A DNA stretch of 51,678 nucleotides from positions 1 to 51,678 of the forward strand of contig JAJFHN010000032.1 in assembly GCA_021775595.1 (NCBI GenBank), in the 5' to 3' direction. The notes under the pieces were generated by a model. That model saw nothing but the letters and a program-made list of their open reading frames with translations. It searched no databases and had not been told where the DNA came from. The DNA comes from Hyphomicrobiales bacterium (GTDB taxonomy: Bacteria > Pseudomonadota > Alphaproteobacteria > Rhizobiales > Methyloligellaceae). Shown here piece by piece: positions 1-51,678 of the stretch; positions within the stretch are counted from its first letter, which is position 1, and the number at the start of each line of letters is the position of its first letter. The translations under genes were made by a program, and so were the position numbers.

Positions 1-1
1 C

Positions 2-1231
2 GACATGTTTGAGCAGGCGAAGAAGAATGCTCCTTGCATCATCTTCATCGACGAAATTGACGCCGTCGGACGCCATCGTGGCGCCGGTTTGGGCGGCGGC
101 AACGACGAGCGCGAGCAGACATTGAACCAATTGCTCGTGGAAATGGATGGCTTTGAAGCCAATGAGGGCATCATCATAATCGCGGCCACGAACCGCCCAG
201 ATGTGCTTGACCCCGCGCTGCTTCGTCCCGGCCGATTTGATCGTCAGATCACGGTTCCGCGTCCAGATATCATTGGCCGCGAAAAGATTCTGAAGGTTCA
301 TTCGCGCAAGGTGCCGTTGGCGCCGGATGTCGATCTGAAGGTGATCGCGCGCGGCACGCCCGGCTTCTCCGGCGCCGATTTGGCAAATCTCGTCAATGAG
401 GCGGCACTGCTGGCAGCACGCCGCTCGAAACGATTGGTGACCCATCTCGATTTCGAAGATGCCAAGGACAAAGTCATGATGGGCGCGGAACGCCGCTCCA
501 TGGTGATGACCGAAGAGGAAAAAAGCCTCACCGCTTACCACGAGGGCGGTCACGCCTTGGTGGCCGTCCACATGGAGGCATCAGATCCCGTGCATAAGGC
601 GACGATCATTCCGCGCGGCCGCGCTTTGGGTATGGTCATGCGGTTGCCCGAACGCGATCAGTTGTCCATGACCCGGGCCAAGATGAAGGCCGATATGGCC
701 GTCGCCATGGGTGGGCGTGTTGCCGAAGAGATCATCTTCGGGCACGAAAAGGTTACGTCAGGCGCTTCGTCGGACATCAAGATGGCGACAAATCTGGCGC
801 GTGCCATGGTCACGCAATACGGAATGAGCGACAAACTCGGACCGCTGGCCTATGGCGACAACGAGGACGAGGTATTTCTCGGCCACTCGGTGACCAGAAC
901 CCAAAACCTGTCGGACGAAACCCAAAAACTCGTGGACGAGGAGATCCATCGTATTGTCGACGAAGGCTACGACATGGCCCGCAAACTCCTCACAAAGCAT
1001 AAAAAGCAGCTGCACATCATCGCCAAAGGATTGCTCGAATACGAGACCCTATCGGGTCTCGAGATCAATAATTTGCTGAAGGGCAAGCCGCCAATTCGTG
1101 ACGATGACGAAGGCAATTCTGAACTGGAGCCAATCCGCTCGGCTGTGCCCACGACCGGCAAAACGAAGACACGCCGCAAGAAGGGCGGTCAGTCTGATAC
1201 CGGTGGAATGGAGCCGCAGCCGCAAACCTAG
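2..1231 (+). CDS. ftsH: ATP-dependent zinc metalloprotease FtsH, 3' part
   Basis: FtsH is the membrane-anchored AAA+ protease that degrades misfolded membrane proteins and short-lived regulators. The reading frame is open at the left edge, so the N-terminal membrane segments and Walker A are outside the window. Visible are Walker B (IIFIDEID), the second region of homology ([20 protein letters not shown]), the zinc-protease motif HEGGH, and the downstream SGASSDI segment whose aspartate is the usual third zinc ligand. The C-terminus ends in a basic, low-complexity tail of about 25 residues ([10 protein letters not shown]). A strong intrinsic terminator follows within 80 bp, so ftsH is probably not cotranscribed with folP. 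The family call is secure; only the missing 5' end is uncertain. Confidence 0.97.
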
Positions 1232-1282
1232 CTTTGGCAGAGTCTGCCCATTGGGCGGCTGAATATGAACGCATAGAGTGTG

Positions 1283-1315
1283 AGGAGCGACGCCCAGGTG
1301 TCGCTCCTTTTCTTT
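1283..1315 (+). terminator. Intrinsic terminator after ftsH
   Basis: A 9-bp perfect stem (AGGAGCGAC at 1283-1291 with GTCGCTCCT at 1300-1308) encloses an 8-nt loop and runs into TTTTCTTT. It lies between the ftsH stop and the folP ribosome binding site (GAGAGG near 1316). Confidence 0.85.
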
Positions 1316-1329
1316 GAGAGGCAGCTTTC

Positions 1330-2403
1330 ATGGAAGATGCCCTGTATTTGCGCCCAACGGGATTGCTCTATGGTCGGGCGGCGCGTGCGGCATTGCGCGA
1401 TGGCAAAGCCGGGGCGTTGGCTGGTGGAAACATCGCGTTTGCGTCAGTCCACATCACGGTTGGCAAACCGCCATCACAGTCCAGTGAAATTCGAAATTTC
1501 GATGAGGTCGGCGCATCCGACGAAGGCGCGATTGCGGACGCTTTGGTTCGCATCACCAGTCCGCGACCTGCCATTGCCGGGTTGGCGCTGACGACGCCCC
1601 GCATCATGGGCGTCGTCAATGTAACGCCCGACAGCTTCTCCGATGGCGGTCTCTATAATGAAACCGACCAGGCCATTTCGCATGCCGCCCAGTTGGTCTC
1701 CGCCGGCGCCGATATCATAGATATTGGCGGAGAATCTACGCGCCCCGGCGCAGATACGATCGACGACGATGACGAATGCGGGCGTGTGCTGCCCGTCATT
1801 GCAGGTCTGAGGGGAAATCGGGCAAAAATCTCGATTGATACGCGCAAAGCGGTCGTCATGGCGGCCGCTGCGGAGGCCGGTGCGGACATAATCAACGATG
1901 TTTCGGCTCTGAGCCACGACCCCAAAAGCATGTCGGCAGCGAAGCGGAGCAATCTGCCAATCGTGTTAATGCACGCCAAATCCGATCCAAAATCCATGCA
2001 GAACGAGGCTGTCTATGACGACGTCCTGCTAGACGTTTTCGATTATTTGGCCAGCCGAATTGAAGCTTGCGAAAACGCTGGAATCGGGCGCGAACGACTG
2101 ATCGCGGATCCCGGAATTGGCTTCGGCAAGCACCTCGAACACAATTTGCAGCTGTGTGAAGGTTTGAGCCTGTTTCATGCGCTCGGCGTGCCTGTCATGG
2201 TAGGAGTATCGCGTAAGAGCTTCATCGGAACGGTTACGGGCGAAAGGGATCCGCGCGAACGCGAAGCCGGTTCGATCGCAGCGGCCCTTGCAAGCTTGGC
2301 ACAAGGGGTTCAAATCGTGCGCGTCCACGATGTCACAGCGACAGCGCAAGCACAGGCGGTATGGCAGGCGGTTACCTCTGGAAAATACGCTAAAAAACAA
2401 TAG
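1330..2403 (+). CDS. folP: Dihydropteroate synthase with N-terminal extension
   Basis: DHPS condenses 6-hydroxymethyl-dihydropterin pyrophosphate with p-aminobenzoate in folate synthesis; it is the sulfonamide target. The TIM-barrel core starts near residue 90 with the signature RIMGVVNVTPDSFSDGG. It continues with GADIIDIGGESTRPGA, the ISIDTRK segment and IADPGIGFGK, and ends with the usual HDV segment. The first 90 residues are extra relative to the roughly 280-residue bacterial enzyme and begin LYLRPTGLLYGRAARAALRD. They are in frame with a good RBS (GAGAGG, about 9 nt upstream), so I keep this start. No initiation codon with a comparable RBS is evident at the core boundary. The extension has no function I can assign. 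Confidence 0.95.
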   Translation: MEDALYLRPTGLLYGRAARAALRDGKAGALAGGNIAFASVHITVGKPPSQSSEIRNFDEVGASDEGAIADALVRITSPRPAIAGLALTTPRIMGVVNVTPDSFSDGGLYNETDQAISHAAQLVSAGADIIDIGGESTRPGADTIDDDDECGRVLPVIAGLRGNRAKISIDTRKAVVMAAAAEAGADIINDVSALSHDPKSMSAAKRSNLPIVLMHAKSDPKSMQNEAVYDDVLLDVFDYLASRIEACENAGIGRERLIADPGIGFGKHLEHNLQLCEGLSLFHALGVPVMVGVSRKSFIGTVTGERDPREREAGSIAAALASLAQGVQIVRVHDVTATAQAQAVWQAVTSGKYAKKQ

Positions 2404-2421
2404 CTTAAAGCCGTTAATCAT

Positions 2422-2457
2422 ACCAGACAGGCGATTTCCCTGACTGGTGTAATTTTT
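2422..2457 (+). terminator. Intrinsic terminator after folP
   Basis: ACCAGACAGG (2422-2431) pairs with CCTGACTGGT (2439-2448) with a single A-A mismatch and a 7-nt loop, followed by GTAATTTTT. It would separate folP from glmM, giving glmM its own promoter in the 2458-2581 interval. Confidence 0.7.
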
Positions 2458-2581
2458 GCTTACATTATTTGAAACCCTTTGCAGTGACACTGGTCGCATA
2501 ATGTTGATCCAATGGCGATATGATGGACGTTTGACGACAGGTGACTGGATGGTCAGTCGGATTGTGTAGGCGGGGAATTGA

Positions 2582-3928
2582 ATGTCGCGAAAGTTATTCG
2601 GCACCGACGGTATTCGCGGTCTAGCCAACGCAGAGCCAATGACGGCGGAAATGGCCCTCAAGGTCGGAATGGCCGCTGGGGAACTGTTCACCAATGGCGA
2701 CCATCGTCATCGGGTCGTGATTGGAAAAGACACGCGGCTGTCGGGCTACATGATCGAGTCTGCGCTGGTTTCCGGATTTACGTCCGTTGGTATGGACGTA
2801 TTTCAATTGGGACCGATGCCAACGCCCGCCGTTGCGATGCTGACGAGATCATTACGTGCCGATCTTGGCGTGATGATTTCTGCTTCGCACAATCCATACT
2901 GCGACAACGGCATCAAGCTGTTTGGTCCCGACGGTTACAAGCTCGACGATGACACTGAGATTGCGATCGAGGCAATCATGTCAAAAGACATGAAGTCGCT
3001 GCTCGCGCCATCGGATGGCATTGGCCGCGCCAAACGGATCGACAGCGCTCAAGAACGATATATTGAATTTGCCAAGCGAACCCTTCCGCGAAACATCCGC
3101 TTCAATGACCTTCGGGTTGTCGTCGATTGCGCCAATGGGGCAGCATACAAGGTCGCTCCGCTGGCCCTCTGGGAACTCGGCGCCGAGGTCATTTCCATGG
3201 GCGTCGATCCAAACGGCGTCAACATCAACCAAGATTGCGGCTCGACATCGCCCGAGGCGCTGTGTGCAAGAGTCCGCGAAGTGCGCGCCGATATCGGCAT
3301 AGCATTGGATGGTGACGCCGATCGCGTGCTTATTTGCGATGAAAACGGCAAATTGATCGATGGCGATCAGCTGATGGCTGTGGTCGCTGAATTCTGGTCG
3401 AGCAGAGGACGGTTGGCGGCAGGTGGTGTCGTGGCAACCGTGATGTCAAACCTGGGGCTCGAACACTATCTGGATACGCTGGGCCTCAATCTTATCAGAA
3501 CGCCTGTTGGCGACAGGTACGTCGTCGAGCACATGCGCAAGCATGGCTACAATGTCGGTGGCGAGCAATCAGGACACATCGTGCTCTCCGATTTCACCAC
3601 CACTGGAGATGGTCTTGTCACGGCATTGCAAATATTGGCTGTGGTCGCCTCCAGCAAAAAAAGAGTGAGCGAAGTCTGCAACCGATTTGTGCCGTTGCCA
3701 CAAATTTTGAAGAATGTTCGCTTCAAACACGGCAAACCATTGGAAGACAGCGCCGTTCGCAAGGTGATCGATGACGTCACGGCGCGTCTTGGGAAAACCG
3801 GCCGGCTGGTGATCCGCCCTTCAGGAACCGAACCCGTCATCCGGGTGATGGCCGAAGGCGAGGACGAAAAGCTCGTCGGGACGGCCGTTTCGGAAATTGT
3901 CGACGCGCTGAAGCAAGCCGCAGCCTAG
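2582..3928 (+). CDS. glmM: Phosphoglucosamine mutase
   Basis: GlmM interconverts glucosamine-6-phosphate and glucosamine-1-phosphate on the way to UDP-GlcNAc, the precursor of peptidoglycan and lipid A. The 448-residue length is standard. The N-terminus reads [10 protein letters not shown]. The phosphoserine loop MISASHNP places the catalytic serine at residue 102, the same position as in E. coli. The metal-binding loop DGDADR, the sugar-binding GGEQSGH and the C-terminal phosphate-binding RPSGTEP are all present. An ATG with an upstream GGGGAATTGA ribosome site supports the start. The ftsH-folP-glmM neighbourhood is common in alphaproteobacteria. Confidence 0.97.
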
Positions 3929-4071
3929 TTGCGGCCTGTTCGACACGACGGCAGCCGACCGCATCGATCGACTTCTTGCAGCAAATCCGTAATGGGCACC
4001 ATGCGAGGCACGGGCACCTATCTGCCGGGCTATGATCCGGCATACGGGGCCGCTGCGGCGTCCGGCACCGA

Positions 4072-4086
4072 TTAAGCTTCTCTTAA
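4072..4086. promoter_or_regulatory. Perfect CtrA-type box upstream of the outer-membrane protein gene
   Basis: TTAA at 4072-4075, seven bases, then TTAA at 4083-4086. This matches the full CtrA consensus TTAA-N7-TTAA with no mismatch. It lies 96 bp before the ATG at 4182, a distance compatible with an activator site over the -35 region. Since ctrA itself is in this window, I infer cell-cycle control of the downstream gene; binding is not shown by sequence alone. Confidence 0.7.
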
Positions 4087-4181
4087 ATTTTCTGCCCCAT
4101 AGTCCCGAATTGAGACAGCCTTAAGGGTTCGGCAACCATTAGAGGTCGTGCTGAGCCAACAGGTGAAAACAGGGGCTTCCT

Positions 4182-4970
4182 ATGGGATCAATTCGTCGCT
4201 TCACGCTTGCCGCACTGGTCGCAACGGCTATTCCCGCCATGAGTGCGAACGCAGGCGGTTTGCAATATCCCAGTCCGCCCGCGCCGCCGGCATATCCCGT
4301 CTATAAGGGCGGCGATGTATTTGGCCCGACAGCGGTTCCGGCGCCGGCGCCCATTCCCGAAGTCGTGGAATGGTATTTCCGTGGCGATTTCAGCCTGACA
4401 TTTTTCGAAGAGCCCAGCGCTTCCGATGGCATCAGCGATTATCACCAAGAGGATATGCCTGACACATGGGGCGGCGGCGGCGGCATCGGCTACTATTTCG
4501 GCGAACACGTTCGTGGAGACCTGACGCTCGATTACAATACCGACACAACCTTCAGCGGCGTTCAGGCGTTGACGAATTCGACACACGACGTGAGCATCGC
4601 CAGCTTGGTTGGACTGGCCAACCTCTACTACGACATTCTGCCGCGCGAGCACATCACGCCCTATATCGGCGGCGGCATCGGCTTTGCGCATCATGAAACC
4701 GAAAAACGCGAGATCACCTTCGCGTGCCCTTGTCCGCCAAACGGCACCGAGACACCAGGGGCAAGCAACAACTTCGATTTCGCCGCGGGTCTCATGGCTG
4801 GCGTCAGCTGGACGTTTCATGAAGGGTTTCTGTTGGATGCGGGCTATCGCTATCTCTATATGGGCGAGGCCTCGACCGACCACTCGACGGATGGCGTATG
4901 GCCAGACCTGCAGATCGGCGACATTCAAGCACATCAATTTCGGATTGGTCTTAGATACGAGCTCTATTGA
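4182..4970 (+). CDS. Outer-membrane beta-barrel protein (Omp25/RopB-like)
   Basis: This 262-residue protein has a Sec signal peptide with a likely cut after SANA, followed by a proline-rich stretch of about 50 residues. The rest alternates like a beta-barrel: WYFRGDFSLTFF, GIGYYFGEHVRGDLTLDYN, ITPYIGGGIGFAHH, DAGYRYLYMG and a last strand ending in an aromatic residue (LRYELY). That layout fits the eight-stranded porin-like barrels of Omp25/RopB type that are abundant in Hyphomicrobiales outer membranes. CPCP in an extracellular-loop position (about residue 182) is unusual for a small barrel and could form a loop disulfide. A perfect CtrA-type box lies upstream and an intrinsic terminator follows, so it is monocistronic. 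The exact subfamily is not certain. Confidence 0.8.
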   Translation: MGSIRRFTLAALVATAIPAMSANAGGLQYPSPPAPPAYPVYKGGDVFGPTAVPAPAPIPEVVEWYFRGDFSLTFFEEPSASDGISDYHQEDMPDTWGGGGGIGYYFGEHVRGDLTLDYNTDTTFSGVQALTNSTHDVSIASLVGLANLYYDILPREHITPYIGGGIGFAHHETEKREITFACPCPPNGTETPGASNNFDFAAGLMAGVSWTFHEGFLLDAGYRYLYMGEASTDHSTDGVWPDLQIGDIQAHQFRIGLRYELY

Positions 4971-5017
4971 GCTCCAATAATTAACAACTCACCACCGACT
5001 ACACCCCAAAAACTTCC

Positions 5018-5045
5018 AGGCGGGCTTTGCCCGCCTTTCTTTTTT
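5018..5045 (+). terminator. Intrinsic terminator after the outer-membrane protein gene
   Basis: An 8-bp perfect GC stem (AGGCGGGC at 5018-5025, GCCCGCCT at 5029-5036) has a 3-nt loop and is followed by TTCTTTTTT. Confidence 0.92.
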
Positions 5046-5073
5046 GTCGCGCGGGCGCGCGCAAAAGCACTCG

Positions 5074-5102
5074 TTGACTTGCTCTAGCGCACCCTCTATA
5101 GC
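5074..5102 (+). promoter_or_regulatory. Promoter of the serC-serA operon
   Basis: TTGACT (5074-5079) and TATAGC (5097-5102) are separated by exactly 17 bp. Transcription would begin near 5109-5111, immediately at the 5' edge of the serC leader RNA. The spacing and position support a vegetative sigma promoter. Confidence 0.75.
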
Positions 5103-5110
5103 GCTCCGCG

Positions 5111-5158
5111 GGACACCCCTCCCCAACGAGGGGCGACTATCTGTAAGGGTAGATTCAA
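5111..5158 (+). ncRNA. serC leader RNA motif (cis-regulatory, alphaproteobacterial)
   Basis: Two short hairpins precede the serC start codon. The first pairs CCCCTC (5116-5121) with GAGGGG (5128-5133). The second pairs CTATC (5137-5141) with GGTAG (5148-5152), and its loop and 3' arm contain the TAAGGG ribosome binding site. The position directly ahead of serC, the two-hairpin form and the sequestered Shine-Dalgarno agree with the alphaproteobacterial serC motif known upstream of serC-serA operons. That family's ligand, if any, is not known to me. Folding of the second hairpin would lower initiation. Confidence 0.75.
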
Positions 5159-6334
5159 ATGACCAATCCAATTCGGCCGGACGAGCGGCCAGCCAATCCG
5201 CATTTTTCATCCGGTCCCTGCTCCAAGCGGCCCGGCTATTCACTCAACAATCTGCAGGGCGCTATGCTGGGGCGGTCGCACCGCGCGCCGCCTGCGAAGG
5301 CCAAGCTCAAGCAGGCCATCGATCAAACGCGCAATCTGTTGGGCATTCCTGAGGACTACCTCATCGGCATTGTTCCGGCCTCTGACACAGGCGCTATGGA
5401 GATGGCCATATGGTCGTTGATCGGCGCGCGCGGCGTGGACGTCCTGGTGTGGGAGAGTTTCGGAAAAGGTTGGGCCAGCGACGTGGTCTCCCAGCTCAAA
5501 GTCGATGATGCACGGGTTGTTGAGGCCGACTATGGGAACTTGCCCGACCTCGCCCAGATCGATTTTGATCGGGATGTCATTTTTGCATGGAATGGCACAA
5601 CGTCGGGCGTTCGCGTTCCCAATGGCGATTGGATAGCCGATCAGCGAGGCGGCTTGACTCTTTGCGACGCGACATCGGCCGTCTTCGCACAAGCGCTTGA
5701 TTGGCCCAAACTCGATGTCGTTACCTTTTCTTGGCAAAAGGTAATGGGTGGCGAAGCCCAGCACGGCATGCTCGTTCTTTCGCCTCGGGCGGTCGAGAGG
5801 TTGGAAAGCTATCAGCCGCCATGGCCAATGCCGAAAATTTTCCGCCTCACCAAGAGCGGCAAGCTGATTGCCGGAATTTTTGAAGGCGCCACCATCAACA
5901 CGCCATCCATGTTGTGTGTTGAAGACTATCTCGATGCCTTGTCGTGGGCGGCTGAGGAGGGCGGAGCTAAGGCACTGATGGCCAGATCCGACGCCAACGC
6001 AGCCGCAATCGCAAAGTGGGTTGAGCAAACGTCTTGGGTCGATTTTTTGGCCGAGCGGCCCGAGACGCGGTCCAACACATCAGTCTGCCTCAAATTTGTC
6101 GACCCCGAAGTGACGGCTCTCGAGGCTGGAGAACAATCGGCGTTCGCCAAAAAAATGACCAGCCTGCTTAATGATGAAAAGGTGGCCTTCGACATAGGAT
6201 CCTATCGCGATGCGCCTCCGGGGCTTCGGATCTGGGCAGGCGCGACGATTGAAACTTCCGACATCGAAGCGTTGATGCCCTGGCTGGATTGGGCTTTCGC
6301 CACGGTACGCGCCGATATGGCGACGGCGGCTTAA
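5159..6334 (+). CDS. serC: Phosphoserine aminotransferase
   Basis: SerC makes 3-phosphoserine from 3-phosphohydroxypyruvate with glutamate, using PLP, as the second step of serine synthesis. The 391-residue protein is of the alphaproteobacterial type, with N-terminal [15 protein letters not shown] rather than the E. coli-like start. The Schiff-base lysine is in [12 protein letters not shown], residue 194. WNGTTSG and the CDATSA segment form the cofactor pocket. Translation starts at the ATG just after the leader hairpins. serA follows after 16 bp, so the two form an operon that completes 3-phosphoglycerate to phosphoserine. Confidence 0.96.
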
Positions 6335-6350
6335 AGAGGGGAACAATCAC

Positions 6351-7931
6351 GTGGCACCAAAGGTCCTAATATCGGACAAGATGAGCTCGCTGGCCGGAGA
6401 GAAATTTACCGAGCGGGGAATTGAGTTCGACGTCAATGTCGGTCTCGATAAGGACGAGCTGGCCAAGATCATCGGTGATTACGATGGGCTGGCTGTGCGC
6501 TCAGCGACGAAAGTCACTGAAAAAATCGTTCAGGCTGCCGACAATCTGAAAGTCGTCGGACGCGCCGGGATCGGTGTCGACAATATCGATATAGCCGCCG
6601 CCACATCGCGCGGCGTCATCGTTATGAACACTCCGCTCGGCAATTCCATAACCACGGCCGAGCATGCCATCACGATGATGATGGCGCTGGCCCGCCACAT
6701 CGCTGCCGCAGATGCTTCCACGCAAGCCGGCAAGTGGGAGAAGTCCAAATTTATGGGCGTTGAGGTGGCTGGCAAGACGCTCGGCATAATCGGCTGCGGT
6801 AATATTGGCTCGATCGTTGCTGATCGTGCGACAGGACTGAAAATGCGGGTCGTCGCATTCGATCCATTCTTATCGCAAGAAAGGGCTGCCGACTTGGGTG
6901 TCGAAAAGGTCGAACTCGATGAGTTGTTTCGGCGCGCGGACTTTATATCGCTGCACACACCACTGACCGACAAGACGCGCGGCATAATCGATTCCAAATC
7001 GATGAAAAAGATGAAAAAAGGTGTGCGCATCATCAATTGCGCCAGAGGCGGCTTGGTCATAGAAAGCGATCTCAAAATGGCTCTGGAGTCAGGGCACGTC
7101 GCGGGCGCTGCACTGGATGTATTCGAGCAAGAGCCAGCCGAAAGCAACGAGCTATTCGGAATGCCGAACGTCATTTGTACCCCACATTTGGGTGCGGCAA
7201 CGACGGAAGCGCAGGAGAATGTTGCAGAGCAGGTTGCCGAACAGATGGCAGATTATCTGTTGACCGGCGCCATTACGAATGCGGTCAACTTTCCCTCGAT
7301 CAGCGCCGAGGAGGCACCCAAACTCAAGCCCTTCGTCAAGCTTGCCGAGCAGTTGGGCTCCTTTGCCGGCCAGTTGACGGAGTCTGGTTTGAAGGCCGTG
7401 CGCATCGAGTATGCCGGCGACATCGCAGAAATGAACACGCGCGCGCTGACTTCGGCGGTGCTGGCGGGTGTACTGCGCCCCATGCTGCAAGATGCCAATA
7501 TGGTCAGCGCGACGTCGCTGGCCAAAGAGAGGGGCATCGCGATCGAGGAGGTCACGCGCGGCCAGGAGGGCGCTTACGAAACCTATATCAGACTGACATT
7601 GAAGACCGAGCGTCAGAAGCGGTCGGTCGCCGGAACCGTATTCTCCGATGGCAAGCCGCGCGTCATTCAGGTCAAGGGGATCAATATGGAGGCCGAGCTG
7701 GGTTCCTACATGCTCTATACGACAAATACAGATCAACCGGGCTTTATCGGTGCGATCGGCACGGTGTTCGGGGAAAACAAAGTCAACGTGGCGACGTTCG
7801 CGCTCGGCCGAGAATCACTGGGCGGAGACGCGATTGCATTGATCGAAATGGATGAACCGATATCCGACAAGGTGCTCGAAGCAGTGCGTGCTCTGCCCCA
7901 TGTGGTGCAGGCTCAGAAGCTGCGCTTCTAG
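6351..7931 (+). CDS. serA: D-3-phosphoglycerate dehydrogenase
   Basis: SerA oxidises 3-phosphoglycerate to 3-phosphohydroxypyruvate with NAD+. The 526 residues fit the long (type 1) form: a split substrate/NAD-binding unit, an intervening (ASB) domain from roughly residue 315, and a C-terminal ACT domain (LYTTNTDQPGFIGAIGTVFG) that usually binds serine as feedback inhibitor. The Rossmann motif GIIGCGNIGS, the catalytic arginine in NCARGG and the histidine in CTPHLGAAT are intact. Initiation is at GTG, with AGAGGGGAA about 8 nt upstream. The gene is convergent with dinB, 30 bp away. A small hairpin (CGCCAG/CTGGCG, 7945-7961) without a U tract lies between the two stops. Confidence 0.97.
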   Translation: MAPKVLISDKMSSLAGEKFTERGIEFDVNVGLDKDELAKIIGDYDGLAVRSATKVTEKIVQAADNLKVVGRAGIGVDNIDIAAATSRGVIVMNTPLGNSITTAEHAITMMMALARHIAAADASTQAGKWEKSKFMGVEVAGKTLGIIGCGNIGSIVADRATGLKMRVVAFDPFLSQERAADLGVEKVELDELFRRADFISLHTPLTDKTRGIIDSKSMKKMKKGVRIINCARGGLVIESDLKMALESGHVAGAALDVFEQEPAESNELFGMPNVICTPHLGAATTEAQENVAEQVAEQMADYLLTGAITNAVNFPSISAEEAPKLKPFVKLAEQLGSFAGQLTESGLKAVRIEYAGDIAEMNTRALTSAVLAGVLRPMLQDANMVSATSLAKERGIAIEEVTRGQEGAYETYIRLTLKTERQKRSVAGTVFSDGKPRVIQVKGINMEAELGSYMLYTTNTDQPGFIGAIGTVFGENKVNVATFALGRESLGGDAIALIEMDEPISDKVLEAVRALPHVVQAQKLRF

Positions 7932-7961
7932 GTGCCCCTTAGCTCGCCAGGCTATCTGGCG

Positions 7962-9200
7962 TCATTCGTCATCCAAAAAATCGAGAGTGGCGCCTAAGCG
8001 GTCGCCTTGGCGTCCCGCCAGGTCTCTCGCCCGCCGCACCGTACCAGAGGCATATCGCAGGTTCAGCTGATCGATTGCAGCCTCAAGACGCCGATGTTTT
8101 GTGCTTTGACCAAACAGATCCATTTGGACTGGCGCAGCCGTAGGCGCGAGCTCGTAGGCTGCCATGCCTATCAACCGAAACGGACCGGCATCATCGAAAT
8201 CAGCTAGCAGCTCAGCGCCAATTTTATAAATTTGATCTCCTACATCTGTTGGTTGTGCGAGTGAGCGCTGGCGAGAAAGTATCTCGAAGCTGGATGTCTT
8301 TAGCTTCACCCTGACCCCGGAAGCGCTCAATTTTTTCTTTTTCAGACGGCTGGCGATGCGGTCCGCCGATGTCCTCAAATGTCGTTTGATGTCGGATGCG
8401 GAGCTGACATCTTCGCTTAGGGTGCGTTCGGACCCGATGCTCTTGGGAATCCTTCGTCTGCTCACTCCGCGCTCGTCTTCGGCGTTGGCAAGCGCAAAAA
8501 AGTGAAGTCCACTGTTGCCGAGTTTTTCAAACAAGAAATTGGGATCGGCGCACGCAACGTCGCCGATCGTCTTCAGTCCGATCTCGTGCAGGCGCGTCTG
8601 GGTTTTCGGTCCAGCACCCCATAACCGCGAAACCGGTTGGGGCGCCAGCCAGGCTTTAGCGCAGTGTGGTTCGACCAAGGTTAGCCCGTCGGGTTTACGA
8701 TAGGCGCTGGCGACCTTGGCGACATATTTCGTGCCGGAAAGTCCGATCGACGCGGTCAACCCGTTGGTCGCCTCGCGGATCGCGTCCTTGATGCGATATC
8801 CAATTTTTTCGGGATCGCCGAATATTCCCTCGGCACCCGTCATATCCAGAAAAGCTTCGTCCAGACTCAATGCCTCCACCGTTGGCGAAAATTCCGAAAA
8901 CACCTGCATGATTGTTTCCGACACTTGTCGATAGCGCTCGAAGCGCGGTGGAACGACAATTGCGTCGGGACACAATCGCTTCGCCTTTCTCATTGGCATG
9001 GCGCTTCCCACGCCAAATGGCCGTGCCTCGTAGCTTGCGGTCATCACAACGCCGCGGTGACTGCCTCCGCCGACAAGGACCGGTTTGCCGCGAAGCGAGG
9101 GATCATCGAGCTGTTCGATCGCTGCGTAAAAGGAATCCATGTCCGCATGGGCGACGATACGAGGCCAATCACATTTCTTATCCGATACGGATGACGTCAT
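7962..9200 (-). CDS. dinB: DNA polymerase IV (Y-family)
   Basis: DinB is the error-prone lesion-bypass polymerase. The palm signature HADMDSFYAAIEQ carries the first catalytic aspartates, and SLDEAFLDMTG gives the second acidic pair. A finger segment, the helix-hairpin-helix thumb (RLWGAGPKTQTRLHEIGLKT) and the little-finger domain follow in order. No beta-clamp motif was identified with confidence near the C-terminus. At 412 residues it is slightly longer than the E. coli enzyme. I looked for an alphaproteobacterial SOS box (GTTC-N7-GTTC) in 9201-9350 and saw none, so SOS control is not supported here. Confidence 0.95.
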   Translation of the reverse strand: MTSSVSDKKCDWPRIVAHADMDSFYAAIEQLDDPSLRGKPVLVGGGSHRGVVMTASYEARPFGVGSAMPMRKAKRLCPDAIVVPPRFERYRQVSETIMQVFSEFSPTVEALSLDEAFLDMTGAEGIFGDPEKIGYRIKDAIREATNGLTASIGLSGTKYVAKVASAYRKPDGLTLVEPHCAKAWLAPQPVSRLWGAGPKTQTRLHEIGLKTIGDVACADPNFLFEKLGNSGLHFFALANAEDERGVSRRRIPKSIGSERTLSEDVSSASDIKRHLRTSADRIASRLKKKKLSASGVRVKLKTSSFEILSRQRSLAQPTDVGDQIYKIGAELLADFDDAGPFRLIGMAAYELAPTAAPVQMDLFGQSTKHRRLEAAIDQLNLRYASGTVRRARDLAGRQGDRLGATLDFLDDE

Positions 9201-9346
9201 TGGCTTGTCAGCTTCACTTGGCCGCTATGAGCATGCACTTTGGGTGCCGAGTGGTTTGGCGACTGCTCCACCAACGAGGATGGCGCGATTCGCAGTCCCA
9301 GTCCGCCTCCATTCGCTACCAACTTTGCGACTGTTTTGGCACTTGA

Positions 9347-10744
<1,398 letters not shown>

Positions 10745-10822
10745 CGGACGCGGAGCGGCCGCGACGAGCCATCGAGGGGCCTCGATCGAGAAATTCACGA
10801 GACCGGACAGAGGAAGCGAACC

Positions 10823-11584
10823 TTGTCAAAAAAGCTCGATTGGAAGATTTGCTGGATCACAGGCGCCACAGGCGGCATAGGCCGAGAAATTGCGCTCCTG
10901 CTGGCCAAGCGCGGCGTCAAGGTGGCAGCGACTGCACGATCAAAGGATCAACTCGCCGACTTGGCAAAGCAGAACAGCGCCATATCGGCTTTTCCCGCAG
11001 ACGTTACCGATGCCAAAGCGTTGGGCGGAGTTGCACAGCAAATAGAAAAGCAATTGGGACCGATCGATTTGGTGATCCCAAGCGCCGGTGTCTATGCGCC
11101 ATTCAATGTCGCAGAATTGGACCTCAAAAGCATCCATCGCACGAACGCGGTCAATATCGACGGAGTGGTCAATACGATTGCCGCCGCCTTGCCCTTCATG
11201 TTGGCGCGGCATAAAGGACAAATCGCAATTATGGGGTCGCTGTTTGGCTATACGGGGCTGCCGGAAAGCGGCAGCTATGGCGCCAGCAAGGCCTATATGA
11301 TCAATCTGGCCGAAGGCCTGGAACTCGATTTGGCGCCAAAAGGCATCGCGGTCTCTTTGATCAATCCGGGCTTCGTCAATACGGCGCTCAACGCTGATTA
11401 TGACCGGCCGAAATATTTCATCATGAAACCGACAAAGGCCGCCCGGCGGATTGTCGAAGGCTTGGACAAAGGCGGCTTCGAGGTCGCTTTTCCCGGACGC
11501 GTCGCGATCTTTTTCAAAACCATCAGGGTGCTGCCGAAACGGCTGATGTTCTGGATTTTGCGCACTGCCTTCGCACGCGACTAG
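10823..11584 (+). CDS. Short-chain dehydrogenase/reductase
   Basis: This is a classical SDR of 253 residues. The cofactor loop TGATGGIG, the NAG-like segment (PSAGVYAP), the catalytic serine in GSLFG and the YGASK Tyr/Lys pair are visible. The C-terminus is hydrophobic and basic (FFKTIRVLPKRLMFWILR), suggesting membrane association and a lipid-like substrate, as in many SDRs near flavin oxidases; that is inference. Initiation is at TTG (10823) with AGAGGAAG 6-13 nt upstream. It lies 78 bp after purA and converges on the flavoprotein gene. Confidence 0.88.
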   Translation: MSKKLDWKICWITGATGGIGREIALLLAKRGVKVAATARSKDQLADLAKQNSAISAFPADVTDAKALGGVAQQIEKQLGPIDLVIPSAGVYAPFNVAELDLKSIHRTNAVNIDGVVNTIAAALPFMLARHKGQIAIMGSLFGYTGLPESGSYGASKAYMINLAEGLELDLAPKGIAVSLINPGFVNTALNADYDRPKYFIMKPTKAARRIVEGLDKGGFEVAFPGRVAIFFKTIRVLPKRLMFWILRTAFARD

Positions 11585-11611
11585 CAGACGCTCAAAAATC
11601 GCTGCGCTGTC

Positions 11612-12979
11612 CTATTTTGATTTCAACATTGCTCTGAACAGGCTGTCGAGCAGGCGCTCCTCGGGGTCCCATTTCTGGCGGTACGCGTTGAGCTCATCCA
11701 GGCGTTCACCGAATGCTTTGCGCGCCTGCAGGGGCGTCAAGAACGGCGTTTGGTTGAACAGCGGTTTGCCGCCTTCTTTCGAACAGAACTCATTATAGGC
11801 GTGTAGGAATTCCTCCCATTCGGGCCCGCCTGTTGATGCCGGGTCGATGCTCATAGTCATGCCGTCCTTCGAATAGGAGAGCAGGGAGCTGTCGTCCTGG
11901 ATGATGCGGTAGCCGACATGGGGAATGTCGGTTCGGTACCCGGTCTTGCGCCGGTGATCTTCGCAAAAATCGAAATAGCGTTCGAGGATCTCGAAGTAGT
12001 TCCGCTCTTGGAATGCCCACATGCTGAAAATGTATTTTTTTGGCCCCGGCGCGCGTGGATAGTTGATCGTTTGTGCATGAGGCCATGTGCGCGAGCTTCG
12101 CATGAACCAGACGGCGCCCTTACGCAGTAGCCAATCATTGACGTCAAGCAGCCTGTCGCGAAGTGTCAAACTCGGCGCAAGCTGTTTGATACGGAGCGCC
12201 AGCGCTGGTCCGTATTTACGCCAAAACCGATTTCGGTAAGACCAAATGCGCCGCGACCTGGGCTTTTTGCCGGGATTGAAACGCCGCAACTCCACGACGA
12301 TGCGCCGAGCGTAGGGAAAGAGATAATACATGACCGAATAGCCTTCGCGGTCATACTCCGGCAGCTTCGACTTAAACTCCTCCAGACTAAGCTCGACGTG
12401 ATGCACTGCGATTGCTTGGGTCGGCATGCACTTGATTGTGACTTCAAACACGATCCCCACCAGGCCATAGCTGGAGCGCAAGAGGCGCATTTCGCCGGGA
12501 TCGTTCTCCTCGGTGATTTCGCGGATCTCACCTTTCGGCGTCACCAGCTTTACGCCCGTGACAAACGAATTGATTTGTCCGTATTGGCCTGGAAATGAGG
12601 CGTCTTTGCTGGCCGAACAGGCCATTGCCGCAAGGGTGGTGTTACCGATTTCCGTAGTGATGTGGAGCTGCAATCCCTCTCGCCGCAACGCTCTCGATAA
12701 ATCGAGGTGTTCCACACCGGCCTGTACCGTTGCGAACTCCGGCGTGATTTCAAGGATCGCGTTCATGCCGGTCATATCGATGATCGTGCCGCCGTCATCA
12801 CCATTCATTCGGGCCGTGGAGTGCCTGCTGCCGGCAGGGCGAACCGGCGAGGGAAAACGCTCGGTGTTCGTCAAGACTTCGACGATGTCTTCGACAGTCT
12901 CGGGCCTGACCATTACGGCAGGCCGGTAGGTCCACGTGCCATCCCAGTTGGTGACGACAGCGTCAGCGATTACGTCCAT
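11612..12979 (-). CDS. FAD-binding oxidoreductase, aldonolactone-oxidase-like
   Basis: The N-terminal half is a PCMH-type FAD domain: TNWDGTWTYRPAVMVRPET, then VRPAGSRHS in place of the usual G-x-GHS flavin loop, then IIDMTGMNAIL. The C-terminal half resembles the ALO domain of sugar-1,4-lactone oxidases and ends in DPEERLLDSLF, like the usual DPxGxFxN. The HWGK motif expected in true aldonolactone oxidases is not seen; its place is taken by LFNQTPFL. Substrate is therefore open. I start at the ATG at 12979 (MDVIADAV). The frame is open to another possible start at 13030. It is divergent from a flavin monooxygenase and convergent with an SDR, which suggests a shared redox pathway. Confidence 0.8.
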   Translation of the reverse strand: MDVIADAVVTNWDGTWTYRPAVMVRPETVEDIVEVLTNTERFPSPVRPAGSRHSTARMNGDDGGTIIDMTGMNAILEITPEFATVQAGVEHLDLSRALRREGLQLHITTEIGNTTLAAMACSASKDASFPGQYGQINSFVTGVKLVTPKGEIREITEENDPGEMRLLRSSYGLVGIVFEVTIKCMPTQAIAVHHVELSLEEFKSKLPEYDREGYSVMYYLFPYARRIVVELRRFNPGKKPRSRRIWSYRNRFWRKYGPALALRIKQLAPSLTLRDRLLDVNDWLLRKGAVWFMRSSRTWPHAQTINYPRAPGPKKYIFSMWAFQERNYFEILERYFDFCEDHRRKTGYRTDIPHVGYRIIQDDSSLLSYSKDGMTMSIDPASTGGPEWEEFLHAYNEFCSKEGGKPLFNQTPFLTPLQARKAFGERLDELNAYRQKWDPEERLLDSLFRAMLKSK

Positions 12980-13237
12980 AAGGCATGGTCTCTTGAGTGA
13001 TGACGATTTCGACCCAGCATATCGCAACATTGTCGGCGCCAGTTGACCTGACTCATTGTCGATGTGGGGCCTATCATATCAAAAATGATGCGCGTCAAGT
13101 TCCGGTGTTGGGACGTATCAGTTGATTCAGAGCGGCTGTGGTGAACGACAATGCGTGATAGTGATCGCGACCGCATAATGGGCTCATTTGAGTAATAGCG
13201 GAATACGCAGTGGCGAAGATTTGGTTCGAAGATTTCG

Positions 13238-14596
13238 ATGTCAGACCAGAAATCCAGCAAGCGGTATTGCATAATTGGCGCAGGCGCGTCCGGCCTAGCC
13301 GTCGCCAAGACGTTCAAGGAGCGCGCTATACCGTTTGATTGCTTTGAGCAAACGAACGGTGTGGGGGGAATTTGGAACCCCGAGAGCCCAAATCTTGTCT
13401 ATGAGAGCACGTTTCTCAATTCTTCGAGAAAACTCTCCAGATATTCGGATTTTCCGATGCCGGCGAACCTTCCGCAGTATCTGAGCAGCCGGCAGGCGTA
13501 TGACTATATCGATTCCTATGCCCGTGCCTTTGACGTTTCCGACAACATTACTTTCAACTCGGAGGTCAAGCGTGCGGAGAGGGTGGATGGCAAGTGGCGG
13601 ATCGAAATCTCAACCGATCGCAGGCCGCGAATTTACGATGGTCTAATCATCGCCAATGGCCACCATTGGGATCCGAAGCTTCCAGATTATCCGGGAGACT
13701 TTGACGGCAAGATCCTGCATTCGCACGCCGTTAAGCGGCGCGACCAGCTGAAGGACAAGCGTGTTGTGGTGGTCGGCGCCGGCAATTCGGGAACCGATAT
13801 TGTTTGCGATGCGGCGATCGAGGCAAAGAGCGCCATACACAGCATGCGGCGCAGCTATTTTTTCTTCCCCAAACTTGTTTTCGGCAAGCCGACGGATGTC
13901 TTCGTAGACTTGACCAGCCGCTGGCCGCTGCCGCGGCGCTTGCTGCGCTGGATCTACACAAAAGGGCTCATGGTTCTATTCGGCTCTCACGAAAACTATG
14001 GACTGCCCGATCCCGATCACAAATTGTTCGAAGCCCATCCGACCGCTGCCTCGACCTATCTCGACCATCTTGCCCATGGCCGCATTGCGCCCAAGCCAGC
14101 GATTGCCCGTCTCGACGGCAAAGATGTTGTTTTCGAAGACGGGAGCCGAGAGGAAGCCGATCTCGTTGTCAGCGCGACGGGCTTTCACGTTCGTTTTCCG
14201 TTTCTCGATGAATCCACAATTCTGCAAGCCGACGGACGGTCGAAGTTGTTTCTTCACGCCTTTCACCGTGACTTCGACAATCTGTTCGTGGCGGGTCTCA
14301 TTGAGCCGGCGGAGGGCGGCGTGTGGCAGCTCGCCGACTATCAAGCCAGGCTCATCGCCTCATACATCGTCGCCAAGGAACGCGATCCCGATCAGGCGAA
14401 ATGGTTTGATCGATTGAAGGCGTCCGCTGTACCAGATGTGGGTCATGGCATTCCGTACCGCGATACCGGCTGGCATAGATTCGAAATCCAGCATTACCGC
14501 TATCGCAGTTACATCAAACGGTTGCTGAAAAAATTTGGACCGAGCGCAATCAAACCGTTTGCCGAAGAGAAGACCAGAGCCGCAGCGGCAACATAA
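13238..14596 (+). CDS. Flavin-containing monooxygenase (FMO/BVMO class)
   Basis: This 452-residue protein has two Rossmann motifs, GAGASG near residue 14 for FAD and VVGAGNSGTD near residue 175 for NADPH. Between them is the class B monooxygenase fingerprint FxGxxxHSxxxK (FDGKILHSHAVK). SATGFHVRFPF is the usual second ATG motif. It should use NADPH and O2 to oxygenate a soft nucleophile or a ketone. Its C-terminus is basic. The product resembles CzcO/TrkA-annotated proteins, but nothing here ties it to metals. The 258-bp gap to the divergent oxidase must hold both promoters. Confidence 0.88.
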   Translation: MSDQKSSKRYCIIGAGASGLAVAKTFKERAIPFDCFEQTNGVGGIWNPESPNLVYESTFLNSSRKLSRYSDFPMPANLPQYLSSRQAYDYIDSYARAFDVSDNITFNSEVKRAERVDGKWRIEISTDRRPRIYDGLIIANGHHWDPKLPDYPGDFDGKILHSHAVKRRDQLKDKRVVVVGAGNSGTDIVCDAAIEAKSAIHSMRRSYFFFPKLVFGKPTDVFVDLTSRWPLPRRLLRWIYTKGLMVLFGSHENYGLPDPDHKLFEAHPTAASTYLDHLAHGRIAPKPAIARLDGKDVVFEDGSREEADLVVSATGFHVRFPFLDESTILQADGRSKLFLHAFHRDFDNLFVAGLIEPAEGGVWQLADYQARLIASYIVAKERDPDQAKWFDRLKASAVPDVGHGIPYRDTGWHRFEIQHYRYRSYIKRLLKKFGPSAIKPFAEEKTRAAAAT

Positions 14597-14729
14597 ATGG
14601 CGTCAAACGGGGCCGAATTTGGTAATCCAGCACCCTATCGACTGAGCGTTTTGGGGTCTAGGCAACCGACTGAGCACGAGGCATGATCGCGACTGCGATC
14701 AACCAAGCAAGAATGAGGGGAGTACAGGG

Positions 14730-15101
14730 ATGAAGTGGATCGTACGCACTGCAGCGATGGCTGTCTTGGCGATGGTTTTCCAAGTGTCGAACCCACAGAC
14801 CAGTCAAGCGCGCAGCTGTAGCTTGGTTTCGGGTACCGCTGACGGCTTTACGAAATCACAGGCAGTGACGCGCTCGCGCGAAGCGCTCAGCGAGTACATC
14901 GTCCAGTTCAAGAAAAAACAAGGCTGGCGGTCGATGTCGACAACGCCAGCCAAGGCACCACCCAATCCGTATTGGCGCTCAAAGGTTTCGGGCACGCTTT
15001 ATCTAAAGCCTGACCTGCGGACCAGAACGGCTTACACCGTGTGTTGGGAAGGCGTTATCTCGCCGGCTGTGTGCACGTCGGGCGCGCGGATTTGCGGCTG
15101 A
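14730..15101 (+). CDS. Small exported protein of unknown function
   Basis: I do not recognise this 123-residue protein. It starts with a clear Sec signal peptide (cut likely after SQA, near residue 27). The mature part has four cysteines, one near its N-terminus and three in the last 21 residues, which would suit two disulfides in the periplasm. Strand-like segments (WRSKVSGTLYLKP, RTAYTVCWEGVI) suggest a small beta domain. The RBS is GAGGGGAG, 9 nt before ATG. It converges with another small exported protein, with stops 15 bp apart. Confidence 0.75.
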   Translation: MKWIVRTAAMAVLAMVFQVSNPQTSQARSCSLVSGTADGFTKSQAVTRSREALSEYIVQFKKKQGWRSMSTTPAKAPPNPYWRSKVSGTLYLKPDLRTRTAYTVCWEGVISPAVCTSGARICG

Positions 15102-15116
15102 GCGCGGCCCTAAAGC

Positions 15117-15518
15117 TCACCAATAGCGTGGCGGCTTACAGGTAATTCGATAGCTGTCGACGATTTTCGAGCGCAGGTTCACGGCACTGTCTGGTCCGAT
15201 CCTGTACAAGGAGACCTTGAAGCCCTTGTGATCGAAAAGTTCGATCCACGTGCCCGGACCGGTTGCGACGGATAAGACATCGCCATCTAAATCCTCGCCA
15301 TGCCGATAATGCAGGTCGTCCAAGTCGTATATCTGCTCGGGTCCGAAACGCGTTAGCTCGGGTCCACGGCCGTCGCGATACTTAAAAAACGACACATAGC
15401 AGCCATATCGCTCGTCACCTGCATCGGGCCCGCGGCCGCCATAGCCACCGGCGCTTGCCATTGTAGGAACGAGCAAAGCGAGAATTGCGATTTTGAGGCC
15501 AGTGAGAAGATTACTCAT
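15117..15518 (-). CDS. Small exported protein, possibly beta/gamma-crystallin-like
   Basis: This 133-residue protein has a signal peptide cut after ASA, then a glycine-rich lead (GGYGGRG). The mature domain has two cysteines, near residues 40 and 127. The segment WIELFDHKGFKVSLYRIGPDSAVNL resembles a beta/gamma-crystallin Greek-key strand pair, but the match is by eye and weak. Function unknown. It is monocistronic, with about 170 bp separating it from the thiamine riboswitch on the other strand. Confidence 0.72.
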   Translation of the reverse strand: MSNLLTGLKIAILALLVPTMASAGGYGGRGPDAGDERYGCYVSFFKYRDGRGPELTRFGPEQIYDLDDLHYRHGEDLDGDVLSVATGPGTWIELFDHKGFKVSLYRIGPDSAVNLRSKIVDSYRITCKPPRYW

Positions 15519-15689
15519 AACAGTCTCATCAAATTGTAAGGCCGATCGAATACCTCAAAACATGACAGGCCATTTATTGGCTGCCAAGTGTGCATTGTGA
15601 TTACCAGGCACTGGGGGCACGATTACGGCAAGGCATCGATCTGACGACTTGCCACGTATGCCAATCGTCACAACATAGCTATTATGTAA
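15519..15689. other. Intergenic stretch before the TPP riboswitch
   Basis: This region must hold the promoter of the thiC operon and that of the divergent exported-protein gene. I see no gene and no promoter pair with good spacing. TTGCCA near 15651 and AT-rich sequence near 15675-15688 are the best candidates but do not have a 16-18 bp spacing. Confidence 0.5.
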
Positions 15690-15785
15690 TTCCGAGGGGG
15701 GTCAGCGGCAGCTGGCTGAGATCGCACTGATGCCCGCGCGACAACTCTAATAACCTGATCCGGATCATGCCGGCGTAGGGAGCGC
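15690..15785 (+). ncRNA. TPP riboswitch (THI element)
   Basis: The conserved aptamer parts are present in order: a G-rich left side (15695-15701), GGCTGAGA (15714-15721), a variable P3 region, and the 3' core, where ACCTGATC, GGATCATGCC and GGCGTAGGGA run together at 15752-15781. This 3' core matches the family consensus closely. A T-rich stretch (15790-15798) and a possible CCCAAG/CTTGGG stem (15801-15829) follow and may be part of the expression platform. The riboswitch precedes a small membrane protein gene and thiC, so thiamine pyrophosphate should repress both. Confidence 0.93.
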
Positions 15786-15875
15786 AACCTTTTTTCTTTG
15801 CCCAAGCTTTATGACAGCGGCGTCTTGGGGCCAAAATATTGGCCGAATGGGTGTCGGGATAAGGAACATGAGCCG

Positions 15876-16262
15876 ATGGATACATCTATACTGATCGCCA
15901 AGCTTATGGGGCTGCCAGTGCTCGTGGCCGGCATGGGCATTCTGGTCAACACCGCAGGCTACCGCGACATGGCCAAAGATTTTCTCAAGAGCGAGGCTCT
16001 GATCTATCTCTCGGGCGTGCTCATACTCGTTACTGGACTGGCGATCGTCATCGCCCACAATCGGTGGGCTTGGGATTGGACTCTTATCATCACAATTTTC
16101 GGCTGGATGGCCATTTTGGGCGGCATCTTCCGCATGACCTATCCCGCATGGGTCGCAAAGGTCGGGTCGAATTTCATAGATCGTCTCGGTGTCATGCGAG
16201 CCGGCGGTGTTATTTGGATCGCGTTCGGCGCGGTCCTAACCTATTTCGGCTTTGGAGCGTAA
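15876..16262 (+). CDS. Four-helix membrane protein in the thiC operon
   Basis: This 128-residue protein is mostly hydrophobic, with about four membrane helices: near residues 6-24 (LMGLPVLVAGMGILV), 42-60 (ALIYLSGVLILVTGLAIVI), 68-86 (WTLIITIFGWMAILGGIF) and 107-126. I start at ATG 15876 because AAGGA lies 12-16 nt upstream and the protein then begins at the first helix. An in-frame ATG at 15798 would add 26 polar residues across the riboswitch expression platform. It lies between the TPP riboswitch and thiC, 39 bp before the latter, so it is coregulated with thiamine synthesis. I do not recognise it as a known thiamine or precursor transporter; function unknown. Confidence 0.82.
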   Translation: MDTSILIAKLMGLPVLVAGMGILVNTAGYRDMAKDFLKSEALIYLSGVLILVTGLAIVIAHNRWAWDWTLIITIFGWMAILGGIFRMTYPAWVAKVGSNFIDRLGVMRAGGVIWIAFGAVLTYFGFGA

Positions 16263-16286
16263 TGCCCTTGCTAAGGGATTCGATAA

Positions 16287-18164
<1,878 letters not shown>

Positions 18165-18251
18165 CCGTTGGGCTGGCCGCAGTCGTTTGGCATGCCTATA
18201 TGAGTGGCCTAGTGTGATTTCAAACCGGACTTGGATCTGAAGGAGCTGAGC

Positions 18252-18623
18252 ATGCGCGATTTTGTGTATTCATTGTTGATCGGCGGGGCGCTTTGCTTGG
18301 GCGCAACTCAGGGCGCATATGCCGGGGCAGGGGATCCGAATGATCCAGACAGGCTCGCGGACAAACTGCAAGATCGCGGCTACCGTTATATTCAAGTCGA
18401 CGCTGGCCATTATCCCGGGCCTCAGGCCTTCGCCTGTAAGGGCAACACGCATTTTCAGATTGATTTTGATACCGCCGGCAATATCGCCGACGTGGATCCG
18501 ATCGGAGACTGCACTGCTCGCAGCGGGCCGAAGAATGTTCGCGTTCAGGCGCCCTTCGTCGACGTCCAGGTCGGCAGCGGTGTTCGTGTGCGCGCGCCCT
18601 TCGTCGACCTCAATATTCGCTGA
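18252..18623 (+). CDS. Small exported protein with a duplicated APFVD motif
   Basis: This 123-residue protein has a signal peptide cut after AYA. I start at ATG 18252 because AAGGAG is 7-12 nt upstream and this M directly precedes the signal sequence; an in-frame start at 18231 adds seven residues. The mature part has a PepSY-like alpha/beta segment (KLQDRGYRYIQVDAGHYPG) with two cysteines. The last 25 residues carry two copies of VRVxAPFVDxx, encoded by a direct repeat at about 18537-18566 and 18585-18614. Function unknown. It converges with rpoH. Confidence 0.75.
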   Translation: MRDFVYSLLIGGALCLGATQGAYAGAGDPNDPDRLADKLQDRGYRYIQVDAGHYPGPQAFACKGNTHFQIDFDTAGNIADVDPIGDCTARSGPKNVRVQAPFVDVQVGSGVRVRAPFVDLNIR

Positions 18624-18670
18624 CGCAAGTGTAAGCGCCGTGGTCGCTGTGGGCTGGTTCTCGCTGCCGT

Positions 18671-19558
18671 TTATTCGGCAGCTTGTGCCTCGGCTGACGC
18701 GGCAGCTTTTTGAACGGCCTTTTGGACCTTGTCGAAGGCGCGCACCTCAATCTGCCGAATTCGCTCGCGACTGACGCCGAATTCGCCCGACAACTCTTCC
18801 AAGGTCAGCGGTTCTTCAGACAAGCGTCGCGCCTTGAAGATCCGCTTCTCGCGGTCATTCAAGTCTTTCATCGCACCAGCCAAGAGGCTGCGTCTGCGCT
18901 CCAATTCCTGAGATTCGCCCAATGCCGTTTCTTGGTCGATGGTGTCGTCGACCAGCCAGTCTTGCCATTCGCCGCTCTCAGAGTCGCTTCGAACAGGCGA
19001 GTTCAACGAGCTGTCGCCGGCCAAGCGCCGGTTCATCGAGACGACATCGTCTTCCGGCACGCCCAAGCGAGTCGAGATTTTCTTGACTTGGTCGGGCCGC
19101 AAATCACCGTCTTCAAGCGCCTTAAGCTGGCCCTTGATTTTGCGCAGGTTGAAGAACAACTTCTTTTGGCTTGCCGTGGTGCCCATTTTGACCAGGCTCC
19201 ACGATCGCAGAATATATTCCTGGATCGAGGCTCGGATCCACCACATGGCATAGGTCGCCAGTCGGAAACCTTTTTCCGGATCGAAGCGCTTAACGGCCTG
19301 CATCAGGCCGACATTGCCCTCGGACACGACCTCGCCAATAGGCAATCCGTAACCGCGATAGCCCATGGCGATACGGGCCACCAATCGCAAATGCGAGGTA
19401 ACCAGTTTGTGTGCTGCGTCGCGGTCGTCATGCTCACGCCAGCGTTTGGCGAGCATGTACTCTTCCTGAGGCTCCAGCATTGGAAACTGCCGGATTTCTT
19501 CCAGGTATCGAGACAGGCCTCCAGGACCCGCAACAGTAGGTAAGCTTTTAGTGGCCAT
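18671..19558 (-). CDS. rpoH: RNA polymerase sigma factor RpoH (heat shock)
   Basis: This sigma-70 family factor of the sigma-32 group has 295 residues. Region 2 (HLRLVARIAMGYRGYGLP, EGNVGLMQAVKRFDP, FRLATYAMWWIRASIQEYIL) is followed by the RpoH box QKKLFFNLRK, then region 4 (TLEELSGEFGVSRERIRQIE) with its helix-turn-helix. The tail is alanine-rich. Upstream, on its own strand, a TATATAAT at 19620-19627 is a candidate -10. A 7-bp hairpin (GCTGCCG/CGGCAGC, 18663-18682) overlaps the stop codon but lacks a U tract. It should direct chaperone and protease genes such as the ftsH in this window. Confidence 0.97.
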   Translation of the reverse strand: MATKSLPTVAGPGGLSRYLEEIRQFPMLEPQEEYMLAKRWREHDDRDAAHKLVTSHLRLVARIAMGYRGYGLPIGEVVSEGNVGLMQAVKRFDPEKGFRLATYAMWWIRASIQEYILRSWSLVKMGTTASQKKLFFNLRKIKGQLKALEDGDLRPDQVKKISTRLGVPEDDVVSMNRRLAGDSSLNSPVRSDSESGEWQDWLVDDTIDQETALGESQELERRRSLLAGAMKDLNDREKRIFKARRLSEEPLTLEELSGEFGVSRERIRQIEVRAFDKVQKAVQKAAASAEAQAAE

Positions 19559-19683
19559 ACAGCTGGTATCTCCAAGGCGGGTAAAATTTCATGCGCAGCC
19601 CCCCAACCCCGGTGCACGAATTATATAGGTATTCGAGCGATGCGAAAACACCTCTCTGATAATCAAGTTAAATTTTGTGAAAT

Positions 19684-20685
19684 TCAAAATTGATCGACAA
19701 TAATCTTCATGTCGATTGGCATCTGGCTCTCAAATAACAATGATTCATTAGAGATAGGATGTGAAAAACCAAGGACTGACGCATGTAAAGCTTGTCGATT
19801 AAGCTGCAATACAGCGGTTCGCGCGTCATCAGCCAAGATCTCCATCTTACTTTTAAATCCGCTGCCATAAACGGGATCGCCAATCAGAGGATAGCCGATA
19901 TGCGCCATGTGGACTCTGATTTGGTGGGTTCGCCCTGTCTCTAGGCGGCACTCGACAATTGAAGCAATGGCATCGGCTTTTGGCGCGGCAGCGCCGTCTT
20001 TCTCACCGCCAAGGGGCTCTAGAAACTGGTAATGCGTGATGGCCTCTTTCCCACCCTCTGCAACCACGGCCATTCTCTGCCTTTGCTCTGATTTGCGGCC
20101 GATATTGGTATGTATGGTCCCCCGCGACCGCTCAGGTGTCCCCCACACCAAGGCGATGTATCGACGCTCGAGCTTGCCGGTGCGGCCATGGTCGGCGAAT
20201 GCACGCGACAAAGACCTGTGCGCCAGATCAGTCTTGGCGACGACCATCAGTCCGCTGGTCAATTTGTCGAGCCGGTGAACGATCCCCGGGCGCCGCACAC
20301 CTCCGATACCCGACAAGCTGTCCCCGCAATGGGCGATGAGAGCATTGACCATCGTGCCCTTCCAATTGCCGGCGGCGGGATGCACCACCATGCCCGCGGC
20401 CTTATCGACGACAAGCAACTGATCGTCCTCGAAAACGACATTGAGCGGGATGTGTTCGGGCCGAGGGATCGCCGGCTCGGCTGCTGGAATTGTGATCTCC
20501 ATCGTATCGCCAGGTTTGACCCTGTGATTCGGCTCATCTAACGTTTCACCGTTGTATTGAGCGTGACCCTCTTTAATGAGAGTCTTGATGCGCGAACGGC
20601 TGACGTCCGAAAGCCGATTGGCAAAACACCGATCAAAGCGTTCGCCTGCGTCTTCTTCGGTAATTTTGAACCTGTGTCGTTCCAT
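19684..20685 (-). CDS. rluD: Ribosomal large-subunit pseudouridine synthase RluD-like
   Basis: An N-terminal S4 RNA-binding domain (DRCFANRLSDVSRSRIKTLIKEGH) is followed by an RluA-type catalytic domain with the signature HRLDKLTSGLMVVAKT, which contains the catalytic aspartate. ETGRTHQIRVHMAHIGYPLIGD is also typical. I start at ATG 20685 (MERHRFKI), giving 333 residues. The frame is open to 20778, but the extra 31 residues have no family counterpart and overlap the divergent gene. RluD modifies 23S helix 69; a paralogue such as RluC cannot be excluded by sequence alone. The divergent start is only 30 bp away, so promoters must overlap the coding regions. Confidence 0.9.
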   Translation of the reverse strand: MERHRFKITEEDAGERFDRCFANRLSDVSRSRIKTLIKEGHAQYNGETLDEPNHRVKPGDTMEITIPAAEPAIPRPEHIPLNVVFEDDQLLVVDKAAGMVVHPAAGNWKGTMVNALIAHCGDSLSGIGGVRRPGIVHRLDKLTSGLMVVAKTDLAHRSLSRAFADHGRTGKLERRYIALVWGTPERSRGTIHTNIGRKSEQRQRMAVVAEGGKEAITHYQFLEPLGGEKDGAAAPKADAIASIVECRLETGRTHQIRVHMAHIGYPLIGDPVYGSGFKSKMEILADDARTAVLQLNRQALHASVLGFSHPISNESLLFESQMPIDMKIIVDQF

Positions 20686-20715
20686 TGTCTGGCGCGGAAT
20701 CACTTGAGGAATTCC

Positions 20716-21081
20716 ATGAGTACGCAAAGCGACGAGTCCCTCGAAACCGTTCCGGGTACAGTCTTCAACGCCCGTCAAATTCGATTGTTGAAAATCGTGG
20801 TCGTCGCCATGGGGCTGATGCTGATCGGCGGATTTGTGTTGGTCGTTGCGACAATTGTGTACCAGTCGATGTATTCCAGTGGAAGCACGACAAGCAGCGC
20901 GGCATCAGCGCCTTCTCCAGAGCACAGCCTTTCGATCGGATCGGATTCGAAAGTGGCTGGCATGGCTGTCAACGGTGATCGGTTGGCCATTCATATTGAG
21001 GGACCTAACACATCAGAAATCGTGATCGTCGGAATCAGGTCGGGTCGGGTGTTGAGCCGGGTGCGGCTGAGGGGCGATTAG
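20716..21081 (+). CDS. Small single-pass membrane protein (DUF6476-like)
   Basis: This 121-residue protein has one strong transmembrane helix at about residues 25-48 (LLKIVVVAMGLMLIGGFVLV), a serine-rich linker, and a small periplasmic beta segment ending GIRSGRVLSRVRLRGD. I start at ATG 20716, where TGAGGA lies 7-12 nt upstream; an in-frame start at 20557 would run through the divergent rluD gene. Genes of this size and shape beside rluD in alphaproteobacteria are annotated DUF6476; I make that link from context and pattern. Function unknown. Confidence 0.75.
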   Translation: MSTQSDESLETVPGTVFNARQIRLLKIVVVAMGLMLIGGFVLVVATIVYQSMYSSGSTTSSAASAPSPEHSLSIGSDSKVAGMAVNGDRLAIHIEGPNTSEIVIVGIRSGRVLSRVRLRGD

Positions 21082-21138
21082 GCTTGATCCCGTTCATTGC
21101 GCCAAGTTATAGCTTTGACCGGTCCGACACGCCCCGAT

Positions 21139-21214
21139 GCCCCCATCGTCTAGTGGCCTAGGACGCCGGCCTCTCACGCCGGAAACAGGGGTTCGACTCC
21201 CCTTGGGGGTACCA
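21139..21214 (+). tRNA. tRNA-Glu (anticodon CTC), CCA encoded
   Basis: The cloverleaf is complete in 76 nt. The acceptor is GCCCCCA/TGGGGGT, the anticodon stem is CCGGC/GCCGG with loop CTCTCAC giving anticodon CTC, and the T arm is AGGGG/CCCCT with GTTCGAC. The discriminator is A, followed by encoded CCA. Its 3' 47 bases reappear at 22240-22286. Confidence 0.96.
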
Positions 21215-21258
21215 ATTTTGGTTCGGCGCAGAGCATCGTAAGCCTTCGCCGAGCCATC

Positions 21259-21954
21259 TCATTGTTCCGCCTTTCCATCAGCCGGAACTCGCTCTTCCAA
21301 TTGCATGCGCAACTGCTCGAAGAATGCGACAGCCTTGTCGTTCACACCCTTGATGGCGTCGTTGCTCTCGAAGGACTTGAACCATGGATCGATGTTGGCC
21401 CAGTTGGCACTCTCGAACGGCAAGCTCATGATCGTCAATTGCGAGCAGCAGGCGTAGGCTCTAATATCGGCAAGCGTCATTTCATCGCCCGTCAACCACT
21501 GGCGACCGTCTAAGAACCCATCGAGATAGTCGAGCTGCTTGTTGAGATCCCTCCATCGGAGCGTTTTCTCCTCCGGCGTGGGCTCTGGTATGCCGGACGC
21601 TTTCCAAAAGAATTCCGCCCCGAGGACGCTGCCCATGGCTCTGCCGAAATCGGTGATAGCCCAATCCAAATACTGGTCCATTTTTGCTCGGCCGGCTGCA
21701 TCATCGGGGGCTAATCCAAGCTTACGGGTGGAATTGAGATATTTGCATATTGCGTTGCCCTGGCTCAGCGAGAAATCACCCTCTTTGATAGTAGGAAACT
21801 GACCAAGGGGGTTGAGCTCAAGGAGTTCAGCCGGTTTGTCGATTACAGATGCAAAAACGTGAACCAATTCGACATTACCGATAGCGGCGGTGTACCAGAC
21901 GGCTCGACAGGGCGGAGAGAGCTCCACCCCAAAAATTGTAATCGTCGGTTCCAT
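21259..21954 (-). CDS. Glutathione S-transferase family protein
   Basis: This 231-residue protein has an N-terminal thioredoxin-like domain: ITIFGVELSPPCRAVWYTA with SPPC in the active-site position, NPLGQFPTI with the cis-proline, and SQGNAICKYL with the glutathione-binding acid/Ser region altered to SQGNA. The all-helical C-terminal domain has the N-capping box MTLADIRAYA, and the fold resembles theta/alpha-type bacterial GSTs. I start at ATG 21954; a TTG at 21987 is a weaker alternative. The gene sits between tRNA-Glu and a copy of its 3' part, so it may be cargo of a small integrated element. Confidence 0.88.
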   Translation of the reverse strand: MEPTITIFGVELSPPCRAVWYTAAIGNVELVHVFASVIDKPAELLELNPLGQFPTIKEGDFSLSQGNAICKYLNSTRKLGLAPDDAAGRAKMDQYLDWAITDFGRAMGSVLGAEFFWKASGIPEPTPEEKTLRWRDLNKQLDYLDGFLDGRQWLTGDEMTLADIRAYACCSQLTIMSLPFESANWANIDPWFKSFESNDAIKGVNDKAVAFFEQLRMQLEERVPADGKAEQ

Positions 21955-22239
21955 TCGCTCGAACCTGCCAATGTGTTGTCGCGTCAATCTATGATTTCAT
22001 CCGAGATAGACGCTTCAGCGTTCTAGATTTACAGCTTCGCGGTGGGTAGAAGCCAAAAAACCTGCGCCTGATGGGCCCCTGTTCGGCACCAGCGGTTTCG
22101 TCCGGTTGGATTTCTGCCGCCGGGCCCGAATGGGTGGCGACGTCTGTGCGTTTGTTGGTCAATGCAATCGCCTAATTGAAGGTGTTCTAACGGATCATTG
22201 AGCCAATAATGGGAGTTGCAACTGTATTGGATTTTACCA
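21955..22239. other. Intergenic stretch upstream of the GST gene
   Basis: No convincing gene is seen on either strand. Short open frames here lack ribosome sites and homology that I can recognise. The interval ends at the tRNA-Glu fragment and would be the distal part of the putative tRNA-borne insertion. Confidence 0.5.
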
Positions 22240-22286
22240 GGCCTCTCACGCCGGAAACAGGGGTTCAACTCCCCTTCGGGGCATCA
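22240..22286 (+). repeat. Copy of the 3' part of tRNA-Glu (att-like direct repeat)
   Basis: These 47 bases match 21168-21214, from the anticodon arm to the CCA end of tRNA-Glu, at 43 positions. The first 27 are identical; the changes are in the T loop, the acceptor arm and the CCA (now TCA). The 5' half is absent, so it is not a working tRNA. Same orientation and about 1.07 kb spacing resemble left and right attachment sites of a tRNA-targeted integrative element that has since lost its integrase. A simple partial duplication is the alternative. Confidence 0.85.
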
Positions 22287-22407
22287 ATCCACAATGCGCT
22301 GGCTTGACGCCGGGGCGGACTATCAAGTCCCGTCATCTCCACAATTTCCCATTACGTTTCGCTCAGAACAATTGCTGTGTATCGATTGAAACAGGTGGAG
22401 CTGCGAC

Positions 22408-22752
22408 ATGAACACTCTGGTGAAGCATATCTTGTTGGGCACCTTGATCGCGCCCCTCGTTGCGCCGGGCGCACTCGCGCAAACCGCAATGACTGGCGAG
22501 CAAATCAAGGCAGCCGTCTCTGGAAAATCTTACGACTTCGCGGGCCAATACAATGGCGTGATGGAATTCGGCGCGGACGGTTCTGCTTCACTGACATTAA
22601 GAATTGGAACCAAGAGAACCGGCAGCTGGCAGGTCAAGGGAAATGAGTTTTGCAGCACGTGGCAGGGCGAGACCGAACAATGCGCAACCTGGACCAGTGA
22701 ATCGGGCGGAACGATAAAAACGAGCAAAGGCTTTACGCTGACGCCGAAATAG
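22408..22752 (+). CDS. Small exported protein, possibly DUF995-like
   Basis: This 114-residue protein has a signal peptide cut after ALA (about residue 24). The mature part reads as a small lipocalin-like beta unit: GKSYDFAGQYNGVMEFGADGSA, then GSWQVKGNEFCSTW with a matching second cysteine in EQCATW. The pattern of a charged turn, G-x-W-x-V and paired Cys recalls DUF995-type periplasmic proteins, seen by eye only. The RBS is GGTGGAG, 9 nt before ATG. Function unknown. It lies directly downstream of the tRNA-Glu fragment. Confidence 0.72.
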   Translation: MNTLVKHILLGTLIAPLVAPGALAQTAMTGEQIKAAVSGKSYDFAGQYNGVMEFGADGSASLTLRIGTKRTGSWQVKGNEFCSTWQGETEQCATWTSESGGTIKTSKGFTLTPK

Positions 22753-22789
22753 GCGCGGCGAATTTAAGGCGTGCGTTGTTCAGCGACGT

Positions 22790-23695
22790 TCAATCGGAAA
22801 ACTCGTCCACCACCGAAGTCTTCGGCTGTTTCGGCATCCGCGGCAACCGCAGCCGCCATCGCGAACGCGTGGCCTGTGTGGATGCCTCTCCGGCTTCGCC
22901 TGACGGCGACGCTGTGCTTGAGCCGCTAGAGCCCGTCGACACGGCTACCGGTGCGCCTTGTGGCCCCGACTCGCCGGTGAAGCCGCGAGCCGCGCAGCTG
23001 ATATCTTGCCGGGACGTGGCGCTTCCAGCTTGAGCGGCGACTTGCTTGGGCACGATGCCATGAGCAAACACCAAAGAGGCGTGTTGCTTGCCACCAGCTT
23101 TGAGATCAGCCTCTGTTTCGACGCACACTGCTAATCCAGAGACCGCAGTTCCGCCGCCGCTGACCACCGGCATACATTCGCCTATGCCGCGAAACACGCT
23201 GCCACCGCAAATGTCGGTGCCCGAACCAAGCCGCCGCGCATTCCTGTCGTAGCTCGATAAATAGACATCGAATTGCCTCGCGGTTGCACACGTTCCGAAA
23301 GCGCATCCCGTCTCTACCCGCCGTTGAATCAGACAGTAGGCGTCGCCCGCTTGCTTATCTTCCATGGCAACGAGTTTGTTGACAAAATCGGTTCCGGCGT
23401 CCACGTCGCCATCCGCGCCGAAAACGTGCGCTGATTGTTCACCGAGGTTGTAAATCTCGTTATCGACCCGGGGCCGCGAGATGTATTTCCCCCTCGCTAT
23501 GGCACAAGCGCCCTTTGCCAGCAGCGTTTCCTTGTGCAGCCCGCTGTCGAGGCTGATATGGCCTTGAAACAGAACGCCTTCGGAAATGCGGGTGACTTTA
23601 TATGGCGTTGACGAATTCCAGGGGCCGTCTTGTGCCCCTGCCGCAGCAAATGTGAGCGCCGAAAACAGCATCAGGAAAACAAGATTTCTGCGCAT
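22790..23695 (-). CDS. Exported cysteine-containing protein of unknown function
   Basis: This 301-residue protein has a signal peptide (cut near AGAQ). The mature part contains nine cysteines, mostly between residues 60 and 235 (GACAIARGK, AYCLIQRR, GCAFGTCATARQ, DICGG, ECMPV, AVCVET, ISCAARG), so it is probably disulfide-bonded in the periplasm. A serine/glycine/alanine-rich linker follows, and the C-terminus is basic (RSRWRLRLPRMPKQPK), which may bind anionic envelope polymer or DNA. I start at the ATG at 23695; a GTG at 23701 is in frame. I recognise no family. Confidence 0.7.
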   Translation of the reverse strand: MRRNLVFLMLFSALTFAAAGAQDGPWNSSTPYKVTRISEGVLFQGHISLDSGLHKETLLAKGACAIARGKYISRPRVDNEIYNLGEQSAHVFGADGDVDAGTDFVNKLVAMEDKQAGDAYCLIQRRVETGCAFGTCATARQFDVYLSSYDRNARRLGSGTDICGGSVFRGIGECMPVVSGGGTAVSGLAVCVETEADLKAGGKQHASLVFAHGIVPKQVAAQAGSATSRQDISCAARGFTGESGPQGAPVAVSTGSSGSSTASPSGEAGEASTQATRSRWRLRLPRMPKQPKTSVVDEFSD

Positions 23696-23701
23696 TTTCA
23701 C

Positions 23702-24071
23702 TACCAGTCATTGAGTGGGTGATCGGGTCAGGCAGCCACTTATGTGCGCCCGTTTGTCATTGAAGCATCCAAGCGCCCAATTTCCAATCTTTTGTGCACG
23801 TCGGCAAATCGGTGATGAGGCGCGAGCGGGCGTCTGACTGGCCAGTGGAGCGCTGACAAAGATCTGAATTGCTGATGTCCGGATGGAAACCAAAAAAGCC
23901 CAGCGCTAGGAGCGGCTGGGCTGAGTTTGGCTACTGAATGGGGTGCTCATGTAACAGCACAAGGTTTTCAGTGAGACCAAAACCTAGCCGCGTCAGATGA
24001 CGGCTACTTCTCAGACTAATGACAAGTTGATGACAATAAGGGGACCGGCTATTGCGCGTCACTGCTCAATT
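23702..24071. other. Intergenic stretch holding a distant terminator
   Basis: No coding frame is supported here. The only clear element is a minus-strand terminator at 23892-23922. About 150 bp lie between it and the stop of the upstream minus-strand gene, which is long for a 3' UTR and could house a small RNA read leftwards. Confidence 0.55.
23892..23922 (-). terminator. Intrinsic terminator (minus strand)
   Basis: Read on the minus strand, AGCCCAGC and GCTGGGCT form an 8-bp perfect stem around a 10-nt loop and run directly into TTTTTT. It ends transcription of the coiled-coil protein gene or of a separate short transcript. Confidence 0.88.
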
Positions 24072-25214
24072 TCAGTCGGCCTGGCTATCGGCCATTTCCC
24101 GCAGCCGTTGAGTTAAGCTGGCGCGAGGCTGTTTGCCCGATTTTGCGCCGCTGGACGACGCCTTACCGCTTTTCGATGCGCCGCGAGCTGTAGGCTTGGC
24201 CTTGGTCGATTTCTTTTGCGACGTCTTGGTCGGCGTCGGTTTTGACGGCGTACCGCTCCTTCGTGAACGGGTCGCCGGTGCAGATTTCGATTTCTTGGCC
24301 TGATCGGATTCGCCGTCCATTATCTGATCGGCAAGCTTGCGAATCTCGTCTTTCAAGGCGCTGACATCATCTTCGGAAATGCGGGCGGAATCGCTCAGTT
24401 GTTCTTCCAGTCGAGCGAGCTCGCTGCTTAGGCGATTGTTCTCCGCCTTCAGCGTGGCAACAGCATCCGCCTCATCGGCAACCGGAGCCGACGGCGCCAG
24501 GTCCAGTTCCGCGCCCGCCTTCTTCAGCGACAGAAGCTCGCTTTCGATGTGCTGCTTTTCGATCTGCAGCGCGTCGAGCGCCGACGAATCTGCCGATGTG
24601 AGGTGCTCGCGCAGATTGCTCATCTGGTCGACGAGCTGCTTGTTCTCTTCCTGGAGTTCATCTACCTCACGCCCCATGGATTTGGCGCGGTCGGCTTCGA
24701 CTCGCTGCTGTTCCTCAAGTTCCTGTTTTGCTTTGGTCAGCGTATCGGCCTGTTTCGCGATCGTTTCCTTAAGTCGATTCAACTCTTTCTCTCGCGCTTC
24801 GATGGCCGAACGCGCGGCGGCGTTTTGTGCCTCAAGTTGGGGAATGCGATCGGACACATTCTGCTGGAGCACGGCTGTCTGGCTTGAGCGTGCTGAAAGC
24901 TCGCCCTTGATGGTATTGAGCTCCTCTTGGAGTTGGCGCGCCATCACCTGATTTCGGTTGCGTTCGACCAAGTGCCTCGCGGCTTGATCTTTGGATTTCT
25001 CCAGCGACAGCTCAAGCTTGCGCAAACTGATAGCGAATTCGGCCCTCAGTTCATCTTTGTCGGCTTGAATATCTGCCACGCTCATAGGCATGGTTGCTTC
25101 GATGCGGCGCGTCGTTAGGCGAACTGCTCGACGCCAAAGCGGCGGAGCCAGCAAAACAGCAAGGACGGCGGCACTAAGGAATCCCAAGGCCGCAAACATC
25201 AGGGACTCAAGCAT
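24072..25214 (-). CDS. Membrane-anchored coiled-coil protein with lysine-rich tail
   Basis: This 380-residue protein has one N-terminal transmembrane helix (about residues 5-28), then a conserved-looking juxtamembrane stretch (RRAVRLTTRRIEATMPMSV) and long heptad-rich coiled coils from about residue 50 to 230 and 250 to 295. The last 80 residues are low complexity, rich in K, S, T, P and A (SKSAPATRSRRSGTPSKPTP), like histone-H1 tails, and end in LTQRLREMADSQAD. This layout suits a scaffold between inner membrane and nucleoid or cytosolic partners. I recognise the type from alphaproteobacterial genomes only as a hypothetical protein; function unknown. Confidence 0.78.
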   Translation of the reverse strand: MLESLMFAALGFLSAAVLAVLLAPPLWRRAVRLTTRRIEATMPMSVADIQADKDELRAEFAISLRKLELSLEKSKDQAARHLVERNRNQVMARQLQEELNTIKGELSARSSQTAVLQQNVSDRIPQLEAQNAAARSAIEAREKELNRLKETIAKQADTLTKAKQELEEQQRVEADRAKSMGREVDELQEENKQLVDQMSNLREHLTSADSSALDALQIEKQHIESELLSLKKAGAELDLAPSAPVADEADAVATLKAENNRLSSELARLEEQLSDSARISEDDVSALKDEIRKLADQIMDGESDQAKKSKSAPATRSRRSGTPSKPTPTKTSQKKSTKAKPTARGASKSGKASSSGAKSGKQPRASLTQRLREMADSQAD

Positions 25215-25351
25215 GCCTTAGGCTTCCCATAGCATTAAGACGACCACAAATTCGCACCCGGAAAACAGATCGCACGCCGTTGATTGCCATACGCCTGCAT
25301 GCGATCGAATGCGCAACTCTACCTCAAATTCTAGCCTAACAGATTAGACGA

Positions 25352-26101
25352 CTAGAAGGGATTCCACGTTGGTTTTCGCGTATATTTCAAATAGCCGACA
25401 TTTGCGCCCAATCGAAGACCCACGCCGGATCGAATTGGGGCCAGCGTCAGATGGTCGCGCGTTTGAAATGTCACGCCGACGCCACCGATAAAGTACGCCG
25501 AGCCGTCGACGCCACCGAATGTCTGATAAATCTCGTTCGGATCGCGTAAATTGTAGACCAGGATCATTGTCTTGGAGCCCTCGGCGCCGAAATCGTAGCC
25601 GATCGATGGACCCTGCCAATAGACCTTGTGCCGGCCGGCGTCCTTCGTATACAGCGTGCCTTCGCCATAGCGCAGACCAGCCACAAAGGCGCCGCCAGCT
25701 TCTTCTCCCAAAATGTAGCCATTTGGTCTGCCCGCACGAGAGAAAGTGTGTTCGATAACCTTGGCGAGGCCTTTTGAAACGCTGCCGAAGAAGCGATGGC
25801 CGGTGCTCGTGATTTCATCGACAGAAAATGTATCGCCGTCTTGTTCGTTGGGCGGCGGCCTTAAGGGTTGAGGCTGCTGAGCATCGTAATCGGGCTGTCG
25901 AGCATCGTTCTGCGCAACTTGCTGCGGCAGTCTGGAGCGATGATTTGGAATTGGTTGAGTGGCAACCGGCGCTGGAATTTCCGCGACGCTGCCCGAGGAG
26001 GTTACCTGCTCGGCCAATGCGGGGGCAAAAAAACCGGCAAAAACTGCAACAAGCGAACAAAGGGATATTCGCAACAATCCCTCGATTAGGGTTCGTGCCA
26101 T
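25352..26101 (-). CDS. eipA: Periplasmic DUF1134 protein, EipA-like
   Basis: This 249-residue protein has a signal peptide (cut after ALA near residue 30) and a proline/glutamine-rich linker. A DUF1134 domain starts near residue 90: DTFSVDEITSTGHRFFGSVSKGLAKVIEHTF, GEEAGGAFVAGLRYGEGTLYTK, then GPSIGYDFGAEGSKTMILVYNL. It has been described in Brucella as EipA, a periplasmic protein needed for envelope stress resistance and reported as a CtrA target. The RBS is GAGAGG, 9 nt before ATG. No full CtrA box is seen in 26102-26313; there is a GANTC site near 26183 and one TTAA at 26264, so direct CtrA control is not established here. Confidence 0.85.
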   Translation of the reverse strand: MARTLIEGLLRISLCSLVAVFAGFFAPALAEQVTSSGSVAEIPAPVATQPIPNHRSRLPQQVAQNDARQPDYDAQQPQPLRPPPNEQDGDTFSVDEITSTGHRFFGSVSKGLAKVIEHTFSRAGRPNGYILGEEAGGAFVAGLRYGEGTLYTKDAGRHKVYWQGPSIGYDFGAEGSKTMILVYNLRDPNEIYQTFGGVDGSAYFIGGVGVTFQTRDHLTLAPIRSGVGLRLGANVGYLKYTRKPTWNPF

Positions 26102-26313
26102 TGTAGTTGTCCTCTCACGGAATGGATCGGGAAAACGAACGGACCGGCGAGCAAAACGTTCTTATATCAAATCCGATTCGCTGCGTGGACGAAGCTGTCA
26201 TGAAACTATGGCCGAAGGGAGTCGCCAAACCATCCCGTCGAACAGCACGGCAACGGAATATTTTTAACAATTTTGGCCCACAGTGATCTTCTGAGAAGGG
26301 ACCGAAGATCGCC

Positions 26314-26817
26314 ATGAGCCGACGAAAAATTGCAAACAGGTTTGCGGCGCTGAATGTCCTTTGGTGTCTGCTGGCGGTCGGCCCATGCTTGCCCGCCGTC
26401 GCTGCGTCCGCGACGCCGTGGTCTGATCCGGCTACGGGCATGGCGATCGGCGGTTACGATCCCGTGGCTTATTTTACCCAGTCGTCACCCACACGCGGTT
26501 ACGCCGAATACGAGGCAGAATGGCGTGGGTCGATCTGGCGCTTCGTAAACTCAGGGAATCGCGACGCATTCGTTCGTAATCCTGGGGCCTATGCTCCGCA
26601 ATTCGCCGGCTATGATGCCCATGCCGTCGCCAATGGCCGCTCCACGCCGGGACATCCTTCGATATGGAGCATCAAAGACAAGAAGCTCTATCTCTTTCAT
26701 TCCTCCGTAAACAGGCGGCTTTGGCTGCAGGATCCAGCCGGTACGACGGCGCGGGCGAAACAGACCTGGCAGACACTCAGCCAGACGCTTTCAGGCTACG
26801 ATGAGAGCATCGATTAG
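26314..26817 (+). CDS. Exported YHS-domain protein
   Basis: This 167-residue protein has a signal peptide (cut near VAA, residue 31). The single YHS domain reads AIGGYDPVAYFTQ, YEAEWRGSIWRFVNSGNRDAF and YAPQFAGYDAHAVANG. YHS domains are metal-associated modules near oxidoreductases and copper proteins. The cysteine usually found in the GYC segment is replaced by Asp (GYDAHAV), so a classical thiol ligand is missing. The tail is helical and polar. It is divergent from eipA; the partner is unknown. Confidence 0.82.
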   Translation: MSRRKIANRFAALNVLWCLLAVGPCLPAVAASATPWSDPATGMAIGGYDPVAYFTQSSPTRGYAEYEAEWRGSIWRFVNSGNRDAFVRNPGAYAPQFAGYDAHAVANGRSTPGHPSIWSIKDKKLYLFHSSVNRRLWLQDPAGTTARAKQTWQTLSQTLSGYDESID

Positions 26818-26854
26818 GACGGATCCGAACGGCGACCGCCGCGCCTGTCGCCAG

Positions 26855-27655
26855 CTATGAACTGGGTGCGCGTCCCCATGCGATAAAGGACGGATTGCGG
26901 TAATCTGCCCCTTTCTTTCCGTAGCGCAGCGGCACATGACTTTCGTCGACGACGACGCCGCCCGCTGCCCGTAGGATCGCATCTCCAGCTGCCGTGTCCC
27001 ATTCCATCGTTGGCGCCAACCGGGGATAGACGTCCGCTTGACCGTTCGCCAGCAGGCAAAATTTGATTGATGATCCGGCGGCACGCGTTTGGGAAATATT
27101 GTGATCCACCAAGAATCGCTCGGTTGCCGGATCCAAATGCGACCTGCTGGTAACAGCGGTCAGCGAGCCGTTGGCCGGCGTGCGGGTGGTGATTTCTTCT
27201 ATCTCCAGATCGTTGAACGCCGGAGTGGCCGCTGATGGGTCGAGGGGCGCACGCACAACTTCATCTGGCGAGAGCGTTGCGTAAAATTCCGCGTGAGCCG
27301 GCGCGTAGATCAGCCCAAACACTGGAAAACCGTCTTGGATCAGCCCGATATTGACCGTGAAATCGCTGTTCTTATTGATGAATTCCTTGGTGCCGTCTAA
27401 GGGATCGACAAGAAAGAACCTATCGGCTGCATTTGCGACGTCGCCTGCTGAAGCTGCCTCTTCAGAAATGACTTGGACATCGGGTGCAATTTCCGCAAGC
27501 GCACTCAAGATCACTTGCTCGGCCTCCAGGTCGGCCGCGGTGACGGGGCTGGCATCTTGTTTTCGTTGAACGTCTACGCCGGCGTGCAGGTGCCTCATGA
27601 TGACGCAACCTGCTTGATGGGCAGCGGGGAGCAGAGCGGCTGCTAGGTCTCTCAT
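26855..27655 (-). CDS. cysQ: 3'(2'),5'-bisphosphate nucleotidase
   Basis: CysQ removes the 3' phosphate from PAP (and PAPS), keeping sulfur assimilation running. The inositol-monophosphatase fold is shown by VTAADLEAEQ, ISEEAAS, VDPLDGTKEF (metal-binding aspartates) and WDTAAGDAILRAAGG. I start at ATG 27655 (MRDLAAALLP), giving 266 residues like E. coli CysQ; the frame is open to 27715 but those 20 residues are not family-like. No other sulfur genes are adjacent. Confidence 0.92.
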   Translation of the reverse strand: MRDLAAALLPAAHQAGCVIMRHLHAGVDVQRKQDASPVTAADLEAEQVILSALAEIAPDVQVISEEAASAGDVANAADRFFLVDPLDGTKEFINKNSDFTVNIGLIQDGFPVFGLIYAPAHAEFYATLSPDEVVRAPLDPSAATPAFNDLEIEEITTRTPANGSLTAVTSRSHLDPATERFLVDHNISQTRAAGSSIKFCLLANGQADVYPRLAPTMEWDTAAGDAILRAAGGVVVDESHVPLRYGKKGADYRNPSFIAWGRAPSS

Positions 27656-27942
27656 AATGATCTCGTTCGTCAATGGGTGCACCAAGTGGCCGCAAATTCC
27701 GCCCGCCCAATGCATTACCAGGTTGTGGAATCACGACGGTGATTCGGTCACTTTGTTGCCTATCGCGCCAATTCGTTACACGCTCCACTAGGCGGTGCTA
27801 CACAAAAAACAGTTTCACAACAAGAAGTTAGTGATCGCCATAGTGCAATTTGTTGGCACCGGCTGGGAGCATGTGTAACAGATGGCATCGCGGTGAAATT
27901 TGCAATCAGCCCCGCTCACCGCCGGGGTCGAGGAAGATCCGC

Positions 27943-28587
27943 ATGTCATCGGAAGAAAAACTGTCCGGCCTTGAATTTGCTGCGCTGATTTCCAGCCGCA
28001 TTTGCCATGATGTCATCAGTCCAGTTGGTGCGATCGCCAATGGGCTTGAGGTTCTGGCTGAGGAAACTGACGATGAAATGCGCGAACACGCATTTGATTT
28101 GATCAAGCAGAGCTCGGCGCAGGCTTCCGCGAAATTGCAGTTTGCGCGATTGGCGTTTGGCGCGGCCGGATCAGTTGATGCGCAGATTGATCTGAGGGAC
28201 GCCGAAAGCGTTTCCAGGGGCATTCTCGATCCAGACAAGCATCAAATTGATTGGTCAGGACCCGTGGCAACGGTTGCAAAGAACAAGGTGAAGCTGCTGC
28301 TCAACATGGTCACCATTGGTTTGGCTGCCTTGCCGCGCGGCGGAAAATTGACAGTCGCGATAACCGGCGACGGCGACGCGATGGCATTTGATGTTCGCAG
28401 TGAGGGCGAAAAGGTTATGTTGTCGGGCAACGTTGCCGACTTGCTGAACGGCGACCACGGTGCCGACTTGGATGCTCATTCGATTCAACCCTATTACACA
28501 GGGCAACTCGCCATTGCTTCAAGCATGTCGCTGACAAGCGATATGAATGAGGATCGCGTTGTTCTTGCCGCCAAACCGAACGCATAG
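27943..28587 (+). CDS. chpT: Histidine phosphotransferase ChpT
   Basis: ChpT passes phosphate from the CckA hybrid kinase to CtrA and CpdR in the alphaproteobacterial cell-cycle circuit. The N-terminal dimerisation helix has SRICHDVISPVGAIANGLEV with the phospho-accepting histidine at residue 22. The C-terminal half is a degenerate, non-ATP-binding HATPase-like domain. I start at ATG 27943 because GAGGAAG lies 8-14 nt upstream; this gives 214 residues, close to the Brucella protein. An in-frame start at 27850 is unlikely. Its neighbours are the che operon and, beyond it, ctrA, so donor and final receiver lie within 8 kb. Confidence 0.93.
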   Translation: MSSEEKLSGLEFAALISSRICHDVISPVGAIANGLEVLAEETDDEMREHAFDLIKQSSAQASAKLQFARLAFGAAGSVDAQIDLRDAESVSRGILDPDKHQIDWSGPVATVAKNKVKLLLNMVTIGLAALPRGGKLTVAITGDGDAMAFDVRSEGEKVMLSGNVADLLNGDHGADLDAHSIQPYYTGQLAIASSMSLTSDMNEDRVVLAAKPNA

Positions 28588-28722
28588 CTGAGCAAGGTTC
28601 GTTCTGCGGTTCGGCGGCCGCGTTAACCTCAACGAATCGTAAACCCTTTCTGGCCAATATCATCCCAACACTGGCGGATGGTTCGAATCATCCGTTTCGC
28701 GTCTTTGCGTGGGATGACCGTT

Positions 28723-31503
28723 ATGGATGATGTCTTAAGCGAATTTATTACTGAAACGACTGAGAGCCTCGACGTTATCGACGTTGAATTGGTTCGCTTC
28801 GAACAAGAGCCGAATAACGCCGATATTCTTGGCAATATTTTCAGGCTGGTTCACACCATCAAGGGAACGTGCGGCTTTCTCGGCCTGACACGTCTCGAAG
28901 CGCTCGCCCATGCGGCAGAAACGCTGATGGGTCAATATCGCGATGGTTCACCTGTCACTCCGGACGGTGTCTCGCTCATTCTCGAATCCATCGACAGAAT
29001 TAAAGAGCTCGTGACCGAGCTTGGATCGACTCAGGTGGAGCCCAAAGGCTCCGATAACGACCTCATTTCTTTGCTTGAAAAGATGGCGACAGGTGAAGCT
29101 GAAGCAGCGCCAGTTGTCGAAGAAGAAGTTGAAGAGCAGCCAGCGCCCGACCACGCACCGGGCCGCGTACCGCTCGACGAACTCGAGAGGGCGTTTCAAG
29201 AAGCGCCCGGACCAGACGACGAAGCCATTGCCAGCGACGACGCGAGCGACGCGGCAGCGGAAGATGAAGCTGAAGCTGAGGTTGTCGAAGAGGCGCCAGC
29301 CGTCGCTGTGGCTGCTGTGCCTGATGCGGACGCCAGCAAGTCCGCAGCTGCGGCGCCGAAAGAATCGTCGGTGAAGCAGTCCATTCGGGTCAACGTCGAT
29401 ACGCTCGAGACTTTGATGACGATGGTCAGCGAGCTGGTGCTAACCCGCAATCAGTTGCTCGAAATGGTCAGGGCACTCGACGACAGCGAATTCAAGGTCC
29501 CGCTCCAGCGCCTCTCGAGTGTTACGGCAGAACTGCAAGAAGGTGTCATGAAGACCCGAATGCAGCCAATTGGGAGCGCTTGGCAGAAACTTCCGCGCAT
29601 CATCCGTGATCTATCCAAGGAGCTTGATAAGAAGATCGACTTGGAAATGGTTGGCGCGGAAACAGAGCTGGACCGGCAGGTGCTTGAGCTCATCAAAGAT
29701 CCGCTGACACATATGGTGCGCAATTCTGCCGATCATGGCCTGGAAGACACTGCAAAACGGGTCGAAATTGGAAAGCCGGAATCGGGCCAGGTGCGTCTGG
29801 CTGCGTTCCACGAAGGTGGCTATATCATCATCGAAGTGTCGGATGACGGTCGCGGCCTGGACGCCGAAGTTATCAAGAACAAGTTGGTTGAGAATGGTGC
29901 CGCCACGCGCGATGAGCTCGACAAAATGTCCGAGCAGCAGATCCACAGATACATTTTCAACGCTGGATTTTCGACCGCAAAAGTGGTGACCAACGTGTCA
30001 GGCCGCGGCGTCGGGATGGACGTTGTCCGCACCAATATCGAGCTGATCGGCGGCAGCGTGGATGTGAAATCCATTTGGGGTAAAGGCACAACATTCACGA
30101 TCAAGATCCCGCTGACCCTCGCGATCGTTTCTGCGTTGATTGTCGAGGCGGGAGGACAGAGATATGCGATCCCACAGCTCAGTGTCGTCGAGCTGGTTCG
30201 CACTCACAGCAACGCGGACAACCGCATCGAGATGATCAACGATACGCCGGTCCTGCGCCTGCGGAACACATTGTTGCCGCTCATTGCTTTGAGCAAATTG
30301 TTGAAACTCGAGAGCGAGCCGAAACCTCAATCGATCGAAACCGAGGCGGAAGCGGTCGAACCCGCTCAATCCAATGAACAAGAAGATCAGATTGTCGACA
30401 CGGAAGAGAAAAAGGCGAAAGGCGAAAGTTTATTCGTCGTCGTAATCCAGGTGGGCAATCAGTCTTTCGGCATCGTGGTCGACAGCGTTTTCGACACTGA
30501 AGAAATCGTCGTGAAGCCGATGTCCAACATGCTGCGGGACATCACGATGTTTTCGGGGAACACCATTCTTGGCGATGGCAGCGTCATCATGATCATCGAC
30601 CCCAATGGCCTCGCACAGGAAGTGTCGTCGGACGTTGCCAGTCAGCATGACGATGAAAAGGAAAACGACAAAGCGGACCAGCCGATTACCGATCAAACGA
30701 CCGCGATGTTGATCTTCAGCGCTGGATCTGACGAGCAGAAGGCCGTTCCATTGTCTCTCGTGACGCGCCTGGAAGAAATCGATGTTTCGGCCATCGAGAA
30801 ATCGAATGGACGAAATCTCGTTCAGTATCGTGGCTCACTGATGCCGCTGCTGCAGCTCTCTGAAAACTTTGCTCTCAAGGAGGAAGGCCAGCAGCCCACT
30901 CTCGTCTTTACGGATGATCGCCATTCGATGGGACTTGTGGTCGACGAGATCATCGACATTGTTGAAGACAAGCTGAACATCGAGATCGCATCCGATAGTG
31001 ATGGACTGATTGGCTCCGCCGTTATCAAGGGCAAGGCTACAGAAGTCATAGACATCGGATTCTACCTCAGTCAGGTCTTCAATAACTGGCTCGAAGACAA
31101 AGATGCCGGCCAGCAGCAAAATGCCAGCAAGCTGCTTCTTGTCGACGACAGCCCGTTCTTCCGCAACATGTTGCATCCTTTATTGGCGGCTGCGGGCTAT
31201 GACGTGACGCTTGCAGGTTCCGCACGCGAAGCTCTCGATTTGCGCGAAACCGGCGTGCAGTTCGACATCATAATCAGCGATATAGAAATGCCGGAAATGG
31301 ACGGCATCGAATTTGCCCAATCGCTCCGCGGCGACGCAGCGTGGGGATCGATACCGATCATCGCACTGTCATCCCACGGGGCGCCGCATGTCATCGAACG
31401 CAGCCGCGAAGCCGGCTTCGTCGACTTCGTCGGCAAATTCGATCGTGAAGGATTGCTGGAGAGTTTGAAGGATTACAGTAAGGACATGGGAGTTGCCGCA
31501 TGA
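28723..31503 (+). CDS. cheA: Chemotaxis histidine kinase CheA with two CheW domains and a receiver
   Basis: This 926-residue kinase has an HPt domain with the phospho-accepting histidine at residue 44 (RLVHTIKGTCGFLG), an acidic Ala/Glu-rich linker, and a dimerisation domain (RVNVDTLETLMTMVSELVL). The ATPase has N box HMVRNSADHGLED, G1 DDGRGLD and G2 GRGVGMDVV. Two CheW-like domains follow, about residues 465-640 and 660-790, and a C-terminal receiver starts near residue 803 with its phospho-aspartate at about 853 (IISDIEMPEMDG). I choose the ATG at 28723 (MDDVLSEF); ATG 28714 is a close alternative. The cheW start overlaps the stop by four bases. Confidence 0.95.
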   Translation: MDDVLSEFITETTESLDVIDVELVRFEQEPNNADILGNIFRLVHTIKGTCGFLGLTRLEALAHAAETLMGQYRDGSPVTPDGVSLILESIDRIKELVTELGSTQVEPKGSDNDLISLLEKMATGEAEAAPVVEEEVEEQPAPDHAPGRVPLDELERAFQEAPGPDDEAIASDDASDAAAEDEAEAEVVEEAPAVAVAAVPDADASKSAAAAPKESSVKQSIRVNVDTLETLMTMVSELVLTRNQLLEMVRALDDSEFKVPLQRLSSVTAELQEGVMKTRMQPIGSAWQKLPRIIRDLSKELDKKIDLEMVGAETELDRQVLELIKDPLTHMVRNSADHGLEDTAKRVEIGKPESGQVRLAAFHEGGYIIIEVSDDGRGLDAEVIKNKLVENGAATRDELDKMSEQQIHRYIFNAGFSTAKVVTNVSGRGVGMDVVRTNIELIGGSVDVKSIWGKGTTFTIKIPLTLAIVSALIVEAGGQRYAIPQLSVVELVRTHSNADNRIEMINDTPVLRLRNTLLPLIALSKLLKLESEPKPQSIETEAEAVEPAQSNEQEDQIVDTEEKKAKGESLFVVVIQVGNQSFGIVVDSVFDTEEIVVKPMSNMLRDITMFSGNTILGDGSVIMIIDPNGLAQEVSSDVASQHDDEKENDKADQPITDQTTAMLIFSAGSDEQKAVPLSLVTRLEEIDVSAIEKSNGRNLVQYRGSLMPLLQLSENFALKEEGQQPTLVFTDDRHSMGLVVDEIIDIVEDKLNIEIASDSDGLIGSAVIKGKATEVIDIGFYLSQVFNNWLEDKDAGQQQNASKLLLVDDSPFFRNMLHPLLAAAGYDVTLAGSAREALDLRETGVQFDIIISDIEMPEMDGIEFAQSLRGDAAWGSIPIIALSSHGAPHVIERSREAGFVDFVGKFDREGLLESLKDYSKDMGVAA

Positions 31504-31976
31504 GTAGCAATCAGTCGGCCGCTGGTGCGGAATTCGCTGCCAACGAGTATGTGACGGTCAGAATTGAGGATCAGCTGTTTGGTCTGCCGATTCACGAAGT
31601 GCAAGACGTATTCACGCCAAGTGCGATTACCAAAGTTCCTCTGTCATCGCCTGAGATAGAGGGCGTCCTGAACTTGCGCGGACGTATTGTTACGGCGATA
31701 GATCTGCGCACCAAGCTGGGTCTGCCGCCCAAAGCCGAGGGCGAACAGAAAATGGCCGTTGGCATTGATTACAATGGTGAATCTTACGGGCTGATTATCG
31801 ACAAGGTTGGAGAAGTGCACCGACTTAAGCAGTCGGACTTCGAACCCAACCCGGTAAATCTTGATCCACGATGGGCGGGGGTTTCAGCTGGCGTCTACCA
31901 GCTCGAAGGATCGCTCATGGTCGTTTTCGATGTGGAAAAGATTCTCGCAACAACTGAACAGAATTTGGCGGCATAG
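31500..31976 (+). CDS. cheW: Chemotaxis coupling protein CheW
   Basis: This 158-residue CheW links receptors to CheA. It has a single SH3-like pair of beta-barrels: YVTVRIEDQLFGLPIHEVQDVF, the LNLRGRIVTAIDLRTKLGL core shared by the family, and GLIIDKVGEVHRL. The ATGA overlap with cheA indicates translational coupling and near-equal production. Confidence 0.96.
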   Translation: MSSNQSAAGAEFAANEYVTVRIEDQLFGLPIHEVQDVFTPSAITKVPLSSPEIEGVLNLRGRIVTAIDLRTKLGLPPKAEGEQKMAVGIDYNGESYGLIIDKVGEVHRLKQSDFEPNPVNLDPRWAGVSAGVYQLEGSLMVVFDVEKILATTEQNLAA

Positions 31977-32029
31977 CCGCATATTGATTTGGCGAAAGCA
32001 CCAATCAATTCCGCTTAAAGGAGTCTGCA

Positions 32030-32395
32030 ATGAAGCATTGCCTCGTCGTCGACGACAGTCGCGTGATCCGTAAGGTTGCCAGATGCATTCTGGAGGAATT
32101 GAGTTTCTCCATTTCTGAGGCGGAAAACGGCCAAGAAGCGCTCGACCGTTGTCGAAAATCCATGCCGGACGCCGTGCTGCTTGATTGGAATATGCCGGTC
32201 ATGGATGGCCTGGATTTCTTGAATGCCCTGCGCACGGAATCGGGGGGCGACAAACCCAAAGTCATTTTCTGCACAACAGAAAACAACGCCGATCACATCA
32301 CGCGCGCCATCGCCGCTGGTGCCAATGAATACATTATGAAGCCATTCGATCGCGATATTGTCGAAGCCAAATTGCAGCAAGTGGGCTTGATTTAG
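32030..32395 (+). CDS. cheY: Chemotaxis response regulator CheY
   Basis: This is a stand-alone receiver of 121 residues. Acidic pocket DD is at residues 8-9, phospho-aspartate 52 is in LLDWNMPVMDG, the switch threonine is in FCTTENN, and the conserved lysine is in IMKPFDRD. It would bind FliM at the motor when phosphorylated by CheA; because CheA also carries a receiver, the two may compete for phosphate. AAAGGAGT ends 6 nt before the ATG. Confidence 0.95.
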   Translation: MKHCLVVDDSRVIRKVARCILEELSFSISEAENGQEALDRCRKSMPDAVLLDWNMPVMDGLDFLNALRTESGGDKPKVIFCTTENNADHITRAIAAGANEYIMKPFDRDIVEAKLQQVGLI

Positions 32396-32416
32396 CCAGA
32401 ACTTGGAGCCCGCTTA

Positions 32417-33568
32417 ATGTCACTGTCTGCACACAAGCCGAGCGGTCCGCCGCCCACCGGCGACAAATCTATTCGCGTCGCTGTGGTGGATGACTCAGCG
32501 GTTGTGAGAGGATTGGTTTCTAGGTGGGTGGAAGAAGACCCGGGCCTGCACGTCGTTGGCCGTTACTCCAATGGAAAACTGGCGGTTGAGCAAGTCGCCG
32601 GCAGTCAGCCGGACGTCATCATCCTCGATATTGAAATGCCGGTCATGGATGGCATGACCGCGTTGCCGGAGCTCCTGAAGGCGCGTCCCGGCGTTAAGAT
32701 CATCATGGCATCGACGCTGACGAAACGAAACGCCGACGTCAGCATTCGCGCGCTCTCAATGGGCGCGACCGACTACATCCCCAAGCCCGAAGGCAACAGG
32801 GGCGTAACGTCGTCCAAGGACTTTCGTCTCGACCTCATCAAGAAAATTAAGGCGATCGCCGGTAAACCGGCTCGACAGCCATCGACACTGAGGGCGCCGC
32901 CTGCGGCCGCCCCGCAGGAGAAGGCGCCGACAGCCGGCGCCAAAATTACAGCTGGGTATTCCTTACGCAAATTTTCCAACGTGCAGCCAAGGATCTTGAC
33001 GATCGGCTGTTCGACTGGCGGACCTCAGGCGCTCATGCAAGTCCTGGGGGACATAAAGAATTCGATCTCTCGCGTGCCGGTGATCATCACCCAGCACATG
33101 CCGGCTACGTTTACGGCAATATTGGCAGAACACCTTGAGCGCTCCACTGGCTGCCAGGCCAAGGAAGGCGAGACTGGTGAAGTACCTTTGCCCGGAAAGA
33201 TCTATGTGGCGCCTGGCGGTCGACACATGATTCTTGAGCGGAGCGGCGCCGGTGTGCGCATCAAGATTTACGACGGTCCGGAGGTAAATTTTTGCAAGCC
33301 GGCCGTGGACCCGCTTTTCGAGAGCGTCGCAAGCACATATGGCACTGCCGCTCTAGCGCTTGTTCTGACGGGTATGGGGCACGACGGAGAGACAGGCTCT
33401 CTGGCCATCTCTGACGCAGGAGGAAGCGTGATCGCACAAGACGAGGCGACCAGCGTTGTGTGGGGCATGCCGGGAGCGGCTACCATGGCAGGCGCCTGTG
33501 CTGCGGTTCTGCCTTTGGAAAAAATAGGTCCGAAAGTGACCTCAATTCTTCAGGGAGCACGCGCATGA
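32417..33568 (+). CDS. cheB: Chemotaxis protein-glutamate methylesterase CheB
   Basis: CheB demethylates and deamidates chemoreceptors when its receiver is phosphorylated. The N-terminal receiver carries phospho-aspartate 71 (IILDIEMPVMDG), and an Ala/Pro-rich linker covers about 150-178. The C-terminal esterase has its catalytic triad at Ser199 (GCSTGGPQAL), His227 (ITQHMPA) and Asp323 (LTGMGHDG). The 383 residues are normal. Its stop overlaps the cheR start by four bases. Confidence 0.96.
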   Translation: MSLSAHKPSGPPPTGDKSIRVAVVDDSAVVRGLVSRWVEEDPGLHVVGRYSNGKLAVEQVAGSQPDVIILDIEMPVMDGMTALPELLKARPGVKIIMASTLTKRNADVSIRALSMGATDYIPKPEGNRGVTSSKDFRLDLIKKIKAIAGKPARQPSTLRAPPAAAPQEKAPTAGAKITAGYSLRKFSNVQPRILTIGCSTGGPQALMQVLGDIKNSISRVPVIITQHMPATFTAILAEHLERSTGCQAKEGETGEVPLPGKIYVAPGGRHMILERSGAGVRIKIYDGPEVNFCKPAVDPLFESVASTYGTAALALVLTGMGHDGETGSLAISDAGGSVIAQDEATSVVWGMPGAATMAGACAAVLPLEKIGPKVTSILQGARA

Positions 33569-34473
33569 CGCCCCAAGACTTTGATTTCCTGCGGGAAATG
33601 CTAAAGGACAATTCAGGGCTCATCCTGACCGAGGAGAAGCAGTATCTGCTCGAGTGCAGATTGATGCCGGTTGCTCGTGAGCACGGTTTAGAGTCCCTGA
33701 CCGACCTCGTGCGCGTACTCCGTGATCCCGCAGAAAAGCAACTTTCTGCAAAAGTCACAGAAGCGATGACGATCAATGAATCGCTGTTTTTCCGGGACAA
33801 GACACCGTTCGAAAACTTCACTCAGTTGATGTTGCCCACGTTGGCTGCATCGCGAGCGCCAATGCGCAAGTTGCGCATATGGTGTGCGGCGGCCTCGACA
33901 GGGCAGGAGCCCTATTCGTTGGCGATGACGCTGAAAGAGAACAGCGGCAAAATTACTGGATGGGACCTCGAGATTATTGGCACCGATCTATCGAGCGATG
34001 TTTTGGAGAAAGCGAAAGCCGGCCTCTACAGCCAATTTGAGGTCCAAAGAGGTCTGCCGATACAGCTGTTGGTCAAATATTTCAATCAAGTCGGCAGCAT
34101 GTGGCAGATAGATTCCTCCGTGCGCGCCATGATCGATTTCCGAAAGTTCAACCTGCTCGAAAGTTTCGCAAGCCTCGGAACTTTCGATATAATTTTTTGT
34201 CGTAACGTCCTGATCTATTTCGACTCTGAAACGAAGAAGGACATATTCAGCCGCATGGCACGACAGCTCCAGCCAGACGGGTATCTGGTCTTGGGCGCGG
34301 CCGAGACGGTTATCGGTCACAGCGCAGACTTCACACCTGCCGAAGGCGTTCGCGGCGTTTACGTCAAAGGCGTGAAGGATCAAGACGAAGCTGCGGCCCG
34401 ACCGACGGGGCCCGCGACTGCCCCTGCCAGCGCTGTGCCGCGTCCGACTGTGGCCGTCGGCGGCTCGAATTAG
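33565..34473 (+). CDS. cheR: Chemoreceptor glutamate methyltransferase CheR
   Basis: CheR methylates receptor glutamates with SAM, opposing CheB. I start at ATG 33565, in the ATGA overlap with the cheB stop, giving 302 residues. The frame is open back to 33460 inside cheB. An N-terminal helical domain (FDFLREMLKDNSGLILTEEK) precedes the Rossmann methyltransferase with MTINESLFFRD, RIWCAAASTGQEPYSLAM and IIFCRNVLIYF. The tail of about 30 residues is Ala/Pro-rich. It is the last gene of the che operon and is followed by a strong bidirectional terminator. Confidence 0.95.
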   Translation: MTPQDFDFLREMLKDNSGLILTEEKQYLLECRLMPVAREHGLESLTDLVRVLRDPAEKQLSAKVTEAMTINESLFFRDKTPFENFTQLMLPTLAASRAPMRKLRIWCAAASTGQEPYSLAMTLKENSGKITGWDLEIIGTDLSSDVLEKAKAGLYSQFEVQRGLPIQLLVKYFNQVGSMWQIDSSVRAMIDFRKFNLLESFASLGTFDIIFCRNVLIYFDSETKKDIFSRMARQLQPDGYLVLGAAETVIGHSADFTPAEGVRGVYVKGVKDQDEAAARPTGPATAPASAVPRPTVAVGGSN

Positions 34474-34566
34474 CCGCCCCGGCAGCACTCAATTTTTCAA
34501 AACTAAGCAGATTCTCGTGCACGGCTGTTGGTGCGCGCGACACATCGTGCGCGATGCCATGGGCGC

Positions 34567-34599
34567 AAAAAAAGAGAGCCAGTCGCCTGGCTCTCTTTT
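34567..34599. terminator. Bidirectional terminator between cheR and ctrA
   Basis: A 12-bp perfect stem (AAAGAGAGCCAG at 34571-34582, CTGGCTCTCTTT at 34587-34598) has a TCGC loop, with A-rich sequence on the left and TTTTCC on the right. It can end both the rightward che operon and the leftward ctrA transcript. Confidence 0.92.
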
Positions 34600-34643
34600 C
34601 CGTCTAGCCTGATGTTCGGCCAATTAGAATGGCGGTTTGGTCG

Positions 34644-35339
34644 TTATGCCGCTTCGGATTCGTTTTCCGGATCGCGCAGCACATACCCACGGCCCCAAAC
34701 CGTCTCGATGTAGTGCAATCCACCCGTTGCGGCCGCCAATTTCTTGCGCAGCTTGCAAATGAATACGTCGATAATCTTGAGCTCCGGCTCGTCCATACCG
34801 CCGTACAAATGATTGAGAAACATTTCCTTCGTAAGGGTGGTTCCCTTGCGCAAGGAAAGCAGTTCAAGCATCTGATATTCTTTGCCGGTGAGATGTACGC
34901 GTTGGCCGTTTACCTCGACTGTTTTGGTGTCGAGATTAACTCTCAGGTCGCCGGTTTGAATAACCGATTGTGCATGACCTTTTGAGCGGCGAACAATCGC
35001 GTGAATACGTGCAACCAACTCGTCCTTATGGAACGGCTTGGTCATGTAGTCATCGGCGCCGAAGCCAAGTCCGCGGACTTTATCTTCGATGCCAGCCAAG
35101 CCTGAAAGGATCAGGATTGGTGTTTGGACCTTAGAGACGCGCAGCGTCTTTAGGACCTCATAACCGCTCATATCCGGCAAATTGAGATCCAAAAGAATGA
35201 TGTCGTAATCGTAGAGTTTGCCAAGGTCGACACCCTCTTCGCCGAGGTCGGTGGTGTAGACATTAAACCCGTCCGACTGCAGCATCAGCTCAATGCTCTG
35301 CGCTGTCGCGCTGTCGTCCTCGATGAGAAGAACCCTCAT
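34644..35339 (-). CDS. ctrA: Cell-cycle master response regulator CtrA
   Basis: CtrA is the essential OmpR-family regulator that controls flagellar, division and replication genes in alphaproteobacteria. The receiver begins [20 protein letters not shown] and has phospho-aspartate 51 ([12 protein letters not shown]). The winged-helix domain carries [12 protein letters not shown] and the recognition-helix region [16 protein letters not shown], followed by [10 protein letters not shown]. The 231 residues end in Glu-Ala-Ala, like the ClpXP degron end of Caulobacter CtrA. The promoter region contains TTAA half-sites and a GANTC methylation site, consistent with autoregulation and CcrM control. Confidence 0.98.
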
Positions 35340-35420
35340 GTCTTTCCTCTTCGTGTCTGGCCCAACATCGGGCCGTTGCCCTCTTAAGAGTTCGGCATAA
35401 GACGCGCTCGAACGAATTGG

Positions 35421-35467
35421 TTAACTCGATTCAATAAGTTAGGCGCGATTAGTTAACAAAACCTAAT
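35421..35467 (-). promoter_or_regulatory. Putative ctrA promoter region with CtrA half-sites and GANTC site
   Basis: GGTTAAC (35419-35425, TTAACC on the minus strand) is the common CtrA half-site form. It lies three bases from GATTC at 35428-35432, a CcrM methylation target. A second TTAA at 35453-35456 is followed after six bases by CTAA (35463-35466), an imperfect full box. The cluster is 80-130 bp upstream of the ctrA ATG. In Caulobacter the ctrA promoters carry the same kinds of sites; here the match is partial. Confidence 0.55.
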
Positions 35468-35811
35468 CTCTGGAACTTTTCGGTAAGAGTTGGGTGTCGA
35501 GGAAGACGCATCGGCATATCGCCGAAAACTGCCGTTTTTTGCGATTTGCGACGCTCTCCGCGGCAGATTGTGCGGAAATTCAGTCCGCCAAACTGGCTCA
35601 GTTCTGAGATTTTTCCCAGTTTTGCGCCTCAAAGGTTTCCCTCAATTGTCCATTTTTAACTGACGGAGACGCGAAACCGAGCAAATAGGGTGTTTGCGAA
35701 TCACCCAGTCACAAGTTTTAGCAGAAGAGATGCGTTGCGTTGAGAGCGCAAAAACACACCAATCGCCGCGACTTGGTTTACTGGGCCTTAACAGGTGCAT
35801 GACAACACTGG
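35468..35811. other. Intergenic stretch between ctrA and fliI
   Basis: No gene is supported. Small frames in this interval lack ribosome sites and homology. It holds the upstream part of the ctrA control region and leads into the fliI promoter; no terminator or further box is evident. Confidence 0.5.
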
Positions 35812-35826
35812 TTAATCTCGAATTAG
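35812..35826 (+). promoter_or_regulatory. CtrA-type box upstream of fliI
   Basis: TTAA (35812-35815), seven bases, TTAG (35823-35826) gives seven of eight matches to TTAA-N7-TTAA. It ends 37 bp before the fliI GTG. A start site placed from the box would leave a very short leader, which is a caveat on the mechanism. CtrA control of fliI is known in Caulobacter. Confidence 0.65.
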
Positions 35827-35863
35827 CCGCGCTGCGGCTCGAGCAAAGCGAGGGGGTGCACCA

Positions 35864-37243
35864 GTGCACGCGTTGCTCAACGAAATCGACGCCGTTCCGG
35901 CCAAGTCAGTCTATGGCCGCGTCCAGAGTGTCCAAGGTCTGCTCATCGAAATTGCCGGTCCGGTAAATGCGATGTTTGTAGGCTCCAGAGTGCTCGTGGC
36001 GGGTGGACTGCGCGGCGATATCCCATGCGAAGTCGTCGGTTTTCGCGCTGGCCGCGCCTTGGCGATGCCATTTGGGCCGCTGGAGGGCGTTCGGATGGGC
36101 AGTAAAGCTTGGCTGCAATTGAGCGATACGACGCTTCATCCCTCTAGATCTTGGCTCGGCCGGGTCGTGAACGCATTCGGAGAGCCGATCGACGGCAAGG
36201 GACCGCTCGCTGCCGGGCCAGTGGGATATCCGCTGCGAAATTCTCCGCCACCAGCTCACACGCGCTCGCGCGTCGGAAAAGTTGCCGACCTAGGTGTGCG
36301 AGCGCTCAATACGTTCATCACCTGCTGCAAAGGGCAGCGCATGGGAATTTTTTCAGGGTCGGGCGTCGGTAAGTCTGTCCTGCTGTCCATGCTTGCGCGA
36401 AACACGGATTGCGACGTTTCAATCATCGGGCTGATCGGCGAACGCGGCCGCGAGGTTCAGGAATTCATCGAAGACGATTTGGGCCCTGAGGGCTTGGCGC
36501 GAAGCATCGTTGTCGTGGCCACCTCAGACGAAGCTGCTCTGATGAGGCGACAGGCCGCCTATCTCACTCTGACGCTCGCCGAATACTTTCGCGACGATGG
36601 CGACGACGTCTTGTGCATGATCGACAGCGTCACCAGATTTGCGATGGCACAGCGAGAAATTGGATTGGCCGGCGGCGAGCCACCCACCACGAAGGGCTAC
36701 ACGCCAACTGTCTTCAACGAATTGCCGCGGCTTTTGGAACGCGCCGGTCCTGGAGCCGGTAAAGGATCCATAACAGGCCTGTTTTCGGTGTTGGTTGAAG
36801 GCGACGACCACAATGAACCGATCGCTGACGCCGTTCGCGGAATTCTCGATGGTCACATCGTGATGGAGCGCTCGATCGCAGAGCGCGGACGGTATCCGGC
36901 GATCAACATTCTGAAATCCATCTCTCGAACAATGCCGGCGTGTGTTGAAGAAGACGTGCGGCCGCTTGTTCAAAAAGCCCGTCAATTGATGAGCACGTTT
37001 TCGGAAATGGAAGAGCTGATACGGCTGGGCGCTTACCGTCGCGGAAGCAATCCAGAGGTCGATGAAGCGATCGCGTATCAGCCGGCGCTCGAAACGTTTC
37101 TAACGCAGAACAAGGGTGAGGCCACCTCGCTCAGCGACGGTTACGCCGATCTGGCACGGATATTGAACTCTGCAGATGCAGATCAAGAAACATCAGAAAC
37201 CGATTCCTCAGAATCCGAGTACATACCAAGTGAAGGTGTTTAG
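35864..37243 (+). CDS. fliI: Flagellar export ATPase FliI
   Basis: FliI drives flagellar type III export and is related to the F1 beta subunit. It has an N-terminal barrel ([18 protein letters not shown]), Walker [10 protein letters not shown] near residue 168, [13 protein letters not shown], and Walker [23 protein letters not shown]-terminal helical domain with an acidic Ser/Glu tail follows. The 459 residues are normal. Initiation is at GTG 35864, with a GAGGGGG ribosome site, and the N-terminus aligns with other alphaproteobacterial FliI proteins. fliJ follows after 2 bp. Confidence 0.96.
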
Positions 37244-37245
37244 TC

Positions 37246-37668
37246 ATGAAGTCACGTGAATCACTCGTTCGATTGCGCCGCTTCGACGTTGATGAAAAAC
37301 GGCAGAAAGTCGCGGATATCGAAGTCATGATCCAAGATTTCAACCAGATGGTAGTTGATCTGGACAGGCAAATCGAAGCAGAGCAAGAGCGCGCCGGGGT
37401 TTCGGATGTTAACCACTATGCTTATCCGACATTCGCAAAGGCCGCTGTGCAACGCCGGGACAACCTCAACGCGTCAATCGACGATTTGAATGTCAAATTG
37501 GAACGAGCTCGCGATGATTTGGCGGAAGCTTTCGAGGATCTCAAAAAGGTCGAGCTGATCAATGAGCGCGAAGGTGAGCGGGTGCGCAGCGAGCAGATGA
37601 AATCCGAGCAAGAAGAGCTCGACCAGATTGGTCAAATCGCACATATGCGGATGGACTATCAGACCTAA
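37246..37668 (+). CDS. fliJ: Flagellar export chaperone FliJ
   Basis: This is a 140-residue, almost fully helical coiled coil (RRFDVDEKRQKVADIEVMIQ at the start). FliJ recycles export chaperones and couples the FliI ring to FlhA. Identity rests on length, two-stranded coiled-coil pattern and its place 2 bp after fliI; sequence similarity in this family is always low. Confidence 0.88.
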   Translation: MKSRESLVRLRRFDVDEKRQKVADIEVMIQDFNQMVVDLDRQIEAEQERAGVSDVNHYAYPTFAKAAVQRRDNLNASIDDLNVKLERARDDLAEAFEDLKKVELINEREGERVRSEQMKSEQEELDQIGQIAHMRMDYQT

Positions 37669-37838
37669 GTCTGCATCTCATTTCTGTCAGGTTGCGAAAG
37701 CAGCGCCACAAATCACGCACGGCTTGAACCCCGATTTGATGATTGGCGGTCGGTTTGGCATGTGTGGCCTAATGCGCATGTTTGGGGTTATTCTACCTGC
37801 GGCAGCATTTAAGAGCGTGTCCACAGGTTAGCGGTGAA

Positions 37839-38348
37839 ATGGTTGTGCGCGGCATCCGTAATTGCGCGGCAGTAATTTGTATTGCAATGGCGTTGGCGGC
37901 GTGCGGCGCGTCGACCACGGATCCGATCGCCCATACAGGATCGGCGGTGGTCATCGGACAGAAACCATCTGAGGTCTACACCAAGATCGCCCGATTGGTG
38001 CGGATGTGCTGGTTCAAGCCGTCAGATCCAGTTCTAAGCAAACATGTTTTTCATGCCACCGCGCCAGCAGATGGCACAAAAGCGGTCATATCGATTTATG
38101 AGGCCGATAATAATCGGTCGCGTGGCCGCAGGGCTTACAGCATCGAGATCAAACGCCGCCTCAAAGCCACACAAATTGAAACCGAGAATCGACTGCTGTC
38201 CTATGCACTCGCACAGAAACTGACAGCTGACGTAAATCGCTGGTCGCAAGGCAATGAAGCTTGTCAGTCATATGCTGCCAGCGCGCCGGCGGGTGGTCGC
38301 GGATCGCACAGCGGTGCAACGCCCAGGATTAGCCAGCCAGCACAGTAA
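37839..38348 (+). CDS. Small lipoprotein of unknown function
   Basis: This 169-residue protein has a lipobox: MALAAC, with cysteine near residue 23, followed by GASTTDP, so it should be lipid-anchored, probably to the outer membrane. The mature part has a mixed alpha/beta segment (KPSEVYTKIARLVRMCWFKP) with two more cysteines and a Gly/Ser/Ala-rich tail. I start at ATG 37839 directly before the signal peptide; an in-frame ATG at 37782 adds 19 polar residues. It lies between fliJ and flhA (convergent, 18 bp). Role in motility is only a guess from position. Confidence 0.7.
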   Translation: MVVRGIRNCAAVICIAMALAACGASTTDPIAHTGSAVVIGQKPSEVYTKIARLVRMCWFKPSDPVLSKHVFHATAPADGTKAVISIYEADNNRSRGRRAYSIEIKRRLKATQIETENRLLSYALAQKLTADVNRWSQGNEACQSYAASAPAGGRGSHSGATPRISQPAQ

Positions 38349-38366
38349 AGAGGCCGCCATATTTCC

Positions 38367-40517
38367 TTAGACCTGGGCGACGGTCTTTAGTTTGGCGCGC
38401 GGGTAGATTTCGTTTTGTGAGAGGACCGGTGTTTGCGATCGGAAGCGCTCGATGATTGAGCGCACGAACGGGCGTATGCCGGGGCTGGTCAGAAGGACGG
38501 GAGATTCGCCTTTGCTGCCTGCCTCTTCGAAGGCACTCCGCACTGCAGCGATGAATTCCTGCAGGCGGCTTGGCACCATCGCAAGTTGACGGTCATCGCC
38601 GTCGCCAATCAGGGATTCCGCGAACTCTTGCTCCCACTGCGGCGTGATCGTAACGAGCGGGAGATAGCCCTCGGGTGAATTGTGGCTGGCGCAAATCTGC
38701 CGCGCCAAACGCGTGCGGACGTGCTCGGTGATCATTTGAATGTTCTGCGTGAAGCCGGTCGCCTCTGCGATGGCCTCCAAAATGGCTGCCAGGTCGCGTA
38801 TCGAAACACGTTCGCTGAGCAGCGTTTGCAGCACCCGCTGAATACCGGTCACGCTGATTTGCGAAGGTACGATATCGTCGAGCAATTTCTTTTGCTGCTC
38901 GGGCAATTCGTCCAGAAGTTTCTGCACCTCGCCGTAGGACAGCAATTCGGACATGTGGGTTTTCAGCGTCTCTGTCAGATGGGTGGAAATCACCGCCACG
39001 GGGTCGACAACCGTGTAGCCCTTGAACGACGCTTCATCTCTCATGCTGGCGTCGATCCAACTGGCGGGCAGTCCGAAGGTGGGCTCGGTCGTCTGTGTTC
39101 CCGGCAGATCAATCTGATCGCCCGAAGGGTTCATCACCATGAACTTATCGACGAACAGCATGCCTCGACCTGCCTCGACTTCCTTGATTTTGATGACGTA
39201 ATCGTTGGCCGACAGCTGCATATTGTCGAGGATGCGGACCGACGGCATGACAAATCCCATATCGCTCGCCATCTGCCGACGCAGCGCCTTGATCTGCTCG
39301 GTCAGTTTGTCGGAATCGCCCTTGGGGTCATTGATCATCGGCAACAGCCCATAACCAAGTTCGAGCCGCAATTCGTCCATGTGGAGCGAGTCAGAAATTG
39401 GCGGTTCCTGTTCTGCGTTTTCGACTTCCTGCTGGTGACTGATCTCCGCTGCCTGACGGTCGGATTCATCTGTGTCACGCCGGTCGGCGAAATAGGCGAG
39501 CCCTCCGGCCGCCGCTGCCAAACCAAGGAAGGGAAGCATGGGAATGCCCGGAAGTGTCGCCATCATCACCATGACGAACGACGACATGCCGAGGGCTTTC
39601 GGATAGCCCGACAATTGTTGAAAGAGCGCCTCGTCAGCCGCGCCGTCGACGCCTGCTTTGGAAACCAAGAGGCCGGCTGCGGTGGATACGATGAGTGCAG
39701 GGATTTGCGACACCAACCCATCGCCAACCGTGAGCAATGTATAGGTCTGGCCGGCGTCATACATGGTGAGATCGTTTTGACCAACGCCGACGATCATGCC
39801 GCCCAGAATATTGATGAATGTGATCAACAATCCGGCTATGGCATCGCCTCGAACAAATTTGGATGCGCCATCCATGGCGCCGAAAAACGAAGATTCGTCT
39901 TCAAGCTTCTTGCGCCGGTTGCGCGCGGTGTCTTCATCGATCAGACCGGCTGAAAGATCGGCGTCGATCGCCATTTGCTTGCCGGGCATGGCATCGAGCG
40001 TGAAGCGCGCCGCCACCTCGGCGATGCGGCCCGAGCCTTTGGTGATGACGATGAAGTTGACGATGACGAGAATGGCAAAGACGATAATGCCAATTACGAA
40101 ATTGCCCTGCATGACGAAATTGCCAAACGCCTGGATGACGCGGCCGGCGGCGTCCGTTCCGTCATGGCCGCCTGCCAGAATGAGGCGCGTCGAGGCAAGA
40201 TTCAGCGCAAGGCGCATCATCGTGGCAATGAGAAGTACGGTCGGAAATGCGGAAAATTCGAGTGGTGTTCGAATGAACAGAGCCGTCATTAAGATGAGCA
40301 CAGAAAATGTGATTGATACGGCCAGCAGCAGGTCGAGCATGGCTGCCGGCATCGGCAAAACGAGCACGACAAGAATTGCGATGACACCGAGCGCCAGGCC
40401 TATATCGCCGCGGCCCTTCAGGATCTTCAGACCGCCGAATTTAGGCAGACCTCCTGCTGAAGATGCCGGACTTGCCGGTTCAGCCACTCCTGCCAGCTCT
40501 GCAGATGTATCGCTCAC
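38367..40517 (-). CDS. flhA: Flagellar export gate protein FlhA
   Basis: FlhA is the nonameric inner-membrane export gate. About eight transmembrane helices occupy the first 330 residues (GDIGLALGVIAILVVLVLP onward) with the FHIPEP-type loop region KQMAIDADLSAGLIDEDTAR. The cytosolic domain covers about 350-716 and ends in a docking platform for chaperones and FliJ. The 716 residues are normal. Initiation is at GTG. It is last in the minus-strand fliF-fliG-fliH-fliN-flbD-flhA series, 29 bp after flbD. Confidence 0.97.
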   Translation of the reverse strand: MSDTSAELAGVAEPASPASSAGGLPKFGGLKILKGRGDIGLALGVIAILVVLVLPMPAAMLDLLLAVSITFSVLILMTALFIRTPLEFSAFPTVLLIATMMRLALNLASTRLILAGGHDGTDAAGRVIQAFGNFVMQGNFVIGIIVFAILVIVNFIVITKGSGRIAEVAARFTLDAMPGKQMAIDADLSAGLIDEDTARNRRKKLEDESSFFGAMDGASKFVRGDAIAGLLITFINILGGMIVGVGQNDLTMYDAGQTYTLLTVGDGLVSQIPALIVSTAAGLLVSKAGVDGAADEALFQQLSGYPKALGMSSFVMVMMATLPGIPMLPFLGLAAAAGGLAYFADRRDTDESDRQAAEISHQQEVENAEQEPPISDSLHMDELRLELGYGLLPMINDPKGDSDKLTEQIKALRRQMASDMGFVMPSVRILDNMQLSANDYVIKIKEVEAGRGMLFVDKFMVMNPSGDQIDLPGTQTTEPTFGLPASWIDASMRDEASFKGYTVVDPVAVISTHLTETLKTHMSELLSYGEVQKLLDELPEQQKKLLDDIVPSQISVTGIQRVLQTLLSERVSIRDLAAILEAIAEATGFTQNIQMITEHVRTRLARQICASHNSPEGYLPLVTITPQWEQEFAESLIGDGDDRQLAMVPSRLQEFIAAVRSAFEEAGSKGESPVLLTSPGIRPFVRSIIERFRSQTPVLSQNEIYPRAKLKTVAQV

Positions 40518-40546
40518 GCGTTCTTTTCTCTTTTAGAAATGTAGAA

Positions 40547-41917
40547 TTAGGAAGCAATTGCCGATGCGTTGCCCGGGACCGGAACATCGAGCCCGTCTTG
40601 GGCGTATTGCTTCAGCTTGTTGCGCAGCGTGCGGATCGAAATTCCGAGAATGGTGGCCGCTCTGGTTCTGTTTCCGAGACAATGGCCCAGCGTCTCCAAT
40701 ATGAGATCGCGCTCTACCTCGGCAACAGTGCTGCCGACTAGATTGCGCGAGATGGATTCAGCCGCCAGTGCTGCCATCTCTGCAGGCCCGCCACGTGCTG
40801 CGCCAATTTCCACAACAGAGCCATCTGGTGTGCGGATGGCTTGGGCGTCGATTTGGTTGCCGCTAGCCAGCAACACCGCCCTATGGATTGTGTTTTCCAA
40901 TTCGCGAACATTTCCGCGCCATGGATTGGCAAGCAATTGGCGCCTGGCATCCTCAGTGAGTTGACGCTCGGGCATACCATTGGCGGTGGCGTATTTGCGC
41001 GCAAAATGATCGGCCAATTCCAAGATATCCAACGGCCGATCGCGCAGCGCCGGGAGCTTCAAATTGACGACGTTTAGGCGATACAGCAGGTCTTCTCGAA
41101 AGCTTCCCTCGTGAACAGCCAATGCCAAATCTCGATTCGACGTGGCGACAATGCGGATATCCACGGCAACAGGCTTCGTCCCGCCGACGCGGTCGATGAC
41201 CCGCTCTTGGATCGCGCGCAACAGCTTCGCCTGAAGCCGAACGTCCATTTCGCTGATTTCATCAAGCAGTAGCGTTCCGCCGTTCGCTTCTTCGAATTTT
41301 CCAATGCGCCGCGCAACGGCGCCGGTGAAGGCGCCCTTCTCATGTCCGAACAGTTCCGATTCCAGCAAATTTTCAGGAATGGCGGCGCAATTGACCGATA
41401 TGAAAGCATCGCCAGAGCGGGTTGATTTCAGGTGAATGTGCCGGGCCATGACTTCTTTGCCCGTCCCCGATTCGCCGGTGATTAGAATACTGGCGTCAGA
41501 CCGGGCAACTTGCTCGGCAAGCTTAAGGACATCGGTCATTTTTTCATCGCGATGAATGAGCTCATGAGACTCGGCTGCCACGGCCTCCAGCACAGCCGCG
41601 ATGAGTTCTGGCTCAGGCGGAAACGGAATATATTCCTTCGCGCCGGCTTGGATCGCCGCAACAGCTGCATCGGCGTCGTGTTCGATGCCGCAAGCGACAA
41701 TTGGAATATGGATGTGCTCGATCTCGAGTTGCTCGATCAGACCAGCAATATCGATGCGAACGTCGACCATCAGCAAATCCGCACCATTCCCCGCCCGCAG
41801 ATCTCTCAGACCACTGTCAATGGTTGGCGCATGCGTGACCTTTGCACCGCGATCCATCGCAATTTTTGTCGCGGTGGTTAGATCGCCGCTCAGGTTGCCA
41901 ATAATCATCAATCTCAT
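40547..41917 (-). CDS. flbD: Sigma-54-dependent flagellar regulator FlbD
   Basis: FlbD is an NtrC-family activator. The N-terminal receiver-like domain is degenerate but has VDVRID near residue 51. The AAA+ domain has Walker A GESGTGKE, the sigma-54 contact loop GAFTGA and Walker B GGTLLLDEIS. The C-terminal Fis helix-turn-helix is TRAATILGISIRTLRNKLKQ. In Caulobacter FlbD activates class III sigma-54 flagellar promoters and represses fliF. The same gene order (fliF, fliG, flbE, fliN, flbD) is found here, and matching cis-elements occur at fliF and fliK. Confidence 0.95.
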   Translation of the reverse strand: MRLMIIGNLSGDLTTATKIAMDRGAKVTHAPTIDSGLRDLRAGNGADLLMVDVRIDIAGLIEQLEIEHIHIPIVACGIEHDADAAVAAIQAGAKEYIPFPPEPELIAAVLEAVAAESHELIHRDEKMTDVLKLAEQVARSDASILITGESGTGKEVMARHIHLKSTRSGDAFISVNCAAIPENLLESELFGHEKGAFTGAVARRIGKFEEANGGTLLLDEISEMDVRLQAKLLRAIQERVIDRVGGTKPVAVDIRIVATSNRDLALAVHEGSFREDLLYRLNVVNLKLPALRDRPLDILELADHFARKYATANGMPERQLTEDARRQLLANPWRGNVRELENTIHRAVLLASGNQIDAQAIRTPDGSVVEIGAARGGPAEMAALAAESISRNLVGSTVAEVERDLILETLGHCLGNRTRAATILGISIRTLRNKLKQYAQDGLDVPVPGNASAIAS

Positions 41918-41968
41918 CGTGGTCTCCCGAATCTTCTCAATTCAATGCGCGGCGCCCGGCTGCGCGCG

Positions 41969-42418
41969 CTAAACAGTTTGTTCGCCCTTGATTATCTCAG
42001 TCATGGTCACGCCCAGCCGATCTTCGACCAAGACGACTTCACCGCGCGCGATAAGTCGGTTGTTGATGAAGATGTCTATGGCTTCACCCACCTTGCGATC
42101 GAGCTCAACGACATCTCCCTCGTTAAGCGCTAGGAGATTGCTAACTTCGATATTCGTTCTGCCGAGGACTGCAGCCACTCCCACAGGGACATCGAAAACC
42201 GCTTCAAGCTCAGAAACGGCGCGAGAAGGTTCTTCAGAATTCTCGCCGTCATCCGATTGGCTTGACGCGACGTCGATTTCAGGTTGCGGCGGTGCCTCAG
42301 GCGGTTGCGACGCGGCATTATCTGGTGTCGATGGTTGCGCCGGCTCAGCTTGTTGCGTGCTTGCGCTCGCCGAAAGATCTTCGAGCTCGACGCTTTCGCT
42401 TTTCACATCATCGCTCAT
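41969..42418 (-). CDS. fliN: Flagellar motor switch protein FliN
   Basis: The C-terminal SpoA domain (AVFDVPVGVAAVLGRTNIEV, EGDVVELDRKVGEAIDIFIN, LVEDRLGVTMTEI) forms the bottom of the C-ring, where it binds FliH. The first 70 residues are acidic, Pro/Gln/Ser-rich and unusual in length, so the protein is 149 residues. Its start overlaps the fliH stop by four bases. Confidence 0.95.
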   Translation of the reverse strand: MSDDVKSESVELEDLSASASTQQAEPAQPSTPDNAASQPPEAPPQPEIDVASSQSDDGENSEEPSRAVSELEAVFDVPVGVAAVLGRTNIEVSNLLALNEGDVVELDRKVGEAIDIFINNRLIARGEVVLVEDRLGVTMTEIIKGEQTV

Positions 42419-43158
42419 GCCGTCTCTCCAAATTCGAGGGTGCCCACGGTGTCAGAATCCGGGTCAGTTTGTGCATCGACGGCGTTCAGCTCGTCGCGCT
42501 GTGCTTGGGCTTGCGATGCCGCAGGGTCATTGGCTTGGACTTCCAGATAGCGATTGACGGCCGCTTCGATCTGTTGACGGATTTCTTCATAGGACCTGGA
42601 TGCGCCGCCGTCCGCCCAATCGAGCTGTCCGTCACCTGGTGCGATTTCTGGATCGGGTACGACCAGAATTTCGCCGGCGAAGCCTTTTTGCAGCGCTATC
42701 TCATTGACCCGAGCCTGGATGCGTTCCGCCATATCGTCGTTGACACGAATGGCGATGTGCGGTGCTTCGCTGACCAACTCAATGCATTCGTCAAACAGAG
42801 TTTCGAGCGCTTTGGCTGGATCTTTTCCAAGCAAGCTTGATGCAAGCTTGTCGGCAGCGGTCACGGCGACATGGAGAGCGTCAGACCGGATCGAAGCGCA
42901 TTTCTCGTTGATGATTTTTGTTGAATCAGATGAGAGGCTCAGGACTTTGTCGAGAGTGGCCGAAATATTCGCATCGAGCGACTGCAGAGCCGAATCCCGA
43001 CCCTCTTTACGTCCATCGTCGAAAGCTTGCCCACGCACACGCTCCAACTGACAATCAAATTGTGTTTGCATCTCTTTCTCAAGGGATGCGTGCGCCTCTT
43101 TTCGGCGGTCACTTCCGTCAAATTGACGGTCGAACAAATATTTTGCGGGCTCAGTCAT
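42415..43158 (-). CDS. fliH: Flagellar assembly protein FliH (FlbE)
   Basis: FliH is a regulator of FliI and links it to FliN at the C-ring. This 247-residue protein has a helical N-terminal half with GRKEGRDSALQSL-type repeats and a C-terminal domain with EILVVPDPEIAPGDGQLDWADGG, the segment typical for FliH/YscL. In Caulobacter the gene at this position is called flbE. It is 20 bp after fliG and overlaps fliN, so it is in the same operon. Confidence 0.88.
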   Translation of the reverse strand: MTEPAKYLFDRQFDGSDRRKEAHASLEKEMQTQFDCQLERVRGQAFDDGRKEGRDSALQSLDANISATLDKVLSLSSDSTKIINEKCASIRSDALHVAVTAADKLASSLLGKDPAKALETLFDECIELVSEAPHIAIRVNDDMAERIQARVNEIALQKGFAGEILVVPDPEIAPGDGQLDWADGGASRSYEEIRQQIEAAVNRYLEVQANDPAASQAQAQRDELNAVDAQTDPDSDTVGTLEFGETA

Positions 43159-43178
43159 TGGATAAGATTGCTCTAGTT

Positions 43179-44243
43179 TCAGTAGACCAGCTCGTCGTCG
43201 TCGCCACCCTTGGCGATGACAATGCTGCCCTTGGCGGCGAGGTCTTTCGCCGTGTTGATCATGCTTGTTTGGGCGTCGTCGACGTCTTTCAGCCTGACCG
43301 GCCCCATCACCTCTAAGTCGTCGCGCAAGAGCGAACCCGCGCGGGTAGACATATTTTTGAGGAAGAATTCGCGGGCGCCTTCATTTGCGCCCTTCATTGC
43401 CAAGATAAGGACGTCCTGCTCAACGTTTCGAAGCAACGTTTGGACGCTCGCTTGATCAAGTTTGGTTAGATCTTCGAATGTGAACATCAGCGATTTGATT
43501 CGCTCAGCCGAATCCCAATCGGCCTCTTCCAGCGTCGTCAAAAAGCGTGTTTCTGTTTGGCGATCGAAGCTGTTGAAAATATCGGCCATCAGTTCATGCG
43601 CGTCGCGTTCGCGCGATTGCGAGATGTTCGAAATGAATTCCGTCCGCAGCGTCTGCTCGACCTTTTCCAGCACATCGCGTTGCACAGATCCCATTGCCAG
43701 CATGCGCTGCACGACCTCCATGGCGAATTCATCGGGGAGAAGCGACAGCACGCGCGCAGAGTGATCGGGCGAGATTTTTGTGAGGACGACAGCGACGGTC
43801 TGGGGGTATTCGTTCTTCATGTAATTGGCGAGAACATGGGCCTGCACGTTGGTGAGTTTCTCCCACATGTTGCGGCCAGCGGGTCCGCGAATCTCTTCCA
43901 TTATGGCGACAAGCCGGTCCTTGGGCAGGTACTGCGCCAGGAGGCGTTCTGTCGATGTGGTTGACCCGATCATCGCTCCGGCCAACGACATTTGAGAGAT
44001 GAATTGGGCCATCATCGTTTCGACGATTTCGCTGGTGACGCCACCGAGATTGGACATCGCCATGGAAATTGCGATTACCTCGTCGTCATCCAGTTCATCC
44101 CAAATGGGGCGGCCCCATTCCGAGCCCAACGACATCAGCAAGATGGCGGCCTTTTCGGATCCTGAGAATCGATCGAGCTCGTGCAAGGGCACAGCTGTGA
44201 CCTCAGCAATCTCATCGTCTGGCAGATTTTCTGCGATTGACAT
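43179..44243 (-). CDS. fliG: Flagellar motor switch protein FliG
   Basis: FliG sits between the MS ring and the C-ring and carries the torque-generating helix. The 354 residues show N-, middle- and C-domains. The middle has the EHPQ-like motif as MKNEYPQTVAVVL. The C-domain has LTKLDQASVQTLLRNVEQD and the charged helix around MKGANEGAREFFLKNMSTRA with the usual acid/base residues. fliF lies 12 bp upstream. Confidence 0.96.
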   Translation of the reverse strand: MSIAENLPDDEIAEVTAVPLHELDRFSGSEKAAILLMSLGSEWGRPIWDELDDDEVIAISMAMSNLGGVTSEIVETMMAQFISQMSLAGAMIGSTTSTERLLAQYLPKDRLVAIMEEIRGPAGRNMWEKLTNVQAHVLANYMKNEYPQTVAVVLTKISPDHSARVLSLLPDEFAMEVVQRMLAMGSVQRDVLEKVEQTLRTEFISNISQSRERDAHELMADIFNSFDRQTETRFLTTLEEADWDSAERIKSLMFTFEDLTKLDQASVQTLLRNVEQDVLILAMKGANEGAREFFLKNMSTRAGSLLRDDLEVMGPVRLKDVDDAQTSMINTAKDLAAKGSIVIAKGGDDDELVY

Positions 44244-44255
44244 TCCAGCAGGTCC

Positions 44256-45917
44256 TTAAGCGGTGCTCTGAATCCATTCCCGAACGATGGTCATCGCCTC
44301 TTCGGGATTATTCTGGACAACTTCGCCGACTTCACGCACGGCGGTTGCATGTACCTCGCCGGTGATGCGCGCTTTTTGCAGCAGCTCAGACGCGACGCTC
44401 TTGGGCTTCGGTCCCTCGATCATCGCCGCTGCCTGATCGCCGGAAATCGGCGTACCGTCCGGTCCGGTCAGAAGCGTTGGATCTTGGCCGGCTCCGTGGG
44501 TCAGCGCAGGTTGAACCGCGCTCTCGTCAGGTGTGATTATCCGCCGAACGAGAGGGCGTACGATAATCAACAGCACCAAAAGCGATACGATAAAGAGCAC
44601 GACCAACTCTGCGATGTGGAAATAGTCCGCCTTGCTGAAATCAAGCAGGCCTTCCTCTGGACCCACAGCATTGCTGGCCAGACTGTTATCGGCGAATTGC
44701 AGATTCGACACATGGACCTGATCGCCGCGGGTTTGATCGAAGCCGACCGCTGATTTGACCAACGCCGAAATCTTGTCGAGCTGTTCTTGGCTGCGCGGGC
44801 CATAGACCAAGGCTCCGGTCGCGTCCTTGGTGTAGACACCATCGACCAACACGGCCACCGACAGGCGCTTGATGCCTCCCGCTTCAATGATTTCGGTTTT
44901 CGTGGTCTTGGAGATCTCGTAGTTGACGATTTCCTCGACCTTTTCGGCATTGTCCGATTCAGTGCCATTCGCCGCATCCCCGGCATTTGCCGACGGCAGT
45001 TCATTGCCCACACTCACCGTATTGCTGGAATTGGGTGATGTGGACGTCGAGCTTTCTTCGCGTGTCTGCGTCGAGCGAACGACTTGGCTTTCTGGATCGT
45101 AGAGATCGGATGTCTGCGTAATGCGGTTGTGATCGAGCTCCGCGCTGACGCGCACATGAGTGCGGTCGTTGCCAACCACGCTGACCACGATTTCCTCAAT
45201 TTCCCGCTGCAGACGCTTTTCATATGCCTGACTGCGCTCATCAAGTGAGGACGCAGTGTTGCTTTGTTCGTCGTCTTGGCCACTCGCCAGAAGCTTTCCA
45301 GATTCGTCGACGATCGACACGCGTTGTGGTTTGAGTTCGGGAACGGCAGAAGCGACCAGATGCTGAATCGCTCGGATTTGCCCCGAATCTAAGCCGCCGC
45401 GTATGTTGAGGACGATTGACGCAGAGGGTTTCGCTGAAGTCGCGCCGAACAAGCGGCGTTCCGCCAGAACAAGATGCACGCGCGCCGTCTTTACACGGGC
45501 AATGGTGCGAATGGATCGCGCGAGCTCGCCTTCGATGGCGCGAAGTCGATTGATGTTTTGAACGAAACTGGTTGCACCAAGTGTGTCGCCTTTGTCGAAA
45601 ATCTCATATCCGACGGCGCCTCCTGCAGGTAACCCTTCTTCGGCCAACAGCATCCGCAAACGCAATACCCGATCTTTCGGCGCCATAATGATCGCCCCGT
45701 TTTGGCGAACTTCATGGGGTTCGTTCATGCCTTCGAGTTTGCTAACGACATCAATGGAGTCTTCGAACGCCAGCTCCGTGAAGAGGACGCCCATTTGCGG
45801 CTGCGAAAACCGCATCGTTATGAGGACGAAGAATCCGATGAGTGCGACGGCAACCGCACCAATTGCCGCGAGTCTTGCTGGACCCAGGGCTTTCACGAAC
45901 TCTGTGACGCTATTCAC
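44256..45917 (-). CDS. fliF: Flagellar MS-ring protein FliF
   Basis: FliF forms the inner-membrane MS ring. There is one transmembrane helix near each end, a lipoprotein-like ring-building motif (AVGYEIFDKGDTLGATSFVQ), an RBM3 region, and a C-terminal cytoplasmic helix (EEAMTIVREWIQ) that binds FliG. I choose the GTG at 45917 because AAGGAAG lies 9 nt before it and the protein then begins at the usual point (NSVTEFVKALG), giving 553 residues. An ATG at 45965 adds 16 residues and has no RBS. Confidence 0.94.
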   Translation of the reverse strand: MNSVTEFVKALGPARLAAIGAVAVALIGFFVLITMRFSQPQMGVLFTELAFEDSIDVVSKLEGMNEPHEVRQNGAIIMAPKDRVLRLRMLLAEEGLPAGGAVGYEIFDKGDTLGATSFVQNINRLRAIEGELARSIRTIARVKTARVHLVLAERRLFGATSAKPSASIVLNIRGGLDSGQIRAIQHLVASAVPELKPQRVSIVDESGKLLASGQDDEQSNTASSLDERSQAYEKRLQREIEEIVVSVVGNDRTHVRVSAELDHNRITQTSDLYDPESQVVRSTQTREESSTSTSPNSSNTVSVGNELPSANAGDAANGTESDNAEKVEEIVNYEISKTTKTEIIEAGGIKRLSVAVLVDGVYTKDATGALVYGPRSQEQLDKISALVKSAVGFDQTRGDQVHVSNLQFADNSLASNAVGPEEGLLDFSKADYFHIAELVVLFIVSLLVLLIIVRPLVRRIITPDESAVQPALTHGAGQDPTLLTGPDGTPISGDQAAAMIEGPKPKSVASELLQKARITGEVHATAVREVGEVVQNNPEEAMTIVREWIQSTA

Positions 45918-46000
45918 CTGCGGCGCTTCCTTCTTGTTTCGATTGCCCGTGCCAGGGCAGGGCATTCATTTATGATTCGTTTACCGTGATGATCCGGATA

Positions 46001-46014
46001 GGCAAAAATTACCC
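46001..46014. promoter_or_regulatory. Palindromic element (FlbD ftr-like) at the fliF promoter
   Basis: GGCAAAAATTACCC differs from the fliK-side copy GGCAAAAATTGCCC at one base. It lies between the CtrA-type box (46024-46038) and the fliF start, where the -10 region would be. In Caulobacter FlbD represses fliF through a site at the promoter. I name it ftr-like from memory of that element; comparison to the published consensus would settle it. Confidence 0.6.
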
Positions 46015-46023
46015 AGTAAGTCC

Positions 46024-46038
46024 TAAACAGAAGCTTAA
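46024..46038 (-). promoter_or_regulatory. CtrA-type box upstream of fliF
   Basis: On the minus strand TTAA, seven bases, TTTA: seven of eight matches to the CtrA consensus. It lies 107 bp from the fliF GTG and 9 bp upstream of the ftr-like palindrome, matching the activator-then-repressor layout known for fliF in Caulobacter. Confidence 0.65.
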
Positions 46039-46214
46039 TCGCTGTATTTTTTAGAAAATTCGCTGACCGTAGCGATCGCCGCGCACGTTTCGATCGCATG
46101 GCGCGGCGAGCGCACTATGAAATTCTGGGCTTGCGCGTCAGACACAGGTGGCCGGCATACGGAAATCGTCCGCGCCGGCGATCAATTGCTGGTATCTGGG
46201 GTAGGTGGGCGCGG

Positions 46215-46490
46215 CTAGGCGCGGTAATCCTGGATACGCGTTGCGCGCAATCCAGGCAGTCCATGGCGATCGATCGAGCGTTGCCAGCTCAAGAATTCGT
46301 CCACAGTCAATGTGTAGCGGTCGCAGGCGTCTTCGAGACTGATCAGGCCACCGCGCACGGCTGCCACGACCTCCGCCTTGCGACGAATGACCCAGCGTTT
46401 GGTATTCTGAGGAGGAAGGTCCGCGATGGTAAGCGGGCTGCCATCTGGCCCGATTACGTATCTGACTCGCGGTCTGTACTGCTCCGTCAT
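46215..46490 (-). CDS. sciP: CtrA inhibitory protein SciP (DUF1153)
   Basis: SciP binds CtrA and blocks its activation of transcription in late cell-cycle stages. This 91-residue protein has the family sequence almost throughout: RYVIGPDGSPLTIADLPP, then TKRWVIRRKAEVVAAVRGG and TVDEFLSWQRSIDRHGLPGL. The fold is a helix-turn-helix. I start at ATG 46490 (MTEQYRPRVRY); the frame is open to 46520 but those ten residues are not family-like. A CtrA-type box lies 53 bp upstream, as expected for a CtrA-activated gene with negative feedback. Confidence 0.96.
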   Translation of the reverse strand: MTEQYRPRVRYVIGPDGSPLTIADLPPQNTKRWVIRRKAEVVAAVRGGLISLEDACDRYTLTVDEFLSWQRSIDRHGLPGLRATRIQDYRA

Positions 46491-46542
46491 ACTAAACTCA
46501 ACACACCTTGATGCACCCACTGCAGAAACTACCGGATGCCGC

Positions 46543-46557
46543 TTAAAATTTAGCTAA
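46543..46557 (-). promoter_or_regulatory. CtrA-type box upstream of sciP
   Basis: On the plus strand TTAA (46543-46546), seven bases, CTAA (46554-46557); on the minus strand TTAG-N7-TTAA, seven of eight matches. It is 53 bp from the sciP ATG, in the gap after flgD, so sciP can be transcribed apart from flgD. Confidence 0.65.
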
Positions 46558-46619
46558 GCGCCAGGGTTAAGGGTGTGCGAACAGTCGTATCGAAGCGGAT
46601 CGAATTGAGACGGTCTGTA

Positions 46620-47288
46620 TTAGGGTATCGACGGCGAGTTGATCGATATCACTTCGTCCAACTTGATTGTGCGGGTGCCCGATGTCAGCAACACCTCGCT
46701 GCTGCTCATGTCGACACCATCGACGATACCCGTAAACGATGTCGACGCATCGAGCAGATTACCGGAGGCATCGGTGGCGCGTATCGAAAGCTGATAGGCG
46801 CCAGCAGGTGCGGTTCCACCGCCCGTGGTTTGACCATTCCAGACAAATGAGCCGGGTCCTGCGGGAATCGATTGGCTCTGAGAAAACACAATATTCCCGT
46901 CGGCATCCGCAACCGTGAACAGCGCATCGTCGCTGCTCGCTGGCACGCTATATTGCCAGCTGGCCACCCCGTTTTGCAGATCCGACACCGAACCCGAGCC
47001 AGTGATCTCCTTGCCAATGTAGCCGACGACATTTGTAATCGTCGACGCGGCGGACAAATTGATCAGTGTTTCGAGATGGTCGTTCATTTTGACCGTCTGC
47101 TCGACCTCGGTGAATTGAACCAGCTGTTGGGTGAATTGATTGGTGTCCACGGGATCAAGCGGATCTTGATTTTGCAGCTGCGTGATCAACAACTGCAGGA
47201 ACGAATCCAGACTTCCTCCCAACGACGCCGCGTCGGTTGAGGCTTGACTGACCTGATTGATGGCCGAGAAGGGATTGACTTCAACCAT
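46620..47288 (-). CDS. flgD: Flagellar hook-capping protein FlgD
   Basis: FlgD is the scaffold for hook polymerisation. The N-terminal export and cap segment has SLDSFLQLLITQLQNQDPLDP with the family motif. A Fn-III/tudor-like C-terminal part (SFVWNGQTTGGGTAPAGAYQLSI) is followed by the closing TGIVDGVDM segment. The 222 residues are normal. It is 14 bp after fliK. Confidence 0.95.
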   Translation of the reverse strand: MVEVNPFSAINQVSQASTDAASLGGSLDSFLQLLITQLQNQDPLDPVDTNQFTQQLVQFTEVEQTVKMNDHLETLINLSAASTITNVVGYIGKEITGSGSVSDLQNGVASWQYSVPASSDDALFTVADADGNIVFSQSQSIPAGPGSFVWNGQTTGGGTAPAGAYQLSIRATDASGNLLDASTSFTGIVDGVDMSSSEVLLTSGTRTIKLDEVISINSPSIP

Positions 47289-47302
47289 TGGATCGTTCCT
47301 CG

Positions 47303-48949
47303 CTAAATTCGGATGTCAACGCGGTCGGATGCGATGAGATTCTGATATTGCTTCTGCAGACCGCCGTTCAGCGCGCCATCGTCGTCTCGTGCAGCGGCGT
47401 TCTTGTCTTGGCCGGCCGCCTTGTCAAAGTTGTTGCCGTCACCCTGCCGATTCCCGCTGCCGCTGGATTGCTGGTCTTTCAATGAGAACGTCAGTCCATC
47501 TTTCGATGTTTCCAGACCGGCGTTTTGAAGCGCACGCTCGAGGCTTCGCGCGTCGCGCTGCAGCAGGTCGAGCGTTTCAGCCCGCTCAACCACCAGATGC
47601 GCGGTTGCGCGACCGTCGCGCGCCACATCGAGCCGGATTTCGAGACGGCCAAGCTCAGGGGGGTCGAGTCTGATGTCAAAGCGTTTTGCGCCAGCTTGTG
47701 CTTGCTGAGCGATATTAACAGCCAACGAATTTAAGGGCAGCTGCGGCGCCTGAGGTTGGGAAGCAACCGGCGATGCCAAACTTCTGAAATTGATATTTTG
47801 CGAAGCGATGTCTCGCCCCAGGGCCCCGAGCGATTCGATATCGCCGGCAGCTGGGCCAATTAGATTCGCTTCGCGTGTGCCTGGATTGACGGCATTTTGC
47901 CCAAATGCGTGTGCGATGGATTTGGCATTTGCCAATGAGTATTGCGAACTGGTGCCTTGTTCAGCCGTGGTTGCGCCAGTGAGACTTGCTTGATCGGCAT
48001 TGGAGCCAGCAGCGGCTCGGTCGGTATGCAGCGGCTGCCCTGCATGGTTTGGTCGGATCGTTTGAGCAATTGCCGGATCAGCCGATCCGCGAGTTTCACC
48101 AAGCGCTGGAGCGGCGCCTGCGATTCGGGATTTTGCCTCGCGGGCAACATCCAAACCCAGGCGGCCGGCATCACCTGCGCGTTCCTGCGCTCGATCCAAT
48201 CCAGTCAACTTGTCGGCGCCTTGCTCGGCCGTGGGAACTGGATGTTTCGCAACTTTAGTGTTTGCGATTGTCGCATCCAATGGCGTGGCGCTGGCGGTTG
48301 CTGTCCCCGCTTGAGCCGTCGGCTCAGCGACACCGTTGATCACCGGCGTCCCGTTGGCGGACACTTGTTGTTGAGTGGCGCCCGGCAACGCGGTCGTTGC
48401 GGTCTGGCCAGCGATAAGCGGCCGCTGTTGGCCAGCCAATTTGGATGCTTCGTCGTGACCGGGCTGGAGACTCTTAGTGAGCTCGTCCGCTTGGCCGTCG
48501 ATCAGCGGTTGTCCGGGCGTCTGGCCGGAGTGCTCGGCGAATTTGCCCCCAAGTCCATCGGTTGAAAGAGACAATGTGGGCGCGGTGGACGGATCTGCTC
48601 CAACGGCACTTGATTGATTTGCCGATGCCGTCGAGATTTGCTGAGTCGGCGTCCCTGTGGTTTCTCCCGGTGGGACGATAGTGCCAACGGGGGTGCTGCC
48701 GGCACTATTCGGTTCTCCACCGGGCAGACCCGCTGTCTGAGGCGAATTCGCTGCGCCGGCACGCTGATCGAGGTTGCTGGGCGTGTTTTCAGATTGTGAT
48801 GGGTTTGCAGTTCCAGCGTTCTGACCGATGGCGGCGAGCAACGAAGCGAACAATCCATTCGGCTGCTGGGGCGAACCAACTGGATTGGCGCCAGCACTTT
48901 GAGTGCTAGTCTCGCTGAGACTCAGGAAAATATTCGAAACCGATGTCAT
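47303..48949 (-). CDS. fliK: Flagellar hook-length control protein FliK
   Basis: FliK is the secreted ruler that measures hook length and switches export specificity. The first 380 residues are low-complexity, rich in Ala, Gly, Gln, Ser and Thr, as is usual for the ruler part. The C-terminal domain (about residues 415-500) has RFDIRLDPPELGRLEIRLDV, the FliK switch signature. The gene encodes 548 residues. I use ATG 48949; GTG 48952 adds one residue. It heads the fliK-flgD unit and has a sigma-54 promoter just upstream. Confidence 0.9.
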   Translation of the reverse strand: MTSVSNIFLSLSETSTQSAGANPVGSPQQPNGLFASLLAAIGQNAGTANPSQSENTPSNLDQRAGAANSPQTAGLPGGEPNSAGSTPVGTIVPPGETTGTPTQQISTASANQSSAVGADPSTAPTLSLSTDGLGGKFAEHSGQTPGQPLIDGQADELTKSLQPGHDEASKLAGQQRPLIAGQTATTALPGATQQQVSANGTPVINGVAEPTAQAGTATASATPLDATIANTKVAKHPVPTAEQGADKLTGLDRAQERAGDAGRLGLDVAREAKSRIAGAAPALGETRGSADPAIAQTIRPNHAGQPLHTDRAAAGSNADQASLTGATTAEQGTSSQYSLANAKSIAHAFGQNAVNPGTREANLIGPAAGDIESLGALGRDIASQNINFRSLASPVASQPQAPQLPLNSLAVNIAQQAQAGAKRFDIRLDPPELGRLEIRLDVARDGRATAHLVVERAETLDLLQRDARSLERALQNAGLETSKDGLTFSLKDQQSSGSGNRQGDGNNFDKAAGQDKNAAARDDDGALNGGLQKQYQNLIASDRVDIRI

Positions 48950-48987
48950 CACTCGACGCCTGATACATAAACTCGCGTGAATAGAGC

Positions 48988-49003
48988 AGCAAGAGTTGCG
49001 CCA
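48988..49003 (-). promoter_or_regulatory. Sigma-54 promoter of fliK-flgD
   Basis: On the minus strand TGGCGC-N5-TTGCT has GG and GC separated by exactly 10 bases, matching TGGCAC-N5-TTGCW at all but one defined position. Transcription would start near 48978, giving a leader of about 29 nt. A sigma-54 activator, FlbD, is encoded in the window. Confidence 0.8.
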
Positions 49004-49070
49004 ACGGCGAGACTGATAAAAAACTCAATTAGAACAAATAATTAGAGGATCGTCGACGTTAGATCATCGA

Positions 49071-49124
49071 GCAAAAATTGCGCTCTGCTCGGCAAAAATT
49101 GCCCGGACTCGGTCAAAATTTCCC
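49071..49124. repeat. Three palindromes spaced 20-21 bp upstream of fliK (ftr-like enhancer)
   Basis: The units are GCAAAAATTGC (49071-49081), GGCAAAAATTGCCC (49091-49104) and GGTCAAAATTTCCC (49111-49124). Unit starts are 20-21 bp apart, two helical turns, so three dimers would line up on one DNA face. They lie 70-120 bp upstream of the sigma-54 promoter, a normal enhancer distance. A near-identical single copy lies at the fliF promoter. This suggests FlbD binding; binding is inferred. Confidence 0.7.
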
Positions 49125-49298
49125 GCCACCGCAAGGAGTTGGACGACTTGCGAATGATTTGCCGCAGCAATATGGTGAGCACAGTCTGTTCTAGGGGTAT
49201 GCCGCGCGAGGCAGTTTGGCCGCGCGCCGATTTGGCTGCTGTCAAATTGCGCAGTTGAGAGTGACAGAAGCCGTTCTTGGGGCCACCGAATTTCACGT
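49125..49298. other. mnmA upstream region
   Basis: No gene is seen between the palindromes and the mnmA start. The region must hold the mnmA promoter; I see no well-spaced -35/-10 pair. Confidence 0.4.
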
Positions 49299-50498
49299 AT
49301 GCCTGATTTCGATCCACTAGATTTACAGGGTTTGCAGCCAGGCGCGCGTGTCGTCGTGGCGATGTCTGGCGGCGTCGATTCTTCCGTCGCCGCAGCCATG
49401 CTCGAACAGGCTGGCTTCGATGTGATCGGCATCACCTTGCAACTTTATGATCATGGCGAGGCGGTGGGCCGCAGCGGCAGCTGTTGTGCGGGCCGCGACA
49501 TTGCGGACGCCCGGCACGTTGCCGAAGCCTTGGGGATTCCCCATTACGTGCTCGACTACGAGAAGCGGTTTCAACATCGCGTAATAGACGAATTCGCCAA
49601 CAGCTATTTGGCTGGGGAAACACCGGTTCCATGTGTCGCTTGCAACCAAAATATCAAATTCTTGGATTTGCTGGAGACCGCGAACGAGCTGGGTGGCAAG
49701 GCGCTGGTGACCGGGCATTATGTGCAAAGCCGCTGCGTGTCGAACAGCTGGCAGCTGCATCAGGCGGTGGATGCCGAGCGCGACCAAAGCTACTTTCTTT
49801 TTGCCACCCAGCAAGAGCAACTCAAGCAACTGCGGTTTCCGCTGGGCGGCCTGGCCAAATCGAAAACGCGCGAATTGGCAAAGAGCTACAATTTGCCGGT
49901 TGCCGAAAAATCCGATAGCCAAGACATCTGCTTCGTGCCGACCGGGCGGTATTCGAGCGTTATCGAAAGACTGCGGCCCGACGCCGTTGAGCCGGGCGAC
50001 ATCGTTCATGTCGATGGCCGCGTACTGGGCAGCCACCCGGGCATCGTTCATTACACGGTTGGTCAGCGTCGAGGTCTGGGCGTAGCCCAGGGCGAACCGA
50101 TGTACGTCGTGCGATTGGATGTCGAGCGACGTCAGGTTGTTGTGGGACCCCGCGAATGTCTGATGATTGATCAGATTTACCTGCGCGACACGAATTGGTT
50201 GGGAGACGGCAGGCTCGACGAAATCGCAGAAGATGGAATTGACGTGCACGTCAAAATCAGGTCGACTCAGCAACCTCAGGCGGCAAGACTATCAATTGAT
50301 GACGGTAAGCCTGTTGTGGAATTGGCTCGTCCTGAGTATGGAGTTTCTCCCGGACAAGCTTGCGTCTTTTATAATGGCGCGCGAGTTTTGGGAGGCGGTT
50401 GGATCGCATCGACCAACACGATAGACAATTCGGCGGCAAACGTTGGCTGTCGCCATAAAAATGGGAGTGCGCAGAGTGCGCACGTGATTGCGACCTGA
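49299..50498 (+). CDS. mnmA: tRNA-specific 2-thiouridylase MnmA
   Basis: MnmA adds sulfur to U34 of tRNA-Glu, -Lys and -Gln. The PP-loop [13 protein letters not shown] is near residue 24. The two catalytic cysteines are in [13 protein letters not shown] and SQDICFVP, and the central domain has [13 protein letters not shown]. The 399 residues are normal, and the start is ATG 49299. One of its substrates, tRNA-Glu, is also encoded in the window. Confidence 0.96.
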
Positions 50499-50570
50499 CG
50501 TGTGTTTCGTAAGCAAGGTTGCGCGGAGCTGCGGGTATTTGCCCGGCAAGTGGAGTAGAGGGAAGACGGT

Positions 50571-51314
50571 GTGCAGACACAGCCAGTAATCGATACCACC
50601 GCCGTGCGGGATGCTTATCGGCGGTGGGCCCCCATCTACGATTTGACGTTTGGGCGCGTGGCCGAAACCGGTCGCAAACATGCGGTCGATGTCATCAACA
50701 ATCGCCAAGGCTCGGTTCTCGAGGTGGGCGTTGGTACGGGATTGTCGTTGGAAAGCTATGGGTCGCATCTGGAAATTACCGGCATCGATCTCTCCACCGA
50801 CATGCTGAACAAGGCTCAGACCCGGGTCGAGGAACAGAGCCTGGACAATGTGGTCAGCCTGCATGAAATGGATGCCGGCGAGCTCGAATTCGGCGATGCA
50901 AGTTTCGATACGGTCGTGGCCATGTATGTGCTCACGACGGTTCCCCATCCCGAGCGCGTCATGGCGGAGCTCGAAAGGGTCTGCAAACCCGACGGCGAGG
51001 TGATCCTCGTCAATCATTTCAGCCAAGACAGCGGCTTCAAGGGATGGGCCGAACAGCGCATGGCGCCATTGGCGCGCGAGCTAGGCTGGCGCCCGGTTTT
51101 TCCGGTCGAGCGTGTCATGGGTTTTGGCGATCTGCGGTTGGCCGAGCGCCGAGCCCTGAAGCCCTTCGGTCTGTTCACCATGCTGCGTTTCGTCAAGCAG
51201 CCAGATCTGGCCGAGGCCCGTGTTGGTTCGGAAGCCGACGCCTCAAGCCCATCGCTCCGGCCGGCTGCCGCCGAGGCGCTTTACCGCGACGGCGAGGCGA
51301 ACGGCGCTGCTTGA
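50571..51314 (+). CDS. pmtA: SAM-dependent methyltransferase, probably PmtA (phosphatidylethanolamine N-methyltransferase)
   Basis: This 247-residue class I methyltransferase has motif I VLEVGVGTGLSLE, motif II GIDLSTDML and an acidic post-I loop. The N-terminal YRRWAPIYDLTFGRV segment is typical of bacterial PmtA and related UbiE-like enzymes, which make phosphatidylcholine by three methylations. The C-terminal 40 residues are Ala/Ser-rich and extend beyond the fold. Initiation is at GTG 50571, with AGAGGGAAG 7-15 nt upstream. A quinone or other lipid methyltransferase role is possible; the symbol is a best guess. Confidence 0.72.
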   Translation: MQTQPVIDTTAVRDAYRRWAPIYDLTFGRVAETGRKHAVDVINNRQGSVLEVGVGTGLSLESYGSHLEITGIDLSTDMLNKAQTRVEEQSLDNVVSLHEMDAGELEFGDASFDTVVAMYVLTTVPHPERVMAELERVCKPDGEVILVNHFSQDSGFKGWAEQRMAPLARELGWRPVFPVERVMGFGDLRLAERRALKPFGLFTMLRFVKQPDLAEARVGSEADASSPSLRPAAAEALYRDGEANGAA

Positions 51315-51360
51315 CACCCTCTGGCGCTGCTTCTTATATCGGCACACTTCACGATTGCCT

Positions 51361-51437
51361 GGCGGAGTAGCTCAGCTGGTTAGAGCAGCGGAATCATAAT
51401 CCGCGTGTCGGGGGTTCGAGTCCCTCCTCCGCTACCA
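51361..51437 (+). tRNA. tRNA-Met (anticodon CAT, elongator type), CCA encoded
   Basis: The cloverleaf is complete in 77 nt. The acceptor is GGCGGAG/CTCCGCT, the anticodon stem is GCGGA/TCCGC with loop ATCATAA giving CAT, and the T arm is GGGGG with GTTCGAG. Acceptor G1 pairs with T72, unlike the initiator, which has an unpaired C1. A tRNA-Ile2 (lysidine-modified CAT) reading is possible but the body resembles alphaproteobacterial elongator tRNA-Met. Confidence 0.92.
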
Positions 51438-51678
51438 ATCTTTTCAATAGGTTAGCCGCAGATCAGGTCCCGATTGGGGCTGATATTCTCGCTCGGGTTA
51501 CACTTCGGGTTACAGCGGCATATGAAACATAAACTCGTCATAGTCCTAGCATTGTACGCGGCACGAATTACAGTCAATCTGACCGATTAGTTTGATTCGG
51601 ACGGCTAAATTACTGGTTTTTACTTTCCATATCGTCAAATGCAGGAAATAAATGACTTTGTTGATGAGCGCCACAAAA
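51438..51678. other. AT-rich tail of the window after tRNA-Met
   Basis: No gene is evident. The sequence is more AT-rich than the rest of the window. The ten-base TCGGGTTACA occurs at 51493-51502 and again at 51505-51514. Such a change just after a tRNA is a usual entry point of integrated elements, but no integrase start is seen before the window ends. Confidence 0.5.

Follow-up and report, generated by a model that had tools for sequence, protein, structure and literature searches.

Three ftr-like dyads with helical spacing upstream of a fliK-flgD sigma-54 promoter: a putative FlbD enhancer array

Three ftr-like dyads precede a sigma-54 promoter of the flagellar genes fliK-flgD in the DNA analyzed here (the window, 51,678 nucleotides, contig C29 of a 2.9-Mb Hyphomicrobiales genome in 103 contigs). 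It is very probable that these dyads form the FlbD (ftr) enhancer of that promoter, within a two-way switch in which CtrA would turn genes on and FlbD would both repress and activate. The fliK array is a well-preserved member of a known flagellar switch, and related bacteria seem to keep their FlbD sites on one helix face relative to the promoter, as judged from the positions of predicted sites.

The array and its gene context

The dyads, to which no strand is assigned, were located by direct reading and by a pattern search of the window. The proximal dyad AGCAAAAATTGCG (positions 49070–49082; 2 mismatches, 11.0 bits), the central dyad GGCAAAAATTGCC (49091–49103; exact, 20.7 bits) and the distal, degenerate dyad GGTCAAAATTTCC (49111–49123; 3 mismatches, 8.6 bits) lie 79, 100 and 120 bp upstream of the promoter, as counted to the T of TGGCGCAACTCTTGCT on the fliK strand. 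Bit scores were derived from a matrix of the sites of 66 relatives, with the window left out. The promoter TGGCGCAACTCTTGCT (48988–49003, minus strand) matches TGGCRYR-N4-TTGCW and was the top candidate of the region. The distal dyad is rated weak because it scores 8.6 bits, and it has an alternative register at 49112–49124, likewise with 3 mismatches. An earlier note on this DNA had described three dyad copies with starts 20–21 bp apart, 70–120 bp upstream of a sigma-54 site; the starts at 49070, 49091 and 49111, spaced by 21 and 20 bp, and the distances given above bear out both parts of that description.

The triple array exceeds chance. When the 346-bp intergenic region was shuffled 20,000 times with its dinucleotides kept, a dyad triple never appeared, and a dyad pair at 19–22 bp appeared 11 times. 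Elsewhere in the window, no further dyad pair at 14–29 bp was detected at the same mismatch level. The three dyads are most likely docking sites of the flagellar regulator FlbD.

The minus strand of the window encodes fliK, flgD, fliF, fliG, a FliH-like gene, fliN, flbD and flhA. The first gene after the promoter is fliK (hook-length control; 47303–48952, minus strand; Pfam Flg_hook, 64.7 bits), followed 14 bp later by flgD (hook cap; 46620–47288, minus strand; Pfam FlgD, 72.4 bits), and the two would share one transcript. The predicted dyad binder is the sigma-54 activator encoded by flbD (40547–41917, minus strand; NF050807, 791.4 bits with a cut-off of 750). This FlbD has a GAFTGA motif, and its receiver domain scores under the Pfam cut-off (23.2 vs. 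30.2 bits). FliX (PF10768, 120.3 bits, on contig C44) and RpoN are encoded elsewhere in the genome. The earlier reading of the region as a sigma-54 fliK-flgD promoter with a helically spaced array of the FlbD/ftr type is supported, with FlbD, FliX and RpoN all encoded in the genome.

On the other side of the promoter, mnmA is the divergent neighbor of fliK, as seen around 48952–49299. MnmA was found in the stretch upstream of fliK in 71 of 80 relatives, a deeply rooted synteny between a tRNA housekeeping gene and a flagellar operon.

Dyads and promoter designs in the genome

With at most 1 mismatch, the dyad occurs 13 times in the genome (2 exact and 11 one-mismatch copies). Four copies lie at flagellar promoters (fliK, fliF, the flgB/fliP intergenic region and flgF), and the other nine lie inside stop-to-stop frames of at least 188 codons, with gene status checked for part of these frames. 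A random scatter, which the earlier note had named as an outcome that would speak against its reading, was not seen for the high-scoring copies outside long frames. When 2 mismatches were allowed, the genome gave 171 matches vs. 66 for the reversed pattern; therefore, many of the looser matches are probably due to chance. The claim that the motif occurs once at fliF and nowhere else was correct for the window at up to 1 mismatch, where the fliF site (46001–46013) is the one dyad besides the fliK array, and fails at 2 mismatches, where dyads appear at 26036 and at 41858 (41858–41870, within the flbD coding frame). In this genome, the strict sigma-54 pattern by itself gave about as many matches as its control (11 vs. 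10), and promoter calls therefore rest on sigma-54 sites and dyads jointly.

The dyad is common to late (fliK, flgI, flgF and flgE) and early (fliF, the flgB/fliP unit and fliX) promoters, which follow two designs. In the early design, an ftr dyad lies downstream of a CtrA-like box, with exactly 10 bp between them (fliF, flgB and the fliP unit). At fliF (44256–45965, minus strand; TIGR00206, 310 bits), an early gene predicted to be repressed through a single dyad, the ftr-like dyad GGCAAAAATTACC (46001–46013, no strand, 1 mismatch) has the CtrA-like box TTAAGCTTCTGTTTA 10 bp upstream (46024–46038, no strand, 1 mismatch to TTAA-N7-TTAA). At flgB, the box matches TTAA-N7-TTAA perfectly. The divergent fliP-containing unit has a box with 1 mismatch and an exact dyad, and its small fliO-like first gene gave no Pfam match. 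The fliX gene has a perfect CtrA-like box, and its dyad, which is common to flgI, lies on the opposite side, 5 bp off. The exact 10-bp gap between box and dyad was observed at window positions 46001–46038 and at positions 918–1037 of locus L266, and it may reflect a fixed repressor geometry of early promoters.

In the late design, a sigma-54 promoter has two or three upstream dyads. Besides fliK, dyads lie 97 and 118 bp (flgI), 76 and 90 bp (flgF) and 67 and 88 bp (flgE) upstream of the sigma-54 promoter; these genes were named by Pfam, with flgF preferred over flgG from gene order. The pairing of a CtrA-like box with one dyad at early genes, and of a sigma-54 promoter with several dyads at late genes, corresponds to the Caulobacter FlbD/ftr logic. 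The fliK spacer (49051–49058) and the flgI spacer (3437–3444 of locus L264) share the 8-mer GTCGACGT, ∼12 bp from the closest ftr dyad in both; this sharing is probably due to chance.

fliK promoters and helical phase in related bacteria

A FliK search matched 110 of 199 genomes of the order, including our own genome. Among the 109 relatives, the upstream regions of 80 were taken in and 29 were left out, 3 of these because the contig ended close to or at the match. By a joint criterion for both elements, 66 of the 80 regions have a sigma-54 promoter and, 60–125 bp upstream of it, a dyad. The remaining 14 are absent from the phase counts; in four of them, the distance between dyad and candidate promoter is 66, 137, 178 or 241 bp, with a poor phase fit at 137 and 178 bp. 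Six sampled genomes of another genus of the same family (G031, G074, G109, G140, G168 and G191) gave neither a fliK match (E 0.001) nor a flbD match (E 1e-100), which suggests that flagella were lost there.

The matrix from the 66 relatives, without the window, has the consensus GGCAR-N3-YTGCC. When sites of at least 8 bits were counted in 67 promoters, the window included, 18 promoters had one site, 39 had two, nine had three (among them the window) and one had four. Promoters had been selected for having one site, so the presence of a second is the fair measure: 49 of the 67 promoters carry a second site, vs. 1.3 expected from shuffles of the sequence flanking the best site. At least three sites were found in 10 of 67 promoters and in 6 of 27 families, with the window in both counts; the relatives concerned belong to families f3, f7, f8 and f12, with one genome of f33. 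Array spacings in f3, f7 and f8 range from 14 to 33 bp, and the 20 and 21 bp of the window are more regular. Class-wide, 60 loci gave 59 distinct promoters, nine of them with at least three sites. The suggestion that a three-site array would be a special variant is not borne out, as two phased sites are the commonest arrangement; array size was rejected as a distinguishing feature because at least three sites recur in relatives. The FlbD/ftr system is already known, and its three-site form recurs. One class relative (locus L312, G249:C5:122250-122391) has four ftr-like sites of at least 8 bits upstream of one sigma-54-like site.

The FliK query found no relative among the named genomes, so an FlbD alignment was used instead. 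It comprised 80 named loci, of which the first 20 (L102–L121), nearly all titled alphaproteobacteria, were scanned. A sigma-54 promoter with a strong dyad 69–111 bp upstream was found in 8 of the 20, including Roseibium, Bradyrhizobium, Parvibaculum, Azospirillum and Pseudorhodoplanes records; the other 12, several of which are short contigs, had no such combination. In 9 of the 20, a strong dyad lies upstream of flbD at a distance of 3.8–4.1 kb, which by sequence position corresponds to the fliF site of the window.

The spacer between dyads and promoter often carries IHF-like sites. With at most 1 mismatch they were found in the spacers of 31 of 66 relatives vs. 5.9 expected, and 16 of the 31 share one strand and a position 40–44 bp upstream. 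In the window, a degenerate, weak IHF-like site (49032–49044, plus strand, 2 mismatches) precedes the promoter by 41 bp, at the place and on the strand of the relatives' commonest site. In the other late promoters of the genome, the IHF-like site is exact at flgE and has one mismatch each at flgI and flgF. Promoters with more ftr sites had neither better nor worse IHF-like sites (Spearman –0.01, p 0.94, n = 67).

Counted back from the sigma-54 T, the starts of the relatives' sites cluster near 77, 88, 98, 109, 120 and 131 bp, and intermediate positions are rare. With each family weighted once, the best period is 10.5 bp (R 0.616), and none of 5000 control trials, in which each family's arrays were shifted randomly by –10 to +10 bp, reached the observed 10.5-bp signal. 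At thresholds of 8, 10, 12 and 14 bits and without the window, the best periods were 10.55, 10.6, 10.5 and 10.65 bp, with 0 of 5000 controls in each case. With one best site and one promoter per family (26 families), the median R was 0.69. The sites of the window are 0.7–1.7 bp off the mean phase, and those of the other three arrays of the genome at most 2.2 bp.

Class-wide pattern searches (385 genomes, any gene) matched 131 and 102 genomes, with ∼150 or more forward matches per search vs. 20 and 9 for the reversed pattern, by eye count. The phase test was performed on the matches listed (150 and 149 rows, without the window's own row); removal of 7 rows from two families of the same order left 292 rows from 75 families outside the order; among these, a promoter with two sites can fill two rows, and chance matches are still counted. 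For the 10.5-bp period, these 292 listed rows gave an R of 0.287 when weighted by row and of 0.190 when weighted by family; of 10,000 shifted sets, 78 attained the family-weighted value. These listed rows had a phase of 3.67 vs. 3.82 in the fliK set, and their best period was 9.85 bp family-weighted (R 0.231) and 10.75 bp row-wise. The class-wide set is support for the phase, not proof.

Could the array be an ordinary two-site FlbD enhancer, in which the proximal and central dyads work and the distal dyad is a decayed remnant? The 8.6 bits and 3 mismatches of the distal dyad point that way, as does the fact that two is the commonest number of sites (39 of 67 promoters); we regard this as a serious possibility, somewhat short of an even prospect, since the third site is correctly spaced, the shuffles never gave the triple, and positions 117–122 are frequently occupied in relatives. 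The common phase might also have been inherited with the fliK promoter from an ancestor, and not selected for helix face: all 80 relatives belong to one order, the phase statistics ignore the tree, and the MnmA neighborhood is retained in 71 of 80. We consider this unlikely, because different families use about six turns (77 to 131) with the phase kept, family-wise shifts never matched the phase signal, and class-wide matches at any gene have the same phase among the matches listed.

Alternatively, the dyads might belong to a different regulator or act on mnmA, the divergent gene, given that the array sits in the mnmA-fliK intergenic region and that MnmA is there in 71 of 80 relatives. This is highly improbable: the two GG-N10-GC matches that face mnmA are without the TTGC part of a sigma-54 site, and the identical dyad type recurs at flgI, flgF, flgE, fliF and flgB. 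Several observations count against the preferred reading of the three dyads as an FlbD enhancer within the two-way switch, namely the weak distal site, the 2 mismatches of the IHF-like site, the fliX dyad on the other side of its box, the 14 of 80 relatives outside the joint sigma-54 and dyad criterion (some with dyads beyond 60–125 bp), the poor discrimination of the sigma-54 pattern when used alone, and the modest class-wide family signal (R 0.19) with its best period of 9.85.

The proposed switch and known systems

We infer the following mechanism for the FlbD enhancer and the switch around it. CtrA, whose role is deduced from its boxes, would turn on the early genes, namely the fliF operon including flbD, flgB, the fliP unit and fliX. 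Once the early basal body is complete, FliX would let FlbD act. FlbD would then repress fliF, flgB and the fliP unit by binding the one site that lies 10 bp past each CtrA box, and would activate fliK, flgI, flgF and flgE through multi-site arrays and DNA looping, probably aided by an IHF bend. The two-turn spacing would place FlbD dimers on one face of the helix, aligned with the promoter, so that looped FlbD could contact sigma-54 RNA polymerase and open the promoter. Three FlbD dimers would be enough to seed one AAA+ hexamer.

These data are compatible with a broader rule for the Alphaproteobacteria, on which we are evenly divided: (i) functional sites would start ∼67 + 10.5n bp ahead of the sigma-54 TGG; (ii) sites would move or multiply mainly by whole turns, with the face constrained and not the distance or the number; and (iii) three-site arrays would be three dimers, for one AAA+ hexamer, on the same face. 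Such a phasing rule is possibly undocumented so far; searches that were not aimed at it returned no mention of a 10.5-bp link of natural FlbD sites to the promoter, and older Caulobacter papers may state it. Looping is usually said to render enhancers distance-tolerant. The rule is a testable one for natural sigma-54 enhancers, in which helical face would constrain site position, and the natural data set, with dozens of families, makes enhancer distance tolerance measurable. The Caulobacter two-way switch, in which one protein and one motif would repress early genes and activate late genes, is also readable from the sequence of a genome available as contigs only.

In Caulobacter crescentus, FlbD activates class III genes, fliK among them, and one ftr site mediates its repression of class II fliF (PMC3096577; PMC3930126), and FlbD binding sites at promoters were published by Fumeaux et al., as cited in a passage of PMC12421884. 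The likeness to that system (class III sigma-54 promoters; ftr4 at fliF) extends to FlbD, FliX and RpoN, to dyads upstream of a sigma-54 fliK promoter, to a single fliF dyad beside a CtrA-like box, and to IHF-like loop sites, which here are present in many relatives. Set beside it, the array of the window consists of three dyads 20–21 bp apart.

At E. coli norVW, three NorR sites are essential and scaffold higher-order activator oligomers, as described in part of PMC2941729. The likeness lies in three enhancer sites upstream of a sigma-54 promoter; the activator and the signal are different. NorR needs all three sites; the fliK promoters of the relatives most often have two. The NorR site presumably differs in sequence from the dyads of the window. 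By analogy with this NorR scaffold, one hexamer could be seeded by three dimers of FlbD.

Vibrio qrr promoters with LuxO and synthetic sigma-54 enhancers are sensitive to the ∼10.5-bp helical repeat, as stated in a passage of PMC4740811. In that passage, the helical effect comes from loop sequences and from regulators bound in the loop. In contrast, here the activator sites themselves are phased, across many families.
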